Shown here one piece after another: positions 1-64,000 of a DNA stretch of 64,000 nt; the stretch's first letter is position 1, and the number at the start of each line of letters is the position of its first letter. Source of the DNA: Halorussus vallis (GTDB taxonomy: Archaea; Halobacteriota; Halobacteria; Halobacteriales; Haladaptataceae). A program made the translations under genes and the position numbers. Location: NCBI RefSeq assembly GCF_024138165.1, contig NZ_CP100000.1:2480001-2544000 (forward strand), read 5' to 3'. A model generated the notes under the pieces. The model had not been told where the DNA came from and made no database searches. It worked only from the letters and a program-made list of their open reading frames with translations.

Positions 1-161
1 TCGTTAGCCCGTTCCACTTCGCCGTCGCCGGCCGATTCTTCGTCGCCGCCGTTCGGCGGTTCCGTTCTCCCGTCGTTCTTCGCCTCGATTCCCGGGCCGC
101 TCCCCGTCTCGCGTTCGGCGTCGGGTCCCGGTCCTGTTTCGGGGGTATCATCGGTAGTCAT
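1..161 (-). CDS. Partial gene: acidic N-terminus of an unrecognised protein
   Basis: An ATG at 161-159 opens a frame that runs off the left edge without a stop. About 53 residues are visible, rich in Gly, Glu, Asp and Pro (starts MTTDDTPETG), with no membrane segment in the visible part. The start overlaps the stop of the DUF389 gene in the ATGA style used by many operons in this window, so the two are probably co-transcribed and translationally coupled. Nothing visible identifies a function; such tails are often disordered N-terminal extensions of haloarchaeal proteins. Confidence 0.6.
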   Translation of the reverse strand, partial: MTTDDTPETGPGPDAERETGSGPGIEAKNDGRTEPPNGGDEESAGDGEVERAN

Positions 162-1225
162 AGGTTCCGAAGGAGTACGTCCAGCGAGCCGCCGTCGAGG
201 TTGACCAGCAACACCGCCAGCACGACTATCAGCATCGCGAACACCACCACGCGTTTGAGCATCCGAATTCGGGTCTCCCGGAGATCGGCCCAGTCCTCGG
301 GGTGGTAGCCGAAGTACCAGAGGCTCACTATCGCCGCGAGGTTGATGGAGAAGACGTTGACCAGGACGACCGCCGCCGACCCGAGCACGACCACCGGCCG
401 CGCCCACGCGATGCCGACGCCGACGACCCCGATGGGCGGCACGATGGCGGCGGCGATCATCACGCCGACGAGGGTCGTGAGCCCGCTGGTCGAGAGGCTC
501 ACCGCGCCGGCCATCCCCGCGCAGAGCGCGACCGCCACCAGCAGGAACGTCGGCGAGGTGTGGTTGCTCAACCGCAGGCTCCGGGCCACCTCGATGGCCG
601 GGTCGGGGAACACCACCACCTTCGCGAACAGTGCGAACGCGACGGCGCTGGCCAGCGCCACCGCCCCGCCGATGGCCTGGTACTTCACGCTCTCGGCGAA
701 CAGGTCCTCGTCGTAGATGACCGTCGCCGTGCTCGTCGCCATCGACGGGCCGACCAGCGGGGCGATGACCATCGCCCCAACCATCACCGGCATCGAGTCG
801 AGTAACACGCCGGCGGTGGCCACCACCGCGCTGATGGCGGTCATCAGCACGAACACCACCAGGTCCGGCAGCATGTCGGCCGCCTTCGAGTGGAGTTCGT
901 CGCGCGAGACCCGCCCGCGTCCGAGCGCTTCGATGGTGCCCGCGGCGTCCCACGTCCCGTCGAACCGGCCGGAGACGACCGCCTCCGTGTTGACGACGAC
1001 GGTGTACAGCTCCGTGTCGAGTTCGAGTTCGCGGAGGCGCCGCTGGACCGGTTCGACGCCGTGGGCGGGCAGCGGGAGTTTGACCACGGCCGCCGTGTCG
1101 GGGTCGGCCGCGTTGTCGCTGATGGCGTAGTCGAGGTCGTGGTCCTCGAACAAGGACCGAATTTTCTCGCGGGCGTCCGCGGACATCACCAGTATCTCCA
1201 GCAACCGCATGTCCTGTCTGACCAT
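158..1225 (-). CDS. DUF389 family membrane protein
   Basis: The 355-residue protein has a soluble N-terminal domain (about residues 1-110, beginning MRLLEILV after a short lead) followed by several hydrophobic helices. These include the conserved stretch around 'MVGAMVIAPLVGPSMA', typical of the DUF389 (TIGR00341) family. Family members are integral membrane proteins of unknown function. An internal ATG at 1210 gives a protein starting MRLLEI, which matches family starts better; neither start has a clear Shine-Dalgarno. The gene overlaps the next gene on the left by ATGA. Identification as DUF389 is fairly secure; the role is unknown. Confidence 0.85.
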   Translation of the reverse strand: MVRQDMRLLEILVMSADAREKIRSLFEDHDLDYAISDNAADPDTAAVVKLPLPAHGVEPVQRRLRELELDTELYTVVVNTEAVVSGRFDGTWDAAGTIEALGRGRVSRDELHSKAADMLPDLVVFVLMTAISAVVATAGVLLDSMPVMVGAMVIAPLVGPSMATSTATVIYDEDLFAESVKYQAIGGAVALASAVAFALFAKVVVFPDPAIEVARSLRLSNHTSPTFLLVAVALCAGMAGAVSLSTSGLTTLVGVMIAAAIVPPIGVVGVGIAWARPVVVLGSAAVVLVNVFSINLAAIVSLWYFGYHPEDWADLRETRIRMLKRVVVFAMLIVVLAVLLVNLDGGSLDVLLRNL

Positions 1226-1309
1226 TCGAGAATCGAAGAACCGCGGTTCGTCGCACAGTCGTCGGCTCGATCTCGCCTGCGAAAGTCTCGGCCTCCGACC
1301 CGGACGGAC

Positions 1310-1879
1310 CTACAGGAGTCGGAGTTCGTCGCCGTCGACAGTCTCGGCGTCGGGGAACGCCCGCGCGTACAGGTCGGCGACCGTCTCGCGGAGTTCGGCG
1401 AGTCGGTCGCTCCCGTCGCCCGAGCAGTCGACGCCGCAGCGCGCGACCAGCGTCTCGTCGCCGAGTCGTTCGTACTTCAGTTTTCCACCGCACCCGGGAC
1501 ATCGCGGTTCGGCGTGGGCGTTCATCCACGACGCCTCGTACCCCGACCGCGAGAGCCATTCCCCCAGCGCGTACCAGACCACCACGTCCCACTCCTCGGT
1601 GCCCGACGCGGTCTGCTTGAGCCGCGTCAGCCCCAGCGCCGCCTTCGAGTACAGTCGCCCGTCGCTCTCGCGGTGGCGCCGGTGACACCGTCGGAAGTGG
1701 TTGAACACGGCGACGCGCGACGACCGGAGCGCCCCGTTCGTCAGTTCCCCGTCCGGCTGAGTCTTCGCGGGATGGTCGTCCCGAACGCCGTGTCGCATCG
1801 GCCGACCGAACTCGTCGTAGTGGACGTCTTCTGAAAGCGGTGCGCCGCTCTTCGGACAGAAAGCGAACTCTCCTTTCAT
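1310..1879 (-). CDS. Conserved hypothetical zinc-binding protein
   Basis: A 189-residue soluble protein. It has an N-terminal CPKSG motif (residues 8-12) and a C-terminal CPGCGGK...RCGVDC zinc-ribbon-like cluster (about residues 128-151). The middle is a helical segment rich in Arg and Trp. No enzyme motif is visible. It stands alone: 84 bases separate it from the DUF389 gene on the same strand, and an AT-rich region lies upstream. I read it as a haloarchaeal zinc-binding protein of unknown function. The Cys spacing supports metal binding, but the family is not recognised. Confidence 0.65.
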   Translation of the reverse strand: MKGEFAFCPKSGAPLSEDVHYDEFGRPMRHGVRDDHPAKTQPDGELTNGALRSSRVAVFNHFRRCHRRHRESDGRLYSKAALGLTRLKQTASGTEEWDVVVWYALGEWLSRSGYEASWMNAHAEPRCPGCGGKLKYERLGDETLVARCGVDCSGDGSDRLAELRETVADLYARAFPDAETVDGDELRLL

Positions 1880-2305
1880 CTCATTTCACCCAAGCTTGCA
1901 TTCCGGTTCACCCAGAGAAACCCTGCGCTGTCCGGTCGGGAGGTCATCCGCGCTCGTTCGTCGAGCGCGTCGTCCGGACCGGGCAGGCGTCATTTCTTAA
2001 CGACCGCACGGATAAAAAATTTGCCTCTGTGTAGGAGATTAACCTTATTTTCGAATGGCGATACTCGATTGGGAATTTAATTCTTAAAAACAACCATCTT
2101 AATTACTAGTTCGTTCGGTTACGTCTCTCGACACTCGCCTCAGCGCCGTCTGGCGGTACCGTCCACGATGCTGATAGTTTCGACTCCGGACAGTCTTGCT
2201 CCGTCGCGGTAAAATCGCACCGAGACGGCCCGGTTCGAGCCTGCCGTGCAGTATAATTCATAGTGTTCCGGTATTAATTACCTCCGATTCGTAGGAGCGA
2301 ATGCG
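1880..2305. other. AT-rich intergenic region with promoter-like elements
   Basis: About 425 bases without a convincing gene. From 1995 to 2110 the sequence is strikingly AT-rich for this genome, with several T/A runs. A second AT patch at 2250-2282 holds GTATAATTC and the near-palindrome GGTATTAATTACC (2270-2282) just before the HMA gene. These look like promoter and operator sequences for the divergent neighbours; a regulator cannot be named from sequence. Confidence 0.5.
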
Positions 2306-2509
2306 ATGCAACGGTACGAACTTCGCGTCATCGGCATGTCGTGTAACGGCTGTGAGACGGTCGTCGAGGACGAGGTGACCCGCTTGCCGGGCGTCGCGTC
2401 GGCCGACGCCGACAGCGACGAGAACGTCGTCGTGATCGAGGGGAAACCCGACGCGCGGGACGCCGCGCGGAAGGCCGTCACCGACGTCGGCTACGAAGTC
2501 GAGGAGTAA
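2306..2509 (+). CDS. HMA-domain metallochaperone (copper chaperone-like)
   Basis: The 67-residue protein is a single heavy-metal-associated domain. It has the metal-binding GMSCNGC motif at residues 10-16 (Cys13 and Cys16) and the usual beta-alpha-beta-beta-alpha-beta length. Family members bind Cu(I), less often Zn or other soft metals, and hand it to P-type ATPases. A GGAG ribosome-binding site at 2294-2297, eight bases upstream, fixes the start. No P-type ATPase or CopY-like gene lies in this window, so the partner must be elsewhere. The near-palindrome just upstream could be a metal-responsive operator. Confidence 0.92.
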   Translation: MQRYELRVIGMSCNGCETVVEDEVTRLPGVASADADSDENVVVIEGKPDARDAARKAVTDVGYEVEE

Positions 2510-2620
2510 CGCGCTGTCGAGCGAGCGACGCGGTCGCCCGGCGGCCCGCTCGCGTGCCACCTCGACCCGCTCTTCTCTCGCCGAGACGCCGACCGACCCC
2601 GGACGCCGACGACCGCGGCG

Positions 2621-4042
2621 TCAGCAGAAGTTCTGGGTGGCGTACACCTTCCCCTCGGACGTGACGTGGACGCCGATTCCCTCGTCGTCCCACGCCGAGA
2701 GGAGGATGTTCTCGCGGTGGCCCTCGGAGTTCATCCACCCGCGGACGATGCCCCGGGCGAGTTCGTCGGCGTTCGTGTACCGGACGGTCCCCTCGCCGGT
2801 CCTGACGTTCGAGTCGTAGTAGGTGTAGAGGATGTTCTCCGCGCCGGTGTAGTACCGGTCGTCGCCCGCGGGCGCCCGGCAGTCGTAGCCGAACTGTTCG
2901 TACCGGTCGGCCCGCGTTTCGCCGTCCGGCGAGACGTGGCTGAAGTAGTCCTCGGCGGCCATGTCCTCGCTGTGGTAGCGGGCTATCTCCCGCAGTTCGG
3001 TGTCGAACGCCAGCGTCCCCAGACCGTGCTCGACGCGCCGCTCGTTGACGTACTCGTGGACGAGTCGCTCGACGCGGCTCCGGTCGAGTTCCGACAGCGG
3101 CGTGTCTCCGGTCGGCGTTTCGGTCCCCTGGGACGGCGCGCCCTCGACGACGAGGTAGCCCACGCGCTCGCCGAGGTGGGCGGTTTCGCGGTCGGCGCTT
3201 CGCTCCTCCTGGACCTTCACCTCGACCGACGACCCCGAGAGGTTCCGGTAGCGCACCGCGCAGGTGTTGGCCCCGCGGAACGTCTGGAGGGCAGCGAGCA
3301 ACACCGGTTCCCGGTAGGTTCCGTCGAACGCTATCGTCCGCCACCCGTGGCCGACGTCGTCGCGGCTTCCCGCCTCGAACGCCCGGCCGTCGAGGGTCCC
3401 CGCGCCGGGTTCGACCGCGAGGTAGCCGACGTCCTCGACGCGGTGGGACCCGCCGGCCTCGGCTTCCTGCAATCGGACGTCGAACCCGGTCCGTCCGACC
3501 GCGCGGTGACGGGGCGCGACGGGTTGGGGGCCGGCGGTGGTCTGGGCCTGCGAGAACACGACGGGCCGACTCGAAAACGCGGCGTCGAAGGTCGGAGACG
3601 CCCAGCGGTGGTCGGTCCGAATCCGCCCGACTTCGAGGGCCGCGCCGTCGGCGAGGTCGTAGCGGCCGGGGTCCGTCGCGACGTAGCCGACGGTTTCCCG
3701 GCGGTGATTTCCGTCGAGGTAGCGCCACTCCTCGACGGCCACCTCGAACCCCGTGCCGGCGACCGCGCGGAGCCGCGGGGTCGCCGGTTGCGGCCCTCGA
3801 TAGGAGAGTCCCGACGCGACCACGACCGGGTCGGAGTGGGTCGACGGCAGTTCGACCGACTGCCACCGGTGGTCGGCCTCGACGGTGGTCGCGTCGACTG
3901 CAGTTCCGGACTGGAGCGCCGCGGCCCCGCCGACCGCGCCGAGTCCGGCGAAACCGACGAGCGCCCCGGCCGTCCGGAGCACGTCGCGTCGTTCGAGTAG
4001 CGATGCCTCTGGGTCGCCTTCGCGTTCCTGTTCGCGTGCCAT
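2621..4042 (-). CDS. Tat-exported CAP-domain protein with three lectin-like repeats
   Basis: A 473-residue secreted protein. The start at 4042 places a twin-arginine signal (Arg18-Arg19, 'RRDVLR', then a hydrophobic Gly/Ala segment) at the N-terminus; a longer upstream frame is Arg-rich and unlikely. Residues about 55-320 hold three related units of 85-95 residues, each with a 'PVV/VLL' strand, 'R.R.v...gF.V' and '..VGYL.VE'. They resemble H-type-lectin-like beta repeats. Residues about 323-473 form a CAP/SCP-PR1 domain with the His (ARYHSEDM), Glu (GAEN) and His (EGHREN) pocket residues. The gene is divergent from the large FG-GAP/Gln-rich gene, suggesting a shared extracellular role. Confidence 0.85.
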   Translation of the reverse strand: MAREQEREGDPEASLLERRDVLRTAGALVGFAGLGAVGGAAALQSGTAVDATTVEADHRWQSVELPSTHSDPVVVASGLSYRGPQPATPRLRAVAGTGFEVAVEEWRYLDGNHRRETVGYVATDPGRYDLADGAALEVGRIRTDHRWASPTFDAAFSSRPVVFSQAQTTAGPQPVAPRHRAVGRTGFDVRLQEAEAGGSHRVEDVGYLAVEPGAGTLDGRAFEAGSRDDVGHGWRTIAFDGTYREPVLLAALQTFRGANTCAVRYRNLSGSSVEVKVQEERSADRETAHLGERVGYLVVEGAPSQGTETPTGDTPLSELDRSRVERLVHEYVNERRVEHGLGTLAFDTELREIARYHSEDMAAEDYFSHVSPDGETRADRYEQFGYDCRAPAGDDRYYTGAENILYTYYDSNVRTGEGTVRYTNADELARGIVRGWMNSEGHRENILLSAWDDEGIGVHVTSEGKVYATQNFC

Positions 4043-4166
4043 GCGCGTGTGAGCCTCCGAGTCGTTCCCTATCAACGTTCTCTGTCGAGGCCGGTACCTG
4101 TCGGCTCGCCGTCGCGAGAATGCGCCCCGCTTCGACACGAAGCGCCGGTTCGACGGTTGACGAACT

Positions 4167-4198
4167 GCTCGCCGAGCGCCGCGCGGCGCTCGGCGAGC
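4167..4198. repeat. Perfect 32-bp GC palindrome in divergent promoter region
   Basis: Two 16-base arms beginning gctcgccgagcgccgc and their exact inverse complement meet with no spacer. It lies between the divergent CAP-domain gene and the FG-GAP/Gln-rich gene. It could be an operator, a cruciform or a member of the palindromic element class seen elsewhere in this window (18434, 28269, 41330). Confidence 0.8.
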
Positions 4199-4270
4199 GG
4201 CTTCGACCAACCTCGCGTTACGACGGTTTCGGCCGTGAGAACGGGTGATAGGGACCGCCTTACCACCTGT

Positions 4271-4311
4271 AATCCGCGTTACCGGTCGGTTGCCAGTTTA
4301 TAACAAAGTCG
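4271..4311 (+). promoter_or_regulatory. Promoter of FG-GAP/Gln-rich gene, shared with second Gln-rich gene
   Basis: TAATCCGCGTTACCG (4271-4285), TTGCCA (4291-4296), TTTATAA (4298-4304, TATA box) and ATAACAAAGTC (4301-4311) precede the start at 4340. The same blocks in the same order occur at 9896-9937 before the second Gln-rich gene. A GGAG site lies just before the ATG. The TATA position would give a short leader. Confidence 0.65.
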
Positions 4312-4339
4312 CGTTCCGGTACATGTCCATCGGAGCAGA

Positions 4340-7300
4340 ATGAGAACACGCGAGGGCGAAAGCGACCGAAGTAGCGTCGGGCGTAACGGCCGTAGAAGCA
4401 CCGTCTTGTTGACCGTACTGTCGTGCCTGCTCGTTGTGAGCAGCGCCGTCGTCTCGGGGGCAGTCGTCGCGTCGGGGTCCGACGCGGCGGCGGCCGAGTC
4501 GACGGCGACCTCCGGAGCGGTCGGTCCGCCGACGGGAGTGGTGAACGTCTCTGATAACTACACGAAAATCGAAGGAGCGGCGACCAACGACAGCGCCGGC
4601 TGGTCGACGTCCTCGGCGGGCGACGTCAACGGCGACGGGGTCACCGACCTGCTGGTCGGCGCGCCCCAGGGCGGCGAGAACGACACCGGCGCGGCCTACC
4701 TGTTCTACGGGCCGGTCGACGAGAGTAACGTCTCGGTCGCGGACGCCGACGTGACCTTCCTCGGCGACAGCCCCGGCGACCGCGCCGGATGGTCGGTCGC
4801 CGCGGGCGACGTCGACGCCGGCGGTCGCTCCGATATCGTAATCGGCGCGCCGTACGACGACGAGGGCGGGACCAACGCGGGCGCGGCCTACGTCGTCTAC
4901 GGCGGCAACCTCTCGGGCACCGTCACGCTCGGCGACGTCGGCGACAAACTCGTCGGGACCGAGAACGGAAGCTACGCCGGATTCGACGTGGCCGCGCGCG
5001 ACGTCGACTCCTCGGACGAACCCGGCGTGCTGGTCGGCGCGCCGTCGAACCTCGACGAGCGTCAATCTGGGAAGGCGTACCTGCTGACGGCGAACTCGAT
5101 CGGAGACACGACGTCGCTCTCGTCGAGCGACGCGACGTTCGTCGGGCGGACTGACACCGGTCGCGCGGGGTGGTCGGTTTCCTGGGCGGGCGACGTCGAC
5201 GACGACGGCGTCGCTGAGGCGGCCGTGGGCGCGCCGCAGTACAACCGGAGTGGTAGTCCGGGCGCCGGCGCCGTCTACGTCGTCGGTTCGGACGCCGAGG
5301 GCGAACGGAACCTGAGCGAGGCCGAAGCGACCGTGGTCGGTGCGAGCGCCAACGACGCCGCCGGGTTCGCCACCGGCGGCGCGGGCGACGCGAACGGCGA
5401 CGGCGTCGCCGACCTCGTCGTCGGCGCGCCGGCGAACGACACCACCGGCCAGAACGCGGGCGCGGCCTACGTCATCTACGGCGGGGAGTCGCTGAACGGG
5501 ACGGTGACGACCGCGAGCGCCGACGTCACGGTCTACGGCGAGCGGCCGGCCGACCGACTCGGCTGGTCGGCCGACGTCGCGGGTGACGTCGACTGCGACG
5601 GCTACGCCGACGTCGTCGTCGGCGCGCCGAACCACGCCAGGACCGGCGCGGCGTACGTCGTCTACGGCCGGTCGAGCGGCGGGTCGTTCGACGCCGCGAA
5701 GTTGATGGGCCAGGCCGCCGGGGACTTCGCCGGCGGCAGCGTCGCCGGCATTCCGGCCGCCGGCGAGGGGCCGGCCGACGTCCTCATCGGCGCGCCCGGG
5801 AGCGACGTGGCCGGCAACGACAGCGGCGCGGCGTACTTAGTCCAGGGACAGTGCGCGGCCGACTCGGCGAACTCGACCGCCTCGATTTCGCCCGACGGCG
5901 GGCGGTCCGGCGCGGTCGACAGCGGCGGGACGTTCGAGTCGGACGCCGAGAGCGGCGCGAGTAACGGAGGTGGGGCGGACTCGGCGGGAAATTCGAACGC
6001 CGGGCGTTCCGACGGTGAGTCGGCGGACGCGAACGCTCGGTCGGGAGACGACGGCGGCGTCGGCGTCGGCGTCGACGCCGACGCCGACGACTCACAGCGG
6101 TCGGCGTCCGACGCCGTCGACGGGACCGGAGTGTCCTTCCTCGCCGACGGCGGAAGCGACGGGGGCGCCGCTTCGGTGAACGGCGGGGACGCCTCCCGCA
6201 ATTCGGACGGAAGCGCTTCGAACGCGGCCGACGCCGCAAGCGGTGCGGACGAGACGCCGGGCGACGGCGAGAACGCCCGGGGCGAGCGAGATGCGCGAAG
6301 CGACCGGTCGGCCGGCGGCGAGGACTCCGGCAGTGAGTCCGGAAGCGGAGACGCCGCGGACGACGGTCAGAACGGCGACGGTGGCGAAGTCGATGACGGC
6401 AGTGCCGGCGGTGATGGCGCGGATGGCGACTCCGGCACGGGGACCGGAGCGCCCGGAGCGACGCCCCCGGAGGAGAGCGACGACCGGAACGCGCCCGACG
6501 ACGGCGGCGAGTCGAGCGCGCCCGACGGCGAGGACGACTCGAACGACCCGAGCGCGCCGAACGGCGGCGGAGACGGAGACGGAGATGGAAACGGAGACGC
6601 GGGCGGTCCGGGCGACGGGGAGTCCGACGCGCCGGCCGACGGCGGAGACGGTTCGGAGACGGACACCCGGAGTCAGAGCCAGGGGCTGTACCTCTATCAG
6701 AACCAGTGCCAGCGCCAGTCCGGCGGTTCGCAGTCCCAGAGCCAGTCCCAGGGCGCCCGCGGCGGCCAGAGCCAGGTGACCTCGGGCGGGGCCGTCTTCT
6801 ACCAGGCGCAGTTCCAGTTCATCCACGTCGTCCAGAACCAGTGTCAGTCCCAGGGCGACGGGAGCGACAACGTCCAGTACCAGCGCCAGACGCTGGTCAT
6901 CGTGTTCAAACAGCAACAGGCTGAGAACGGTTCCGACCGCTCGCAGTCCCAGAACCAGTCGGTCGACTCCGACCAGAACCAGACCCAGACGCAGACGGAG
7001 TCGGGACGGCGCCAGACCCAGACCCAGGTGTTCCGGGTGACGTTCATCCAGCGACAGGACGCCGCCACCGACGGGGGTGGGAACCAGAACCAGTCCCAGC
7101 GCATCGAGGTCGACCAGAACCAGGACCAGTCGCAGGGCGACGGGGCGAACCAGACCCAGACCCAGTTCCAGGTCGTCCGGGTCGTCTACCAGGGACAGGA
7201 CCAGACCCAGACGTACGGCGACCGGACCCAGGCGCAGTCCCAGAACCAGTCGGTCGAAGCCGGCCAGCGCCAGCACCAGGAGCAGACCGCCGACGCCCAG

Positions 7301-8692
7301 AATCAGACCCAGAACGAGAGCGTCGAGGTGCGACAGAACCAGAGCCAGCGCCAGTCCGGCGGTAACCTGACCCAGAACCAGAGCCAGTCGGTCGGCGTCG
7401 ACCAGCGACAGAACCAGACGCAGGGCGACGAGGGGCCGAGTCAGACCCAGAACCAGAGCCAGTCGGTCGACGCGGTGCAGAACCAGACCGAGTCCGGCGG
7501 TGAGAACCAGACGCAGGCCCAGAACCAGACCGCCGAACTGAACCAGAGCCAGACCCAGAACCAGTCGCTGACCAACGGCACCGAGCGCCAGCGGGGTAGC
7601 GTCGACGTCGGACAGAACCAGACCCAGAACCAGACCGGCGAGAACGACACCCAGTCGCAGAACGAGTCGCTCGCCGTCGACCAGAACCAGTCCCAGGAGC
7701 AGACCGACGCCGACCGGACGTCGACCGACGAGTCGAACGCGGACGCCGCCGAGACGACCGCCGCGTCCGAGACGGAATCCGTCTCGACCGCGACGAAGGC
7801 GACGAACGCGTCGACCGGGTCGGAGACGGCGAACGCGAGCGAGGAAACGACGGAGGAAACCGAGACGATGGAGGAAACCGAGACGCCGGACGACGGCGAT
7901 TCGTCGTCCGAGGTCGAGACGACGGAAACCGAGACGACGGAAGAGGAGGTGGCGGAGACGTCCTCGACGGAGGAGACCGCCGAGACGACCGAAGCGGAAC
8001 CGACGCAAGCGCAGGCCGACGACGGGTCGACGGCCCGGACCTCGACGTCGAGTTCGGACGAAGAACCGACGTCGACCGAAGAGCAGACGACGGAGGAGAC
8101 GGCGACCGAGGAATCCGGCGGAGACGAGGAAGCCACCGAAAGCGGCGACGGGGGCACGGACGGCGACGGGAAATCCGCGGAAGACGAAGGCGACGCGGAA
8201 CCGTCGAACGACGGCGAGAAGTCCGCCGAACCCGAAACCGACGAGTCCGGCGAGGAGACGACCGAATCCGAGGACGAGAAGACCGAAGCTGAGGACGAGA
8301 CGACCGAAGACGGGAAGGCGAAGGGCGACCAGAAGGCCGGAGGCGAAGAGAAGACGAAGGAGGACGGGAAGTCCACGGAAGCCGACTCGACCGACTCCGG
8401 GACGAACTCCGCCGGCGGAGAGAAGTCGAAGAAGTCCGAGAAGGCCGCCGGGTCGTCCGAGTCGGCGGCGGGAGACGACGAGCGGTCCGACGACTCGGCG
8501 GACGGGACGGAGACGACGAAGGAGTCCGAACCGGAGACGGCCGACGCGTCGACGCCGACCGAACCGTCGGGCGACGGCGAGTCGGAGGACGAAGAGACGA
8601 CTGAAAAGGAGAGCGACACCACGACGGAGAAGGAGAGCGAGACGACGGCCGAGCAAGTCCGTCCGGGCGAGGGCGTCCTCGCTCCGGCCTGA
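4340..8692 (+). CDS. Giant secreted protein: FG-GAP propeller, Gln/Asn repeats, TES-rich tail
   Basis: A 1450-residue protein with four zones. Residues 1-50 are a Sec-type signal. Residues about 70-505 contain seven FG-GAP repeats ('AGDVNGDGVTD..VGAP' type), four with canonical DxDxDG calcium loops, which predicts a complete seven-bladed integrin-alpha-like propeller. Residues about 505-773 are a Gly/Ser/Asp linker. Residues about 773-1127 are dense in Gln and Asn (QNQTQ, QNQSQ), and more than twenty N-X-S/T sequons fall there. The rest is a Thr/Glu/Ser-rich tail without a C-terminal transmembrane or PGF-CTERM anchor. A GGAG site supports the start. It is probably a calcium-binding surface or matrix adhesin that associates with the other Gln-rich protein; function is inferred. 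Confidence 0.85.
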   Translation: MRTREGESDRSSVGRNGRRSTVLLTVLSCLLVVSSAVVSGAVVASGSDAAAAESTATSGAVGPPTGVVNVSDNYTKIEGAATNDSAGWSTSSAGDVNGDGVTDLLVGAPQGGENDTGAAYLFYGPVDESNVSVADADVTFLGDSPGDRAGWSVAAGDVDAGGRSDIVIGAPYDDEGGTNAGAAYVVYGGNLSGTVTLGDVGDKLVGTENGSYAGFDVAARDVDSSDEPGVLVGAPSNLDERQSGKAYLLTANSIGDTTSLSSSDATFVGRTDTGRAGWSVSWAGDVDDDGVAEAAVGAPQYNRSGSPGAGAVYVVGSDAEGERNLSEAEATVVGASANDAAGFATGGAGDANGDGVADLVVGAPANDTTGQNAGAAYVIYGGESLNGTVTTASADVTVYGERPADRLGWSADVAGDVDCDGYADVVVGAPNHARTGAAYVVYGRSSGGSFDAAKLMGQAAGDFAGGSVAGIPAAGEGPADVLIGAPGSDVAGNDSGAAYLVQGQCAADSANSTASISPDGGRSGAVDSGGTFESDAESGASNGGGADSAGNSNAGRSDGESADANARSGDDGGVGVGVDADADDSQRSASDAVDGTGVSFLADGGSDGGAASVNGGDASRNSDGSASNAADAASGADETPGDGENARGERDARSDRSAGGEDSGSESGSGDAADDGQNGDGGEVDDGSAGGDGADGDSGTGTGAPGATPPEESDDRNAPDDGGESSAPDGEDDSNDPSAPNGGGDGDGDGNGDAGGPGDGESDAPADGGDGSETDTRSQSQGLYLYQNQCQRQSGGSQSQSQSQGARGGQSQVTSGGAVFYQAQFQFIHVVQNQCQSQGDGSDNVQYQRQTLVIVFKQQQAENGSDRSQSQNQSVDSDQNQTQTQTESGRRQTQTQVFRVTFIQRQDAATDGGGNQNQSQRIEVDQNQDQSQGDGANQTQTQFQVVRVVYQGQDQTQTYGDRTQAQSQNQSVEAGQRQHQEQTADAQNQTQNESVEVRQNQSQRQSGGNLTQNQSQSVGVDQRQNQTQGDEGPSQTQNQSQSVDAVQNQTESGGENQTQAQNQTAELNQSQTQNQSLTNGTERQRGSVDVGQNQTQNQTGENDTQSQNESLAVDQNQSQEQTDADRTSTDESNADAAETTAASETESVSTATKATNASTGSETANASEETTEETETMEETETPDDGDSSSEVETTETETTEEEVAETSSTEETAETTEAEPTQAQADDGSTARTSTSSSDEEPTSTEEQTTEETATEESGGDEEATESGDGGTDGDGKSAEDEGDAEPSNDGEKSAEPETDESGEETTESEDEKTEAEDETTEDGKAKGDQKAGGEEKTKEDGKSTEADSTDSGTNSAGGEKSKKSEKAAGSSESAAGDDERSDDSADGTETTKESEPETADASTPTEPSGDGESEDEETTEKESDTTTEKESETTAEQVRPGEGVLAPA
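6660..7720 (+). repeat. Gln/Asn-rich repeat zone with dense N-glycosylation sequons
   Basis: Degenerate coding repeats built on cagaaccagacc-type units encode NQTQ, NQSQ and RQNQSQ runs, interrupted in the first half by beta-prone hydrophobic stretches (e.g. FYQAQFQFIHVVQ). The NQ[ST] pattern makes more than twenty archaeal N-glycosylation sequons within about 260 residues. Confidence 0.8.
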
Positions 8693-8705
8693 TTCGATAC
8701 TGACC

Positions 8706-8738
8706 GCCGGGTCGGCGAGGCGGCCTCGCCGACCCGGC
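8706..8738. terminator. Bidirectional hairpin terminator between convergent genes
   Basis: Fifteen-base arms (gccgggtcggcgagg and complement) with a 3-base loop lie in the 82-base gap between the convergent FG-GAP gene and the small secreted-protein gene. A TTTT run follows at 8751-8754. Confidence 0.65.
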
Positions 8739-8774
8739 CACCGCGACCGTTTTACCGACTACGTCGCCGTCGAC

Positions 8775-9530
8775 CTACGCGTCGTCGCTCCGGGTCGTCC
8801 GGTTCGCGTCCTCGCTCCCGCCGATGTTGGCGCAGTTCCGGAAGACCGAGACGGTCTCCTCGTCGCCGAGGTCGCCGGTCGACGCGAAGACGGCGACGAA
8901 CTGGTCCTCGTCGACGGACGCCGTGGCGTTCCCTTCGAGCGTCCTCGTCGCGCTCTGCGAGGAGGTCGAGTCTGGCGTAACCGACAGGGCGGTGACCTTG
9001 GCGGTGTACTCCGTCCCCTCGGGCGCGACGAACCGGACCTCACTGTCGTTGCAGGAGATCTCGACTTCCGGGACGGCGTCGGATTCCGTCTCGGTCGTCT
9101 CGGTCGTCGCGGTCGCCGACGCGTTTGCTTCGCTCGCGCAGTTGCGCACCGCCGACGCGACCGTCTCCTCTCCCGAGGAGTCCTGAACGAAGGCGAACGC
9201 GATTCCCTCGCCGTCGAGTTCGAACGTCTCGTTGCCCTCGACGCCCCCGACCGTCGAACTCGACACGTCGCTCTCGGTCGGCGTGACGTTCGCGACCGCG
9301 ACCGTGACCCGGTGGCTCGCGCCCTCGGGCGCCGTGAGTTCGACGGTGCCCTCGGTGCAGTTGACGTCGACGGTCACCTCGGTTTCGCCCGTCATCGCGT
9401 CCCCCGCGTCGAGTTCTCCGCGGTCGGTCGGTACCCCTCCATCGCCGATTCCCGCGCCGACGGTTCCGGCGCCCGCGACGAGCACCACCGCGAGTGCGAC
9501 GGCCGCGAGCGACCTCCCTGTCCGAAACAT
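8775..9530 (-). CDS. Secreted protein with two duplicated ~80-residue domains
   Basis: The chosen start at 9530 gives MFRTGRSLAAVALAVVLVAG, a Sec-type signal peptide, and is preceded by GGAG five bases upstream; an ATG eight codons earlier is less suitable. The 251-residue product contains two related domains. Each begins with 'C..(S/G).V.(L/F).APEG' followed by 'VTPxxSxxSSxT' and ends with '(E)ETV.S..RNCA', so each has a Cys near both ends, likely a disulfide. No known family is recognised. It is convergent with the FG-GAP gene and divergent from the second Gln-rich gene, so it may belong to the same extracellular system. Confidence 0.7.
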   Translation of the reverse strand: MFRTGRSLAAVALAVVLVAGAGTVGAGIGDGGVPTDRGELDAGDAMTGETEVTVDVNCTEGTVELTAPEGASHRVTVAVANVTPTESDVSSSTVGGVEGNETFELDGEGIAFAFVQDSSGEETVASAVRNCASEANASATATTETTETESDAVPEVEISCNDSEVRFVAPEGTEYTAKVTALSVTPDSTSSQSATRTLEGNATASVDEDQFVAVFASTGDLGDEETVSVFRNCANIGGSEDANRTTRSDDA

Positions 9531-9984
9531 ATCCGCTCCACATCGGCCGGGCATATATTACTTCTCCCGAGGTCGGTCCTCTGCGCTCGGCCGGAACTCT
9601 CCGAAAGTCGGAGCGACTCGATACGGTCAGCTATCGGAATTAACTGGCTTGCTAACCGGTTTCGCACGCGTTCGGACGTCCGTTACTTCCGGTCGGAACG
9701 CGTCGGGGCAAAGTTCGCCGCGTTCACCCCGGCAAAACGGGAGTTTTCCGGGACGAATCGAACGATACTCGCGTTTCAAGCTCCGACCGGCGGAGTCTCG
9801 ATTCCGAGAGCGCCGGACGGCGGCCGAGTCGACTCGGTTTTCCGAGAGTACTCTGAAACCGAAGCAACGCGCATTATGTGGGGATATACGACGGATAATC
9901 TCCGTTATCGTTGCCAATGTAGGTGAATAACAAAGTCAGGAAATGCTGAACGTCGCGGTGCGGCAGGGGAGCCGCAGTGAAACA
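9531..9984. other. Intergenic region between divergent secreted-protein genes
   Basis: About 450 bases without a gene. A TATA-like ATATAT patch (9551-9558) serves the minus-strand gene. The plus-strand promoter for the Gln-rich repeat gene occupies the right end. The remaining middle section shows no clear structure. Confidence 0.5.
9896..9937 (+). promoter_or_regulatory. Promoter of Gln-rich repeat gene, matches that of FG-GAP gene
   Basis: TAATCTCCGTTATCG (9896-9910), TTGCCA (9911-9916) and ATAACAAAGTC (9927-9937) repeat, in order, blocks found at 4271-4311. The last block is identical over 11 bases. Spacing between blocks differs by a few bases. Confidence 0.65.
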
Positions 9985-12618
9985 ATGAGAATCAGGAAAT
10001 CGACAGTTGGCCGGTTCATGGCGCTGTTGTTCGCGCTCGTAGTCGCGACCAGCGTCATGGTGCCCGGTTTCGCAGCAGCGACGACCGCGCAGCCGCAGTG
10101 CGCCGACGACCAGTCGCAGACGCAGTGGGTAGATGCCAATCAGTCGGCGTCCGAGCAGTCAATCGGAGTCGGCAATAATCAGTCCGGTGAGCAGAACATC
10201 GACGGCGGTCTCGACCAGGACCAGTCCGCGACCGGCGACGACAACTGCCAGACGCAGGCGCAGGGAATCACCGAAGGTAACCAGTCGCAGGATCAGGTTA
10301 TCCTCCTCGGCGCCTACAACGACCAGAGCGGCGTGCAGAACGCCGACGTCTACGGCGACCAGGACCAGTCGATCGAGAACGGCGACAACAACACCCAGGA
10401 GGCCTACGGCGACTACTACTTCGACCAGCGCCAGATTCAGGCCATCTTCTACGGCGCCGGTAACGACCAAGACGGTTCCCAGGACGCCTCCCAGTCGAGC
10501 GACCAGGTCCAGTCGGTCGAGAACGGGTCGAGCAACCTCCAGATAGAGGACAGCTACCAGGACATCGCCCAGAAGCAGGTCCAGTTCGTCGCCTTCGGCA
10601 ACAACAACGACCAGGACGCGGGCCAGGCGGCGTCCCAGGACAACGACCAGGTCCAGTCGGTCGAGAACGGGTCGAACAACACCCAGTACGCGAGCAACGA
10701 ACAGACCATCGCTCAGCGACTGGCGCAGGTCGTGCTCTTCGGCGACGGTAACGACCAGAACGCGGCCCAGACCGCGGCCCAGGACAACGAGCAGGTCCAG
10801 ACGATAGAGAACGGGTCGAACAACACCCAGGTCGCGACCAACGACCAGGAAGCCACCCAGGACCTGGCGCAGGTCGTCGTCTTCGGTGACGACAACGAGC
10901 AGACCGGCGACCAGGACGTCTTCCAGGAGAACGACCAGGTCCAGTCGGTCGAGAACGGGTCGGACAACACCCAGTCTGCCGACAACGAGCAGAGCGCCGA
11001 CCAGCACAGCGAGCAGGACGTCTACTACGGCGACAACAACACGCAGGCGTCGAACCAGAACGCCGCGCAGGTCAACGACCAGAACCAGTCCATCGTCGAC
11101 GGCTCCAACAGTTCGCAGTCGGCCGCCAACGACCAGGACATCTCGCAGAGCGACGACCAGGACATCACCAACGGCGACAAGAACCTGCAGGAGTCCGATC
11201 AGGACGCTTCGCAGACCAACGCGCAGGACCAGAACGCGACCGGCGACTACAACGAGCAGTCGGCCGACAACGACCAGGACGCTTCGCAGTCGAGCGACCA
11301 GTCGGTCAAGAACGGTGACAAGAACGACCAGATCAACGACCAGGACGCTGCCCAGTCGAGCGACCAGGAGCAGGACGTCACCGGCGACTACAACGACCAG
11401 GACGCCGAGAGCGACCAGGACGCCGACCAGGACAACGAGCAGTCGGTCAAGAACGGCGACAAGAACGACCAGACCAACGACCAGGACGCTGCCCAGTCGA
11501 ACGAGCAGGACCAGGACGCTCGCGGCGACTACAACGACCAGGACGCCGACAGCGACCAGGACAGCGACCAGAACAACGACCAGTCGGTCAAGAACGGCGA
11601 CAAGAACGACCAGTCGAACACCCAGAGCAGCGGACAGAACAGCGAACAGGAGCAGATAGCGAACGGCGACGACAACGACCAGGACGCCGACAGCGACCAG
11701 GAGAGCGACCAAGACAGCGAACAGTCGGTCAAAGACGGCGACAAGAACGACCAGGACAGCGACCAGGAGAGCGACCAGACCAACGACCAGGTCCAGGGCG
11801 CTCAGGGTGACGACAACGAGCAGGACGCCGAGAGCGACCAGGACAACGACCAGGACAGCGAACAGTCGGTCAAGGACGGCGACAAGAACGACCAGGACAG
11901 CGACCAAGACAGCGAGCAGAACAGCCAGCAGGACCAGGGCGCTCAGGGTGACGACAACGAGCAGGACGCCGAAAGCGACCAGGACAGCGACCAGAACAGC
12001 GAGCAGGAAGTCGAGGACGGCGACAAGAACGACCAGGAGTCGGACCAGACCAGCGACCAGAACTCCGACCAGGAGCAGGACGCTCGCGGTGACGACAACG
12101 ACCAGGACCAGAGCAGCGACCAAGAGAGCGACCAGGACAGCGAGCAGTCGGTCGAAGACGGCGACAACAACGACCAGGAGAGCGACCAGAGCAGCGACCA
12201 GGAGAGCGACCAGACTCAGGCCGCCAGCGGTAGCGGCAACGACCAGGACCAGAGCCAGAGCAGCGACGTCGACCAAGACAGCGAGCAGGAAGTCGAGGAC
12301 GGTAGCAACAACGACCAGGACCAGTCGTCGAGTGCCTCCACCGACCAGGACCAGAGCCAGTCGGCCAGCGGCACCGACAACGACCAGGACCAGAGTCAGA
12401 GCGCCGACGTCGACCAGGACCAGAGCCAGAGCGCGTCTGGCGACGGTAACGACCAGGACCAGAGCCAGACGGTTTCGACCGACCAGGACCAGAGTCAGAG
12501 CACGTCCGGTAGCGGCAACGACCAGGACCAGAGCCAGTCGGTCAGCATCGACACCGACCAGGACCAGGACTCGGACAACAGCACGTCGGTCATGACGGCT
12601 CCGCCGCTCGGCTTCTGA
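9985..12618 (+). CDS. Secreted Gln/Asp/Asn-rich repeat protein (curlin-like repeats)
   Basis: From the ATG at 9985 the product is 877 residues. A Sec signal (MRIRKSTVGRFMALLFALVV, then AxA-like GFAAATTA) precedes about 34 tandem units of 23-24 residues. The consensus is roughly 's-V-x-n-G-d-x-N-d-Q-x6-Q-x3-Q-x3-Q', with alternate units forming 46-48-residue super-repeats. The Gly-x-x-Asn-x-x and regularly spaced Gln pattern resembles curlin (CsgA) repeats, which form amyloid beta-solenoids. Early units keep aromatic/aliphatic residues (VVLFGDGN); later ones are nearly all D, N, Q and S. Only two Cys, no anchor. An upstream ATG (9943) would add 14 residues. Fibre formation is inferred. Confidence 0.8.
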   Translation: MRIRKSTVGRFMALLFALVVATSVMVPGFAAATTAQPQCADDQSQTQWVDANQSASEQSIGVGNNQSGEQNIDGGLDQDQSATGDDNCQTQAQGITEGNQSQDQVILLGAYNDQSGVQNADVYGDQDQSIENGDNNTQEAYGDYYFDQRQIQAIFYGAGNDQDGSQDASQSSDQVQSVENGSSNLQIEDSYQDIAQKQVQFVAFGNNNDQDAGQAASQDNDQVQSVENGSNNTQYASNEQTIAQRLAQVVLFGDGNDQNAAQTAAQDNEQVQTIENGSNNTQVATNDQEATQDLAQVVVFGDDNEQTGDQDVFQENDQVQSVENGSDNTQSADNEQSADQHSEQDVYYGDNNTQASNQNAAQVNDQNQSIVDGSNSSQSAANDQDISQSDDQDITNGDKNLQESDQDASQTNAQDQNATGDYNEQSADNDQDASQSSDQSVKNGDKNDQINDQDAAQSSDQEQDVTGDYNDQDAESDQDADQDNEQSVKNGDKNDQTNDQDAAQSNEQDQDARGDYNDQDADSDQDSDQNNDQSVKNGDKNDQSNTQSSGQNSEQEQIANGDDNDQDADSDQESDQDSEQSVKDGDKNDQDSDQESDQTNDQVQGAQGDDNEQDAESDQDNDQDSEQSVKDGDKNDQDSDQDSEQNSQQDQGAQGDDNEQDAESDQDSDQNSEQEVEDGDKNDQESDQTSDQNSDQEQDARGDDNDQDQSSDQESDQDSEQSVEDGDNNDQESDQSSDQESDQTQAASGSGNDQDQSQSSDVDQDSEQEVEDGSNNDQDQSSSASTDQDQSQSASGTDNDQDQSQSADVDQDQSQSASGDGNDQDQSQTVSTDQDQSQSTSGSGNDQDQSQSVSIDTDQDQDSDNSTSVMTAPPLGF
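10162..12567 (+). repeat. About 34 tandem coding repeats of ~70 bp
   Basis: Tandem units of 69-72 bases such as aacgaccaggac... encode the G..N.Q...Q motif. Units in the middle third (SVKNGDKNDQ / GDYNDQDA pairs) are nearly identical at the DNA level, implying recent duplication or recombination. Confidence 0.85.
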
Positions 12619-12771
12619 ACTGACGACGCGACACCTTTTCTTTCGGCGACGCGCTCGACCGAGGAGTGGCGACGCCGTCCGGACGAGCGCCCCCGGGGCG
12701 ACGCCGACCGACGCCCCGCGGCCGCTTCGACGACACGCTTTTCACCGGAAATCCCCAACTGACGCCCAACA

Positions 12772-13227
12772 GTGGCCATCACGGACAAAATCTACGTCAA
12801 GAACCACCGCCAGATCGGGTCGCAGTTGGAGACCAACATCCCGAAAGGCGCGTTCAAGGGCGCGACCCTCGACATGCTCTTCCAGGGCGACAACCTCGCC
12901 AAACTGGACGACACCACTCAGGAGCGGGTGCTGGACTTCGCCGAGGACTTCCTGGACTGCGACTGCCAGAGCAACCCCTACTGTGGCTGTCCGGAACGGA
13001 AGTTCATGCGGTACCTGCTCGAACTCCGCGAGCAGGGACTCGGCCCCGACGCCATCGTCGACGTGATGAGCGACGACTACATGGTGTACGCCTACTCGGG
13101 CGACGTGCTGTCGTTCCTCGACGACTCGGTCCGGACGCTCGAAGCGGTCGAGGAACTCGCGGGCGTCGAGGGCGACGGCGAGGCCGAGGAACGGGCCCGC
13201 CGGAAGAAAAAGCACCTCTCGGGATAG
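12772..13227 (+). CDS. Conserved haloarchaeal protein, DUF5814-like
   Basis: A 151-residue soluble protein starting at GTG. It begins AITDKIYVKNHRQIG, has a tight Cys cluster DCDCQSNPYCGC (about residues 62-73) that could bind a metal, and ends in a basic ARRKKKH tail. The N-terminal part resembles the DUF5814 region associated with haloarchaeal helicases, but no helicase motif is present here. It stands alone between the Gln-rich repeat gene and the ribbon-helix-helix gene. The family call is from memory and moderate. Confidence 0.65.
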   Translation: MAITDKIYVKNHRQIGSQLETNIPKGAFKGATLDMLFQGDNLAKLDDTTQERVLDFAEDFLDCDCQSNPYCGCPERKFMRYLLELREQGLGPDAIVDVMSDDYMVYAYSGDVLSFLDDSVRTLEAVEELAGVEGDGEAEERARRKKKHLSG

Positions 13228-13335
13228 GCTCCGACGCTCCTCCGTCGTCTCGCGAAAGCCGGTCCGCGGAACCACCGTCCGAACCCGCGTCTCGGATTTG
13301 CCCGTCCGTCTCTCCGTCTTCCGGTTTCTCCGGTA

Positions 13336-13749
13336 CTACCCCAGTCGGTACGTCCCGTCTCGTTCCCGGTCGTCGTCCAGGTCTTCGAGGTGGATGACCT
13401 CCTCGACGTCCTCCTCCTCGTCGAGTCTGTCCTGGAGGTGGGTGGCGAACTGCTTGTACTCCTGGAGTTGTTCGCGGAGGTGGTCGGCCTCCAGTTCCAG
13501 GCGCTCGTGTTCCCGGACGAAGCTCTTGGGGACTTCGACCTTCGGGGGGAACTCGGTTTCGTCGCCGGTTTCCTCGGCGAGTTCGCGCTCGGGCACGACC
13601 TTCACTCGACCGTCGTGGGCGACCAGCGTGTCGACGTAGTCGCGAAAGACCGCAGAGAGGGAGATGTCGCGCTCCTCGGCGATCTCCCGGAGCGTCTCGA
13701 AGGAGTCCTCGTTGACGCGGAAGGAGATAGTCTTGTTCTTGTTACCCAT
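13336..13749 (-). CDS. Ribbon-helix-helix DNA-binding protein with coiled coil
   Basis: The 137-residue protein starts at 13749 (MGNKNKTISFRVNEDSF). Residues 1-45 match a ribbon-helix-helix domain (beta strand KTISFRV, helices ETLREIAEERDIS and AVFRDYVDTLV). Residues about 75-120 are a Leu/Glu-rich predicted coiled coil, and the tail is acidic. A dyad GTTACC-N6-GGTAAC overlaps its own start codon, consistent with autoregulation. The first nine codons of the longer frame are unlikely. Its targets are unknown; it is divergent from cydAB, 241 bases away, which makes those genes one candidate. Confidence 0.75.
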   Translation of the reverse strand: MGNKNKTISFRVNEDSFETLREIAEERDISLSAVFRDYVDTLVAHDGRVKVVPERELAEETGDETEFPPKVEVPKSFVREHERLELEADHLREQLQEYKQFATHLQDRLDEEEDVEEVIHLEDLDDDRERDGTYRLG

Positions 13750-13758
13750 CGTGGTAAC
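13741..13758. promoter_or_regulatory. Candidate operator overlapping the RHH gene start
   Basis: Perfect inverted repeat GTTACC-N6-GGTAAC, with the ATG of the ribbon-helix-helix gene inside the spacer. RHH dimers typically bind such dyads, so autorepression is plausible. Confidence 0.5.
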
Positions 13759-13990
13759 CTGTCGCAGGCGCGGCACTTAAGCGTTCGCTCGTTCGCCGCC
13801 CGCGACTCGGCGACCCGCGCCGCAGACACCGACGGGACCACCGGCCGCCACCACCTACCCGACCTGTCGGTCGCCGCCGACGCCGGCCGCCGGACCCGAC
13901 GGCCGGCGTCGTTCGCCGCTCCCTCCGGCGATTCTCACGAACTTGGAATCGGCTGGCGGGACTTACGTCCTCGGCGCGAACGTTCGCTCG

Positions 13991-15433
13991 ATGGTAGACC
14001 CCGTGACCGCCTCGCGCCTCCAGTTCGCGCTGACGACCATCGTCCACATCGTCTTCCCCGTGATGAGCATGGGACTGGCGCCGTTCCTCGTCTACTTCAC
14101 GTGGAAGGAGGTGCGGACCGGCGCGGCGCTCTACGAGCGCCTGCGCCGGTTCTGGACGAAGATTTTCGCCGTGAGTTTCGCGGTCGGCACCGTCACCGGC
14201 CTCGTCCTGGAGTTCGAGTTCGGCACCAACTTCGCGGCGTTCTCGACGGCCGCCGGCGAACTGTTCGGCGGGCCGCTGGCCGCCGAGGGGATGATGGCGT
14301 TCTTCCTCGAAGCCACCTTCCTCGGCATCTTCGTGTTCGGCCGCGAGCGGGTTTCCGACCGGCTCTACTTCCTGTCGAGCGTCCTCGTCGGCCTCGGCAC
14401 GTGGCTGTCGGCGGTGTGGATTCTCATCGCCAACTCGTGGATGCAGACCCCGCGCGGGTTCGAGATGGCGACGAAGAACGGCCACCCGGTCGTCCTGCTG
14501 ACCGACCCCATCGCCGCCTACGCCAATCCCCGCTTCCCCTGGATGTTCGTCCACATGCAGAACGCCGCGGTGCTCACCGTCTCGCTGTTCATGGTGGGCG
14601 TGGCGGCCTACCACGTCTACCGGCGGCGACACCTCGGCGTCGTCGACGGCGGCAACTTCGACGGGCGGTTCTGGCGGGCGACGCTCAAGGTCGCGGTCGT
14701 CGGCCTCGTGATAACCGCGCCGTTCCAGGTGGTCCACGGCGACGCCTACGGCCGCCACGTCGCCGAAACCCAGCCCCAGAAGTTCGCCGCGATGGAGGCG
14801 GTCTGGGAGACCGACAGCTACGTCCCCGAGTACATCGTCGCGTTCCCGACCAGCGTCGAGGACCTCACCGACCCGCGCGCGAAGGAACTGTTCGGCATCG
14901 GCATCCCCGGCGGGGCGTCGTGGCTCGCCAGCGGCGGCGACGCCTCCGCCGAAATCACGGGGCTGAACGAGTTCGAGGGGTCGCCGCCCGTCGCGATCGT
15001 CTTCTGGTCGTTCCGGGCGATGGTCGCGATGGGGTTCTGGTTCGTCCTCCTGGCGTTCTGGGCGGCCTACCGGTGGTACTCGGGTGAACTGTACGAGGAC
15101 CGCCTGCTCCAGAAGGCGCTGATGGCGTCGGGACTGCTGGGCTTCCTCGGCGTCGAACTCGGCTGGATCGTCACCGAGGTGGGCCGCCAGCCGTGGGTCA
15201 TCCAGGGCGTGATGAAGACGACCGCGGGCGTCTCGCCCGGCCTCACCGGGACCGAGGCCACGCTCACGCTCGCAGGGTTCGCGGTCGGCTACCTCGCGCT
15301 CCTCTCCGTGTACGCCTACGTGGTCGGCCGCATCGTCCGCCGCGGGCCGAGCGGGGAGCGTCCCGACTACGACGACCTCCCCGAGGAACCCGACGGGGCC
15401 CGGGTCCTGACGGGGGTGTCCGGCGATGATTGA
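13991..15433 (+). CDS. cydA: Cytochrome bd quinol oxidase subunit I
   Basis: A 480-residue membrane protein. The start at 13991 gives MVDPVTASRLQFALTTIVH, matching family N-termini, including the conserved His ligand region; an upstream TTG at 13943 would add 16 atypical residues. About nine hydrophobic helices are visible, with 'GTVTGLVLEFEFGTN', 'EATFLGIF' and the diagnostic 'EVGRQPW' motif. With CydB it oxidises quinol and reduces oxygen to water with high affinity, contributing to membrane potential. The stop overlaps cydB by 8 bases. A hairpin with 11-base arms lies upstream (13879-13910). Confidence 0.93.
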   Translation: MVDPVTASRLQFALTTIVHIVFPVMSMGLAPFLVYFTWKEVRTGAALYERLRRFWTKIFAVSFAVGTVTGLVLEFEFGTNFAAFSTAAGELFGGPLAAEGMMAFFLEATFLGIFVFGRERVSDRLYFLSSVLVGLGTWLSAVWILIANSWMQTPRGFEMATKNGHPVVLLTDPIAAYANPRFPWMFVHMQNAAVLTVSLFMVGVAAYHVYRRRHLGVVDGGNFDGRFWRATLKVAVVGLVITAPFQVVHGDAYGRHVAETQPQKFAAMEAVWETDSYVPEYIVAFPTSVEDLTDPRAKELFGIGIPGGASWLASGGDASAEITGLNEFEGSPPVAIVFWSFRAMVAMGFWFVLLAFWAAYRWYSGELYEDRLLQKALMASGLLGFLGVELGWIVTEVGRQPWVIQGVMKTTAGVSPGLTGTEATLTLAGFAVGYLALLSVYAYVVGRIVRRGPSGERPDYDDLPEEPDGARVLTGVSGDD

Positions 15434-16436
15434 AACCGTCGCTCATCCGCGAGCACTCGTTCCCGCGGTGGTCCGATTCGGCGTCGACCTGGCCGACCTC
15501 TGGTTCGGCGTCGTGTTCGCGTTCCTCGCCGTCTTCCTGTTCCTCGACGGGTGGGACTTCGGCGTCGGTGCCATCTTCGCCACCCGGGAAAGCGACCACG
15601 AGCGCGAACAGTGCCTGGCGGCCATCGGCCCGTTCTGGGACGGCAACGAGGTCTGGCTGGTCGTCTTCGGCGGCGCGCTCTTCGCGGCGTTCCCGCCGGC
15701 GTACGCCGCCCTCTTCAGCCGCCACTACCTCCTGCTGTTCGGCGTGCTCGGCGCGCTCGTCCTCCGCGGCCTCGCCCCGGAGTTCTACGAACAGCGCGAG
15801 GACGCGACCTGGAAGCGCTGGTGGGGTCGGGCGTTCGTCGTCGGAAGCGTCGGCGCGCCGTTCCTGCTCGGCGTCTTCGCCGGAAACTGGCTCCTGGGCG
15901 CGACCGGCGTCCCGCTCGCGTCGGTGGTCGTCGGCCTGGCCGTGGTGGCGCTCAACGTCGCCGCCGGGGCGGCGTTCCTCCGACTGAAGACGACGGGACC
16001 GCTCGCCGAGGCGATGCCCCGGTACGGGACTCGCGCCGCCGCCGCGTACCTCGCGCTGGTGGTCGTCGCACTCGGACTGTTGGCGCTCCGCCACGGCCTC
16101 CTGGACGCCCTGCTGGCGATTCCGTCGCTGGCGCTCGTGGTGACCTCCGTCGTCCTCTGTGCGTGCTACGTCGTCGCACTTCGGGACGACCGCCGCTACC
16201 TCGCTCTCGGGGCCGCGGGCGGGACGACGGGCGCGCTGGTCGCGCTGGTCGGGGTTCTGCTCTATCCCGCGGTGGACCCCCGGACCGGACTCACGGTCGA
16301 GCAGGCCATCGTCGGGTCGCCCGCGGTCGAACTGCTGACCGTCGCCGCCGCGCTCCTGCTCCCGCTGGTGGCGACGTACTTCGCGGTGGTCTACTCGGTG
16401 TTCAGCGGTCCCATCGAGGTCGAGGAGGCGTACTGA
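15426..16436 (+). CDS. cydB: Cytochrome bd quinol oxidase subunit II
   Basis: A 336-residue polytopic protein with the CydB hallmarks 'FLDGWDFGVGAIF' and 'GPFWDGNEVWLVVFGGALFAAFP' in the first 90 residues, then six or more hydrophobic helices. It pairs with CydA in the high-affinity bd oxidase. The 8-base overlap with cydA indicates one transcript. No cydC/D-type assembly ABC genes or cydX-like small gene are visible nearby, which is usual for archaeal cydAB pairs. A strong hairpin follows at 16463-16496. Confidence 0.93.
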   Translation: MIETVAHPRALVPAVVRFGVDLADLWFGVVFAFLAVFLFLDGWDFGVGAIFATRESDHEREQCLAAIGPFWDGNEVWLVVFGGALFAAFPPAYAALFSRHYLLLFGVLGALVLRGLAPEFYEQREDATWKRWWGRAFVVGSVGAPFLLGVFAGNWLLGATGVPLASVVVGLAVVALNVAAGAAFLRLKTTGPLAEAMPRYGTRAAAAYLALVVVALGLLALRHGLLDALLAIPSLALVVTSVVLCACYVVALRDDRRYLALGAAGGTTGALVALVGVLLYPAVDPRTGLTVEQAIVGSPAVELLTVAAALLLPLVATYFAVVYSVFSGPIEVEEAY

Positions 16437-16462
16437 GCGGGCACTCGCCCGGCCCTCCCTCA

Positions 16463-16496
16463 GGCGCTCGTCGGGGCAACTGCCCCGACGAGCGCC
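16463..16496. terminator. Strong hairpin after cydB
   Basis: Sixteen-base arms (ggcgctcgtcggggca and complement) with a 2-base loop lie 26 bases after cydB and 17 bases before the MscS gene. There is no T-run, so it may be a processing or pausing structure rather than a classical terminator. Confidence 0.5.
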
Positions 16497-16512
16497 CAGA
16501 CTGGCCGGAACG

Positions 16513-17391
16513 TTGAGGGACGCGCCGGCCGTCCTCCCGGAGGTGACGAGCGGCGCACGAAGCGCGAGTACGGTCGTCCGGCAGTTCGAAGGCCCCGAAC
16601 TTCCGGGGGTTCCGGAGGGCGGGTACGTCGGTGCGCTCTGGGACGTCGTCGTGTTCCTCGTCGTCTTCGGGGTGCTGTACGAACTCGGCAAGCGCGTGGT
16701 CGAACCCGTCGTCGCGCGGACGCTGGAGAACTCGCCCGTCCAGCGGACCGCCGCGAGCACCCTGCGGAAGATAGTCCACGTCGTGATTCTCCTGCTGGCG
16801 CTCCGACTCGCCCTCGACGTGGCCGACTACGGCTACCTGCTGTCGCTCCCGCCGACGTTCGCCGCGGCGCTCACGGTCGCCATCGGCTTCGCCAGCCGCG
16901 ACATCGCCTCGAACCTCGTCTCCGGCATCTTCATCGTCACCGACCCGGAGTTCAATATCGGCGATTGGATACGCTGGAAGGACAGCGAGGGCGTCATCGA
17001 GGACATCAGCTTCAGGGTCACCCGCGTCCGAACCTTCGACAACGAACTCCTGACCGTACCCAACTCCGAACTCGCCACGAACGCGGTGGTCAACGCGGTG
17101 GCGAAGTCGCCCCGGCGGGTTTCGCACACCTTCCACGTGAGCGACGAGACGAACCTCGGCCGGGCGGCGTCGCTCCTCGTCGACGAGGCCCGCAGCGACG
17201 GCGACATCCTCGAACGACCCGCGCCGACGGTCAGGGTCGTGGAACTCGACAACTCGCTGGCGGGCCTCCAGGCCCGGTTCTGGATCGAGAAGCCGAGCAG
17301 GGAGGCGTTCATGACCATCCGGTCGGCGTACCTCCAGCGTGTCAACGCCCGGTTCGCCGAGGAGGGTATCGACCTGCCGCAGAACTGGTGA
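16513..17391 (+). CDS. MscS-type mechanosensitive channel
   Basis: About 292 residues. Three hydrophobic segments precede the MscS pore/beta region 'IGFASRDIASNLVSGIFIVTDPEFNIGDWI', followed by 'GVIEDISFRVTRVRTFDNELLTVPNS' and a mixed alpha/beta C-terminal cage. It would release solutes on hypo-osmotic shock. The frame opens with TTG at 16513; a GTG at 16543 preceded by a GGAG-like sequence is an alternative, and the exact start is unsure. Located between cydAB and the osmolyte-transport cluster, it may join osmotic adjustment, though no co-transcription is evident. Confidence 0.88.
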   Translation: MRDAPAVLPEVTSGARSASTVVRQFEGPELPGVPEGGYVGALWDVVVFLVVFGVLYELGKRVVEPVVARTLENSPVQRTAASTLRKIVHVVILLLALRLALDVADYGYLLSLPPTFAAALTVAIGFASRDIASNLVSGIFIVTDPEFNIGDWIRWKDSEGVIEDISFRVTRVRTFDNELLTVPNSELATNAVVNAVAKSPRRVSHTFHVSDETNLGRAASLLVDEARSDGDILERPAPTVRVVELDNSLAGLQARFWIEKPSREAFMTIRSAYLQRVNARFAEEGIDLPQNW

Positions 17392-17447
17392 GTCGAGGCC
17401 GGAGTGAGTCGGGGTCGGACGTCGCTCGTCCGAGGTCGAACCGACGA

Positions 17448-19046
17448 CTACACGAGGTCGGCGCCCGCCGTCTCGGCGGTTTCCGCGAAGCGACCGTCGG
17501 CGACCAACTCGGCGGTTTCCCGAATCTCCTCGTGGAGCGAGGTGTCGGCCAGCGGGAGGCCGACCGCCTCGTCGAGGTCGGCGGCAACCGCGGCCAGCGC
17601 GTCGGGGAGTTCGGTCCCGGCCAGTTCGGTCCGCCGCGATGCGCACAGCAGTTCGACGGCGACGATGCGCCGGACCGCCTCGACGGCCTCGGCGAGGTGC
17701 CGCGCCGCGAGGGTGCCGAGGCTGTGGACGTCCTCCTGGCCGCCCGACACCGTCACCGACCGACCGCTGGCGGAGGTGCGAGTCTCCAGTTCCGCGGCCA
17801 GCCCCGTCGCGGTGTAGTGGCCGATCATCATCCCCGATTCGAGCCCCGGATTCGCCGCGAGGAAGGCCGCGACGCCGTCCCCGTCGACGTCGCTGACCAG
17901 TTTGTTCGCGCGCCGCTCGCTCACCCGTCCCACCTTCTGGACCGCGGTCCGCAGCATGTCGGCCGCGCCGGCCATCTGCTGCCCGTTGAAGTTGCCGCAG
18001 GAGAACGTCTCTCCGTCGGGGAACACCAGCGGGTTGTCGGTCGCGCTGGCGAGTTCGGTCTCGACCACCCGCCGGGCGAACGCGAGTTGTTCGCGGAGCG
18101 CGCCGTGGACCTGCGGGATGCACCGGAGCGAGAGCGGGTCCTGGGTCATCTCGTGGTCGCCGTCCGGCGTCGCGCCGACGAGTCGGCGGACGTTGGCCGC
18201 CGACTCGGCGTGCCCCTCGTAGGGGCGGACCTCGGTGACCCGCTCGGCGAACGCGGTCGGGGCCTCCCCGAGGAGTTCGAACGTCCAGGCGCCCGCGAGG
18301 TCGGCGGTCCGGACCAACCGCTCGGTGTCGTGGACGCCGAGCGCGAGCAGGCCGGTCGTTATCGGCGTCCCGCTCACGACCGCGAGTCCCTCCTTAGCCT
18401 TCGGTTCGAGTGGGTCGACGCCCGCCTCCGAAAGGGCGACCGCGGCGTCGACGCCGCGGTCGCCCCTGCGCTCGCTGCTTCGTCGATGGTCGCGCTCGTC
18501 GCTCCGTCGGCTCTCGTTTCGCCGGCGGTCGGTTCGCCGTTCGTCGCTTCGGGACTCCCTCGGCGGCAGGCGCTCAACCTCGCCTTCGCCCATCAGGACG
18601 AGTCCGATGTGGGCGGCCGCGCCGAGGTCGTCGGTGCTCCCGTCGGCCGGGACGACCGGGTGGACGCCCTCGTTGAGCAGTTCGACGAGTTTCTCGACCA
18701 GTTCGACCCGCACGCCCGACGCGCCGACCGCGAGGGCGTTCGCGCGGGCCAGCATCGCGGCCCGGACGACGTCGGTCGGCAGCGGGTCGCCCACGGCGGT
18801 CGCGTGGCTTCGGAGCAGGTTCTCTTGGAGTTCGTCGAGGTCGTCGCGGGAGATCGAGACGTTCTGGAGGTCGCCGAACCCGGTGTTGACGCCGTAGACG
18901 CGCCGGTCGCCGTCGACGATGTCGTCGACCGCGTCGCGGCTCGCCACGATGCGGTCGCGGGTTTCGGGCGGTAGTCGGACGGGTTCGCGGCCGCGGGCGA
19001 CCGCGACGACGTCGTCTATCGTGAGTTCTCCGGTGAGTCGTACCAT
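17448..19046 (-). CDS. HAL/PAL-family lyase paralogue lacking the MIO motif (ergothionase-like candidate)
   Basis: This 532-residue protein aligns along its whole length with the HutH in this window. The MIO-forming Ala-Ser-Gly loop (GSLGASGDLAP in HutH) is replaced by GSTDDLGAAAH (residues 136-146). The HutH active-site Asn (INGT) is Ser225 and the Tyr of 'DAYSIR' is Leu305. Conserved are Tyr51 (VYGVNTGFG), His81, Arg308 and Glu438 (GGQED). Ordinary MIO-dependent deamination is therefore unlikely. Ergothionases, which release trimethylamine from ergothioneine, are reported as MIO-less HAL relatives, so a histidine-betaine lyase is the best guess. Residues about 160-203 are an Arg/Ser/Asp insertion carrying a palindrome. 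It lies 118 bases downstream of a betaine-type ABC operon. Confidence 0.75.
   Translation of the reverse strand: MVRLTGELTIDDVVAVARGREPVRLPPETRDRIVASRDAVDDIVDGDRRVYGVNTGFGDLQNVSISRDDLDELQENLLRSHATAVGDPLPTDVVRAAMLARANALAVGASGVRVELVEKLVELLNEGVHPVVPADGSTDDLGAAAHIGLVLMGEGEVERLPPRESRSDERRTDRRRNESRRSDERDHRRSSERRGDRGVDAAVALSEAGVDPLEPKAKEGLAVVSGTPITTGLLALGVHDTERLVRTADLAGAWTFELLGEAPTAFAERVTEVRPYEGHAESAANVRRLVGATPDGDHEMTQDPLSLRCIPQVHGALREQLAFARRVVETELASATDNPLVFPDGETFSCGNFNGQQMAGAADMLRTAVQKVGRVSERRANKLVSDVDGDGVAAFLAANPGLESGMMIGHYTATGLAAELETRTSASGRSVTVSGGQEDVHSLGTLAARHLAEAVEAVRRIVAVELLCASRRTELAGTELPDALAAVAADLDEAVGLPLADTSLHEEIRETAELVADGRFAETAETAGADLV
18434..18465. repeat. Perfect 32-bp palindrome inside the HAL-like gene
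   Basis: Arms gggcgaccgcggcgtc and exact complement with no spacer, at one end of a low-complexity Arg/Ser/Asp-coding insertion (about 18438-18569) absent from HutH. It resembles the palindrome embedded in the 3' end of hutG. Confidence 0.8.
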
Positions 19047-19164
19047 GGTTCGAGAGCGTCGAAGTGGATTCGTTTTCGAGAGTCGGGACTGGTTCGTCTC
19101 GGGAACCGGACGTCGGTTCGCGCGCGATGCTTCTCTCCGGCGGGGCGCACGGTGGCGACCACGG

Positions 19165-19848
19165 TCACGCGGCCGCTCCGTCGGCCTCGCTGGCGACGCC
19201 CGAGGGGGTCACCCGGCCTTCCAGCCACTCGAAGGTGCGGTCCAGTGCGATGACGAGCAGTGCGCCCGGAATCGCGCCCGCGAGCAGGACGTCGGTCCGG
19301 AACTGCTGTTGGCCGAGGATGACCCACTGGCCGAACCCGCCAGCACCGATGAACGCCCCGAGGTAGGCGACGCCGATGGACAGCACCGTCGAGGTCCGGA
19401 TGCCGGCGAAGATGACGGGCACCGCCAGCGGGAGTTCGATGCGCCGGAGTCGCTGGAGTTCGGTCATCCCCATCCCGCGACCCGCCTCCTTCTGGGCGTC
19501 GTCGACGTCGCGGATGCCCGCGACGGTGTTCTTCAGGATGGGCAACAGCGCGTAGAGGAACAGCGCCAGCACCGCCGGCGTGTATCCGAGGCCGAGCGCG
19601 GTGAACGAGAGGGCGATGACCGCCAGCGGCGGCACCGTCTGGGAAACCGCCCCGAGGTTCATCACCACCCAGCCGACCCGCTCGTCGCGGGTGGCCGCGA
19701 CGCCCGCGGGGACCGCGACGAGGATGGCTGCGAACTCCCCGACGAGCACCATCGTCATGTGCTGGCGGGCCATCTCGGCGAACGCCTTCGGGTTGCTCGC
19801 GATGTAGTCGAGCCAGCCGGTGAACACCCCCAGCGGCGTCTCAAACAC
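19165..19848 (-). CDS. OpuC-type ABC transporter permease (second)
   Basis: A 227-residue permease with five to six hydrophobic helices and the binding-protein-dependent transport loop 'AGIRDVDDAQKEAGRGMGMTELQRLRRIELPLAVP', the EAA motif that contacts the ATPase. It pairs with the other permease (20806-21459) as OpuCB/OpuCD do in glycine betaine, carnitine and choline importers. Its start overlaps the ATPase stop by 8 bases. The substrate cannot be read from the permease; downstream linkage to the MIO-less HAL-like gene suggests a histidine betaine. Confidence 0.88.
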   Translation of the reverse strand: MFETPLGVFTGWLDYIASNPKAFAEMARQHMTMVLVGEFAAILVAVPAGVAATRDERVGWVVMNLGAVSQTVPPLAVIALSFTALGLGYTPAVLALFLYALLPILKNTVAGIRDVDDAQKEAGRGMGMTELQRLRRIELPLAVPVIFAGIRTSTVLSIGVAYLGAFIGAGGFGQWVILGQQQFRTDVLLAGAIPGALLVIALDRTFEWLEGRVTPSGVASEADGAAA

Positions 19849-20809
19849 GGTTGCCCTCCAGCACGGCGGTCGGGTCCGACCCCACCGCGCCGCGCACGTC
19901 CTCCTCGGTCAGTTCGCCGACGATGTCGCCGTCGTCGACGACCGAGATGCACCGCTGGTCGCCGGCGAACAGCCGCTGGAGCGCCATCTTCAGCGTGTCG
20001 CCGGGCGCGACGGTCCGTTCGGTCGGGGTCCCGTCCCGCGACTCCCGCATCGCCTCGCAGGCGGTGACCGTCTGGAGCTGTTTGAGCAGGCGGTCCTCGC
20101 CGATGAAGCTCTCGACGAACTCGTTCTTCGGGTTCGCGAGGAGTTCCCGGGGCGTGTCGTACTGGACGAGTCGCCCCTCGTCAAGGACGGCCACCCGGTC
20201 GCCCATCTTGAGCGCCTCGTCGATGTCGTGGGTGACGAACGCGATGGTGACGTCGAGTTCCTCCTGAATCCGGAGGAACTCGTCCTGAAGCTCCTCGCGG
20301 GTGATGGGGTCGAGCGCGCCGAACGGTTCGTCCATCAGGACCACTTCGGGTTCGGCCGCCAGCGCGCGGGCGACCCCGACGCGCTGGCGCTGGCCGCCCG
20401 ACAGCTCCGAGGGGTACTTCTCCCGGACGCTCTCGGGGAGCCGGATGAGTTCGAGCAGTTCGGTGACGCGCTCGTCGATGCGGTCGTCGTCCCAGCCGAC
20501 GACGTCCGGGACGACCCCGACGTTCTCCGCGACGGTCATGTGGCTGAAGAGGCCGATCTCCTGGATGACGTAGCCCACGTTCCGCCGGAGTTCGATGGGG
20601 TCGAGTCGGTCGATGGGCGTGCCGCCGACCGAGACGGTCCCCTCAGTCGGTTCGATGAGCGCGTTGACCATCTTCATCGTCGTCGTCTTCCCGCACCCCG
20701 ACGGGCCGACCAGCGTGGCGACGTCGCCGCGCGGGACGGTGAAGCTCACGTCGTCGACCGCCTTCGTGCCGTCGCCGTACACCTTCGTGACGTTCTCGAG
20801 TTCTATCAT
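19841..20809 (-). CDS. OpuC-type ABC transporter ATP-binding protein with CBS domain
   Basis: The 322-residue ATPase starts at 20809 (MIELENVTKVYGDG). It has Walker A GPSGCGKT (residues 35-42), signature LSGGQRQR, Walker B 'VVLMDEP' and the switch His in 'IAFVTHD'. Its C-terminal 80 residues hold a CBS-like region ('DQRCISVVDDGDIVGELTEEDV'), as in osmoregulated OpuA/OpuC ATPases, where CBS domains sense ionic strength. It overlaps the upstream permease by ATGA and the downstream permease by 8 bases. Energises solute import. Confidence 0.92.
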   Translation of the reverse strand: MIELENVTKVYGDGTKAVDDVSFTVPRGDVATLVGPSGCGKTTTMKMVNALIEPTEGTVSVGGTPIDRLDPIELRRNVGYVIQEIGLFSHMTVAENVGVVPDVVGWDDDRIDERVTELLELIRLPESVREKYPSELSGGQRQRVGVARALAAEPEVVLMDEPFGALDPITREELQDEFLRIQEELDVTIAFVTHDIDEALKMGDRVAVLDEGRLVQYDTPRELLANPKNEFVESFIGEDRLLKQLQTVTACEAMRESRDGTPTERTVAPGDTLKMALQRLFAGDQRCISVVDDGDIVGELTEEDVRGAVGSDPTAVLEGNRV

Positions 20810-21459
20810 GCGTCTCGAACCTCCGTGCCGCCCGGCAGGAACCGCTGGACGGCGTACAGTCCGTAGTCGAGTCCGATGGCCATCGCCGAGATGACCGCCG
20901 TGGCCGCGAGTATCTGGTTGGCGTTGCTGAGTCGGATGCCGGCGAAGATGGAGTTGCCGAGGCCGCCCGCGCCGAAGAAGGCCGCGACGGTCGTGATGGC
21001 TATCAACAGGACCGCCGCCTGCCGGACGCCGGCCATGATGACCGACAGCGCCATCGGCAGTTGGACCCGGACGAGCAGTTGCCGGTCGGTCATGCCGAGG
21101 CCCCGGCCGGCCTCCACGCTGGCGGGGTCGACGCCCTGAATGCCGGTGTAGGTGTTGCGGGCGATGGGCAGCGCTGAGTAGAGCACCAGCGCGGTCACCG
21201 CGGGTGCGACGCCGATGCCCATCACCGGGATGAGCAGCGACAGGAGCGCGAGGCTCGGAATCGTCAGCACGATGCCGGCCGACCCGATGAAGAGGTCGGC
21301 GGCCCGTTCGTTGTCCCGGACGAGGACGGCGGCGGGAATCCAGAGGGCGACGCCGAACACCAGCGCGGTCAGCGCGATGTTCAGGTGTTGAATCGCCTGC
21401 GACACCAGCGTCCCGCTGTTCTCGGCCATCCACGAGAGGACGCTTCCGACGGAGACCAT
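20806..21459 (-). CDS. OpuC-type ABC transporter permease (first)
   Basis: A 217-residue permease with about five hydrophobic segments and an EAA-type loop 'GVDPASVEAGRGLGMTDRQLLVRVQLPMALS'. It is paralogous to the permease at 19165-19848; together they form the heterodimeric channel. The stop overlaps the ATPase start (ATGA), and only two bases separate it from the binding-protein gene upstream. Confidence 0.88.
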   Translation of the reverse strand: MVSVGSVLSWMAENSGTLVSQAIQHLNIALTALVFGVALWIPAAVLVRDNERAADLFIGSAGIVLTIPSLALLSLLIPVMGIGVAPAVTALVLYSALPIARNTYTGIQGVDPASVEAGRGLGMTDRQLLVRVQLPMALSVIMAGVRQAAVLLIAITTVAAFFGAGGLGNSIFAGIRLSNANQILAATAVISAMAIGLDYGLYAVQRFLPGGTEVRDA

Positions 21460-21461
21460 GG

Positions 21462-22400
21462 TTAGACGAACCCGTGTTCCTTCAGGAAGTTCTTCGCGAC
21501 CTGCTTAGGGTCCTTCCCGTCGATGCTCACCTTCGCGTTCAGCGAGCGCATCGTCTCGGTGTCGAGTTTCGAGGTTGGCTCGTTCAGCGTCTTCCGCATC
21601 GAGTCGTCCAGCGCCTTCTTCCGGACGTTAGGCGCGGGGTTGTAGATGATGAAGTGGTTCTTCGGGTCTTCGAGCACCTGAAGTCCGAACTTCTTGATCT
21701 TCGGATTGGTGTTGAAGCCGAAGCCGAGTTCGGTTTCGCCGCTCTTGACCGCCTTGTAGGCCAGGCCGAGTTTCATGCTGACCGTCTCGATGCCGTCGGC
21801 CTTCTGCGCGAAGTTGTAGGTGTCGGGGAGTCCCGCCCAGGCGTCCTCACGGCGCTTGATCTCGGGGTTCATCGCGACCGAGAAGTCGGTGTTGCCGGAT
21901 TTGACGTGCTTCGCGAGGTCGTTCAAGTCCTTGATGCCGTGCTCGTTCGCCCACGAGGGGTTGGCTACGATGACGTAGGTGTTGTTGAACGGCGCGCGCT
22001 CCAGCCAGTCGATGTTGTACTTGCTGTTGTACGCGCTGTCGACCTTCCGGTACAGTTTCTCGGGGTCGCTGATGACCGAGTTCTTGCCGAGAATCGACGA
22101 CCACGCGGTTCCGGTGTACTCCCAGTAGAGGGTGGAGTCGCCGTTCTTGACCGCCTTGAAGTTCGCCGGCGACCCGCCGAGTCCGGTCTTGCTCTCGACC
22201 TGGTGGCCCGCCGACTTCAGCATCTGGATGCTGATCTGGCTCAGGATGAACTGTTCGGTGAAGTTCTTCGAGGAGACGGTCAGCGACTTCCCGCTGCCGC
22301 TGCCGACGAGGCTGAGACACCCCGCGGTTCCCGTCGCGGTTCCGGCGGCGGCCGCGCCCGCTCCCTTGAGCAACGACCGGCGACTGAGATTACCTGGCAT
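21462..22400 (-). CDS. OpuC-type substrate-binding lipoprotein (Tat-exported)
   Basis: A 312-residue protein with a twin-arginine motif (SRRSLLKG, residues 6-13) and a lipobox ending at Cys28 (TAGC), so a Tat-exported, lipid-anchored receptor. The mature part starts 'LTVSSKNFTEQFILSQI' and has 'YWEYTGTAW', typical of the OpuCC/OsmX quaternary-amine binding family. The aromatic residues there usually cage a trimethylammonium group. It heads the importer operon; a TTAAAT TATA-like box lies upstream near 22460. Candidate substrates are glycine betaine, carnitine, choline, or a histidine betaine given the neighbours. Confidence 0.9.
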   Translation of the reverse strand: MPGNLSRRSLLKGAGAAAAGTATGTAGCLSLVGSGSGKSLTVSSKNFTEQFILSQISIQMLKSAGHQVESKTGLGGSPANFKAVKNGDSTLYWEYTGTAWSSILGKNSVISDPEKLYRKVDSAYNSKYNIDWLERAPFNNTYVIVANPSWANEHGIKDLNDLAKHVKSGNTDFSVAMNPEIKRREDAWAGLPDTYNFAQKADGIETVSMKLGLAYKAVKSGETELGFGFNTNPKIKKFGLQVLEDPKNHFIIYNPAPNVRKKALDDSMRKTLNEPTSKLDTETMRSLNAKVSIDGKDPKQVAKNFLKEHGFV

Positions 22401-22482
22401 GGCTATGCGTTTCTATGTCATCGTTCGGTCGTAACCGTGACTCCGCATTTGTGAGGCCATTTAAGTAGTCATTCCCGGTCGT

Positions 22483-23271
22483 TCACGACCGGTGCTCGAC
22501 GACGAACGCCGCGACGTGGCCCAGCGCGCGCCTGAGATGCTCGCCGGCGGTCGATTTTCGGACGCCCATCGCGTCGGCGACGTCGGCGAGCGTCGCCTCG
22601 CGCGGTACCGCGAAGTAGCCCGACTCGACCGCCAGCGACAGCGCCTCGAACTGGCGGTCGGTCAGGTCCCCGAGGAGTTCGTTCCAGGCGACCTGACTCG
22701 GGAGCGTCGGCGTCTCGACCTGCGGGCGAACGCGCTCTATCTGGACGTCGCCGACGGGTTCGAGCAGTTCGACCAGGTCGAACAGTCGGTCGCGCGACCG
22801 GATGATGAGGTCGAAGAACTCCCGGCCGTGTTTCAGCGTCGTCGGGTCCAGCGGCATGTAGCCGTGTTCGAGCATCACCAGGAACGGCGTCTCCTCCTTC
22901 AGGTGGGCGGTGACGAGCACCGTCGCCTGCTCGTCGCGGCGCGCCCGGGGGCCGCCCGCGGGCGTTTCGTCCCCGCTCGCGCGCCCTTCGCTACTGCGGT
23001 CCGACGCCGAGACGGCGCCGGACCGCGTGGCGGCGTCCCCGGCGGATGCGGCGCCGGCGCGGTCGTGCTGGACGACCTCGACGCTCTCGTGGTACGGCGC
23101 CTCCCGGATGAGTTCGAGCGATTCGTCCAGTCGCTCGCCGCGGATGCGAATTAGTCCCATGTACTCCCGCTGGTGGAGCGTCGCGGTGTAGATGTCGCCG
23201 CTGACGCCGAGGCGTCCGATCTCCTCGGTCCAGTCGTCGGGGTATCGGACGCTGATGCGAGCGGTGAGCAT
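22483..23271 (-). CDS. Bat-type HTH transcriptional regulator
   Basis: A 262-residue protein from the ATG at 23271. It has an N-terminal sensor-like region starting MLTARISVRYPDDW, a low-complexity Ala/Ser/Arg spacer (about residues 75-115), and a C-terminal HTH_10 (Bat) domain: 'LTDRQFEALSLAVESGYFAVPREATLADVADAMG' through 'GEHLRRAL'. Such proteins are common haloarchaeal activators. It is divergent from the YjiH-like transporter, whose promoter holds a motif also found before hutU. It probably controls histidine or betaine genes here. Confidence 0.85.
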   Translation of the reverse strand: MLTARISVRYPDDWTEEIGRLGVSGDIYTATLHQREYMGLIRIRGERLDESLELIREAPYHESVEVVQHDRAGAASAGDAATRSGAVSASDRSSEGRASGDETPAGGPRARRDEQATVLVTAHLKEETPFLVMLEHGYMPLDPTTLKHGREFFDLIIRSRDRLFDLVELLEPVGDVQIERVRPQVETPTLPSQVAWNELLGDLTDRQFEALSLAVESGYFAVPREATLADVADAMGVRKSTAGEHLRRALGHVAAFVVEHRS

Positions 23272-23341
23272 CGCAGACAGTTGGCAACCCACTCCTAAAA
23301 AGCGAACGGACGGCCGACCCTCGGCTCCGGCCGTCATAATG

Positions 23342-23358
23342 CACCCTCCCACTGGCGG
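23342..23358. promoter_or_regulatory. Motif CACCCTCC-N4-GGCGG upstream of the transporter
   Basis: Seventeen-base element with partial dyad character located about 31 bases before the transporter start. The same CACCCTCC-N4-GGCGG occurs at 25492-25508 before hutU. Each copy lies between a divergent Bat-type regulator and a hut-linked gene, so it is a candidate regulator site. Confidence 0.5.
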
Positions 23359-23389
23359 GGGTAGACTCATAGGCGACTGCCATCTATGA

Positions 23390-24817
23390 ATGTCAATGTC
23401 TACCGAGAGAGGCGAAACCTGGACCGTCGACACCGAACCGTCCGCGAAGCGCATCGACGACGTCGACCTGAACGAGTTCGACGCCCGACCGGTGGTCAAG
23501 TTCGTCGTCGCGTTCGCGGTGGGCGCGTTCTTCTTCCTCCTGCCGGTCGAGTGGGAGGGGAGCATCACGGTTCCGTTCGACATCGCGGTGTCGTACATCA
23601 CCGAGACGTTCCCCGACGCCGTCGGCGTCTACGCGCTGACGATAATCGTCGCCGGCGCGGCGCTGACCACGCTGGCGAAACTGGGCGTCGAGGAACTCGG
23701 CCCCGTCGACCTCGACTACTTCGACAGTTCGCTCGTCTTCTGGGCGCTCCGGGTCGCGGGCGCGCTGCTGGCGCCCGTGATGTTCTTCCACGCGGGTCCG
23801 GACAAGCTCTGGGAGCCCGGCATCGGCGGGTTCATGTGGACGACGCTGGTGTACAGCGTCGGCGTCATCATCCCCATCGGCGCGGTGTTCATCACCATCT
23901 TCGTCGAGTTGGGCGGCCTGGAGTTCGTCGGCACGCTCGCGCGACCGGTGATGAAGCCGCTGTTCAGGGTGCCCGGCCGGGCCGCCCTCGACAGCCTCGC
24001 GTCGTGGGTCGGTTCGTACAGCGTCGGCCTCTACGTCACCCGCAACGTCTTCGAGCGCGGCGGCTACAACAAGCGCGAGGTGTTCACCATCGCGACCTGC
24101 TTCTCGACGGTGAGCATCGGTTTCGTCGGCGTCGTCGCCGCCACGCTCGGGATGCTCCGGCTGTTCCCGGTCATCTTCCTCGCGTACTTCGTCTGCGTCG
24201 TGCTCTGCGCCGTCATCCTGGTGCGGGTGCCGCCCATCAGCACGATGCCGCCGGAGTACATCGCCGAACCCGACCCCGAGATGGCGTTCTCGGGGTCGCC
24301 GGACGACTACGTGCGACTCGCGCTCAGCGAGGCGGTCGGGAAGGCCGAGGAGGGCGAGACGTTCCTCGAAGCCGCGAAGCGCGGGTTCGTCGACGGCGTG
24401 AAGCTCACCAGCCTCATCCTCGGCACCATCCTCGCGGTCGGCCTGACGGCGGTGTTGCTCTCCAGGTACACCCCGACGTTCGACATCCTCGGTGCGCCGC
24501 TGGCGCCGGTCCTCGCGGCGCTCGGCCTGCCGAGCGCCGAGACCATCGCGCCGGCGGTCGTTGTCGGCATCACCGAGATGTACGTCCCCGTCCTGCTGGC
24601 GGCCGATGCCGCGCCGAAGGCGAAGTTCTTCGTCGCGGTGCTGGCGGTGTCACAGCTCATCTTCTTCTCCAGCGTCGGCCCGATGATAATGGACATGTTC
24701 AGCGACGTCCCCATCCGGTTCCGGGACCTCGTCGCGCTGTTCGTCATGCGGACCGTCATCTTGGTGCCGGTCGTCGCCGGGATGACCCACCTCGTCGCGG
24801 CGCTCGGTCTGTTATAG
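23390..24817 (+). CDS. YjiH-like / nucleoside-recognition (Gate) domain membrane transporter
   Basis: A 475-residue protein with roughly ten hydrophobic helices. The long soluble N-terminus (about 30 residues) precedes 'ARPVVKFVVAFAVGAFFFLLPVEW'. Two Gate-like regions are visible, around 'GGYNKREVFTIATCFSTVSIGFVG' and 'VVGITEMYVPVLLAADAAPKAKFFVAVLAVSQ'. This fits the YjiH family. Its position between two Bat-type regulators and next to hutUGIH suggests histidine or urocanate transport (inference). ATG at 23396 is an alternative start. Its 3' end overlaps the convergent regulator gene by 6 bases. Confidence 0.8.
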   Translation: MSMSTERGETWTVDTEPSAKRIDDVDLNEFDARPVVKFVVAFAVGAFFFLLPVEWEGSITVPFDIAVSYITETFPDAVGVYALTIIVAGAALTTLAKLGVEELGPVDLDYFDSSLVFWALRVAGALLAPVMFFHAGPDKLWEPGIGGFMWTTLVYSVGVIIPIGAVFITIFVELGGLEFVGTLARPVMKPLFRVPGRAALDSLASWVGSYSVGLYVTRNVFERGGYNKREVFTIATCFSTVSIGFVGVVAATLGMLRLFPVIFLAYFVCVVLCAVILVRVPPISTMPPEYIAEPDPEMAFSGSPDDYVRLALSEAVGKAEEGETFLEAAKRGFVDGVKLTSLILGTILAVGLTAVLLSRYTPTFDILGAPLAPVLAALGLPSAETIAPAVVVGITEMYVPVLLAADAAPKAKFFVAVLAVSQLIFFSSVGPMIMDMFSDVPIRFRDLVALFVMRTVILVPVVAGMTHLVAALGLL

Positions 24818-25459
24818 GTACGACGCGAGCGCGGCGACGAGTTTGTTCTCGGCCCGCCGGAGGTGCTCTTCGAGGGTCCGGCGTTCGATGCCCATCTCGG
24901 CCGCCACCACCTCGGTCGTTATCTCGCGAGGAATCTCGTAGTAACCCGACTCGGCCGCGGTCAACAGCGCCTCGCGCTGGCGGGGCGAGAGGTCCGGCAA
25001 GGCGGTGTCGAGGGTGAGTAGCGGTCGGTCGGCCGCCACCGACGTTATCTCCCGCTTCGACTTGACCGTCACTGGATATTCGTCGGCCACCTCCCCGTAG
25101 ACGGCGCTCAGACTGGCCGGGTTGAGCGCCAGCACGCGACACCACTTCGCGCCGTCGGCGTACCGGAGCGGCGGCACCAGCAGGCAGTCGTGTTCCGCGA
25201 GGATGGACTCGATGGGGTCGTAGCCGCCCTGCTCCTTGAGACACGAGTCGGTGACCAGCAGGCGGTCGTCGCCCTCCGCGATGCGCTCGCGCACGCCGAC
25301 CGCCGCTTCAACGTGGTCGACCACCGCGTCGGCCGCCTCGCCGCCGACGTGGAGCAGGTCGCAGTGGTCGTTGCACCACAGTTCGACCGTCGTGTCGGTT
25401 CCGTCGGTGGCCTCGGCGTACGCGCTCGGTTGTTCGATGCCGAGGAGCGCCTCGTACAT
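24812..25459 (-). CDS. Bat-type HTH regulator, divergent from hutU
   Basis: A 215-residue protein. Residues about 1-150 form a sensor-like domain with several Cys/His (WCNDHCDLLH), also seen in transcription regulators that resemble TrmB/Bat. The C-terminus is an HTH_10 domain ('LSPRQREALLTAAESGYYEIPREITTEVVAAEMG', then 'LEEHLRRAENKL'). The start is 91 bases from hutU with a shared AT-rich promoter, making it the likely local regulator of the hut operon. Cys/His in the sensor could bind a metal or respond to redox. Confidence 0.85.
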   Translation of the reverse strand: MYEALLGIEQPSAYAEATDGTDTTVELWCNDHCDLLHVGGEAADAVVDHVEAAVGVRERIAEGDDRLLVTDSCLKEQGGYDPIESILAEHDCLLVPPLRYADGAKWCRVLALNPASLSAVYGEVADEYPVTVKSKREITSVAADRPLLTLDTALPDLSPRQREALLTAAESGYYEIPREITTEVVAAEMGIERRTLEEHLRRAENKLVAALASYL

Positions 25460-25480
25460 GCGCGACCGTTAGGGCGGGGA

Positions 25481-25508
25481 TATATTTAAAACACCCTCCA
25501 CACGGCGG
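25481..25508. promoter_or_regulatory. Divergent hut promoter with TTTAAA box and shared motif
   Basis: The self-complementary TTTAAA (25485-25490) can serve as TATA box for both directions. CACCCTCC-N4-GGCGG (25492-25508) follows, about 42 bases before hutU; the same motif sits before the transporter at 23342-23358. Confidence 0.55.
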
Positions 25509-25550
25509 TATCGGGCTATTTGCGTCTCGCGCCCGAATTCGAACAGAGCC

Positions 25551-27356
25551 ATGAGTGAACAACGCGCAGACGAAACCGAGGAGGAAGAGCGAGGACCCAC
25601 CGACGCCGAAACCGAGGAGGACGACGCGGCGGTCCACGGCGTCGGCGAACCCAGCGAGCAGTGGTACGACTACCAGGGCGCGCCGACCGGCACCGACATC
25701 GAGTGCGAGGGGTGGCGCCAGGAGGCCGCGCTCCGGATGCTGAACAACAACCTCGACCCCGAGGTCGGCGAGAAGCCCGAGAAACTGGTGGTGTACGGCG
25801 GGACTGGCAGAGCGGTCCGTAGCTGGGACGCGTACGACGCCATCCTCGCGGAACTCCGGGACCTCGGTGACACCGAGACCCTGCTGGTCCAGTCGGGCAA
25901 ACCGGTCGGGCGGTTCGAAACCCACGAACTGGCCCCGCGGGTGCTCATCGCCAACTCCAACCTCGTCGGCAAGTGGGACAACTGGGAGCACTTCCACGAA
26001 CTCGAAGCCAAGGGGCTCATCATGTACGGCCAGATGACCGCCGGGTCGTGGGCGTACATCGGCACCCAGGGCATCATTCAGGGCACCTACGAGACGCTGG
26101 CGGAACTCGCCGAACAGCACTACCCCGACGACGACGGCCTCCGGGGCAAAATCACCGTCACGGGCGGCCTCGGCGGGATGGGCGGCGCTCAACCGCTCGC
26201 CGTCACCATGAACCACGGCGTCTGCATCGCGGCGGAGGTCGACGAGAAGCGCATCGACCGCCGCATCGACACCGGGTACTGCCAGGAGAAGACCGACGAC
26301 CTGGACGAGGCCATCGAGAAGGCCGAGGAAGCCGCCGAGGCTGGCGAAGCCTACTCCGTGGGCGTCCACATGAACGCCGCCGACATGCTGGAGGGGATGC
26401 TCGAACGCGGCTTCGTCCCCGACGTGCTCACCGACCAGACCAGCGCCCACGACGAACTCGAGGGCTACTACCCCTCGGGCTACTCGGTCGCGGAGGCCGA
26501 CGAACTCCGCGAGGACGACCCCGAGACGTACGTCGAGGAGAGCCTCGACACGATGGAACGTCACGTGCAGGCCATCCTGGACCTCCAGGACGAGGGCGCC
26601 ATCGCCTTCGAGTACGGCAACAACATCCGCGGGCAGGTGCAGGAACACCGCGACCTGACGAACGCCTTCGACTTCCCGGGCTTCGTGCCGGCGTACATCC
26701 GGCCGCTATTCTGCCGCGGGAAGGGGCCGTTCCGGTGGGCCGCCCTCTCGGGCGACCCCGACGACATCCGGCGGACCGACGAGGCCGTCAAGGAACTGTT
26801 CCCCGAGAAGGACCACCTCCACCGCTGGATCGACCTCGCCCAGGAACAGGTCGAGTTCCAGGGCTTGCCCTCCAGAGTGTGTTGGCTGGGCTACCAGGCC
26901 GAGGGCGAGGACGACCTCACCGAACGCGCGAAGTTCGCGCTCCGCATCAACGAACTCGTGGCCGAAGGAACGATTTCGGCCCCGGTCGTAGTGACCCGCG
27001 ACCACCTCGACGCGGGGAGCGTCGCCAGCCCCAACCGCGAGACAGAGGCGATGAAGGACGGGTCGGACGCGGTCGCCGACTGGCCCATCCTCAACGCCCT
27101 GCTCAACTGCGCGGCGGGGGCCGACATCGTGAGCGTCCACGACGGCGGCGGGGTCGGCATCGGCAACGCGCTCCACACCAACAATCACGTGGTGCTGGAC
27201 GGCACAGACCTAGCCGCCGAAAAAGCGAAGCGCGTCTACACCACGGACCCCGGTATGGGCGTGATCCGCCACGCCGACGCCGGGTACGACGAGGCCGTCG
27301 ACGAAGCCGAGTCGTCGGGCGTCGCAGTACCGATGCGGGACCGCGAGCAAGAATGA
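25551..27356 (+). CDS. hutU: Urocanate hydratase (urocanase)
   Basis: A 601-residue enzyme that hydrates urocanate to imidazolone propionate, step two of histidine degradation. An acidic 35-residue N-terminal extension precedes the family core. Seen are '[18 protein letters not shown]', '[21 protein letters not shown]', the NAD-binding '[14 protein letters not shown]', '[18 protein letters not shown]' and the C-terminal '[22 protein letters not shown]'. First gene of hutUGIH, with an ATGA overlap to hutG. Controlled by the divergent promoter shared with a Bat-type regulator. Confidence 0.96.
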
Positions 27357-28378
27357 CCGCGTTCACACACACTCAGGAATGGATGGGCACTTCAAACGAC
27401 ACTAACGACGAACAGTTCGGCCACGTCGTCGAACTCGCCAGTATCGACGAGGCCGACCGCTACGACGCCGTACTCGTGGGGGAACCGTTCGACCGGGCGG
27501 TTATCGGCCGGAAGGGCGCGGCCGAAGGCCCCGCGGCGCTCCGCCAGCGACTCGCGGGCACCAAGACCCACCACTTCGACGCCGGTCCGGTGCGGTCGGT
27601 CGCCGACCTCGGCGACGTGACGTTCGGCGACGCCGACCCCGAGTCGGTCGCCGACCTCCAGGGGCGAGTGCGGACGGTCGCCGAACAGGTCCACGACGCG
27701 GGGTCGTTCCCCGTCTTCCTCGGGGGCGACAACTCGATGACGTTCCCGAACGCCGCGCCCCTGCTGGAGTCGGGGAGCCTCGGCGTCGTCAACTTCGACG
27801 CCCACCTCGACGTCCGGGAGGTCCGGGGCGACCCGACCAGCGGGACGCCCTACCGCCAACTGTACGAGGCGGGCCTGGACGCCTACGCCTGCGTCGGCGC
27901 GCGCCACTTCGAGACCTCCACCGCCTACGCCGACTACGTCGCCGAGCGCGGCGGCGAGGTCGTCACCGCCGAGGAGGTCGGCGACGACGAGGTCGGGGCC
28001 GCCGACAGAGCCATAGAGGCGATGGGCGACGTCGACCGCGTCTACGTCAGCGTCGACCTCGACGTGCTCGACGCCTCGGCCGCGCCGGGCGTCAGCGCGC
28101 CCACGCCGGGCGGACTCACGACCAGAGAGCTGTTCCGGATGCTCCGCCTTCTCGGGAGCGAGGACCGCCTCGCCGGCTTCGAGGTCGTCGAGTGCGCGCC
28201 GCCGCTCGAAGGCGGGACCGCGAACCTGACCGCGACCGCGGGTGCGCGTGCGGTCGCACACATGCTGAGCGCTCGCTCGACGCGCGCTCGCGCGTCGAGC
28301 GAGCGCCGAGATTCGGACGGAAAGGGCGGACGAGACGCCGACGACCGCTCCTCCGGTCCGCGGGGTGACCGCCGATGA
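27353..28378 (+). CDS. hutG: Formimidoylglutamase (arginase/agmatinase family)
   Basis: A 341-residue metallohydrolase of the ureohydrolase fold. Metal-ligand motifs are [18 protein letters not shown] and [14 protein letters not shown]. It converts N-formimidoyl-glutamate to glutamate and formamide, the last hut step in this pathway variant. The ATG at 27353 overlaps the hutU stop; an in-frame ATG at 27383 preceded by AGGA is an alternative. The natural end should be near 'GARAVAHML'; about 37 extra Arg/Ser/Asp residues follow, coded partly by a 38-bp palindrome. The stop overlaps hutI by ATGA. Confidence 0.93.
28269..28306. repeat. 38-bp near-perfect palindrome in the 3' end of hutG
   Basis: Eighteen-base arms starting gcgctcgctcgacgcgcg around a central CT. 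It encodes [15 protein letters not shown]-type residues beyond the conserved hutG end, so it appears to have extended the protein. Confidence 0.8.
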
Positions 28379-29634
28379 GCGACCTCACGGCGGTCGTCCA
28401 CGACGCCGCCCAGGTCGTCACGCTGGAAGCGGGCGAGCGCGAGAACGGCCCAGAACTCGGCATCTACGAGGACGCCGCGGTCGCCGTCGAGGACGGCGAG
28501 GTCGTCCGCGTGGGCGCGACCGGCCCGGTCACCCGGGAGTATCCGCCGGAGAACGCCGAGCACGCCGTCGACGCCTCGGGCAAGGCCGTGATTCCGGGGT
28601 TCGTCGACCCCCACACCCACGCGCTGTTCGCGGGCGACCGCTCCGACGAGTTCGAGGCGAAACTCCGGGGCAAGACCTACCAGGAGATACTCGAGGAGGG
28701 CGGCGGCATCCTCCGGACCGTCCGGGCCACCCGCGAGGCGAGCGACGAGGAACTGCTCGACAATCTGCTCGGGCACCTCGACGCGATGCTCGCCCACGGC
28801 ACCACGACGGTCGAGGTCAAGTCGGGCTACGGACTGGACACCGAGACGGAACTCCGGATGCTGGAGGTCATCGACCGCGCCGACCGCGAACATCCCCTCG
28901 ACGTGGTCCCGACGTTCATGGGCGCCCACGCGGTGCCGCAGGGCCGGGACGCCGACGACTACGTCGACGAGGTCGTCGACGAGCAGATTCCCGCGGTCGC
29001 AAAGCAGGGTATCGCGGAGTTCTGCGACGTGTTCTGCGAGGAGGGCGTCTTCGACGTCGAGCAGTCCCGGCGCGTGCTGGAGGCCGGGACGGACGCGGGG
29101 ATGACCCCGAAGGTCCACGCCGAGGAACTCGCCCACATCGGCGGCACGCAACTCGCCGCGGAGGTCGGGGCGACCAGCGCCGACCACCTGCTCCACTCGA
29201 CCGAGGAGGACGTCGACGCACTGGTCGTGAACGATGTAGTCCCAGTGTTGCTTCCGGGCACCGCCTTCGGCCTCGGCGCGGCCTACGCCGACGCGCGGGC
29301 GTTCCTCGACGCGGGCGCGCCGGTCGCGGTGGCGACCGACTTCAACCCCAACTGCTACAGCCAGAGCATGGGGTTCGCCGCCGCGCTGTCGTGCGTCGAG
29401 ATGGGGATGACCCCCGCCGAAGCGCTGGTCGCCTCCACGACGAACGCCGCGAAGGCGCTCGACCGCCCCGAACCGGTCGGCACCCTCCGGGAGGGTGCGC
29501 CCGCCGACCTCGCGGTGCTCGACGCGCCGAGCTACGTCCACGTCCCGTACAACTTCGGCGTCAACGCGGTCGAAACCGTGCTGAAGGGCGGCGAGGTGGT
29601 CTGTCGCGACGGAGCGGTGATCCGAGATGAGTGA
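28375..29634 (+). CDS. hutI: Imidazolonepropionase
   Basis: A 419-residue amidohydrolase. The metal site is PGFVDPHTHALF, with 'GYGLDTETELRML', 'KVHAEEL' and 'ATDFNPNCYSQSM', all typical of HutI. It opens the imidazolone ring to N-formimidoyl-glutamate. ATGA overlap with hutG and an 8-base overlap with hutH show a tightly coupled operon. The first 60 residues form the small beta domain usual in amidohydrolases. Confidence 0.96.
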   Translation: MSDLTAVVHDAAQVVTLEAGERENGPELGIYEDAAVAVEDGEVVRVGATGPVTREYPPENAEHAVDASGKAVIPGFVDPHTHALFAGDRSDEFEAKLRGKTYQEILEEGGGILRTVRATREASDEELLDNLLGHLDAMLAHGTTTVEVKSGYGLDTETELRMLEVIDRADREHPLDVVPTFMGAHAVPQGRDADDYVDEVVDEQIPAVAKQGIAEFCDVFCEEGVFDVEQSRRVLEAGTDAGMTPKVHAEELAHIGGTQLAAEVGATSADHLLHSTEEDVDALVVNDVVPVLLPGTAFGLGAAYADARAFLDAGAPVAVATDFNPNCYSQSMGFAAALSCVEMGMTPAEALVASTTNAAKALDRPEPVGTLREGAPADLAVLDAPSYVHVPYNFGVNAVETVLKGGEVVCRDGAVIRDE

Positions 29635-31210
29635 CCGTTCCGAACCGGTCCGTCTCGACGGCGAGCACCTCACCCCCGAAGACGTGGCCGCGGTCGCCCG
29701 CGAGGATGTCCCGGTGGCGATTCCGGAGTCGGCCCGCGAGAAGGTCCGGACCGCCCGCGAGCGCGTCGAGGAGGTGGTCGAGAGCGGCGAGGTCGTCTAC
29801 GGCCTCAACACCGGATTCGGCGAACTCGTCGACGAGCGCATCCCGCCCGAGGACATCGAGCAACTCCAACTCAACCTCGTCCGGAGCCACGCCGCGGGCG
29901 CGGGCCGCGAACTGACCCGCGAGGAGGTCCGAGCGATGCTCCTGGGCCGAATCAACGCGCTGGTCAAGGGCTACTCGGGCGTCCGGGAGGTGGTCGTCGA
30001 CCACCTCGCCGCGATGCTGAACGAGGGCGTCCATCCGGTCGTCAAGTCCCGCGGGAGTCTGGGCGCGAGCGGCGACCTCGCGCCGCTCGCGCATCTCGCG
30101 CTGGTACTCGTTGGAGAGGGTCAGGCCGATGTCGACGGCGAGCGAATGGACGGCGCGGAGGCGCTTGCGACCGCCGACCTCGACCCCCTGACACTCCGCG
30201 CGAAGGAGGGGTTGGCGCTCATCAACGGGACCCAGCTATCGGCCGGCCTCGCCGCGCTCGCGGTGGTCGACGCCGAGCGCGCGATTCGGGCCGCCGACGT
30301 GGCCGGCGCGCTCACGACCGAGGTGACGATGGGCACCACCGCCGCCTGCGACGAGTCCATCGCCCGGGTGCGCCCCCATGCGGGTCACGCCGAGAGTGCG
30401 CGCAACGTCAAGCGCCTCACCGCCGACTCCGAGGTCGTCGAGTCCCACCGCAACTGCGACCGGGTTCAGGACGCCTACTCGATTCGGTGCCTGCCCCAGG
30501 TCCACGGCGCGGTCCGGGACGCGGTCGCGCACCTCCGCGAGGCGGTCGAAGTCGAACTCAACAGCGCGACCGACAACCCGCTCATCTTCGACGCCGCCGA
30601 CGCCGACGACCGGGCCAGCGGCACCGAGAACGCCGCGGTGCTGTCGGGCGGCAACTTCCACGGCGACCCGCTGGCGATGCCGCTGGACTACCTCACCAAC
30701 GCTGTGACCGAACTCGCGGCCATCTCCGAGCGACGGGTCGACCGGATGCTCAACCCGAACGTCCAGGAACCGCACCTCCCGGCGTTCCTGACCGAGGGCA
30801 GCGGCCTGCGCTCGGGCTACATGATCGCCCAGTACACCGCGGCCGCGCTGGTCAACGAGAACCGCGCCACCGGCCGACCCTCGATGGACAACACGCCGGT
30901 CAGCGGCAACCAGGAGGATCACGTGAGCATGAGCGCCCAGTCGGCGTTCGACGCGCGCGGCGCGGTCGAGAACGCGATCTCGGTCGTCGGCATCGAACTG
31001 CTCTGCGGCGCCCAGGCCGCGGAGTTCCTCCCCGAGGACCTCGCCCACGGCGTCGGCACCGCGGCCGCCTACGAGGCGGTCCGGAACGCGGTGCCGCCGC
31101 TGGTCGAGGACCGACCGATACACGAGGACATCGAGCGCGCGGACGCGCTGGTGTGGTCGGGGATGCTCGAAGAGCGCGTCGAAGAGGCGCTCGGCGCGGA
31201 ACTGGCGTAG
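29627..31210 (+). CDS. hutH: Histidine ammonia-lyase
   Basis: A 527-residue MIO enzyme that deaminates histidine to urocanate. The MIO triad Ala147-Ser148-Gly149 lies in 'RGSLGASGDLAPLAH', with Tyr58 (VYGLNTGFG), INGT Asn, 'DAYSIRCLPQV' and 'NQEDHVSM' all present. It is the complete, presumably active counterpart to the MIO-less paralogue at 17448-19046. Last gene of the operon; it overlaps hutI by 8 bases and is followed by a hairpin. Confidence 0.96.
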   Translation: MSDRSEPVRLDGEHLTPEDVAAVAREDVPVAIPESAREKVRTARERVEEVVESGEVVYGLNTGFGELVDERIPPEDIEQLQLNLVRSHAAGAGRELTREEVRAMLLGRINALVKGYSGVREVVVDHLAAMLNEGVHPVVKSRGSLGASGDLAPLAHLALVLVGEGQADVDGERMDGAEALATADLDPLTLRAKEGLALINGTQLSAGLAALAVVDAERAIRAADVAGALTTEVTMGTTAACDESIARVRPHAGHAESARNVKRLTADSEVVESHRNCDRVQDAYSIRCLPQVHGAVRDAVAHLREAVEVELNSATDNPLIFDAADADDRASGTENAAVLSGGNFHGDPLAMPLDYLTNAVTELAAISERRVDRMLNPNVQEPHLPAFLTEGSGLRSGYMIAQYTAAALVNENRATGRPSMDNTPVSGNQEDHVSMSAQSAFDARGAVENAISVVGIELLCGAQAAEFLPEDLAHGVGTAAAYEAVRNAVPPLVEDRPIHEDIERADALVWSGMLEERVEEALGAELA

Positions 31211-31217
31211 TCGGCGT

Positions 31218-31254
31218 GCGACGGTCGTGGGGCGACGGTCGCCACGACCGTCGC
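31218..31254. terminator. Hairpin after hutH
   Basis: Thirteen-base arms (gcgacggtcgtgg and complement) with an 11-base loop, 8 bases after the hutH stop. No T-run follows. Confidence 0.5.
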
Positions 31255-31307
31255 CGCCCGACTCCTGCGGCCATCATTTCTATGAACCGGCTTGGCTTAC
31301 CCCGGCC

Positions 31308-32483
31308 ATGACAGATGCACTGATAGTCGACGCCGCGCGGACGCCCCACGGCTCGTTTCTCGGCGCGCTCGCCGACGTTTCCGCGGTCGAACTCGGCGCC
31401 ACGGCGGTCCGGGGACTCGTCGAGCGGACGGAGGTCGACGAAGACGATGTCGACTGGCTCGCGCTCGGCAACGCCGTGCAGGCCGGCGTCGGCCAGGTTC
31501 CGGCCCGGCAGGTCGGCCTGGCGGCCGACCTGCCCGACGACCTTCCCGCGACGACCGTCAACGAGGCCTCGGGGTCCGGCCTGCGCGCCATCGCGCTCGC
31601 GGTCGACCGCATCGTGGCCGGCCGTGCCGACGTCGCCGTCGCCGGCGGCACCGAGTCGATGTCGAACGCGCCCTACCTCGCGCCCGACACCCGCCGGGGC
31701 AAGCGACTCGGCGACGCGACGCTGGTCGACGCCCTCATCAGGGACTCACTGTGGGACATGCAGTACGACGCCCACATGGGTGAACTCACCGAGGACCTGG
31801 CCGAACGCTTCGAGATATCCAGAGAAGCCCAGGACGAGTACGCGCTCGCCAGCCACGAGCGGGCGGTCGAGGCGGTCGAGGACGGCCTGTTCGAGGACGA
31901 AGTGATTCCGGTCGAAGCGGTCGACGGCGAGGCCGTCGAGCGCGACGAGGGGCCGCGGGCGGACACCAGCGTAGAGGCGCTGGCCGACCTGCCGACTCCG
32001 TTCCGCGAGGACGGGACCATCACTCCGGGCAACGCTTCGGACCTGAGCGACGGCGCGGGGTGCGCGCTGCTCGCCGACGCCGAGGTCGCCGAGTCGGAGG
32101 GGTTAGAACCGCTCGCCCGCGTCGAGGACTACGCGGTCGCCTACCGCGACCCGAAGTGGTTCGGGATGTCTGTCGGCGATGCGGTCGAGCGACTGCTCGA
32201 CGACAACGACCTGTCGGTCGCGGACGTCGACGTCTTCGAGTTGAACGAGGCGTTCGCCGCCCAGATGGTGTACGTCCGCGACCGCCTCGAAATTCCGATG
32301 GAGAAGCACAATCCCCGCGGCGGGGCGGTCGCGCTCGGCCACCCCATCGGCGCGAGCGGCGGCATCCTGACGGCGACGCTTGCCCACGCGATGGCCGACG
32401 ACGACGACGAACTCGGCGTCGTCGGGATGAGTATCGGTGGCGGCGGCGGCATCGCGATGTTGCTCCGCCGCGGCACCGAGTGA
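31308..32483 (+). CDS. Thiolase-family protein with both catalytic Cys replaced by Ser
   Basis: The 391-residue protein has normal acetyl-CoA acetyltransferase length and motifs: 'GQVPARQVG', 'FELNEAFAAQ' and 'GHPIGASGG' with His345. The nucleophile position is Ser88 (VNEASGSGLRA, where thiolases have CGSGL). The acid/base Cys is Ser375 (GMSIGGGGG, where thiolases have CIGGG). Both codons are clear in the DNA (TCG and AGT). The Claisen or thiolysis chemistry that relies on these Cys is doubtful; a changed activity or non-catalytic role is possible. The start follows an AT-rich patch and no operon partner is obvious. Confidence 0.85.
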   Translation: MTDALIVDAARTPHGSFLGALADVSAVELGATAVRGLVERTEVDEDDVDWLALGNAVQAGVGQVPARQVGLAADLPDDLPATTVNEASGSGLRAIALAVDRIVAGRADVAVAGGTESMSNAPYLAPDTRRGKRLGDATLVDALIRDSLWDMQYDAHMGELTEDLAERFEISREAQDEYALASHERAVEAVEDGLFEDEVIPVEAVDGEAVERDEGPRADTSVEALADLPTPFREDGTITPGNASDLSDGAGCALLADAEVAESEGLEPLARVEDYAVAYRDPKWFGMSVGDAVERLLDDNDLSVADVDVFELNEAFAAQMVYVRDRLEIPMEKHNPRGGAVALGHPIGASGGILTATLAHAMADDDDELGVVGMSIGGGGGIAMLLRRGTE

Positions 32484-32489
32484 GTCAGT

Positions 32490-32807
32490 TCAGTCGGCGG
32501 TCCACGGCGCTCGTTCGCGGGTCGCTTCGTGCGGGTCGTCGGACGGTTCCTCGCGGCGGCCGTCGCCCTCGCTCTCGTTCGGGCCGTTCTCCGCGCTCTC
32601 GGACTCGTCGGCCGTCGACCGGTCGGCGGCCGCGGACCATCGGAAGATGCCGTGTTCCGGACACTCGTAGGCGTCCGCGACGAGGCTCTCGCACGCCCGC
32701 CCGCAGTCGGGGCAGGGAGCGACGGCTTCCTCGGCGTTCGGGTCGGCGTCCATCTCGCGGTAGACCTCGCGCCACCCGCCGCTGGGCGACTTACGCTCGT
32801 CGGGCAT
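32490..32807 (-). CDS. Small zinc-ribbon protein
   Basis: A 105-residue protein from the ATG at 32807. Residues about 1-25 are 'MPDERKSPSGGWREVYREMD', then a zinc-ribbon CPDCGRAC...YECPEHG; the C-terminal half is acidic and disordered. Its start lies inside the end of the upstream zinc-ribbon gene (17-base overlap), so the two are probably co-expressed. No function is recognised; such small zinc proteins in haloarchaea are often nucleic-acid or protein-binding. Confidence 0.7.
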   Translation of the reverse strand: MPDERKSPSGGWREVYREMDADPNAEEAVAPCPDCGRACESLVADAYECPEHGIFRWSAAADRSTADESESAENGPNESEGDGRREEPSDDPHEATRERAPWTAD

Positions 32808-33087
32808 CGTCCCCCTCGTCGCTCGCCTCACTGTTCGTGGCTTTACCGCGCGCCTCGCATCTCGCGGCTTCGCCGCTCGCTTCTTCGAGGCCCGCGCGGT
32901 TTCCTTCGGAAACCTTGCGCGCCTCGCACCTGAAACATCCCTCGCGAATCCGCGGGTCGGTCGTCTCCAGGCCGCACCGCTCGCACCGCCAGTAGCAGTG
33001 GTCGTACTCGCCGGCCCTGTCGCTGCCGCGGTGGGGCCCGGTCACGGTCCCGGTACTTTCTTGTAATCGTGGCGTATCCGTAGACAT
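32791..33087 (-). CDS. Small zinc-finger protein
   Basis: A 98-residue protein with two CxxC-type pairs ('CYWRCERCGLETTD', 'EGCFRCEARK'). The C-terminal 40 residues are an Ala/Glu/Arg-rich tail coded by a low-complexity stretch with a small hairpin (ggtttcc-ttc-ggaaacc, 32898-32914). It precedes the second zinc-ribbon gene with overlap and follows rpap3 by 174 bases on the same strand. Function unknown. Confidence 0.68.
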   Translation of the reverse strand: MSTDTPRLQESTGTVTGPHRGSDRAGEYDHCYWRCERCGLETTDPRIREGCFRCEARKVSEGNRAGLEEASGEAARCEARGKATNSEASDEGDDARRA

Positions 33088-33261
33088 TGGGCTGCTCGAA
33101 CTTGGGGCACGCCCAGCGTTCGGGTGCTGGTCCCACCCGGGCGCGTTTCGAAGCGCGGATGCTGGGCTGTTTATCTGCCGATTCTCTCGCGGTTACGTCG
33201 CGTGCTCTCCTCCCATCCACCCCCGAAAGTCGTTCGTCAGTCGATTCCTCCGAAGCCGCGC

Positions 33262-33987
33262 CTACAGCTGGGCTTCCGGCTCGGCTTCGGATTCGGCCGC
33301 CGACGCGTCTCCGTCCCCGTCGGCGTCGGCGTCGGATTCGGCGTCGGCGTCGCCCTCCAGCTCCGTCTGGTCCTCGTCGCTGGCTGCGTCGTCGCTCGCA
33401 GCGCCTTCGCCGCCGTCGGTGCCGTCGAGGCTCTCGAGCGCCGAGATGGCGAGGTCGCGGTACTGGTCGAGCGGCAGGTCGTACTGCTCCTCGGCCATCC
33501 GGGCGTACTCGTTACCGTCGTCGTCGAACCGCGCGATGCGGTCGAGCGTGCGCTCGGCGGTTTCGACCACCCAGCGGTCGCGGGTGGCGGCGTCGACCTC
33601 CGTGATCGACTCCGGACGCACGGAGACGTTGATGTTGCCGTCGTCGGTCTCGTAGGTCCGGGGCTTGCCGGTGATGGCGACGTAGGCAGGCGGTTCGAGT
33701 TCGCGCAGCATGCTCGCGGCCTCGGGCTGGTACTGGCCGGCGTAGACGAAGAACGGGTCGCCGTTCGGGTCCACGACCCGGCCCTGCCAGTACTCGCTGT
33801 CGTCGCCGATGTCCTCGGTTTCGGTCAGCGTGCCGACGAAGAAGATGCGGTTGGCCCGCTCTCCGGTCGGCAGCAGCGCGTAGACGGGGGCGCGCTCTTC
33901 GTCTGATTCCTTGAACGTGTGCGTCGCGTCGTTGAACTCGCCCGCGAACACGCGGCGGGCGACCTCTCGCATGGGTGCTCCACTCAT
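33262..33987 (-). CDS. rpap3: RPA-associated protein (COG3390, Rpap3-like)
   Basis: A 241-residue protein with an OB-fold-like N-terminal half ('REVARRVFAGEFNDATHTF' through 'ITGKPRTYETDDGNINVSVRPESI') and a very acidic Ala/Asp/Glu tail. It matches the haloarchaeal RPA-associated family. It directly abuts rpa3 (start 33987, rpa3 stop 33988), the same arrangement as the rpa3-rpap3 operon known in Haloferax. It probably works with RPA3 in single-stranded DNA binding during repair and replication. Confidence 0.9.
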   Translation of the reverse strand: MSGAPMREVARRVFAGEFNDATHTFKESDEERAPVYALLPTGERANRIFFVGTLTETEDIGDDSEYWQGRVVDPNGDPFFVYAGQYQPEAASMLRELEPPAYVAITGKPRTYETDDGNINVSVRPESITEVDAATRDRWVVETAERTLDRIARFDDDGNEYARMAEEQYDLPLDQYRDLAISALESLDGTDGGEGAASDDAASDEDQTELEGDADAESDADADGDGDASAAESEAEPEAQL

Positions 33988-34923
33988 TTACATCGACCTC
34001 GCTTTGATGAGAACGTCCTCCGCATCGGCCGGACCGGCCATCGTCTCGACGTCGTTGGCCAGCAGGTACCGCCCCATCGTCGGGCCGGCGACCTTGTAGT
34101 AGCGGCCGAGGGTCTTCTCTCGCATCTCTTCGGCGACGACGGTCGTGTCGAGCGCGTCCATCGCCATGTCCTGTGCCTCCTGGAGGCCGATGCCGGTGAA
34201 CTCCTCGGTCGCCTCCTTGTTGAAGATGACCTCCCGGACCTCCTCGCCGTCGTCGAGGACGCCCTTGATGCGGAGGTCGAACTCGCCTTCGACCTCGCCG
34301 TGCTCCGAACAGCGGCCGTTCTGGAGCACGCGCGTGCAGTCCTCGTGGGGACAGCGCTTGATGAGCCCGCTTCCGCTCTGGATGTCCACCAGCGCGCCGA
34401 TAACTTCCTCGCTGTTGTCGCCGACTTCGATGTCCTGGTCGAGTTCCTCGATGGTGGTCGTGCGGTTGAGCTTCACCGAGTAGTCGCCCTGGTACTCGTC
34501 GGAGACGAGGTTACCGAACTTGTAGACCTTCCCCTCCTCGAGTTCCGCGAGGTCGGAGTCGGCCCACTTGGTGAACTTGATGGTGCCCGTCTCGTCGCCG
34601 AGCAGGCCGACCTGGCCGACGGCGTCGCTCCGGGCCTCCCAGAGGTCGACGACCTTCGCGGTGAGGCCGAGCCACATCTCGTCCTGGTCGACGTCCTCGA
34701 CGTTGACCTCCTCGTTGCCGCCGCCACCGGTCCGGATCTCGTCGCGTTCGAGTCCGGCCTCGTCGAGGTAGTGGCTGACGACGCTCCGGCGGGCCTCGTC
34801 GACGGGGACGCGGTATTCGTTCACGAGGTTGTCGAGGCGCTCCTCGACCTCCTCGACGGTGATATCTAAATGGTCGGAGAACTGTTCGCGTATCTCTTGG
34901 GCGTGCTGGTGCACATCGCTCAT
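33988..34923 (-). CDS. rpa3: Replication protein A, RPA3 type
   Basis: A 311-residue single-stranded DNA-binding protein. The N-terminal helical region (MSDVHQHAQEIREQF) is followed by an OB fold ('WLGLTAKVVDLWEARSDAVGQVGLLGDETGTIKFTKW'), a second OB-like region, and a zinc finger CPHEDC...GRCSEHG (about residues 198-213). Size and architecture match Haloferax RPA3. A TTTTTATACTA TATA box lies at 34991-34981, with a CACTTTCACTTTCACT element just upstream. First gene of the operon. Confidence 0.93.
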   Translation of the reverse strand: MSDVHQHAQEIREQFSDHLDITVEEVEERLDNLVNEYRVPVDEARRSVVSHYLDEAGLERDEIRTGGGGNEEVNVEDVDQDEMWLGLTAKVVDLWEARSDAVGQVGLLGDETGTIKFTKWADSDLAELEEGKVYKFGNLVSDEYQGDYSVKLNRTTTIEELDQDIEVGDNSEEVIGALVDIQSGSGLIKRCPHEDCTRVLQNGRCSEHGEVEGEFDLRIKGVLDDGEEVREVIFNKEATEEFTGIGLQEAQDMAMDALDTTVVAEEMREKTLGRYYKVAGPTMGRYLLANDVETMAGPADAEDVLIKARSM

Positions 34924-34980
34924 GTCGTATCCGTCTCCGCTTCGTTTTCTGTGGGAGACACTTGACTGGTTAGCGCCGCA

Positions 34981-35022
34981 TAGTATAAAAAGCTCTGTAT
35001 CTCCGGAGTGAAAGTGAAAGTG
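34981..35022 (-). promoter_or_regulatory. rpa3 promoter with CACTTTCACTTTCACT element
   Basis: On the minus strand, CACTTTCACTTTCACT (35022-35007) lies 15 bases upstream of TATA-like TTTTTATACTA (34991-34981). The same 16-mer occurs at 42448-42433 before a small gene with nearly the same spacing to an AT box. Confidence 0.6.
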
Positions 35023-35054
35023 GTCCCCTCGACGGACCTCCGGCCGGTTTTCGG

Positions 35055-35720
35055 CTACTGCGATTCGAGCGCCAGCGCCGCCCCGAGCGCGACCAGAACC
35101 GACCCCGAAACCCACCGCAGGCCGTCGGCCAGTCGGGGTCGCGCCCGGAAGGCGCGCCGGACTCCGCCAGAGAGCAGGCCGACCCCGCCGAGGTAGCACG
35201 CGGTCAGCGCGGCGTAGGTTCCGCCGAGCGCGAGCATCTCGCCGGTCGCGCCCGGCCCGGACCCGACGAACTGCGGGAGGAACGCCAAGAAGAACAGCGC
35301 GACCTTGGGATTGAGAACGTTGACGGTCACGCCCCGGAGGTAGCCGCGCTTGAGGTCGGAGTCGGCGGCCGTGGCGCCGGAGTCGGTGACCGTCGGGTCG
35401 AGGTCGGTGAGGCCGTCGAGGTCGCCGCCGTCCCACAGCGTCTTTGCGCCGAGGTAGAGGAGGTAGGCCGCTCCGACGTACTTGACCGCGGCGTAGGCCA
35501 GCGCCGAGGTCCGGAGCAGGGCCGCGAGGCCGACCGCGGCGGCCGTGGTGTGGACCAGGATGCCGGTGCTGACACCCAGCGCGGAGGCGAGGCCGGCGCG
35601 TTTGCCCGTGCCGACGCCCTGGGTGAGGACGAAGACGGTGTCCGGGCCGGGCATCAGGATGAGTGACATCGCCGCGCCGACGAAGACGAGGTAGGCGTGG
35701 AGGTCGATGCTCGGGAGCAT
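35055..35720 (-). CDS. LysE/RhtB family exporter
   Basis: A 221-residue protein with about six hydrophobic helices. The N-terminal 'LMPGPDTVFVLTQGVGTGKRAGL' is characteristic of LysE/RhtB, with 'LNPKVALFFLAFLPQF' in the middle. Family members export amino acids or homoserine lactone-like compounds; the substrate here is unknown. It is transcribed away from the small Cys-rich gene, with a hairpin (35764-35793) upstream. No regulator is adjacent. Confidence 0.88.
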   Translation of the reverse strand: MLPSIDLHAYLVFVGAAMSLILMPGPDTVFVLTQGVGTGKRAGLASALGVSTGILVHTTAAAVGLAALLRTSALAYAAVKYVGAAYLLYLGAKTLWDGGDLDGLTDLDPTVTDSGATAADSDLKRGYLRGVTVNVLNPKVALFFLAFLPQFVGSGPGATGEMLALGGTYAALTACYLGGVGLLSGGVRRAFRARPRLADGLRWVSGSVLVALGAALALESQ

Positions 35721-35763
35721 TCGCGTGCTGGAGGCGTTCGAGGCCGAGCAGGTAAGTCTTGGC

Positions 35764-35793
35764 GGTCGAGCGATTCCGCGGGATCGCTCGACC
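35764..35793. repeat. Hairpin between divergent genes
   Basis: Eleven-base arms (ggtcgagcgat and complement) with an 8-base loop, in the 203-base gap between the LysE-like gene and the Cys/His protein gene. Role unclear. Confidence 0.45.
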
Positions 35794-35923
35794 GTGAGTC
35801 ACCGCCCTGCCGTCGGCCAACCGTCGTTTTACGGTCGACTACCGTTTCACGGCCGACCGTAGACGCGGTCGGCCGCCCGCCCACGAACAGACCTATCTTC
35901 CCCGGCGCCCAACACGCCCGTAA

Positions 35924-36202
35924 ATGGACGACCGCCTCGAACACTTCCTCCGCTCGAAGCTACGCTCGGCGGGGCGGCAGTACGCCGACGCCAAACGAGC
36001 CTACAGCGACGCCCGGCGGGCCGCGCTCGCAGACCTCCCCCAGGACGAGCAGGGTCGCGCCCGCATCGTCTGTCGCCGGCACGCCGAACGCCGGGCGGTG
36101 TCGCTCGACACGGCGGCCCGCCCCGATTGCTTCGACCCCGACCACCCCGACTGTCGCGGGTGCGCCGAGGACGTGCGCGACGGCCGAATCGAGACGTGGT
36201 AG
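35924..36202 (+). CDS. Small conserved haloarchaeal Cys/His protein
   Basis: A 92-residue soluble protein with an Arg/Ala-rich N-terminal helix and a C-terminal Cys/His set ('CRRHAERRAV', 'CFDPDHPDCRGC') that probably binds zinc. It ends five bases before the nucleotidyltransferase gene, so they are likely one transcript. No function is recognised. Confidence 0.7.
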   Translation: MDDRLEHFLRSKLRSAGRQYADAKRAYSDARRAALADLPQDEQGRARIVCRRHAERRAVSLDTAARPDCFDPDHPDCRGCAEDVRDGRIETW

Positions 36203-36207
36203 CCCGT

Positions 36208-37227
36208 ATGTCCGAAATCGATACGCCCATCGTCGCGCTCGTGATGGCCGGCGGCACCGGCACTCGACTCTATCCCGCGAGTCGGTCCGACCGCCCGAAG
36301 CAGTTCCTCTCGCTCGCGGACGGCGACGACGATTCCCTGTTGGCTCGGACCGTCGACCGCGTCGGCTTCGCCGACGAAGTCTACGTCTCGACGGCCGAGG
36401 AGCACGCCGAGGCGGTCCGCGAGGAGGTCCCCGAAGCGGGCGTCCTCGTCGAACCCGAGGCGAAGGACACCGGTCCGGCGCTGGCGTACGCGGCCCACCG
36501 AATACGGGAGCAGGTCGGCGACTGCGTCGTGCTCTGCGTGCCGAGCGACCACGTGATTCGCGGCGACTTCGCGGCCGCGGCGCGCGCGGCCGCGAACGTC
36601 GCAGTGGAAACGGAGGGGTTGGTCGCGTTCGGCGTCGAACCCTCGCGAGCAGCCACCGGATACGGCTACATCGAACCGGGCGAAAACCGGGGGACGGGGT
36701 ACGAAATCGAGCGGTTCAGGGAGAAGCCAGATGCCGAAACCGCCCGGCGGTTCGTCGAGGAGGGCTTCTACTGGAACGCCGGACTGTTTGCGTGGACGCC
36801 CGAGGCGTTCCTCCGGGAGGCCGCCGACTCCCCGCTCGCGCCGCTGGTGGATGCGCTGGAGGCGGGCGAGGCCGAACGCGGCTTCGCCGAGGTCGAGTCG
36901 GTCAGCGTCGACTACGCCGTGATGGAGCGCACCGAGGCGGCCTACGTCGTGCCCGCCGAGTTCGAGTGGGACGACCTGGGGTCGTGGGACGCCGTCGAGC
37001 GCGTGGTCGAAACCGACGCGGACGGGAACGCCACGTTGGGGGACGCACTCGCAATCGACGCCGAGGACAGCGTCATCGTCGGCGACGAGGACGTCCACGT
37101 CAGCATCGTCGGCGTCGACGGACTGGTCGTCGCGGCCTACGACGACCGCGTTCTGGTCGTGCCGAAAGACGACGCCCAGCGGGTGCGCGAGGTCGTCGCC
37201 GCGTTGCGCGAACGGGGCCGGTTCTGA
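36208..37227 (+). CDS. Mannose-1-phosphate guanylyltransferase-like nucleotidyltransferase
   Basis: A 339-residue enzyme beginning at 36208. The signature 'VMAGGTGTRLYPASRSDRPKQFL' has the GxGTRL...KQ pattern of mannose-1-phosphate guanylyltransferases; 'CVPSDHVI', 'EKPDAETARRFVEEGFYWNAGLF' and 'VPAEFEWDDLGSWDAVE' follow the ManC core. It makes GDP-mannose from GTP and mannose-1-phosphate for glycan synthesis, which could serve surface-protein glycosylation. The bacterial ManC C-terminal isomerase domain is absent. Confidence 0.9.
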   Translation: MSEIDTPIVALVMAGGTGTRLYPASRSDRPKQFLSLADGDDDSLLARTVDRVGFADEVYVSTAEEHAEAVREEVPEAGVLVEPEAKDTGPALAYAAHRIREQVGDCVVLCVPSDHVIRGDFAAAARAAANVAVETEGLVAFGVEPSRAATGYGYIEPGENRGTGYEIERFREKPDAETARRFVEEGFYWNAGLFAWTPEAFLREAADSPLAPLVDALEAGEAERGFAEVESVSVDYAVMERTEAAYVVPAEFEWDDLGSWDAVERVVETDADGNATLGDALAIDAEDSVIVGDEDVHVSIVGVDGLVVAAYDDRVLVVPKDDAQRVREVVAALRERGRF

Positions 37228-37290
37228 GCCGCGGCCGCCCGGAGAAGCGGCCGTTCGACCTTTGGGGACGAACGCCGTAGGGTCGATGTC

Positions 37291-37560
37291 ATGGCCGACG
37301 TACCAGACGTCGAGGCGGTCGAGACCGAAGACGAGTTCATCCACGTCCGGTTCCGCGACCCCGACGAGTTCGATCAGATTCGGACGCCCGACTGGGCGGC
37401 CAACGCCGCCCGCGACGTCTCGGAGGGCGCGGAGGTCCGGACCGGCAAGGAGAAGGACAGCGACGAGTGGGAGGTCCAGAGCGTCCTCATCGAGAAGAGC
37501 GTCGGGGAGGACGAGGCCCGCGAGCAGGCCGAGGAGATAGTCGAAAAGATAGAGTCGTAA
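37291..37560 (+). CDS. Small acidic conserved haloarchaeal protein
   Basis: An 89-residue, very acidic protein (MADVPDVEAVETEDEF...), with no Cys and no membrane segment, and a helical Glu/Ala-rich C-terminus. It looks like a compact alpha/beta haloarchaeal protein of unknown function, 63 bases after the nucleotidyltransferase gene on the same strand. Confidence 0.65.
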   Translation: MADVPDVEAVETEDEFIHVRFRDPDEFDQIRTPDWAANAARDVSEGAEVRTGKEKDSDEWEVQSVLIEKSVGEDEAREQAEEIVEKIES

Positions 37561-37929
37561 GCAGCGGTCCGGCCGAAAGCGGTTCGTCGGCGCGGAGTCG
37601 AAGGTTCGAGCGGTCGGAACTCGAAGCACCCCGTGACAGACGCGTCCGATTTATGTCTCCACCACCCGTTAATTACCTTCCTGAGTGCGTAAAATACTGG
37701 ACGCCGGCACCACATCTTACTACTGAGAATTCCATGCATAGGTTATAAAATGAGTTCCGGTCGATTCTGGTATGACGTTAGATATATCGTCACGGAAGAT
37801 CGTCTGCGGAGGACTTCTACCAACGACCGAGGTTCCTGATTACCCCTCCACAGTCGTCGATGTCGTCCGGCAGACTTCGCTGTCGACCGGAGCCCAGCGG
37901 TTCGAGCGTAACGACTCGTAATTTCACTC
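37561..37929. other. Intergenic region upstream of the transducer pair
   Basis: About 370 bases, AT-richer in the middle (37660-37800). TTATAAAATG at 37743-37752 looks like a TATA box but is far from the next start; a 29-codon frame after it has no support. Probably the promoter region of the membrane-protein/transducer pair. Confidence 0.45.
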
Positions 37930-38205
37930 ATGTCATCTTTCGCAACACTCGAAGTCGTCGGTCTGGTGATCAGTCTCCTCGGTCTCGTTCCGGTCGCGTT
38001 ACTGTACCGCGACAAGTCGAAGTGGTTCACGTGCGGCTACGTACTCCTGGTCGTCGGGATGGTCGCGACGAACCTGGAAGTCGTCGTGCTCGGTAGCGTT
38101 CTCGACGTCGTCGAACACGGAGTCGGCGTCGGAGCAGCGGGAGTGACCTTCTTCGCTGCCGCGTACCTGCGCCGGAAGGAAGTCATCGATACGGAGGAGT
38201 CGTAA
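37930..38205 (+). CDS. Small three-helix membrane protein linked to MCP transducer
   Basis: A 91-residue protein with three hydrophobic helices, a '[10 protein letters not shown]' loop after the first, and a basic-acidic tail. It ends one base before the transducer gene. Its layout (helix, YRD loop, two helices) mirrors the membrane part of that transducer ([14 protein letters not shown]), so it may be a paralogue of the sensor domain or its partner. No family name is known to me. Confidence 0.7.
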
Positions 38206-38206
38206 G

Positions 38207-39844
38207 ATGGTCCCGCTCAACCCGATACTCGACTCGATCGGCGTTCTCGGCTTCGTCGGTGCGGTGGTCGTCGGTTGGTGGAACTACCGCGACAGCGAGG
38301 CGGAAGCGGCGTTCTGGATGACGTTCACGTTCGCCTCGATGTTGGGGGTGGTCTGGACTGTCAGTCTCATGCTGGAGAAGGCGGGCATCTACCAAGAGGT
38401 GTTCAACCTGGCGACCGGTCCCCTGATGACGGCGACCGTCGCCGTGTTCGCCATCGGGGGTACTGCGACGCTCTCGGTCGTCGAGGACATGAAGCAGGTC
38501 GTCGAGAACGTGGAGCAAGAGCGCCGGCAAGCCGAACAGGCCAAGCAGAAGGCGCAGGAACAGAGTACCGAAGCGGAACGGGCGAAACAGGAAGCGGAGC
38601 AGGCGCGCCAGGACGCCAAGCAACGCGAAGCGGACCTCGAATCGTTCACCGACGCGCTCGAACGGAAGGCCGGGGAGTTCGGCGGCGTCATGGAGGAGGC
38701 CGCCGCGGGCGACCTCACCCGCCGGATGGACCCCGAGAGCCCGAGCGAGGCGATGCGTTCCATCGCCGAGCGGTTCAACGCCATGATGGCCGACCTCGAA
38801 CGGACCGTCGGTCGGATCAAGGAGTTCTCGGTCGAGGTGGCCCACACCAGCGAGGAAGCGAGTTCGGGGACCGGGGAGGTCGAACGCGCGAGCGTCGAGG
38901 TCGCCGAGTCCGTCGAGGACATCTCGGCGGGGTCGGTCGAACAGTCCGACCACCTCGACGAGGTCACCAACGAGATGAGCACGCTCTCGGCGACCATCGA
39001 GGAGGTCGCGGCGTCGGCCGACCAGGTCGCCGCCCTCTCCGAACAGGCTGCCGAGAAGGGCGTGGCCGGCCGCGAACTCTCCGACGAAGCCATCGACGAG
39101 ATGGACCGCATCGAGGAGACGACCGGCGAGACGGTCGGCACGGTCGAGCGACTCGACGACGAGATGGCCGAGATCGGCGACATCGTCGACATGATCGACA
39201 ACATCGCCGAGCAGACCAACGTGCTGGCGCTCAACGCCTCCATCGAGGCCGCCCGCGCGGGCGAGGCCGGCGAGGGCTTCGCGGTGGTCGCCAACGAGGT
39301 CAAGGACCTCGCGGAGGACACCCGCGACGCCACTCGCGAAATCGGCGACCTCATCGACCAGGTGCAGGACTCGACGTCGGCGACGGTCGCCGACATGCGC
39401 GAGATGCGCGAGCGCGTCGACGCGGGCATGGAGACCATCGACGAGGGCCTCGGGACGCTCGACGAGGTCGTCGAGGACGTCGAGGAGGCCAACGCGGGAA
39501 TCCAGGAGATACACGAGGCGACCGACGAACAGGCGACCTCGACCGAGGAGGTCGTCGCGATGGCCAGCGAGGTCGCGACCATCAGCGAGGAAACCGCCGC
39601 GGAGGCCGAGACGGTTTCGGCCGCGGCCGAAGAGCAGACCGCCTCGCTCGGGCAGGTCGTCACCGAGGTCGATACCCTCTCGGCGAAGTCCAGCGAACTG
39701 GACGCACTTCTCGACGAGTTCGAGGTGTCGACCGACGATTCGGACGCCTCGCCCGGCGGCGAGGACGACTCCGCGGCGCCCGGCCGGACCGAGCGGTCGG
39801 TGGCTACCGACGGTAGCGGCTTCGAGTGGGAACGGGAGAACTGA
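38207..39844 (+). CDS. Methyl-accepting chemotaxis (Htr-type) transducer
   Basis: A 545-residue signal transducer. Residues 1-95 hold three membrane helices with a short YRD loop and no large extracellular domain. Residues about 100-150 are a Gln/Glu/Lys-rich coiled coil, then a HAMP-like segment ('[14 protein letters not shown]'). The rest is the MCP signalling domain, with the hairpin '[39 protein letters not shown]'. It should control the CheA/CheW chemotaxis kinase. With no periplasmic domain, it may sense membrane state (energy taxis) or work through the adjacent small membrane protein. Confidence 0.9.
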
Positions 39845-39910
39845 CCGACCGCAGGGTCCGTCGATCCGACCGCCGAAGCCGAGTTCTCTCTTCTTCGAGG
39901 CTCGTCCCGC

Positions 39911-40696
39911 TCAGCTTCGGAGTCGGCCGCCGTCGACGGGCATCGCCACGCCGTTGACGAAACTCGCGCGGTCGCTCGACAGGAACGCGACGGCGTCGCC
40001 GAACTCCTCGGGGTCGCCGACGCGGTCCAGCGGGATGTCCGCGGACCACGCCGCCAGGCCCTCGTCGTAGGTGTCGAACTCGCCGCGCTCGACCGACGCC
40101 TCGACGAGTTCCTGGATTCGGGGCGTCTCGTGGGCCCCGGGGAGGACGGCGTTGACCCGCACCTCCGGGGCGAACTCGCGGGCCTGGGTCTTCATCAGGC
40201 CGATGACCCCGCGCCGAACCGCGTTCGAGAGCACCAAGTCGTCGATTGCCTCCCGGACGCTCGTCGAGGTGACGTTGACGATGGTCCCGGCGTCGCTCTC
40301 GACGAGGTGCGGGTGGGCGGCCTTGGTCAGCCAGACCACGCTCATCACCAGCAGGTCGTAGGCCTCGTACCAGTCGCGCTCGGTCGTGTCGAGGAACGAC
40401 CCGCTCGGCGGACCGCCCGCGGAGGTCACGAGGTGGTCGAGGCCGCCGAACTCGTCGACGGTGGCGTCGACCAGCGCCTCGACCTCGTCGGGGTCGGTGA
40501 TGTCGCACTCGACGGCCAGCACGTCGCCGTCGCCGACCGCGTCTATCTCCTCCTCGGCGTCCGCGAGTTTCTCCGCGCCGCGGGCGCAGATGGTCACGTT
40601 CGCGCCCTCGGCGGCGAGCGCCTTCGCCGACGCCCGGCCGAGACCGCTCGAACTCGCCGTCACCAGTGCCGCGTTGCCGTCGATTCCCAGGTCCAT
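39911..40696 (-). CDS. Short-chain dehydrogenase/reductase, atypical active site
   Basis: A 261-residue Rossmann-fold protein: 'VTASSSGLGRASAKALAAEGANV' (NAD(P)-binding), 'NVTSTS' catalytic Ser region and 'NAVLPGAHET'. At the YxxxK site it reads 'LSNAVRRGVIG', so the usual Tyr and Lys are missing (Ser and Arg). A subgroup of SDRs with 'LSN..R' at this place is known, so this is a family feature rather than a mutation. Substrate unknown. It is on the same strand as Tfx, 62 bases downstream. Confidence 0.85.
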   Translation of the reverse strand: MDLGIDGNAALVTASSSGLGRASAKALAAEGANVTICARGAEKLADAEEEIDAVGDGDVLAVECDITDPDEVEALVDATVDEFGGLDHLVTSAGGPPSGSFLDTTERDWYEAYDLLVMSVVWLTKAAHPHLVESDAGTIVNVTSTSVREAIDDLVLSNAVRRGVIGLMKTQAREFAPEVRVNAVLPGAHETPRIQELVEASVERGEFDTYDEGLAAWSADIPLDRVGDPEEFGDAVAFLSSDRASFVNGVAMPVDGGRLRS

Positions 40697-40758
40697 GGTG
40701 GTCCGGTTCGCGGGCGGTGCTAAAAGTTCTCGTGGAACCGGGCGCGATTGCTCGAAAA

Positions 40759-41238
40759 CTACTCCTGACGCTCGTCGCCGCGCGACCGCCGGACCGTCAC
40801 TTCCCCCTCGGTCGTCACCCCGATGAGGAGGTCCTCCTGGACCTCGCGGCCCTCCACCGCGTCGCCGGCCTCGTCGCTGACGCGCTTCATCAGTTCCGGG
40901 GCGGCGTGGTTGACCTTCACGCTGGCCTCGTCGCAGGCGTCGTAGACGCGGGAGGGGACGTCGTAGAGGTCGGTGCCGCCCTCGACCACGATTCGGACCG
41001 GCGCGCGGAGCGCCTCGGCGAACGCGACCGTCTCGCGGGCCTTCCGGACGTTCTCGCGGGCGCTGGCCTCGATACTGGAGACGTTCGCGCGCGAGGTGCC
41101 GAGGCGCTCGGCGATGGTCGCCTGGGCGGTTCCGCGCTCGCGCAGGGCCAACACCACCGCCTGCCGGTGGGTCAGCACGCTCGTCTCCGCGTCGAACCCC
41201 GCGCGGTCGAGCAGTTCCTCGGGGTCGGAGTCGCTCAC
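40759..41238 (-). CDS. Tfx family DNA-binding protein
   Basis: A 159-residue protein from a GTG at 41238 preceded by GGAGGGG (41245-41239 region), which decides the start over a longer Arg-rich frame. The N-terminal HTH reads 'LTHRQAVVLALRERGTAQATIAERLGTSRANVSSIE', typical of Tfx (first described in Methanothermobacter). The C-terminus is a mixed alpha/beta region ('PVRIVVEGGTDLYDVPSRVYDACDEASVKV') that may bind a ligand, possibly molybdate by analogy. Probably a transcription factor; targets unknown. Confidence 0.85.
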   Translation of the reverse strand: MSDSDPEELLDRAGFDAETSVLTHRQAVVLALRERGTAQATIAERLGTSRANVSSIEASARENVRKARETVAFAEALRAPVRIVVEGGTDLYDVPSRVYDACDEASVKVNHAAPELMKRVSDEAGDAVEGREVQEDLLIGVTTEGEVTVRRSRGDERQE

Positions 41239-41329
41239 GGGTTCCCCTCCACTGGGCGGACGGGACCCGGGTTCGACCGGGCGAAGAGACACTCCATACG
41301 TGCGTCTACGCACTCGGTACGAAAAAACC

Positions 41330-41365
41330 CGCGGCGATTCGACGCGGCCGCGTCGAATCGCCGCG
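41330..41365. terminator. Perfect 36-bp palindrome between TRAM and Tfx genes
   Basis: Arms cgcggcgattcgacgcgg and exact complement with no loop, 84 bases downstream of the TRAM gene and upstream of Tfx. An A6 run (41322-41327) lies just after it on the minus-strand transcript (T6 in RNA sense), consistent with termination of the TRAM gene. Confidence 0.6.
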
Positions 41366-41448
41366 ACTGCGTCGGACTGCCGTGACCGTCTCGACCGCCG
41401 CACAGCGTCGGGACTGTCCACCTCGACGACGCTGAGTCCGCCCGGCGG

Positions 41449-41922
41449 TCAGCCTCCCCAGAAGTTGTCCCGGCTGCCGAGCCTGGGACGCGAGGGGCCG
41501 CCGTCGTCCTTGTCGTCCTTGTCGTTCTTGTCGTCCTCGCTCCGGGTCGCGTCCGATTCGCCGTCCTCGTCGGTTTCCGCCTCCTCGTCCATCGGAAGGC
41601 GCTCGATTTCGTCGGCGCGAGCGTGGTTGGACTTCACCTTCGTGATCTTGACCTTCGCGCGAGCCTCCGGCAGGACGCCGTCGACCATGACGATGAAGCC
41701 GTCCTCGGTCCGGCCGACGCCCGCGCCGCTCTCGTGGATGTCGTCGACCTCGACGACGACCTCCTCGCCGGGCTGGACGGGCGCGGTCTTGAGGTCGCGA
41801 ATCGGCTGGTTGTAGTGGTCGCACCACTCGGCGCCCCCGCGGTCGCCGTAGTGTTGGCATCCCATTCCCTCGATGCGTTCCTGAAAACTCGGGCATTCGT
41901 CTGCGAGCGGACAGTCCGGCAT
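41449..41922 (-). CDS. TRAM-domain protein with N-terminal Cys motif
   Basis: A 157-residue protein. Residues 1-40 carry Cys residues (CPLADEC, MGCQHYG, EWCDHYN) likely to bind a metal. Residues about 48-105 are a TRAM domain ('PVQPGEEVVVEVDDIHESGAGVGRTEDGFIVMVDGVLPEARAKVKI'), an RNA-binding beta-barrel. The tail is a long charged Asp/Lys region. Archaeal TRAM proteins are proposed RNA chaperones; this one is a longer variant with extra domains. It is divergent from nothing close and is followed by the palindrome at 41330. Confidence 0.88.
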   Translation of the reverse strand: MPDCPLADECPSFQERIEGMGCQHYGDRGGAEWCDHYNQPIRDLKTAPVQPGEEVVVEVDDIHESGAGVGRTEDGFIVMVDGVLPEARAKVKITKVKSNHARADEIERLPMDEEAETDEDGESDATRSEDDKNDKDDKDDGGPSRPRLGSRDNFWGG

Positions 41923-41978
41923 GAGCGACGATACTTTCTCACCGGTCTAAACACTTCCGACAACCTTTTGCTGCGCTC

Positions 41979-42013
41979 AGCGAGGGTGCGAGCCGATGGC
42001 CCGCACCCTCGCT
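41979..42013. repeat. Hairpin in gap upstream of TRAM gene
   Basis: Twelve-base arms (agcgagggtgcg and complement) with an 11-base loop. The 290-base gap up to 42214 also holds a short ggcggcc/ggccgcc dyad and low-complexity GCTCGCTCGC sequence (42093-42123), and no gene. Confidence 0.5.
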
Positions 42014-42214
42014 TCGCTGGCAAAACGTTGATGAAAAGCACGTCGTCACCGCCTCTGCGGCGGCCGAAGGCCGCCGCTTCGACGGTTCCTCGGCTCGCTC
42101 GCTCACTGCGTTCGCTCGCGGTAGAACTGCTTGGACTCCACCGCGACCTCCTCGGCGGCCGTAACCGCCTCACTACCGTTTCGCCTTCACACCGCCGTCC
42201 GCTCGCCGTCGGTG

Positions 42215-42388
42215 CTACTCGCCGACGACGAGGAACGTCTCCTCGCCCTTGCACTCGAAGTAGACCGGTTCGTCTTCGAACCACTCTTCGACGTACTCTT
42301 CGACGCGTGCGGTTTCGACCTCGGACACTTCCAGCGCGGTCTCGTTCGGGTTCGCGGCGTCTTCCTCGCGGGCGAGTTCGGCTATCAT
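42215..42388 (-). CDS. Small acidic protein (57 residues)
   Basis: A 57-residue open frame from ATG 42388 to TAG 42215, starting MIAELAREEDAAN. The product is highly acidic with 'EEYVEEWFEDEPVYFECKGEETFLVVGE' character, so it uses haloarchaeal codons and composition on this strand only. A CACTTTCACTTTCACT element and AT-rich boxes lie immediately upstream, and the likely leaderless start supports expression. One Cys; function unknown. Confidence 0.65.
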   Translation of the reverse strand: MIAELAREEDAANPNETALEVSEVETARVEEYVEEWFEDEPVYFECKGEETFLVVGE

Positions 42389-42432
42389 ATCCTATACGTA
42401 TCGGGGTACGAATATGAATGTCAGCCATGCGC

Positions 42433-42448
42433 AGTGAAAGTGAAAGTG
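42433..42448 (-). promoter_or_regulatory. CACTTTCACTTTCACT element upstream of small acidic gene
   Basis: The 16-mer is identical to that upstream of rpa3. On the minus strand a CATATT box follows about 14 bases later and the start codon at 42388 after that. Confidence 0.55.
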
Positions 42449-42524
42449 ACGGACAGAGACGCCTTCGGGTCGAATAGCGGGTGGTGCCGTCGCCGACCGG
42501 GAGCCGTTTTAGAACGGTCGACTT

Positions 42525-42734
42525 TCAGATGTATTGGGCCGCGATGTACGTCAACAGCGCTAGTCCGACGAACGGGATGACGTGCAGGCCCAGCGCGACG
42601 GCCTTGATGAAGATGTTGTCCGGCCACGGCGAGACGACGGCCGTCAACACGATGAAAAACAGCAGGATGCCCATCGGGACGAGGTTGACCGTGATGTCCA
42701 GGAGCGTCTCGCGGTTGAAGACGGAGCTGTCCAT
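42525..42734 (-). CDS. Small two-helix membrane protein (DUF6684-like)
   Basis: A 69-residue protein with two clear transmembrane helices ('NLVPMGILLFFIVLTAVVS' and 'VALGLHVIPFVGLALLTYIAA') joined by a 'PWPDNIFIKA' loop. It looks like the haloarchaeal DUF6684 family, often linked to haem-copper oxidase gene regions, but no oxidase gene is adjacent here. Family call from memory. Confidence 0.7.
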   Translation of the reverse strand: MDSSVFNRETLLDITVNLVPMGILLFFIVLTAVVSPWPDNIFIKAVALGLHVIPFVGLALLTYIAAQYI

Positions 42735-42857
42735 GTCGTGTATCTCTCACGGCGAGAACTCCCATAACGCCTGCGGCCGGTTTCGACCGCGTCGAGCGTC
42801 GAAACGTGGGGGTGGCGTGGTCGCTACGGGAATCGCGGGGAATTCGAGAAAGTCCGC

Positions 42858-43850
42858 CTACGCCAGCGGCGTCCGCTCGACGACCTGGCCGTCGTAGGTC
42901 GGGTACTGCTCGACGATTTCGCCCGTCTCCACGTCGCCCTCCTCGACCATCTCTTCGAGGAGCCACCACGCGAGTTCGATGTGCTCGGACTTGACGGTGT
43001 AGAACTCCTCGGGCACGCCGAGTTCGCGGAGGCGGCGCTCGGGTTCCCAGGTCTTGCCGTAGACGAGCGTCCCGTCGTCGGTCACGTCGTCGAACTCCCG
43101 GCGGATGTTACGGGCCATCCGCTTCATGCGGTTGCGGTGTTGGGCGGAGTCCTTGAACACCGATGTGCAGAAGTAGACCCGCTCGTGGTCGCCCATCGCG
43201 TCCAGAATCTCCTTGGACCCTTCCACCGCGCTCATGTGGCCGTCCTGGAGTTCGTAGCCCTTCTCCTGCATCCGGCGGAAGTTCCCCTGGCTCATCTCGA
43301 ACTCGTTGACGTTGCAGAACTCCGCGGCGCCCTCGTCCAAGAATTCGAGGAACTCCTCCTCGGCCCGGATGCCCGGAATCTCGAACGCGGGAGTCAGCCC
43401 CTCCTCGCGGGCGATGTAGAGGATGTCCTCCCACTCGGTGCCGTGCATCTCGCCCCAGAGGTCGAGCGGCGGGTGGAACCGGATTTCGTCGAGGCCCGCT
43501 TCGGAGAGTCGGCGCATGTTCTCGCGGCCGCCCGTGATGCCGGTGTAGAGGTGCGTGTGGTGGTCTTCGCCGAACTCGTCCTTGAGCAGCGAGAGGTACC
43601 GGCAGGTCTTGTTCATCGCCTCCTGGGGTTCGCCGCCCGTGATGGAGGTGCCGAGCGCGTCCATGCGCTTGGCCTCGGTGATGACGTCCTCGTCGGACTC
43701 GACCTTCCGCTCGTTGGCGTAGACGTCGGTGACGTTCTTGCGATTCTCGCCGAGGGGACAGTAGAAGCAGTCGCGCTGGTCGCAGTAGCCGTAGACGAAC
43801 AGCACCATCTTCCCCCCTTCGGCGCACTGTTCGCAGCCCTTAGAGATCAT
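42858..43850 (-). CDS. Radical SAM protein (COG2108-like)
   Basis: A 330-residue protein. The iron-sulfur motif is GYCDQRDCFYCPLGENRKN (residues 22-40), a CX4CX2C spacing rather than canonical CX3CX2C. An extra N-terminal CEQCAEG pair precedes it, and the core continues 'SITGGEPQEAMNKTCRYLSLL' (GGEP motif for SAM). It resembles the archaeal group related to pyruvate-formate-lyase activating enzyme; substrate unknown. The C-terminus has a winged/tail region 'YTVKSEHIELAWWLLEEM'. Stands alone. Confidence 0.85.
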   Translation of the reverse strand: MISKGCEQCAEGGKMVLFVYGYCDQRDCFYCPLGENRKNVTDVYANERKVESDEDVITEAKRMDALGTSITGGEPQEAMNKTCRYLSLLKDEFGEDHHTHLYTGITGGRENMRRLSEAGLDEIRFHPPLDLWGEMHGTEWEDILYIAREEGLTPAFEIPGIRAEEEFLEFLDEGAAEFCNVNEFEMSQGNFRRMQEKGYELQDGHMSAVEGSKEILDAMGDHERVYFCTSVFKDSAQHRNRMKRMARNIRREFDDVTDDGTLVYGKTWEPERRLRELGVPEEFYTVKSEHIELAWWLLEEMVEEGDVETGEIVEQYPTYDGQVVERTPLA

Positions 43851-43948
43851 TCGTTAACTCCGGATAGCGCGCCGAGGCCCAAAAAGCGTGCGAAACGAGG
43901 GTGGACGGCCGGCGTGGCCGAATCGTCGCCGAATCGTCCCCGAACGCA

Positions 43949-45178
43949 CTACGGTCGTGCCCATCCCCGCGTCACGAACCGCTGGGCGAGCACCGCCGCT
44001 GCCAAGACCGTACTCAGGGTCGACGCCGCCGCTCGCTCGGCCCGTTCGACGAGTCGAGTCCGGACGTCCCGCACCGACAGGCCGACGCCGAGCAGCGTCC
44101 GGACCGCGAACGACAGTCCCTTCCCGCCGTCGAACAGGGCCGCGGACCGGCGGGTCATCGGCCGACCGCCGTCGGCGACCGGAACCGGCGCGGCGTCGTC
44201 GGCCGACGACGCCGCGCCGACCGCCGACGCAGCGAGGTCGTCGATCACCGTCTCGGCCACGGCGTCGGCCCCGTTCTCCGACGGGGTCGCCGCGGGCGGC
44301 GACTTGACGGCGTCCAGCACGTCGAGGAGGTCGTCGACCACGGCGAACCCCTCGACGTCGGCGCGGGCCAACTGCTCGGCGACCGCCTCCTGCTCGTCGG
44401 TTTCGGGCCAGACGACACAGGGCGTGCCGGCGACGGCGGCGTCCATCACGGTGGAGTAGCCCGAGCAGACCACCACGTCGGCGTCCCTGATGTAGGGGAG
44501 CAGCGACGCCACCGGCTCCCAGCCGTCGCCGCCGACGTCGAGCACGTCGTGACCTCGGCGTTCGAGTTCGACCGCGAGGCGGTCGAACTCCGAGTAGTGG
44601 CTCGGCACGAGGACGACGTCGGCGGCCTCGCGAACGCGTTCGTCGCCCTCCAGCGACACCGGCGGAATCCGGGTCGCGCAGTCGGGGTCGATGGCCGCGG
44701 GTGGCCAGACCGCCGGGTAGAAGAACTTCCGGGTCACCGCCGACTGGAACGCGGTGTGGAACCGCGCGCCGCTCCGCTCGACGGGGTCGCGGTACAGCCC
44801 CGGGACGTCGTGTTTCAGGACGTACAGCGGCACGTCGGTCCGGGACGCGGCCATCGCGGCAAACATGTCGTCGGTGACCAGCGCGTCGGGGTCGGTTTCG
44901 GCGAGCCAGTCGACGTAGTCGGACACCCGGCGGGCGCTCGCGGGGACGCTGCGGGTGAGGACCTGGCCGAGCGACCCGCCCTGGTAGGTGTCGATGTAGT
45001 CGACGGTCGTCGGCTCGAACTCGTCGTAGCCGTGGAGCGAGACGAACTCGGTGCCGGCGCCGCCGCCGGCCAGCAGCACCTCGGCGCCCCGGTCGCGGAG
45101 GGCGTTCGCGATGGCCAGCATGCGCGTGGCGTGGCCGGCGCCTTCCGGATAGTGGGCGACGGCGATCGTTGGAGACAT
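43949..45178 (-). CDS. GT28-like glycosyltransferase / UDP-sugar transferase
   Basis: A 409-residue protein starting at 45178 (MSPTIAVAHYPEGAGHATRM). The N-terminal Rossmann-like half resembles MurG/GT28 enzymes ('GGGAGTEFVSLHGYDEF'); the nucleotide-sugar region near residues 230-290 has 'DVLDVGGDGWEP' and 'VVVCSGYSTVMDAAVAGTPCVVWPETDEQEAVAEQL', the classic donor-binding segment. The last 100 residues are Ala/Ser-rich and specific to haloarchaea. It likely adds sugar to a lipid or surface glycan; substrate unknown. Confidence 0.8.
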   Translation of the reverse strand: MSPTIAVAHYPEGAGHATRMLAIANALRDRGAEVLLAGGGAGTEFVSLHGYDEFEPTTVDYIDTYQGGSLGQVLTRSVPASARRVSDYVDWLAETDPDALVTDDMFAAMAASRTDVPLYVLKHDVPGLYRDPVERSGARFHTAFQSAVTRKFFYPAVWPPAAIDPDCATRIPPVSLEGDERVREAADVVLVPSHYSEFDRLAVELERRGHDVLDVGGDGWEPVASLLPYIRDADVVVCSGYSTVMDAAVAGTPCVVWPETDEQEAVAEQLARADVEGFAVVDDLLDVLDAVKSPPAATPSENGADAVAETVIDDLAASAVGAASSADDAAPVPVADGGRPMTRRSAALFDGGKGLSFAVRTLLGVGLSVRDVRTRLVERAERAAASTLSTVLAAAVLAQRFVTRGWARP

Positions 45179-45382
45179 GGAGGGGACCTGTTGAATCGAA
45201 CTCCAAATTGTCGGCACATTAACTTTCCGTTCGCCTATCGCTGGATCCGGTCGGTGCGAACGGTTCCGCGCCGGGGCCGAAGTTGCCCCGCCGCGCCGGC
45301 CCTAACGACGGGGCGAAACCGGATTCCGACCTCCGGCAAGCGTCCCGAAAAGAGTTAAACCCCCGACCCGTAGCCCCGACCG

Positions 45383-46495
45383 ATGCTGCTGGTCCTGTGC
45401 GTGGACCTCGACGACGACCTCGGTCGGAAGACCGACTTCGACACGCCGGTCGTCGGCCGGGAGAACGTCGAGTCCGCGGCGGTGTCGCTGGCCACCGCCG
45501 ACCCCGAGGACAGCGACGTCAACGTCATGTTCGAGGGCGTCCACCTCGCCGACCGCATCGACGACGAGACCGTCGAGGTCGCGGTCGTGACCGGGGTCGA
45601 GGGCGGCGACATCGCCGCCAACCGGGCGGTCGGCGACGAGGTCGACGAGGTGCTCGCGAGCCTCTCGACCAGCGAGGAGGTCCGGGCGGTCATCGTCACC
45701 GACGGCGCTCAGGACGAGAGCGTCATCCCGGTCATCCGCTCGCGGGTGCCCGTCGACGGCGTCCGCCGGGTCGTCGTCCGCCAGGCGCAGGACCTAGAAT
45801 CGATGTACTACACGATGAAGCAGGTGTTGGACGACCCAGAAACCCGCGGAACCATCCTCGTCCCGCTGGGCATCCTCCTGCTCATCTACCCGCTGGCGGT
45901 CATCTCCGACTGGATGGGGATGCCCGGCGCGGCCGTCTTCGGAGTCACCTCGGGACTCCTGGGTCTGTACGTCCTCGGCAGGGGCCTGGGCGTCGAACGC
46001 CTCCTCGACCGGGCGGCCGAGAAGGTCAGAAACGGCCTGTACGCCGGCCGAGTCACGCTCATCACCTACGTCGTCGCGGCCGCGCTGCTGGTCATCGGCG
46101 GCGTCAGCGGCGTCGAGATGCTGGAGTCGGTCAAGGACGCCGCGCCCGGCCCGCTCGGACCGCTCCGGGTGCTCGCCGCCCTCATCTACGGCGCGGTGAC
46201 GTGGTTCACCGCCGCGGGCATCACCACCAGCCTCGGCCAGATCACCGACGAGTACCTGGCCGGCCGCTTCCGGTGGCGCTACCTCAACGCGCCGTTCTAC
46301 GTCCTCGCCATCGCGGTCGTCCTCCACGCCATCAGCGCGTACTTCCTCCACCGAGTGCCGCTCACCCTCCCTCGGCTGACCTACCTCGCGGTGATGCTGA
46401 CCGCCGGGACCCTGCTCGGACTCATGAGCACGCTCGCGTTCGCCATCGCGGAGTCCCGCCAGTCCCGGCGGGCCGAGCAGGAGCAGGTGAGCTAG
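45383..46495 (+). CDS. DUF373 family membrane protein
   Basis: A 370-residue protein. The soluble N-terminal 150 residues begin 'MLLVLCVDLDDDLGRKTDFDTPVVGREN', a DUF373 signature, and contain a 'VIVTDGAQDE' motif; six or so transmembrane helices follow. Function of the family is unknown. Its end overlaps that of the convergent Tat-protein gene by four bases. Confidence 0.9.
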   Translation: MLLVLCVDLDDDLGRKTDFDTPVVGRENVESAAVSLATADPEDSDVNVMFEGVHLADRIDDETVEVAVVTGVEGGDIAANRAVGDEVDEVLASLSTSEEVRAVIVTDGAQDESVIPVIRSRVPVDGVRRVVVRQAQDLESMYYTMKQVLDDPETRGTILVPLGILLLIYPLAVISDWMGMPGAAVFGVTSGLLGLYVLGRGLGVERLLDRAAEKVRNGLYAGRVTLITYVVAAALLVIGGVSGVEMLESVKDAAPGPLGPLRVLAALIYGAVTWFTAAGITTSLGQITDEYLAGRFRWRYLNAPFYVLAIAVVLHAISAYFLHRVPLTLPRLTYLAVMLTAGTLLGLMSTLAFAIAESRQSRRAEQEQVS

Positions 46496-47025
46496 CCGCC
46501 TCCGTCGGTGGTCTGCTCGTTCCCCGTCTCGGTCGTACGCGTTTCCGTCGTTCGTGTCTCCGTCGCTGTTGTGGTCCGTCCAGCGGTAGTCGTCTCCGCC
46601 CTGGAAACCGGCCCGAACGTCACCTCCCACACTGGCGTGCTCGGCTGGTTCACCGGCCGGATGCTCTGGCTAAACTCGTAGACGCCGCCCTTCCGGACCT
46701 CGGCGGCGTTCGCCGGGAAGAACAGCGCGCGCTCGTCGGTGTTCAGGTACTTGATGACCCGCGAGTTGTGCTCGCCGAACGTCCGGGCGCCCTCCGGAAC
46801 GACGGGCGTGTAGTTCAACACGTCGGAGGTCACCTCGAACCGCGCGCCCGGGTGGAAACTCCCGGGGAAGACCAGCGCCTCGAACCGCTTGGTGTCGACC
46901 TGGTCGTCGTCCCCGTCCTGGGCCAGCGCGACGTTCGCTCCCGCCCCGAGTGCGAGTCCGCCCGCGAGCGTTCCCTTCAGGAACGTCCGCCGGGAGGACT
47001 CTCCGGGGCTCGTGTTCTTTGTCAT
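46492..47025 (-). CDS. Tat-exported secreted protein
   Basis: A 177-residue protein with a twin-arginine signal (SSRRTFLKG, residues 10-18) and a hydrophobic Gly/Ala core. The mature domain begins after ALAQ and is beta-rich ('KRFEALVFPGSFHPGARFEVTSDVLNY', '..NTDERALFFPA'); the C-terminus is Thr-rich (TTTATETRTTETR), probably a linker or glycosylated stalk without an anchor. Family not recognised. Convergent with the DUF373 gene. Confidence 0.75.
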   Translation of the reverse strand: MTKNTSPGESSRRTFLKGTLAGGLALGAGANVALAQDGDDDQVDTKRFEALVFPGSFHPGARFEVTSDVLNYTPVVPEGARTFGEHNSRVIKYLNTDERALFFPANAAEVRKGGVYEFSQSIRPVNQPSTPVWEVTFGPVSRAETTTAGRTTTATETRTTETRTTETGNEQTTDGGG

Positions 47026-47139
47026 CGGTTCTCACCCCGTCGGACGGGCGGTGCGAACGTCCATAAACGACCGAAACCGTTCTCCGAGTATCGAGGCTGC
47101 ACACTCCCGTAACTCACCGTTAAGAGGAGAAACGCGCCG

Positions 47140-47982
47140 CTAGTGCGTCCGGTTCACGACGAACGCCGCGAGGTCCCGCAGGTACCCGGTCGCGGTCAGG
47201 TCCGGCGTCGACGCCCGGTCGAGCGCGGCGAGCGCCTCGTCGGACTTCTCGTGGGCGAGGGCGTCGGCCTCCTCGGTGGTGAGGTCGGTCACCTGGACGA
47301 GCGACGGGCGGCCGACTTCCGCGTCGTGGCCCGTCGGTTTCCCGAGGTCGGCGGCGTCGGCGGTTTCGTCCAGCACGTCGTCGCGTATCTGGAACGCGAC
47401 GCCGACCTTCTCGGCGTACTCGCCGAACGCCTCGACCGTCTCGGGCGAGGCGTCGGCCGCGATGGCCCCCAGTTCCGCGGCGGCGCGGAACAGCGCGCCC
47501 GTCTTCCGGCGGGCGAGTTCCATGTACTCGGTTTCGTCGGTCGGTTCGGCGACCAACTCGGTCGCCTCGCCCTCGCCGAGTTCGACCATCGCGTCGGCCA
47601 CCACCTCCATCGCCCGCGGGTCCCGCGAGAACAGTTCGAACGCCTCGCCGAGCAGTCCGTCGCTGGCGATGATGGCCGGCCCGTAGCCGAACGCCGCCCA
47701 CGCGCTCGCGCTCCCGCGTCGAGTGTCCGACCGGTCGATGATGTCGTCGACGACCAGCGAGGCGTCGTGGACGAGTTCGACGCCGACGGCGAAGTCGACG
47801 GCGTCCTCGGCGGTGCCGCCCGCGGCCTCGCACGCCAGCACCGTGACGGTCGGCCGGACGCGCTTGCCCCCCGACAGCGCGACGTGGCGGACCTCCTCGG
47901 CGAGTTCCGTCGGTTCGACGCGGTCGAGGACGACTTCGAGACGTTCCTCGACCAGCGCGCGCCGAGACTCGGGATACTCCAT
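47140..47982 (-). CDS. Polyprenyl (geranylgeranyl/farnesyl) diphosphate synthase
   Basis: A 280-residue isoprenoid synthase. The first Asp-rich motif is DDIID at residues 79-83 (after VHDASLVV) and the second is DDVLD in 'QIRDDVLDE'; 'GGKRVRP' precedes them. It condenses isopentenyl diphosphate onto allylic diphosphates for archaeal lipids or quinone side chains. At 280 residues it is shorter than typical IdsA (about 340), so it may be a paralogue with a different product length. Stands alone between the Tat protein and a small membrane protein. Confidence 0.88.
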   Translation of the reverse strand: MEYPESRRALVEERLEVVLDRVEPTELAEEVRHVALSGGKRVRPTVTVLACEAAGGTAEDAVDFAVGVELVHDASLVVDDIIDRSDTRRGSASAWAAFGYGPAIIASDGLLGEAFELFSRDPRAMEVVADAMVELGEGEATELVAEPTDETEYMELARRKTGALFRAAAELGAIAADASPETVEAFGEYAEKVGVAFQIRDDVLDETADAADLGKPTGHDAEVGRPSLVQVTDLTTEEADALAHEKSDEALAALDRASTPDLTATGYLRDLAAFVVNRTH

Positions 47983-48043
47983 TGGACGGGATTGAGGGCC
48001 GCCTTACAAAGTAGGTGACGATACCACGACAGCCGCCGGAATT

Positions 48044-48448
48044 ATGTGGCTGATGGTAACGTTTAACAGCGGTCCGTTCGTCGACAGTGTCATGTCGATG
48101 GCAGTCGGTCCGACGGTGTTCCTCGCGCCGTTCGTCCTGGTCGTCACGGGGTACCTCTCGTTCGGGGCTATCCTGTGGATCGCGGGGACCGTCGGCGACG
48201 TGCCGAGCGTTCGGCGGTTCGCCCGGTCGCTCGCAGTGGGAACCGCCGGGACGGCGACGGCGTTCGTCGCCGCGAACGCCGTTTGGGCGCTCGCGGCGGC
48301 CACCGGAGCCGAACGAATCGCCGGCGTCGTCGTGCTGGCGCTCGCTCTGACCGTTCCCGTGTTGCTCCTCGCACCGCTGTTGTACGGATTGGTCCGGTTC
48401 GCGCGGCCCGGCCGAGGGCACTCACTCCTGACGACGGCGAGCACGTAG
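48044..48448 (+). CDS. Small hydrophobic membrane protein
   Basis: A 134-residue protein with three to four hydrophobic helices ('AVGPTVFLAPFVLVVTGYLSFGAILWI', 'TAFVAANAVWALAA', 'GVVVLALALTVPVLLLAPLLYGLV'). No conserved motif is recognised. The first ATG (48044) or the downstream ATG at 48056 could be used. It is divergent from the prenyl synthase gene and followed by two hairpins. Confidence 0.6.
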   Translation: MWLMVTFNSGPFVDSVMSMAVGPTVFLAPFVLVVTGYLSFGAILWIAGTVGDVPSVRRFARSLAVGTAGTATAFVAANAVWALAAATGAERIAGVVVLALALTVPVLLLAPLLYGLVRFARPGRGHSLLTTAST

Positions 48449-48520
48449 AAGCATTCCGCGAGCGAAATCCACACAACCGACCGGCAGGGCGCGAAGCGCC
48501 CGCACCAGTTTGCCGAAGAT

Positions 48521-48571
48521 GCGCTGAAGCCGAGTCGCGTCGCGACTCGGCTTCAGCGCGTGTCCTTTTTT
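48521..48571 (+). terminator. Hairpin plus T-run terminator
   Basis: Nineteen-base arms (gcgctgaagccgagtcgcg and complement) with a 1-base loop (48521-48559), followed by TTTTTT at 48566-48571. It fits plus-strand termination after the small membrane protein, and the plus-strand RNA would form it readily. Confidence 0.7.
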
Positions 48572-48579
48572 GGTCCAGA

Positions 48580-48640
48580 TTTTTTCTTCGTCGGGTGGCT
48601 CATTCGCCTTTGGCGAATGAGCCACCCGACGAAGAAAAAA
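48580..48640. terminator. Long bidirectional hairpin terminator
   Basis: Twenty-nine-base arms with a 3-base loop (48580-48608 and 48612-48640). Both arms end in T6/A6 runs, so both strands would present a stable stem followed by a U tract. It lies between the plus-strand membrane-protein gene and the minus-strand etfA stop. Confidence 0.8.
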
Positions 48641-48659
48641 GGTGGGAACGAAAGGTGTG

Positions 48660-49613
48660 CTATTCGAACTCCTCGATGAGTTCGGGCACGACCTCGAAGA
48701 GGTCGCCGACGATGCCGTAGTCCGCGATGTCGAAGATGGGCGCGTTCGGGTCGGTGTTGACCGCGACGATGGTGTCGGAGCCCTTCATGCCGGCGACGTG
48801 CTGGACCGCGCCCGAGATGCCGATGGCGAGGTACACCTTGGGGGTGACGACCTTGCCGGACTGGCCGACCTGACGGTTCTTCGGGAGCCAACCGTTGTCG
48901 ACGATGGGTCGCGAGGAGGCGAGCGTCGCGTCCAGCGCCTCGACGAGGTCCTCGATGAGCGGGAGGTTCTCCTCCTCCTCGATGCCGCGGCCGATGGAGA
49001 CGATGAAGTCGGCCTCGCTGATGTCGACGTCGCCGCTGCCGACCTCCTCGAAGCCGGTGACCGTCGAGCCGACGTCCGTGTCGATGTCGGCGTCGAACTC
49101 CGCGATTTCGGCGTCGCCGACGCCCTCGGCGGCGGGCCACTCGGCACCGCGGATGGTGACCGCCTGCTGGTCGCCGCCGACCTCGACGGTGGTTTCGACC
49201 TTCGAGCCGTACATCTCGCGGGTGACCGTCAGCCCGCCGTCGTAGTCGACGCCGACGGCGTCGGTCGCCAGCGGGATGTCGAGGCGGTTCGCCACGGCGG
49301 GCGCGTAGTCGAGGCCGTTGACGCTGTTGGGCATCAACACGACCTCGGGGTCGAGTTCGGCGTGGAGCGCCTCGACGGCCTGGACGTAGATGTCGTGGTT
49401 GAACTCCTCGCCCTCCGAGACGGTGTGGACGTAGTCGACGCCCTCGCGGTTGAGGTCCTCGCCGAACCGTTCAGTGTCGCCGCCGATGACCGCGAGGTGG
49501 AGGTCGCCGCCGGTGTCGTTCGCGAGGTGGTGTCCGGCGGTGATGAGTTCGTAGCTCACATCCCGGATCTCGCCCCGGCGGTGTTCTGCGACCGCCAGCA
49601 CGTCGGAGCTCAT
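48660..49613 (-). CDS. etfA: Electron transfer flavoprotein alpha subunit
   Basis: A 317-residue subunit. The C-terminal FAD-binding region reads '[57 protein letters not shown]', the hallmark of EtfA. It carries electrons from acyl-CoA dehydrogenases to the quinone pool. The start overlaps the etfB stop (ATGA). A terminator hairpin follows. Confidence 0.95.
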
Positions 49614-50401
49614 TCCGCCACCCCCTTCTCGCGGAGGACCTCGGCGAGCCGCCCGGCCGTCTCGCTGGCGTCACCTTCGAACAGTTCCACGTCGCTCTCG
49701 CTCTCGGGTTCGTACATCGAAGTCAGGGTCAGGTCGCTCTCGACCGCGTCGGCGTCGAGGCCGACGTCGGCGAGGGTCTTGGGCGCTATCTCCTTGCTCT
49801 GGGCCTGTCGGATGCCCCGAAGGCTGGCGTACCGGGGCTCGTTGATACCGGTCTGGATGGTGAGGACGGCCGGCATCTGGATGTCGGTGAGCTCCTCGAC
49901 GCCGCCCTCCAGTTCGCGGTGGACGTGCGCGACGCCCTCGTCGTGGTCGTAGTCGAGCGCGTTGACGACCGCGCCCCACTCGAAGCCGATCTGGTCGGCC
50001 AGCGAGACGCCGGTCGCGCCGAAGTTGTCGTCGCCCGACTGGACGCCGGTCAGCACGAGGTCGGGGTCCTCCTCCTCGACGACCGCCGCCAGCAGGTTCG
50101 TCTTCGTCTCGACGTCGAGCAGTTCGGCCTCGGCCAGCGCGTCGTCCCACACTCGAATCGCGCGGTCGGCACCCTTCGCCAGCGCCATCCGGATGGTTTC
50201 CTCGGCGCGCTCCGGGCCGATAGTGACGGTTACGACCTCCTCGGCCGGGCCGTCCTCCTTCAACTGGACCGCCTCCTCGACGGCGTAGTCGTCCCACTCG
50301 TTCAGGTCGTACTCGAGGTAGCGCTCGCCTACCTCGGTCCCCTCGATTTCGAAGTCGTCTGCGACTTCGGCGACCTCCTTCACAGTCACCAGGACCTTCA
50401 T
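49610..50401 (-). CDS. etfB: Electron transfer flavoprotein beta subunit
   Basis: A 263-residue subunit with the nucleotide-binding fold: 'MKVLVTVKEVAEVAD' at the N-terminus, 'EAVQLKEDGPAEEVVTVTIGPERAEETIRMALAKGADRAIRV', and the signature 'VNALDYDHDEGVAHVHRELEGGVEELTDIQMPAVLTIQTGINEPRYASLRGI'. First gene of the etfBA pair. Confidence 0.95.
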   Translation of the reverse strand: MKVLVTVKEVAEVADDFEIEGTEVGERYLEYDLNEWDDYAVEEAVQLKEDGPAEEVVTVTIGPERAEETIRMALAKGADRAIRVWDDALAEAELLDVETKTNLLAAVVEEEDPDLVLTGVQSGDDNFGATGVSLADQIGFEWGAVVNALDYDHDEGVAHVHRELEGGVEELTDIQMPAVLTIQTGINEPRYASLRGIRQAQSKEIAPKTLADVGLDADAVESDLTLTSMYEPESESDVELFEGDASETAGRLAEVLREKGVAE

Positions 50402-50504
50402 AGTACACGAGTCTCTGGCGCGGGGGTAAACGTTTTCGAAACCCGTAACAGCGGGCCGCCGGTTTTCGTTCGGCCGACGCCGCCGACTCGTACAGTCGAC
50501 TCGC

Positions 50505-51749
50505 TCAGTCGACGTCGGTCACGTCCTCGTCGGGGAGCGTGATGAGGTTCTCGCGGCCGATGCGGAGTTTGTCGACCTTGTCGGCGTCGTCCATCGCCGA
50601 CAGGAGCTGGGAGACCTTGGCGTTCGACCAGTTGGTCTCCTTGACGATGTTGGCCTGCTTCATCCGACCGTCGTTCCGTTCGAGCAGGTGGAGGACGCGC
50701 TCCTCGTCGCTCAGCAGGTCCACGTCTGTGACGTCGTCTTCGTCCTCGTCACTTCCGTCGCTGTCGCGCCCATGGTCGCGGTCCGTCTCCTCGACCGCAC
50801 CCGCACCGCCGGCCGTCGCGGCCGACTCCTCGGGTGGCGACGGTGACGGTTCGGCGGCGACGTCGGACGACGCGAGCGAGTCGACGTCGCGCCGCTGGGT
50901 CCAGAAGTAGGCCGCGAAGCCCCCGGTGCCGACGAGAAACAGCACGAGGACGATGCCCGAGATGCCGGAGAGGCCGGGGACGATGCCCTTCGGTCCCTGC
51001 TGGTTGGAGTCGATGGGCCGATACGTCACTGCGAGGTCGCGGGAGTCGAGCGTCCGCGGACCCTCGTAGGAGATTCGGGATCCGTTGTGGGCGACGTTCG
51101 ACCGGTAGATGTAGTACCCCTTCGGGGCTTCGAGCACCAGTCGCTGGTCGTCGTCGAGTTCGGGGAGCCACGTTCCCGATTCGGTCACGAACACGTCCCC
51201 GAGCGCGACTTGGCCGTCCGACACGTTCGTGAAGTTCGTCCACGTGAACGCCAGCGTCAACACGCCGATTCGGCCGTTCTCGCGTGTCGTGGCCGAGTAG
51301 TTCGCGTGGCGGATTCGCATCGTCCGATTCTCGTCCTGACTCGCTCGCTCCGCGACTCGGACGAAGGTTTCGCGCGAGAATCCGGCGTCGGCCCGTCCCT
51401 TCCGGTACTTCTGAGCGAGGCGCTCGAACGCGGCCGTCTCGTTCGCGTCTTCGAGGCGGAACTGCGTGGAGACGTGCCAGTGGGCGTTTCCGTTCTCGCG
51501 GAGCGCGATTCGTATCGTCGTTACGTCGTCGACCGAGACGTTCGTCGCGTTTCCGGTTCCGTTCTGGACCGTTCCGTTCGTCATCGTCACCGTATCGACG
51601 CTTGACGGGTTCGCCGCCGTCGCGAGCGCCGACGGTGGCCCGGCGGCGTGCGGCCGGTCGGCTACCGGCCGGCCGACGGCGGTACCGACGCCGGCGACGA
51701 CGGCGGCCGAGACGAGGAGGACTACGAGGAGGGCGGCGGACGACCGCAT
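50505..51749 (-). CDS. Membrane-anchored protein with cytoplasmic winged-helix domain
   Basis: A 414-residue protein from ATG 51749. It has a signal/anchor helix, an extracytoplasmic beta-rich domain of about 230 residues rich in Asn sequons (NGT, NVS, NYS), a transmembrane helix ('GISGIVLVLFLVGTGGFAAYFW'), an acidic linker, and a C-terminal winged HTH ('LLSDEERVLHLLERNDGRMKQANIVKETNWSNAKVSQLLSAMDDADKV'). This is a one-component membrane-bound transcription factor layout, common in haloarchaea. It likely senses an external signal and binds DNA, or is released by proteolysis. Confidence 0.8.
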   Translation of the reverse strand: MRSSAALLVVLLVSAAVVAGVGTAVGRPVADRPHAAGPPSALATAANPSSVDTVTMTNGTVQNGTGNATNVSVDDVTTIRIALRENGNAHWHVSTQFRLEDANETAAFERLAQKYRKGRADAGFSRETFVRVAERASQDENRTMRIRHANYSATTRENGRIGVLTLAFTWTNFTNVSDGQVALGDVFVTESGTWLPELDDDQRLVLEAPKGYYIYRSNVAHNGSRISYEGPRTLDSRDLAVTYRPIDSNQQGPKGIVPGLSGISGIVLVLFLVGTGGFAAYFWTQRRDVDSLASSDVAAEPSPSPPEESAATAGGAGAVEETDRDHGRDSDGSDEDEDDVTDVDLLSDEERVLHLLERNDGRMKQANIVKETNWSNAKVSQLLSAMDDADKVDKLRIGRENLITLPDEDVTDVD

Positions 51750-51902
51750 ACAATCGCGTGAACGCGCCGACAAGAAAATACTTTCCATCCGTAGTAAAAC
51801 GTGAGCGCGGCTTTTGAAGAATCTCGGCCGCTCTCCTGGCTTCGTCCGCGGCTTCGACGTTTCGCGTTATTTTAATGATGGGGTAGCCATAACCCCTCTA
51901 TA

Positions 51903-53165
51903 ATGCGACTCGCCCCCGTTATGCTGGCGTTACTGCTGGCCCTCTCCCCCGGCGTCGTTGCGACGCACTCGGCCGCCCCGAGTGCGTCCGCGGACGTGCG
52001 AGCGGTCGATTCGAATCCGCCGGAGTCGACCGAGCCACGTTTCACCCTCGTACCGCCGACGAACGCGAGTACGACCGTACTAACCCTCGGAAAGGAGCCG
52101 AAACGGACCGCGTTCGACTCGCCGTCGCTCTCGCTCGGCGACACGCTCGTCAGTGAACGTAGTGAAGTGCAGTCGCGTCTGAGCACGGGCGCGCTCGAAG
52201 AACGACTCCGAACTGCCCGGAACGACGAGCAGAAAAAGCAGATACTCAACCGGTACCGCTACCGGATCGAGAACCGCATCATCTCGTTGAGCGCGCGCGA
52301 ACGACAGGTCACGAAGGCGTTCACCAACGGTTCGATGTCGGCCGACGCGTACCTCCGTGCGCTCGGTCAGATCGACAGAGAGGCCCAACAGTTGCGGACG
52401 CTTATCGACGCGATGCAGACCAGCGCCCAACCGATTCCGCGGTTCCGGATGAAGACCGAAGCCGACACGCTGAAGGGGAAACTCGTCACGCTCGAAGGTC
52501 CCGTCCGGAATCGGATCGCCGAACAACTGCGCGGCGAGGCCCCGCCGACCAGGGTCTTCGTGGCGACCGCCGACACCGGAGTCGTGCTCTCCGCCATCGT
52601 CGACGGGACGTACACGCGCGAGGTGACCCGAATCGACCGTCGAAACCCCGGACTCCAGGACCACATCTCGCTCAGCGAAGTTCCGAACATCGTCGAGAGG
52701 AACTACCCCTGGATTCGGAACAACAGCGACTCGACCGGGACGGCCTCCTACGGCGCGACGAACGTCTACCGACGGTGGATGACCCACGAGAACGGTCGGC
52801 TCGTCACCTACCTCGACGGCGGCACCAGGTCGATATTCGACGAGATACAGTACAAGCGACTCTCGCCGTCGCTCTCGACCGGCCCGGCGGTCACCAACAC
52901 GTCCGAGAACGTCACGCTCTCGGTGAACCGGACCTACCCCGGCGGCCCGCTCCGAGTGCGACTCGCGAACGAAACCGGCGCACCGCTGCAAGGGACGATT
53001 TCGGTCGCCGGCGAGCGAATCGGCCGAACCGACTCGGCGGGCGTCCTCTGGACGCTCGGACCCGCCTCGCAGTTCCGCGTCACGGCGACTCACGAGGGAA
53101 CCACCGTGAACGCGACCGTCAGGCCGACGGCGCCGCCCCGCGCTCCGAGCGGAGCCGAGAGTTGA
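51903..53165 (+). CDS. Secreted protein of unknown function
   Basis: A 420-residue protein with a signal peptide (MRLAPVMLALLLALSPGVVA). It has an alpha-helical charged middle ('LEERLRTARNDEQKKQILNRYRYRIENRIISL') and a beta-rich C-terminal part with Asn sequons, ending in 'TVRPTAPP' with no membrane anchor. It is divergent from the membrane-anchored HTH gene (153-base gap), so the two may act together. It resembles haloarchaeal DUF7096-type proteins, but that call is uncertain. Confidence 0.7.
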   Translation: MRLAPVMLALLLALSPGVVATHSAAPSASADVRAVDSNPPESTEPRFTLVPPTNASTTVLTLGKEPKRTAFDSPSLSLGDTLVSERSEVQSRLSTGALEERLRTARNDEQKKQILNRYRYRIENRIISLSARERQVTKAFTNGSMSADAYLRALGQIDREAQQLRTLIDAMQTSAQPIPRFRMKTEADTLKGKLVTLEGPVRNRIAEQLRGEAPPTRVFVATADTGVVLSAIVDGTYTREVTRIDRRNPGLQDHISLSEVPNIVERNYPWIRNNSDSTGTASYGATNVYRRWMTHENGRLVTYLDGGTRSIFDEIQYKRLSPSLSTGPAVTNTSENVTLSVNRTYPGGPLRVRLANETGAPLQGTISVAGERIGRTDSAGVLWTLGPASQFRVTATHEGTTVNATVRPTAPPRAPSGAES

Positions 53166-53192
53166 AGTGAGAAGACGCGACCAACTCCCGGG

Positions 53193-53672
53193 GTGTCGCC
53201 CCGCGCACTCTCCCCCGTCGTCGGAACCGTCCTGCTGACGCTCGCCACGGTGGTCGCCGCCGGCGCCCTCGGCGTCGTCGCGCTCGACACTGCCGCACCG
53301 ACGGTTTCCCGCTCCGCGGCCGTCTCCCAGCCCGTCGTCGTCGACCTCCGCGTGGACGCGGACGCCGACCGATTAACTTTCGTTCACCGCGGCGGCGAAT
53401 CGCTCGACGTGCGGGCGCTCACGCTCCGAATCGAGGTCGACGGTTCGCCGCTCGCCGAACAGCCGCCGGTCCCGTTCTTCTCGGCGGGGGGCTTCCGGCC
53501 CGGACCCACGGGACCGTTCAACAGCGCGTCGGACTCGCAGTGGGAGGTCGGGGAAACCGCGAGCGTCGAACTCGCCGGCACGAACGACCCGGAACTCAAG
53601 ACCGGGGCGCGGGTCGTCGCCAGGATAGCGGTCGACGGCGCGACCGTCGCGGAGGTGCGCGCGACCGCCTGA
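53193..53672 (+). CDS. Type IV pilin-like secreted protein
   Basis: A 159-residue protein starting at GTG. The N-terminus 'MSPRALSPVVGTVLLTLATVVAAGALGVVAL' matches the archaeal type IV pilin N-terminal domain: a short charged leader, Arg-Ala-Leu-Ser-Pro cleavage-like motif and a hydrophobic helix. A beta-rich domain follows. It is likely a pseudopilin or pilin processed by a prepilin peptidase. It starts 28 bases after the preceding secreted-protein gene, suggesting one operon. Confidence 0.78.
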   Translation: MSPRALSPVVGTVLLTLATVVAAGALGVVALDTAAPTVSRSAAVSQPVVVDLRVDADADRLTFVHRGGESLDVRALTLRIEVDGSPLAEQPPVPFFSAGGFRPGPTGPFNSASDSQWEVGETASVELAGTNDPELKTGARVVARIAVDGATVAEVRATA

Positions 53673-53709
53673 CCGGACCGCTTCGCTCTTCGCGGCCGCG
53701 TCGGTGGCG

Positions 53710-54408
53710 CTACTCGGTTTCGGGGGCCCGCGCCACCGTCGTGATGGCGACGTCGGGGTCGTAGGAGGGTCCCATCTCGCGGTGTCGGACGTCGACGTAG
53801 CCCGCCTCGCGGAACATCCGGTCGGCCTCCTCGCGGTCGTAGAAGAGCATGATGGCGTCGGCGACCTTCTGCATCACCGTCGACTTGGGGTAGTTCGGGC
53901 CGACGACGAGCACCTGACCGCCGGGCTTGACGACCCGACGCATGTCTTCGAGCGTGGCGACGGGGTCGGGCCAGTACTCGATGGACCCCGAGGACCACAC
54001 CACGTCGAAGGTATCGTCGGCGAAGGGGAGTCGCTCGGCGTCGCCGCGGTAGAAGCTCACGGGGTCGTGCTTGCCGAGTTTCGCCCACGCCTTCTCCAGT
54101 TGGTGGACGCTCTGGTCGAGCCCGTGGACGTTCCGGGTATGTTCGAGCAGTCCCTCGGTCGCGAACCCGGTTCCGCAGCCGACGTCGAGCACCACGTCGT
54201 CCTCGTCGATGTCGAGCATGGCGAGCGCTTCGGCGCGCATCTCCTCGTTCCAGATGAAGGGGTTGACGGTGTCGTACACCTTCGAGAGGTACTTGTAGAA
54301 CAGTCGCGCCCGACTCTTGTCTTCGAGGATACCCATTTGTCCGACGTTCGGCCCGCCGGTCAAATAATCCTGCCATTCGTCGTCGGGCCGACTCGGCGCG
54401 TGAGACAC
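53710..54408 (-). CDS. SAM-dependent methyltransferase, MPBQ/menaquinone type
   Basis: A 232-residue class I methyltransferase. SAM-binding motif I is VVLDVGCGTGFATEG (about residues 72-86). The N-terminal 'QMGILEDKSRARLFYKYLSKVYDTVNPFIWNEEMR' resembles methyl-phytylbenzoquinone and demethylmenaquinone methyltransferases, so it probably methylates a quinone precursor. It is transcribed away from the ATP synthase operon, whose promoter sits just upstream. Confidence 0.85.
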   Translation of the reverse strand: MSHAPSRPDDEWQDYLTGGPNVGQMGILEDKSRARLFYKYLSKVYDTVNPFIWNEEMRAEALAMLDIDEDDVVLDVGCGTGFATEGLLEHTRNVHGLDQSVHQLEKAWAKLGKHDPVSFYRGDAERLPFADDTFDVVWSSGSIEYWPDPVATLEDMRRVVKPGGQVLVVGPNYPKSTVMQKVADAIMLFYDREEADRMFREAGYVDVRHREMGPSYDPDVAITTVARAPETE

Positions 54409-54447
54409 TCTCTCGCGCGCCGAGCGGAGGAGCGGTTCCGCAAGTAG

Positions 54448-54454
54448 TTTATAG
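54448..54454 (+). promoter_or_regulatory. TATA box of the A-type ATP synthase operon
   Basis: TTTATAG at 54448-54454 lies 32 bases before the atpH ATG; initiation about 25 bases downstream would give a very short leader. This is the only strong box upstream of the operon. Confidence 0.6.
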
Positions 54455-54485
54455 GCGCTCCCGCAAACTTTCGCACGATTAGCAC

Positions 54486-54818
54486 ATGCCGAGGCCAGAG
54501 GTTCTCGAACGTATCAAGGAGGCCGAGCAGGAGGCCGACGACATCGTCGCCGAGGCCGAGGAGGCCCGCGAACAGCGCATCTCCGAGGCCCGCACGGAGG
54601 CCGAGGAGATCCGCCAGGAGGCCGAATCGGAGGCGTCGGAGCTCCACGAGAAACGTCTCGCCGAGGCGCGCGAGGAGATCGAAGCCGAACGGGAGCGCGT
54701 CCTCGCCGAGGGCGAAGAGGAGCGCGAGGCGCTCGAAGCGCGCGCCGAGGGCAACGAAGAGGCGGTGATCGAACACGTCGTCGACCTGTTCGAGGAGGCG
54801 GTGCATGCTCAGACCTGA
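54486..54818 (+). CDS. atpH: A-type ATP synthase subunit H
   Basis: A 110-residue, almost wholly coiled-coil protein, rich in Glu, Arg and Ala ('EAEQEADDIVAEAEEAREQ'). This matches subunit H, the peripheral stalk partner of subunit E in archaeal A1A0 ATP synthases. It is the first gene of the operon and overlaps atpI by 14 bases. Confidence 0.9.
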   Translation: MPRPEVLERIKEAEQEADDIVAEAEEAREQRISEARTEAEEIRQEAESEASELHEKRLAEAREEIEAERERVLAEGEEEREALEARAEGNEEAVIEHVVDLFEEAVHAQT

Positions 54819-56985
54819 GCAAATGAGCAAGGTGTCCGTGACGGGCTCGCGCGCCGTCATGGACGACGTCATCGAGGCCGTCCACGAACTGAATCTCGTC
54901 CACCTCGTCGACTACGACGGCTCGTGGGCGGGCTTCGAACCCGGCAACCCCGTCGAGGGCGCAAACCGGGCGTCCGACAAACTCGTCACCGTCCGCTCGC
55001 TCGAGAGCATGCTCGACATCGACGAGGAGGACGCCGGACCGAGCCGAATCGTCACCGACGAGGCGCTCGAAGACGAACTCGAGGAGGTTCGGGTACAGGT
55101 CAACGAACTCGACGACCGCCGGAGCGAACTCGAAGAGGACCTCCGGGGCGTCGAGGAGCGAATCGACTCGGTGACGCCGTTCGCCGACCTCGGCATCGAC
55201 CTCGACCTGCTGTCGGGGTACGACCGCCTGCAGGTCGCCGTCGGCGAGGGCGACGAGGAGGCGGTCCGAGAGGCGCTCGAAGCCGACGGCGACATCGCGG
55301 AGTTCGAGACGTTCACCGGCGATCGGACTATCGCCGTCTTCGCGTACCCCGCCGACGGCGCCGACGCCGACGCACTGGACGAAGCGCTGGTCGGCGTCGA
55401 CTTCGCGGTGCTCGAGATTCCCGACGCCGAGGGGAGTCCCCAGGAGTACGTCGAGCAACTGCGCCACGAGCGCCAGAAGATCGAATCGAAGCTCGACGGC
55501 GTCGAGAACGAGCTTCAGGACGTCAAACTCGACACCGCCGGCTTCCTGCTGGCGGCCGAGGAGAAGCTGACCATCGACGTCCAGAAGGCCGAGGCGCCGC
55601 TCCAGTTCGCGACCACCGAGAACGCCTTCATCGCCGAGGGCTGGATTCCGACCGAGCGCTACACCGAACTCGCGACGGCGCTGGGTGACGCGGTGGGCGA
55701 CCGCGTGGAGGTCGACGAACTCGAACGCGCCGAGTACGACGAGCACGAGGCGCACGGCCCCGAGGACCCCGACGTGTCGGACGTCGAGGTGGCCGCCGAC
55801 GGCGGTCATACCATGGGCGGCGACCAGCCGCCGGTCATCCAGGACAACCCCGGTCCGGTCAAGCCGTTCGAACTGCTGGTCGAGACCATCAACCGGCCGA
55901 AGTACTTCGAGTTCGACCCGACGGTCATCCTGTTCCTGACGTTCCCGGCGTTCTTCGGGTTCATGATCGGGGACTTCGGGTACGGCATCCTCTACATGCT
56001 GTTGGGGTACGGACTTTACAGCCGATACGACAGCCCCGCGCTCAAGAGCCTCGGCGGCATCGCCGTCTGGGCCGGCGCGTTCACGGCGCTGTTCGGTATC
56101 CTGTACGGAGAAATCTTCGGCTTACACCGGCTCGGAGCGGTGCTGTGGAACGGCAACCCGCCGATTCACAAGGGACTGCAGCCCCACTACGGCGACTACG
56201 CCGTCGCGTGGCTCGTGCTGAGCCTGCTCATCGGCGTCGTCCACCTCGCCGTCGGCTGGATAATCGACTTCGTCGAGAACCTCTCGCACGGCGTGTGGGA
56301 CGCCGTGACCGAGAGCGGGTCGTGGCTCCTGATGATGTTCGGCCTGTGGGCCTGGGTGTTCTCGGGCGCCGGCGGTAGCTCGCCGCCCATCCTGGTCGGC
56401 CCGGACAGCGTCTTCGCCGGCAATCCCTTCCCGTTCGGGTTCACCGGCCTGCCCGCCATCGAGCTGTTCTCGATCGCCGGCTTCGCCATCTCGGCGTGGC
56501 TACTCGTGTTCGGCCTCGGCCTCGTGCTGCTGGCGATGGCCGACCCCATCGAGGTCGTCGAGTTCCTCAACGTGCTGGTGAACGTGCTGTCGTACACCCG
56601 GCTGGCCGCGGTGCTGCTCGCCAAGGCGGGGATGGCCTTCGTGGTCAATCTCCTGTTCTTCGGCGTCTACGTCACCGGCCACGGCGCGGAGGCGGAGTGG
56701 CACTTCGGCATCGGCCACATGCCCCACGTCGGCGACATGGTCCACGGCCACGAGGTCACCGAGATCATGTTCGGGGGCCTCGTGCACTCGGGCATCGCGG
56801 GCGTCCTCGGCGGAATCGTCATCCTGCTGGTCGGTCATCTGCTGGTGCTCGCGCTCGGCGTCACCAGCGCCGGCCTGCAGGCGGTGCGTCTCGAGTACGT
56901 CGAGTTCTTCGGGAAGTTCTACGAGGGCGGCGGCGAGAAGTACGAACCGTTCGGTTACGACCGACTGTTCACCACTCGCGACTGA
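54805..56985 (+). CDS. atpI: A-type ATP synthase subunit I (a-like)
   Basis: A 726-residue protein. The N-terminal half (about residues 1-330) is a soluble, coiled-coil-containing region; the C-terminal half has seven or eight transmembrane helices, including 'RLAAVLLAKAGMAFVVNLLFF' with the conserved Arg near the membrane that drives ion translocation, and 'HLLVLALGVTSAGLQAVRLEYVEFFGKFYEGGGEKYEPF'. It forms the ion half-channels against the c ring. ATG at 54805; an ATG at 54823 would also fit. A hairpin and T-run follow. Confidence 0.94.
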   Translation: MLRPEQMSKVSVTGSRAVMDDVIEAVHELNLVHLVDYDGSWAGFEPGNPVEGANRASDKLVTVRSLESMLDIDEEDAGPSRIVTDEALEDELEEVRVQVNELDDRRSELEEDLRGVEERIDSVTPFADLGIDLDLLSGYDRLQVAVGEGDEEAVREALEADGDIAEFETFTGDRTIAVFAYPADGADADALDEALVGVDFAVLEIPDAEGSPQEYVEQLRHERQKIESKLDGVENELQDVKLDTAGFLLAAEEKLTIDVQKAEAPLQFATTENAFIAEGWIPTERYTELATALGDAVGDRVEVDELERAEYDEHEAHGPEDPDVSDVEVAADGGHTMGGDQPPVIQDNPGPVKPFELLVETINRPKYFEFDPTVILFLTFPAFFGFMIGDFGYGILYMLLGYGLYSRYDSPALKSLGGIAVWAGAFTALFGILYGEIFGLHRLGAVLWNGNPPIHKGLQPHYGDYAVAWLVLSLLIGVVHLAVGWIIDFVENLSHGVWDAVTESGSWLLMMFGLWAWVFSGAGGSSPPILVGPDSVFAGNPFPFGFTGLPAIELFSIAGFAISAWLLVFGLGLVLLAMADPIEVVEFLNVLVNVLSYTRLAAVLLAKAGMAFVVNLLFFGVYVTGHGAEAEWHFGIGHMPHVGDMVHGHEVTEIMFGGLVHSGIAGVLGGIVILLVGHLLVLALGVTSAGLQAVRLEYVEFFGKFYEGGGEKYEPFGYDRLFTTRD

Positions 56986-57005
56986 CGGTCCGGACCGTCC
57001 TTTTT
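56985..57005 (+). terminator. Intra-operon terminator after atpI
   Basis: Palindrome ACGGTCCGGACCGT (56985-56998) then TTTTT (57001-57005), starting on the last base of atpI. It would end or reduce transcription before atpK. Confidence 0.6.
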
Positions 57006-57122
57006 CCGACCTCTATTCCCATCACATTCTGGACACGTTCCGTCTCGTAGGTCTTTTGGTCATTGGTAACATAGTGGTCGATTCGGACGTTTGGCGGGGT
57101 TCTGGCGAACAATTTTGGGAAG

Positions 57123-57131
57123 CTTTATGAT
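57123..57131 (+). promoter_or_regulatory. Candidate internal promoter for atpK and downstream genes
   Basis: CTTTATGAT at 57123-57131, within a 200-base gap of lower GC content between atpI and atpK. Start codon is 56 bases later. A separate promoter would set proteolipid and catalytic-subunit levels independently of H and I. Confidence 0.45.
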
Positions 57132-57186
57132 GGCAACGACGGGAAATACGACTGTCCGGTTACGAGAGTCACAGGATAACTAAACC

Positions 57187-57462
57187 ATGTTCGAATTTGT
57201 ACTCGCGTTCGTGAACAGTGCTGCTGTACTGCTCGCTCAGGAAGGTGCCGGCGCCGCCGGTCCCGCGCTCAACAACAAGGGCGCAGCCGCCATCGCGGTC
57301 GGACTCGCCGCGCTCGGTTCGGGTTACGCGGAACGTGGTATCGGGAGCGCGGCCATCGGCGCCATCGCCGAGGACGAGAGCCTCTTCGGGACGGGCCTCA
57401 TCATGACGGTCCTGCCCGAGACGCTCGTCATCCTCGCGCTGGTGCTCGTGTTCGTCGTCTAA
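57187..57462 (+). CDS. atpK: A-type ATP synthase proteolipid subunit K (c)
   Basis: A 91-residue proteolipid with two transmembrane helices ('AAAIAVGLAALGSGYAERGIGSAAIGAIAE' and 'FGTGLIMTVLPETLVILALVLVFVV'). The ion-binding carboxylate is the Glu in 'LPETLVIL' of the second helix. Each c subunit has one hairpin, so the ring is of the short archaeal type. An N-terminal lead (about 24 residues) precedes the first helix and may be cleaved. Confidence 0.93.
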   Translation: MFEFVLAFVNSAAVLLAQEGAGAAGPALNNKGAAAIAVGLAALGSGYAERGIGSAAIGAIAEDESLFGTGLIMTVLPETLVILALVLVFVV

Positions 57463-57486
57463 ACGCACCCCTTTCCCTCTTCATCA

Positions 57487-58068
57487 ATGAGTTTGGACAC
57501 GGTAGTTGAGGATATTCGAAACGAAGCCCGCGAGCGCGCAGAAGAAATTCGTGCGGAGGGCGAAGAGCGCGCAGAGCAGATCGTCGCCGACGCCGAGGCC
57601 GACGCCGAGGAGACGCTCGCGGAGCAAGAGCGGCGGACCGAACAGAGCATCGCCCAGGAGTGCGAGCAGCGCCTCTCCAGCGCGAAGCTGGAGGCCAAGC
57701 AGAAGCGCCTCGAAGCCCGCCGCGACGTGCTGCAGGACGTCCGCTCGCAGGTCGAAGACCGAATCGTGAACCTGGAGGGCGACCGCCGCAAGGAGCTGAC
57801 CCAGGAACTGCTCGACGCCGCGTCCGAGGAGTTCGAGGACAGCGACACCGTCCGGGTCTACGGTCGGCCCGAGGACGACGAGTTGTTGACCGACGTGGTG
57901 ACCGACTACGACGGCTACGAGTACGCCGGTGAGTACGACTGCCTGGGCGGCGTCGTCGTCGAGAGCGACCAGTCGCGCCTCCGCGTGAACAACACGTTCG
58001 ATTCGGTGCTGGAAGCCGTCTGGGAGGACAACCTCCAAGACATCAGCAACCGTCTCTTCGAGCAATGA
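57487..58068 (+). CDS. atpE: A-type ATP synthase subunit E
   Basis: A 193-residue peripheral-stalk protein. The N-terminal half is a long helical coiled coil ('EERAEQIVADAEADAEETLAEQ'), and the C-terminal half is a mixed alpha/beta domain ('TVRVYGRPEDDELLTDVV', 'YDCLGGVVVESDQSRLRVNNTFDSVLEAV') that binds the catalytic head. The stop overlaps the atpC start by 4 bases (ATGA). Confidence 0.93.
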   Translation: MSLDTVVEDIRNEARERAEEIRAEGEERAEQIVADAEADAEETLAEQERRTEQSIAQECEQRLSSAKLEAKQKRLEARRDVLQDVRSQVEDRIVNLEGDRRKELTQELLDAASEEFEDSDTVRVYGRPEDDELLTDVVTDYDGYEYAGEYDCLGGVVVESDQSRLRVNNTFDSVLEAVWEDNLQDISNRLFEQ

Positions 58069-59126
58069 ACGCCCAGAAAACCGAAGGCTCGTCGAACTAC
58101 GAGTACGTCACCGCGCGGGTCCGACACCGGCGGGCGTCGCTGTTCGACGAGGAGGACTACCGGAAGCTCCTCCGCATGGGGCCGGGAGAGATCGCCCGGT
58201 ACATGGAGGAGACCGAGTACGAGGAGGAGGTGAACGCGCTCGGCTCGCGATACGAGGGCGTCGACCTCGTCGAGTACGCGCTCAACCGCAACCTCGCGAA
58301 GAACTTCGACGACCTGCTCCGGTGGTCCGAGGGCCAACTGTACGAACTCATCGCCCGGTACCTCCGGAAGTTCGACGCCTGGAACGTCAAGACCATCGTT
58401 CGCGGCCTCTACTCCGACGCGCCGCGAGACACCATCTCCTCCGACCTCACCCGCGCGGGCGAGTTCGACGACGAGTTCCTCGACCGGCTTCTCGACGCAG
58501 GAAGCATCGAGGAACTCGTCGAACTGCTCGACCGTACGCGCTACGGCGACGCGCTCGAAGACGCCTACGCCGACTACGAGGAGACGGGGACGCTCGTTCC
58601 CTTGGAGAACGCGGTCGACCGCGTCTACTACGAGGGCCTGATAGAGGGCGTCACCGAGACGAGCAACCGCGCGACCCAACTGTACGTCGAGTTCCTGCAG
58701 GCCGAAATCGACTTCCGGAACGTCCGGAACGCGCTGCGCATCGCCCGAAGCGGGGCCGACATCGACCCGGCCGACTACTTCATCGAGGGCGGACAGTTGT
58801 TCCGACGCAACGAACTGTCCCAACTCGCGACGAACGTCGACGAACTCGCGACGTTCATCCGCGACAGCACCTACGGCGACGAACTGTCGGAGGCGCTCGA
58901 CCAACTCGAGCGCTCCGACAGTCTCATCGGTTTCGAGCACGCACTAGAAGCTGCACTGTTGGAGTACTCGGACCACCTCTCGCACGTGTTTCCGCTGTCG
59001 GTCTGTCCGGTGCTGGCGTACATCCTCGCCAAGGAGCGCGAGGTCGACAACATCCGCGCCATCGCCCGCGGCCGCGAGGCCGGCCTGGGCGAGGACCAGA
59101 TCGAGGACGAACTGGTGATACTATGA
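58065..59126 (+). CDS. atpC: A-type ATP synthase subunit C
   Basis: A 353-residue, all-alpha protein like V-type subunit d; it couples the central rotor to the c ring. Signatures include 'NYEYVTARVRHRRASLFDEEDYRKLL' and 'EYSDHLSHVFPLSVCPVLAYILAKEREVDNIRAIARGREAGLGEDQIEDEL'. ATGA overlaps with atpE and atpF. Confidence 0.93.
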   Translation: MNAQKTEGSSNYEYVTARVRHRRASLFDEEDYRKLLRMGPGEIARYMEETEYEEEVNALGSRYEGVDLVEYALNRNLAKNFDDLLRWSEGQLYELIARYLRKFDAWNVKTIVRGLYSDAPRDTISSDLTRAGEFDDEFLDRLLDAGSIEELVELLDRTRYGDALEDAYADYEETGTLVPLENAVDRVYYEGLIEGVTETSNRATQLYVEFLQAEIDFRNVRNALRIARSGADIDPADYFIEGGQLFRRNELSQLATNVDELATFIRDSTYGDELSEALDQLERSDSLIGFEHALEAALLEYSDHLSHVFPLSVCPVLAYILAKEREVDNIRAIARGREAGLGEDQIEDELVIL

Positions 59127-59464
59127 GTCAGGAGATAGCGGTCGTCGGCAGTCCCGAGTTCACCACCGGGTTCCGACTCGCCGGCGTCCGGAAGTTCGAG
59201 AACGTCCCGGACGACGACAAGGACGCCGAACTCGACGACGCCGTGACCCGCGTTCTCGACGACGACGACGTCGGCATCGTGGTGATGCACGACGAGGACC
59301 TGGACCACCTCTCGCGGAAGGTCCGCAACGACGTCGAGACGAGCGTCGAACCGACGATGGTTTCCATCGGCGGCGGCGCGGGCAGCGGCGGAATGCGCGA
59401 GAAGATCAAGCGCGCAATCGGTATCGACCTTATGGACGAAGACGAACAAGGTGACAACGAATGA
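59123..59464 (+). CDS. atpF: A-type ATP synthase subunit F
   Basis: A 113-residue central-stalk subunit from ATG 59123 ([22 protein letters not shown]), with the conserved N-terminal '[15 protein letters not shown]' and a C-terminal helix ('[15 protein letters not shown]'). It overlaps atpC and atpA by ATGA on both sides. It sits in the rotor with D and helps regulate hydrolysis. Confidence 0.93.
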
Positions 59465-61221
59465 GCCAAGCAACCGAATCCGACACCGTCCGTGAGGACG
59501 GCGTCATCGAGAGCGTAAGTGGACCGGTCGTGACCGCCACTGACCTCGACGCCCGGATGAACGACGTCGTGTACGTCGGCGAGGAAGGGCTGATGGGCGA
59601 GGTCATCGAGATCGAGGGTAACCTGACGACGATTCAGGTGTACGAGGAGACGTCGAACGTCGCGCCCGGCGAACCGGTCGAGAACACCGGCGACCCGCTG
59701 TCGGTCGACCTCGGCCCGGGTATGATGGACTCCATCTACGACGGCGTCCAGCGCCCGCTCGCGGTCCTCGAAGAGAAGATGGGCGCGTTCCTCGACCGCG
59801 GGGTCGACGCGCCCGGTATCGACCTGGAGCGGACGTGGGAGTTCACCCCGACCGTCGAGGAAGGCGACCACGTCGAACCCGGCGACATCGTCGGCACGGT
59901 GCCGGAGACCGAGAGCATCGAGCACAAGGTGATGGTGCCGCCGGACTACGAGGGCGGCGAGGTCGTCACCATCGAGAGCGGCAACTTCACCGTCGAGGAG
60001 ACGGTCGTCGCGCTCGACAACGGCGAGACGATTCAGATGCGCCAGGAGTGGCCGGTCCGCGAGGCCCGCCCCGCCAAGGAGAAGGAGACCCCGCGCACGC
60101 CGCTGGTCTCCGGCCAGCGCATCCTCGACGGCCTGTTCCCCATCGCGAAGGGCGGCACGGCCGCGATTCCCGGGCCGTTCGGCTCGGGCAAGACAGTCAC
60201 CCAGCACCAGCTCGCGAAGTGGGCCGACGCGGACATCGTCGTCTACGTCGGCTGCGGCGAGCGCGGGAACGAGATGACGGAAGTCATCGAGGACTTCCCG
60301 GAACTCGAGGACCCGGTCAGCGGCAAGCCGCTGATGTCCCGGACCTGCCTCATCGCCAACACGTCGAATATGCCCGTCGCGGCGCGCGAATCCTGCGTGT
60401 ACACGGGTATCACCATCGCGGAGTACTACCGCGACATGGGGTACGACGTCGCGCTGATGGCCGACTCCACCTCGCGGTGGGCCGAGGCCATGCGCGAGAT
60501 CTCCTCCCGTCTGGAGGAGATGCCCGGCGAAGAGGGCTATCCCGCGTACCTGGCCGCGCGCCTCTCGGAGTTCTACGAGCGCGCCGGCAAGTTCCAGAAC
60601 ATCAACGACACCGAAGGCTCGGTGTCTGTCATCGGCGCGGTGTCGCCGCCCGGCGGCGACTTCTCCGAGCCGGTCACCCAGAACACGCTCCGTATCGTGA
60701 AGTGCTTCTGGGCGCTGGACGCCGACCTCGCGGAACGTCGGCACTTCCCGTCGATCAACTGGGACGAGTCCTACTCGCTGTACAAGGACCAGCTCGACCC
60801 GTGGTACGAGCAGAACGTCGCCGAGGACTTCCCCGAGCGGCGCCAGTGGGCGACCGACGTGCTCGACGAGGAGGGCGAACTCCAGGAGATCGTCCAGCTC
60901 GTCGGCAAGGACGCCCTGCCCGACGACCAGCAGCTGACGCTCGAAGTCGCTCGCTACCTTCGGGAGTCGTGGCTCCAGCAGAACGCGTTCCACGACGTCG
61001 ACACCTTCTGCTCGCCGGAGAAGACCTACGCGATGCTCGGCGCCATCGAGACGTTCAACGACGAGGCGTTCCGCGCGCTCGAAGCCGGCGTTCCGGTCGA
61101 GGAGATCGTCGGCATCGAGGCCGCCCCGCGGCTCAACCGCATGGGCGTGATGGAGGACTGGGAGGAGTCCATCCCCGAACTCGAACAGTCCATCGAAGAC
61201 CAGCTCAGGGAGAAATACTAA
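59461..61221 (+). CDS. atpA: A-type ATP synthase catalytic subunit A
   Basis: A 586-residue catalytic subunit with P-loop GPFGSGKT (about residues 238-245), the archaeal non-homologous insertion (about residues 115-195), and '[27 protein letters not shown]'. It alternates with B in the A3B3 head. No intein is present. ATGA overlap with atpF and two bases to atpB. Confidence 0.96.
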
Positions 61222-61223
61222 CG

Positions 61224-62648
61224 ATGAAAGAGTACCAGACAATCACCGAAATCAGCGGTCCGCTGGTGTTCGCCGAGGTAGACGAACCCATCGGCTACGA
61301 CGAAATCGTCGAGATCGAGACGCCCCAGGGCGAAACCCTGCGCGGGCAGGTGCTCGAATCCAGCGACGGTCTCGTCTCGATTCAGGTGTTCGAGGGAACC
61401 GAAGGCATCGACCGGAACGCGTCGGTGCGGTTCCTCGGCGAGACCATGAAGATGCCCGTCACCGAGGATCTCCTCGGTCGGGTTCTCGACGGCTCGGGCC
61501 AGCCCATTGACGGCGGCCCCGAGATCGTCCCGGACGAGCGCCACGACATCGTCGGCGCGGCCATCAACCCCTACGCTCGGGAGTACCCCGAGGAGTTCAT
61601 CCAGACTGGCGTCTCCGCCATCGACGGCATGAACACGCTGGTCCGCGGTCAGAAGCTTCCGATCTTCTCCGGGTCGGGACTGCCGCACAACGAACTCGCG
61701 CTGCAGGTCGCCCGCCAGGCGACCGTGCCGGAGGAGGAAGAAGCGGGCGAGGACGACGAGAGCTCCGAGTTCGCGGTCATCTTCGGCGCGATGGGTATCA
61801 CGGCCGAAGAGGCCAACGAGTTCATGCAGGACTTCGAGCGCACCGGCGCGCTCGAACGCTCGGTCGTCTTCATGAACCTCGCGGACGACCCCGCGGTCGA
61901 GCGGACGGTCACGCCCCGGATGGCGCTGACCACCGCCGAGTACCTCGCGTTCGACAAGGGCTACCACGTGCTGGTCATCCTGACGGACATGACCAACTAC
62001 TGCGAGGCGCTTCGCGAGATCGGCGCCGCGCGTGAAGAAGTGCCCGGTCGCCGTGGGTACCCGGGTTACATGTACACCGACCTGGCCCAGCTCTACGAGC
62101 GGGCGGGCCGCATCGAGGGTCGGGAAGGGTCGGTCACCCAGATTCCCATCCTCACGATGCCGGGTGACGACGACACGCACCCGATTCCGGACCTCACCGG
62201 CTACATCACCGAGGGCCAGATCGTCGCCGACCGCGACCTCAACAGCCAGGGCATCGAACCGCCCATCAACGTGCTGCCGAGCCTCTCGCGGCTGATGGAC
62301 GACGGTATCGGCGAGGGCTTCACCCGCGAGGACCACGCCGACGTCTCCGACCAGATGTACGCGGCGTACGCCGAGGGTGAAGACCTCCGCGACCTCGTGA
62401 ACATCGTCGGCCGCGAGGCGCTCTCCGAGCGCGACAACAAGTACCTCGACTTCGCCGACCGATTCGAGGAGGAGTTCGTCGACCAGGGCTTCGAAACCGA
62501 CCGCTCCATCGAAGAGACGCTCGACATCGGCTGGGACCTCCTCGGCATGCTGCCCAAGGAGGAACTCAACCGCGTCGACGAGGACTTCATCGAGAAGTAC
62601 TACCCCGAAGGCGAGACCGAGACGGCCGAGGAAGTCGCGGCCGACTGA
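61224..62648 (+). CDS. atpB: A-type ATP synthase regulatory subunit B
   Basis: A 474-residue non-catalytic subunit starting at 61224. The P-loop is replaced by GSGLPHNEL, as in all B subunits, and the '[31 protein letters not shown]' segment is conserved. It pairs with A in the head. The acidic tail ends in [10 protein letters not shown] 150-base gap separates it from atpD. Confidence 0.96.
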
Positions 62649-62757
62649 CGGTCGTTCGTCCTTCCGCTTTCTACTCGCTTTCTACTCACTTTCCTCCCGA
62701 CACCAGCGGTCGCGCCGCTCGAAACGGCTCGTTTCCCGCGCTCTCGCCGCCGCCGAC

Positions 62758-62770
62758 TGTAAAAGGTTAA
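62758..62770 (+). promoter_or_regulatory. Possible promoter of atpD
   Basis: TGTAAAAGGTTAA, the only AT-rich element in the atpB-atpD gap, lies about 30 bases before the atpD ATG. The upstream gap is pyrimidine-rich (ctttctactcgctttctactcactttc) and could act as an atpB terminator. Confidence 0.35.
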
Positions 62771-62798
62771 CCCCTTCGAGCCACAAACTCCCGACAAC

Positions 62799-63497
62799 AT
62801 GGCCAAGGACGTCAAACCGACTCGGAAGAATCTGATGCAGATAGAGGACCGCATCGAACTCTCCGAGCGGGGTCACGACACGCTCGAGAAGAAGCGTGAC
62901 GGCCTCATCATGGAGTTCATGGACATCCTCGACCAGGCCCAGGACGTGCGCTCGGACCTGGAAGCCGACTACGACCGCGCCCAGGAAACCATCAACATGG
63001 CCCGCGCGATGGAGGGCGACGTGGCGGTCCGCGGGGCTGCGGCCGCGCTGAAAGAGCACCCCGAGATCACCACCGAATCGAAGAACATCATGGGCGTCGT
63101 CGTGCCCCAGATCGAGTCGAGCAAGGTCAAGAAGGACCTCGACGAGCGAGGCTACGGCGTCCTCGGGACGAGCGCCCGCATCGACGAGGCCGCGGAAGCC
63201 TACGAGGAACTGCTGGAGAGCATCATCCTCGCCGCGGAGGTCGAAACCGCGATGAAGAAGATGCTCACCGAGATCGAGACGACCAAGCGCCGCGTCAACG
63301 CCCTAGAGTTCAAACTCCTGCCCGAACTCAACGAGAACAAGGAGTACATCGAGCAGAAACTCGAAGAGCAGGAGCGCGAGGAGATGTTCCGGCTGAAGAA
63401 GATCAAGGCCAAGAAGGAAGAGGAGGAGAAAGAGGAGCGCGAGGCCGCCGCCACCGAGGCCGCCGAGAGCGAGGAAGTCGTCACGGCCGACGACTGA
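62799..63497 (+). CDS. atpD: A-type ATP synthase subunit D
   Basis: A 232-residue central-stalk subunit, largely a long antiparallel coiled coil. The N-terminus '[37 protein letters not shown]' and '[30 protein letters not shown]'-type C-terminal helix are typical of subunit D. The acidic/Ala tail is haloarchaeal. It is last of the atpHIKECFABD set and may have its own promoter. Confidence 0.94.
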
Positions 63498-63625
63498 TTC
63501 GCGCTCTCTCTCGTTCGTCGGATTCGCATCTCGAAGCCGCGTCTGCGCCACTGTTTCTCTCGCACCGTCGGCGACCATCGTCGACCGGTGATTCTATTTC
63601 GGGTCGAGCGGCCCTGCCGGCATCC

Positions 63626-64000
63626 TCACCGCCCGACGGTAGCGACGGCGACGCTTCCGTTCGGGGTGACGTAAACGAGTAGCTCCTGGGACGGCGGTTC
63701 GCCGACGGTCCAGTTTCGAGTCTTCGTCTCCCCTCGCTCCGGTTCGACTTCGACGCGGTAGGTCCCTCGTCGCACCGCGTCGTCGGTTTCCACGACGCCT
63801 CCAGCCGGCGGTACGGAGTAGTTCGTAGTTGTAGACGGGACTGCGGACGAATCGATACTCGCGATACGTATCGTCACGTTCGCGGTTTCCGAGGCGAAGT
63901 TGTAAGCCCGAAGCGATGCCGAGCCGTTTCGGGTGGAGGCGTTTCCGTCGGCGGGCGAGTCGGGAACGATATCGCGACCGAGTCTCCGATAGCCGGAGCT
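63626..64000 (-). CDS. Partial gene: C-terminus of a secreted protein
   Basis: An open frame enters from the right edge and ends at 63626, giving about 124 visible residues; a GTG at 63877 is inside it and is probably not the start. Sequence shows Asn sequons (NAS, NGS, NVT), alternating beta strands ('TVRIAS'-like, 'RGTYRVEVEPE', 'SQELLVYVTPNGSVAVATV'), and Thr/Ser linkers, typical of haloarchaeal extracellular beta-sandwich proteins. The N-terminus and any signal or anchor are outside the window. Family not recognised. Confidence 0.65.
   Translation of the reverse strand, partial: SSGYRRLGRDIVPDSPADGNASTRNGSASLRAYNFASETANVTIRIASIDSSAVPSTTTNYSVPPAGGVVETDDAVRRGTYRVEVEPERGETKTRNWTVGEPPSQELLVYVTPNGSVAVATVGR

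Follow-up and report, generated by a model that had tools for sequence, protein, structure and literature searches.

Two large genes for secreted, Gln-rich proteins lie close together in the genome of Halorussus vallis, raising the question of whether their products work in one extracellular structure and, if so, of what kind. The original prediction held that the two genes are co-regulated and make an extracellular matrix or fibre. We analyzed a window of 64,000 nucleotides (bases 2,480,001-2,544,000 of contig 1, in a genome of 5,051,069 bases in 5 contigs), and positions below are counted within this window. Open reading frames are present at both 4340-8692 (gene 1) and 9985-12618 (gene 2), and each product carries a Sec-type signal peptide at its N-terminus, as read by eye. 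For gene 2 we favor the start at 9985 over a longer in-frame ATG at 9943, because the latter is too near the TATA-like box (9927-9937) to sit downstream of the transcription start. We found no published description of these genes in the literature searched. The locus contains the following features:

2621-4042, minus strand: CAP-domain protein with a Tat-like N-terminus and a repeated N-terminal region (PF00188, E = 5.2e-16)
4269-4282, plus strand: operator-like palindrome GTAATCCGCGTTAC upstream of gene 1, an exact inverted repeat GTAA-Y-N4-R-TTAC
4300-4310, plus strand: TATA-like box ATAACAAAGTC of gene 1, 17 nt past the palindrome; ATAACAAA is retained in most orthologues
4340-8692, plus strand: gene 1, a 1450-aa secreted protein with FG-GAP propeller, Gln zone and acidic tail (open reading frame, PF01839); proposed anchor/nucleator
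4601-5854, plus strand: FG-GAP (integrin-alpha-like) propeller of gene 1, six Pfam stretches, with DxNxDG-type loops such as DVNGDGVTD
6674-7714, plus strand: Gln zone of gene 1, 347 aa with a period of ~23, Q-x-Q-x-Q strands and two conserved QxQCQ motifs (from genome matches and period)
7715-8692, plus strand: C-terminal tail of gene 1, acidic, Thr/Glu/Ser-rich and without a transmembrane segment, as read by eye
8775-9554, minus strand: small secreted protein with two predicted Ig/FN3-like domains; proposed accessory (AlphaFold2 and linkage)
9895-9908, plus strand: operator-like palindrome ATAATCTCCGTTAT upstream of gene 2, imperfect (8 of 10 half-site positions), with the box 18 nt on
9927-9937, plus strand: TATA-like box ATAACAAAGTC of gene 2, an 11-mer identical to the gene 1 box
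9985-12618, plus strand: gene 2, an 877-aa secreted GxxNxQ repeat protein (repeat, profile match to CsgA 8c50); proposed curli-like fibre subunit

The promoters of genes 1 and 2

Side-by-side comparison of orthologue promoters shows the conserved upstream block to be an inverted repeat. The module common to genes 1 and 2 consists of a palindrome, GTAAY-N4-RTTAC or a near variant, followed after 17-18 nt by the TATA-like ATAACAAA. We searched the genome with a loose form of this module (TAATN5TTA-N16..20-TAACAA) and found exactly two matches in the 5,051,069 bases, namely those of genes 1 and 2; the backwards control gave one match. The 11-mer ATAACAAAGTC by itself has seven genome copies against two for its backwards control, and we rejected it as the common motif on its own, since seven copies make it non-specific. 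The other ATAACAAAGTC sites correspond to no known RNA by Rfam. A strict motif that included TTGCCA matched gene 2 only, its element order and spacing having been set too narrowly, and was superseded by the palindrome-plus-box form. Although both window promoters contain TTGCCA, the promoters of the orthologues do not conserve it. Thus, of the upstream blocks that had been described as shared in the same order, the palindrome and the identical ATAACAAAGTC box hold up and mark exactly genes 1 and 2 in the genome, while TTGCCA drops out.

We scored the module across genomes using a consensus derived from these same promoters, and found it upstream of six of the seven gene-1 orthologues, 67-71 nt from the ATG (the exception is in G264), and upstream of 10 gene-2 homologues, in most cases at 80-92 nt from the start codon. 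As background, 14 of 1,790 tiles, which include genes 1 and 2 themselves, score at least 16. An extra gene-2 paralogue in G016 is without the module, and a decayed gene-2 copy in G264 keeps the palindrome with a partial box. By the same consensus scoring, the module was not found upstream of the small-protein and CAP genes. It recurs before orthologues in other families, where its spacing is kept while the promoter sequence has diverged. Because the module has only two genome-wide matches and its footprint is retained across families, the predicted co-regulation of genes 1 and 2 is well supported at the level of sequence.

A DUF7344 protein (Pfam PF24035, E = 2e-21 to 5e-29 for the four scanned) is encoded beside or near gene 2 at loci L110, L111, L112 and L120, and, judged by similarity or by where they lie, DUF7344 genes are also close to gene 2 at L113-L116. 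A DUF7344 gene elsewhere in the window genome bears one of the seven ATAACAAAGTC boxes. We consider the DUF7344 protein a candidate regulator of the pair, as a lead and not as proof.

Repeat architecture and likeness to curli

The gene 2 protein contains 33 G-x-x-N-x-Q turns, one every 23 or 24 residues. Across 191 repeat units from seven homologues, nearly every odd position is Asp or Glu in 45-87% of cases; at even positions, where Gln, Ala, Ser, Asn and Val are found instead, the share is 0-2%. Only the turn (positions 24 and 1-3) departs from this pattern. Such alternation is the signature of a predicted beta-strand of ~20 residues whose acidic face is wet and whose polar face is packed. 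In 10 of 10 homologues, each unit resembles the second unit along (55-79%) more than the next one (24-64%), and the structural period of gene 2 would therefore be a two-strand rung of ~47 residues. AlphaFold2 likewise gives ~20-residue strands joined by short turns in its best model (pLDDT 79), with the five models spanning pLDDT 79 to 27 and disagreeing with one another. Foldseek searches with the gene 2 model returned weak matches, mostly to parallel beta-solenoids and with CsgA 8c50 and FapC among them, and no global match (TM at most ~0.2). We infer the topology of gene 2 from its repeat pattern, which is built like that of a fibre and so favors the original suggestion that the repeat protein may form one. 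The ends of the gene 2 protein are irregular.

Gene 1 carries the FG-GAP propeller that had been predicted (PF01839, E = 8.2e-35, with several repeats over the cut-off), which has calcium-loop-like motifs and is followed by a variable acidic linker, the Gln zone and the acidic tail, the last poorly conserved in the alignment. In a profile-profile comparison, the Gln zone aligns with gene 2 at a score of 55, against a maximum of 16.2 for 40 column-shuffled controls, and a repeat period of ~23 residues is common to both. The statement that the two proteins share no other domain was thus too strong, and the accompanying idea that their Gln zones interact gains ground: the zones are related and could bind each other. 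The Gln zone has no match among solved structures. In curli, CsgB nucleates CsgA assembly. Like a CsgB-type nucleator, gene 1 has a repeat zone related to the putative fibre subunit, and by this analogy we propose that it serves as both anchor and nucleator.

How far does the likeness to curli extend? A gene-2 profile (A3) matches CsgA 8c50 with E = 5.8e-9, and none of 200 shuffles, nor reversed 8c50, matches; low complexity inflates such E-values, and a wider profile also matches a formin chain at 4.9e-6. Profiles A3 and A7 match the haloarchaeal curlin of G016, but not the curlins of G239 and G331. The Pfam family Curlin_rpt (PF07012) has no match to gene 2 up to E = 1, and none up to E = 10 to the orthologues in G016 and G011. 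Of the hallmarks of that family, gene 2 has the G-x-x-N turn with residues alternating in and out, while in place of a rung of ~22-23 residues with two short strands it has a two-strand rung of ~47. By membership, gene 2 therefore falls outside PF07012, and our claim, which we hold to be probable, is that it works like a curlin. In common with CsgA and CsgB (structure: CsgA R15.5 of Pontibacter korlensis, PDB 8c50, PMC10192328), it is a secreted repeat protein with x-G-x-x-N turns and two strands per rung, the presumed placement of its side chains gives inward Gln/Asn ladders and outward Asp/Glu rows, and there is a second protein, gene 1, with a related repeat that could nucleate. In contrast to curli, the gene 2 rung measures ~47 rather than ~23 residues, with strands more than twice as long; gene 2 has no PF07012 match, no CsgG was found, the partner bears an FG-GAP propeller, and the host is an archaeon with no outer membrane. 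CsgG was detected in none of the nine genomes bearing these genes, with a positive E. coli control, an absence to be expected in cells that have no outer membrane. Any curli likeness of gene 2 would therefore exclude the secretion route.

True Curlin_rpt proteins are encoded in 5 of the 392 genomes, within the same host group as gene 2, and the small two-domain protein adjoins them in four; they differ from gene 2 in their short canonical repeats, their different promoter and the sensor-kinase and response-regulator genes nearby. A survey of curli in 2012 listed a single archaeal protein with curli-like repeats and counted it as non-curli (PMC3521004). AlphaFold2 predicts two Ig/FN3-like domains in the small protein of the window (pLDDT ~90 for residues 57-142 and 158-245). 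The four genomes in which its relatives adjoin Curlin_rpt genes belong to another family, and the two curlins scanned match PF07012 at E = 5.8e-38 and 2.1e-45; the same accessory therefore appears to accompany gene 2 in one group of genomes and a true curlin in another. We rejected the small protein as a CsgC/CsgH-type chaperone, as it has no Pfam match and Foldseek lists generic FN3 domains.

The same repeat geometry could instead describe a beta-repeat rod, either an arcade or an antiparallel meander, that serves as a soluble or cell-attached adhesin stalk and does not self-assemble, with gene 1 as a calcium-dependent adhesin that binds it. The FG-GAP domain, the irregular ends of gene 2 and the uncertain AlphaFold2 topology would all fit such a stalk. 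The better match at a spacing of two units favors in-register stacking of like strands, however, and the resemblance of gene 2 to a curli subunit and the occurrence of small-protein relatives beside Curlin_rpt proteins also speak against a stalk, which we consider unlikely. Haloarchaea make acidic mucin-like surface proteins, and the Gln/Asp-rich proteins of this locus, being secreted, of low complexity and very rich in Asp, Glu, Gln and Ser, might similarly be disordered, hydrated halomucin-like matrix polymers that hold water and cations and form no ordered fibres. A disordered polymer has no cause to retain a nearly complete exclusion of acidic residues from even positions, a fixed GxxN turn or a two-strand rung in 10 homologues, and we judge this account improbable.

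Conservation of the pair and its neighbors

Strong matches to the Gln zone (E < 1e-45, 44-65% identity) occur in exactly 7 of 392 genomes, and gene 2 adjoins in all seven, so that the pair is found side by side in three families of haloarchaea. Orthologues of gene 1 are present in G016, G011, G285, G191, G264 and G060; the last four lie outside Halorussus, and in these the core pair is still adjacent, gene 2 lying next to a gene 1 that contains the Gln zone. Gene 2 has strong matches in 10 genomes, and the three that are without gene 1 (G236, G296 and G320) all belong to one other genus. If genomes were independent, ignoring phylogeny, the overlap between gene-1 and gene-2 genomes would arise by chance with a probability of 4.5e-13; they are not independent, and a fair count is three families, or about three independent groups. 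Gene 2 is interrupted in G191 and decayed in G264, with gene 1 intact in both. The synteny that the original prediction called for is therefore present: far from never co-occurring, the orthologues are neighbors.

We also searched more widely for relatives of gene 1. The Gln zone had no relative in viral contigs, and plasmids matched gene 1 through its FG-GAP half (positions 64-505 in Halorussus records) and not through the Gln zone. The weak matches to the Gln zone in other families resembled Gln-repeat proteins of a different kind. Halorussus surface proteins of the FG-GAP (integrin-alpha-like) type have a propeller as in gene 1, and among the FG-GAP relatives found, a Gln zone beside a gene-2 neighbor sets the seven genomes apart.

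The pair is patchy within the genus, occurring in 3 of 18 genomes, as expected of a surface system that is gained and lost. This patchiness and the varied gene orders could also reflect a mobile island of surface-protein genes with copied promoters, whose products do not work together, yet the pairing is retained in three families despite much other change, promoter spacing is kept while sequence has diverged, and the repeat zones are related, all of which make such an island very improbable.

All four genes proposed to form a set (the pair, the small protein and the CAP protein) are linked in three Halorussus genomes, in differing orders and orientations. In G016 and G011, the pair is linked to both the small protein and the CAP protein (the latter at 68-70% identity). 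The CAP protein shares 66% identity with its Halorussus ruber counterpart, and a full-length CAP protein is also encoded separately from the pair. We rejected CAP as a core component, as its gene stands unlinked elsewhere in Halorussus and does not accompany the pair beyond the genus. The small-protein and CAP genes, which are not preceded by the promoter module, join the pair more loosely and in Halorussus only, and the four-gene set stands only in this weaker form. The predicted co-regulated matrix pair has itself been strengthened and sharpened, and on balance a fibre mechanism is the best-supported reading of it.

A proposed two-protein fibre model

Bringing these data together, we favor a two-protein system in which gene 2 probably encodes a curli-like extracellular fibre and gene 1 an FG-GAP anchor and nucleator. 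From the computed features, namely the promoter module, co-occurrence, repeat geometry and profile similarities, we infer how the fibre would form, how its side chains would be placed, and how nucleation, anchoring and the accessory parts would contribute. Gene 2 would be the fibre subunit, each unit of which would form a beta-strand of ~20 residues and then a tight G-x-x-N turn. Two strands, A and B, would make one 47-residue rung, and rungs would stack in register, with Gln, Asn, Ala, Ser and Val pointing inward as ladders and Asp and Glu pointing outward as a salt-tolerant, cation-binding surface. The design would be that of the curli beta-arcade, with strands of over twice the length. Through its FG-GAP propeller, gene 1 may attach to the matrix or the cell surface, and the Gln zone may act as a template on which gene 2 assembles, in the way that CsgB templates CsgA. 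Both genes would be switched on together by a single regulator that acts at the palindrome ahead of each TATA box, and the two-domain small protein and the CAP protein may be accessory parts added in those Halorussus genomes that were examined.

Biofilms of Haloferax volcanii stain with Congo red and thioflavin T, and an amyloid protein was proposed but not identified there; its authors suggest HVO_1403 (PMC4180959). Both that amyloid and our pair would belong to a haloarchaeal matrix. The sheath amyloid of Methanospirillum and Methanothrix is similarly archaeal, extracellular and amyloid-like, the last as predicted here for the pair, and differs in forming a tube around the cell (PMC6242892, PMC10593813). 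We tentatively suggest that the pair may be the first archaeal nucleator-fibre amyloid, with an enlarged curli-like beta-arcade (47-residue rung, 20-residue strands), an FG-GAP tether and a dedicated palindrome, possibly bound by DUF7344, and working without CsgG.

With its occurrence in seven genomes, defined operator, and predicted fibre architecture and anchor, the pair is a concrete candidate for a haloarchaeal biofilm amyloid. If this is true, the curli-like design would extend to archaea without CsgG, and would show how a fibre adapts to near-saturated salt.

Neighbors and decay of gene-2 homologs

Genome G236 encodes two homologs of gene 2, the secreted GxxNxQ repeat protein, and each has a paralogous secreted Gln/Ala-repeat protein of ~400 aa close by:

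L109:5462-6673, (+) strand, secreted Gln/Ala-repeat protein near one gene-2 homolog
L110:11901-13184, (-) strand, secreted Gln/Ala-repeat protein near the other

Neither protein has a match in Pfam. This ~400-aa protein is a possible alternative partner of the G236 gene-2 homologs. In genomes G191 and G264, gene 2 is interrupted or decayed (L115:8025-11092 and L116:9014-10405, respectively), and the adjoining gene 1 is intact.

Canonical curlins and other repeat families

Genuine Curlin_rpt (PF07012) proteins are found in haloarchaea at four loci (L053, L054, L055, and L056); the small two-domain protein is encoded next to them, as is a 179-aa Tat-like protein. Genome G016 encodes a further canonical curlin:

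L079:8420-9463, (-) strand, 347-aa curlin extended at its C-terminus by a charged segment

A HalX response regulator and a Cache sensor kinase are encoded close to this gene, and similar regulators lie close to the L053-L056 curlins. Secreted Gln/Asp repeat proteins that carry GxxN-type units make up further families (L117, L118, L119, L120, and L132), which are spread over several haloarchaeal families and commonly occur as tandem pairs.

CAP protein relatives and lyase paralogs

The Halorussus CAP protein has an N-terminal region with relatives at 31-37% identity in Saprospiraceae and other Bacteroidetes (L135, L136, L137). The window also encodes two aromatic amino acid lyase paralogs (PF00221):

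17448-19046, (-) strand, paralog 1
29627-31210, (+) strand, paralog 2

Judged by sequence, paralog 1 lacks the MIO-cofactor-forming Ala-Ser-Gly triad (GS---TDDLGAAAH versus GSLGASGDLAPLAH), and it contains a charged low-complexity insert.

Box sequences and DUF7344

The box sequence CCCATAACAAAGTC occurs in two mutually similar, apparently non-coding stretches (L002 and L003) with no match in Rfam. DUF7344 (PF24035) proteins are recurrently encoded close to gene-2 homologs (L110-L116 and L120), and the window genome carries one away from the pair:

L006:1633-2241, (+) strand, DUF7344 gene with a ATAACAAAGTC box upstream

We consider DUF7344 a candidate regulator family.
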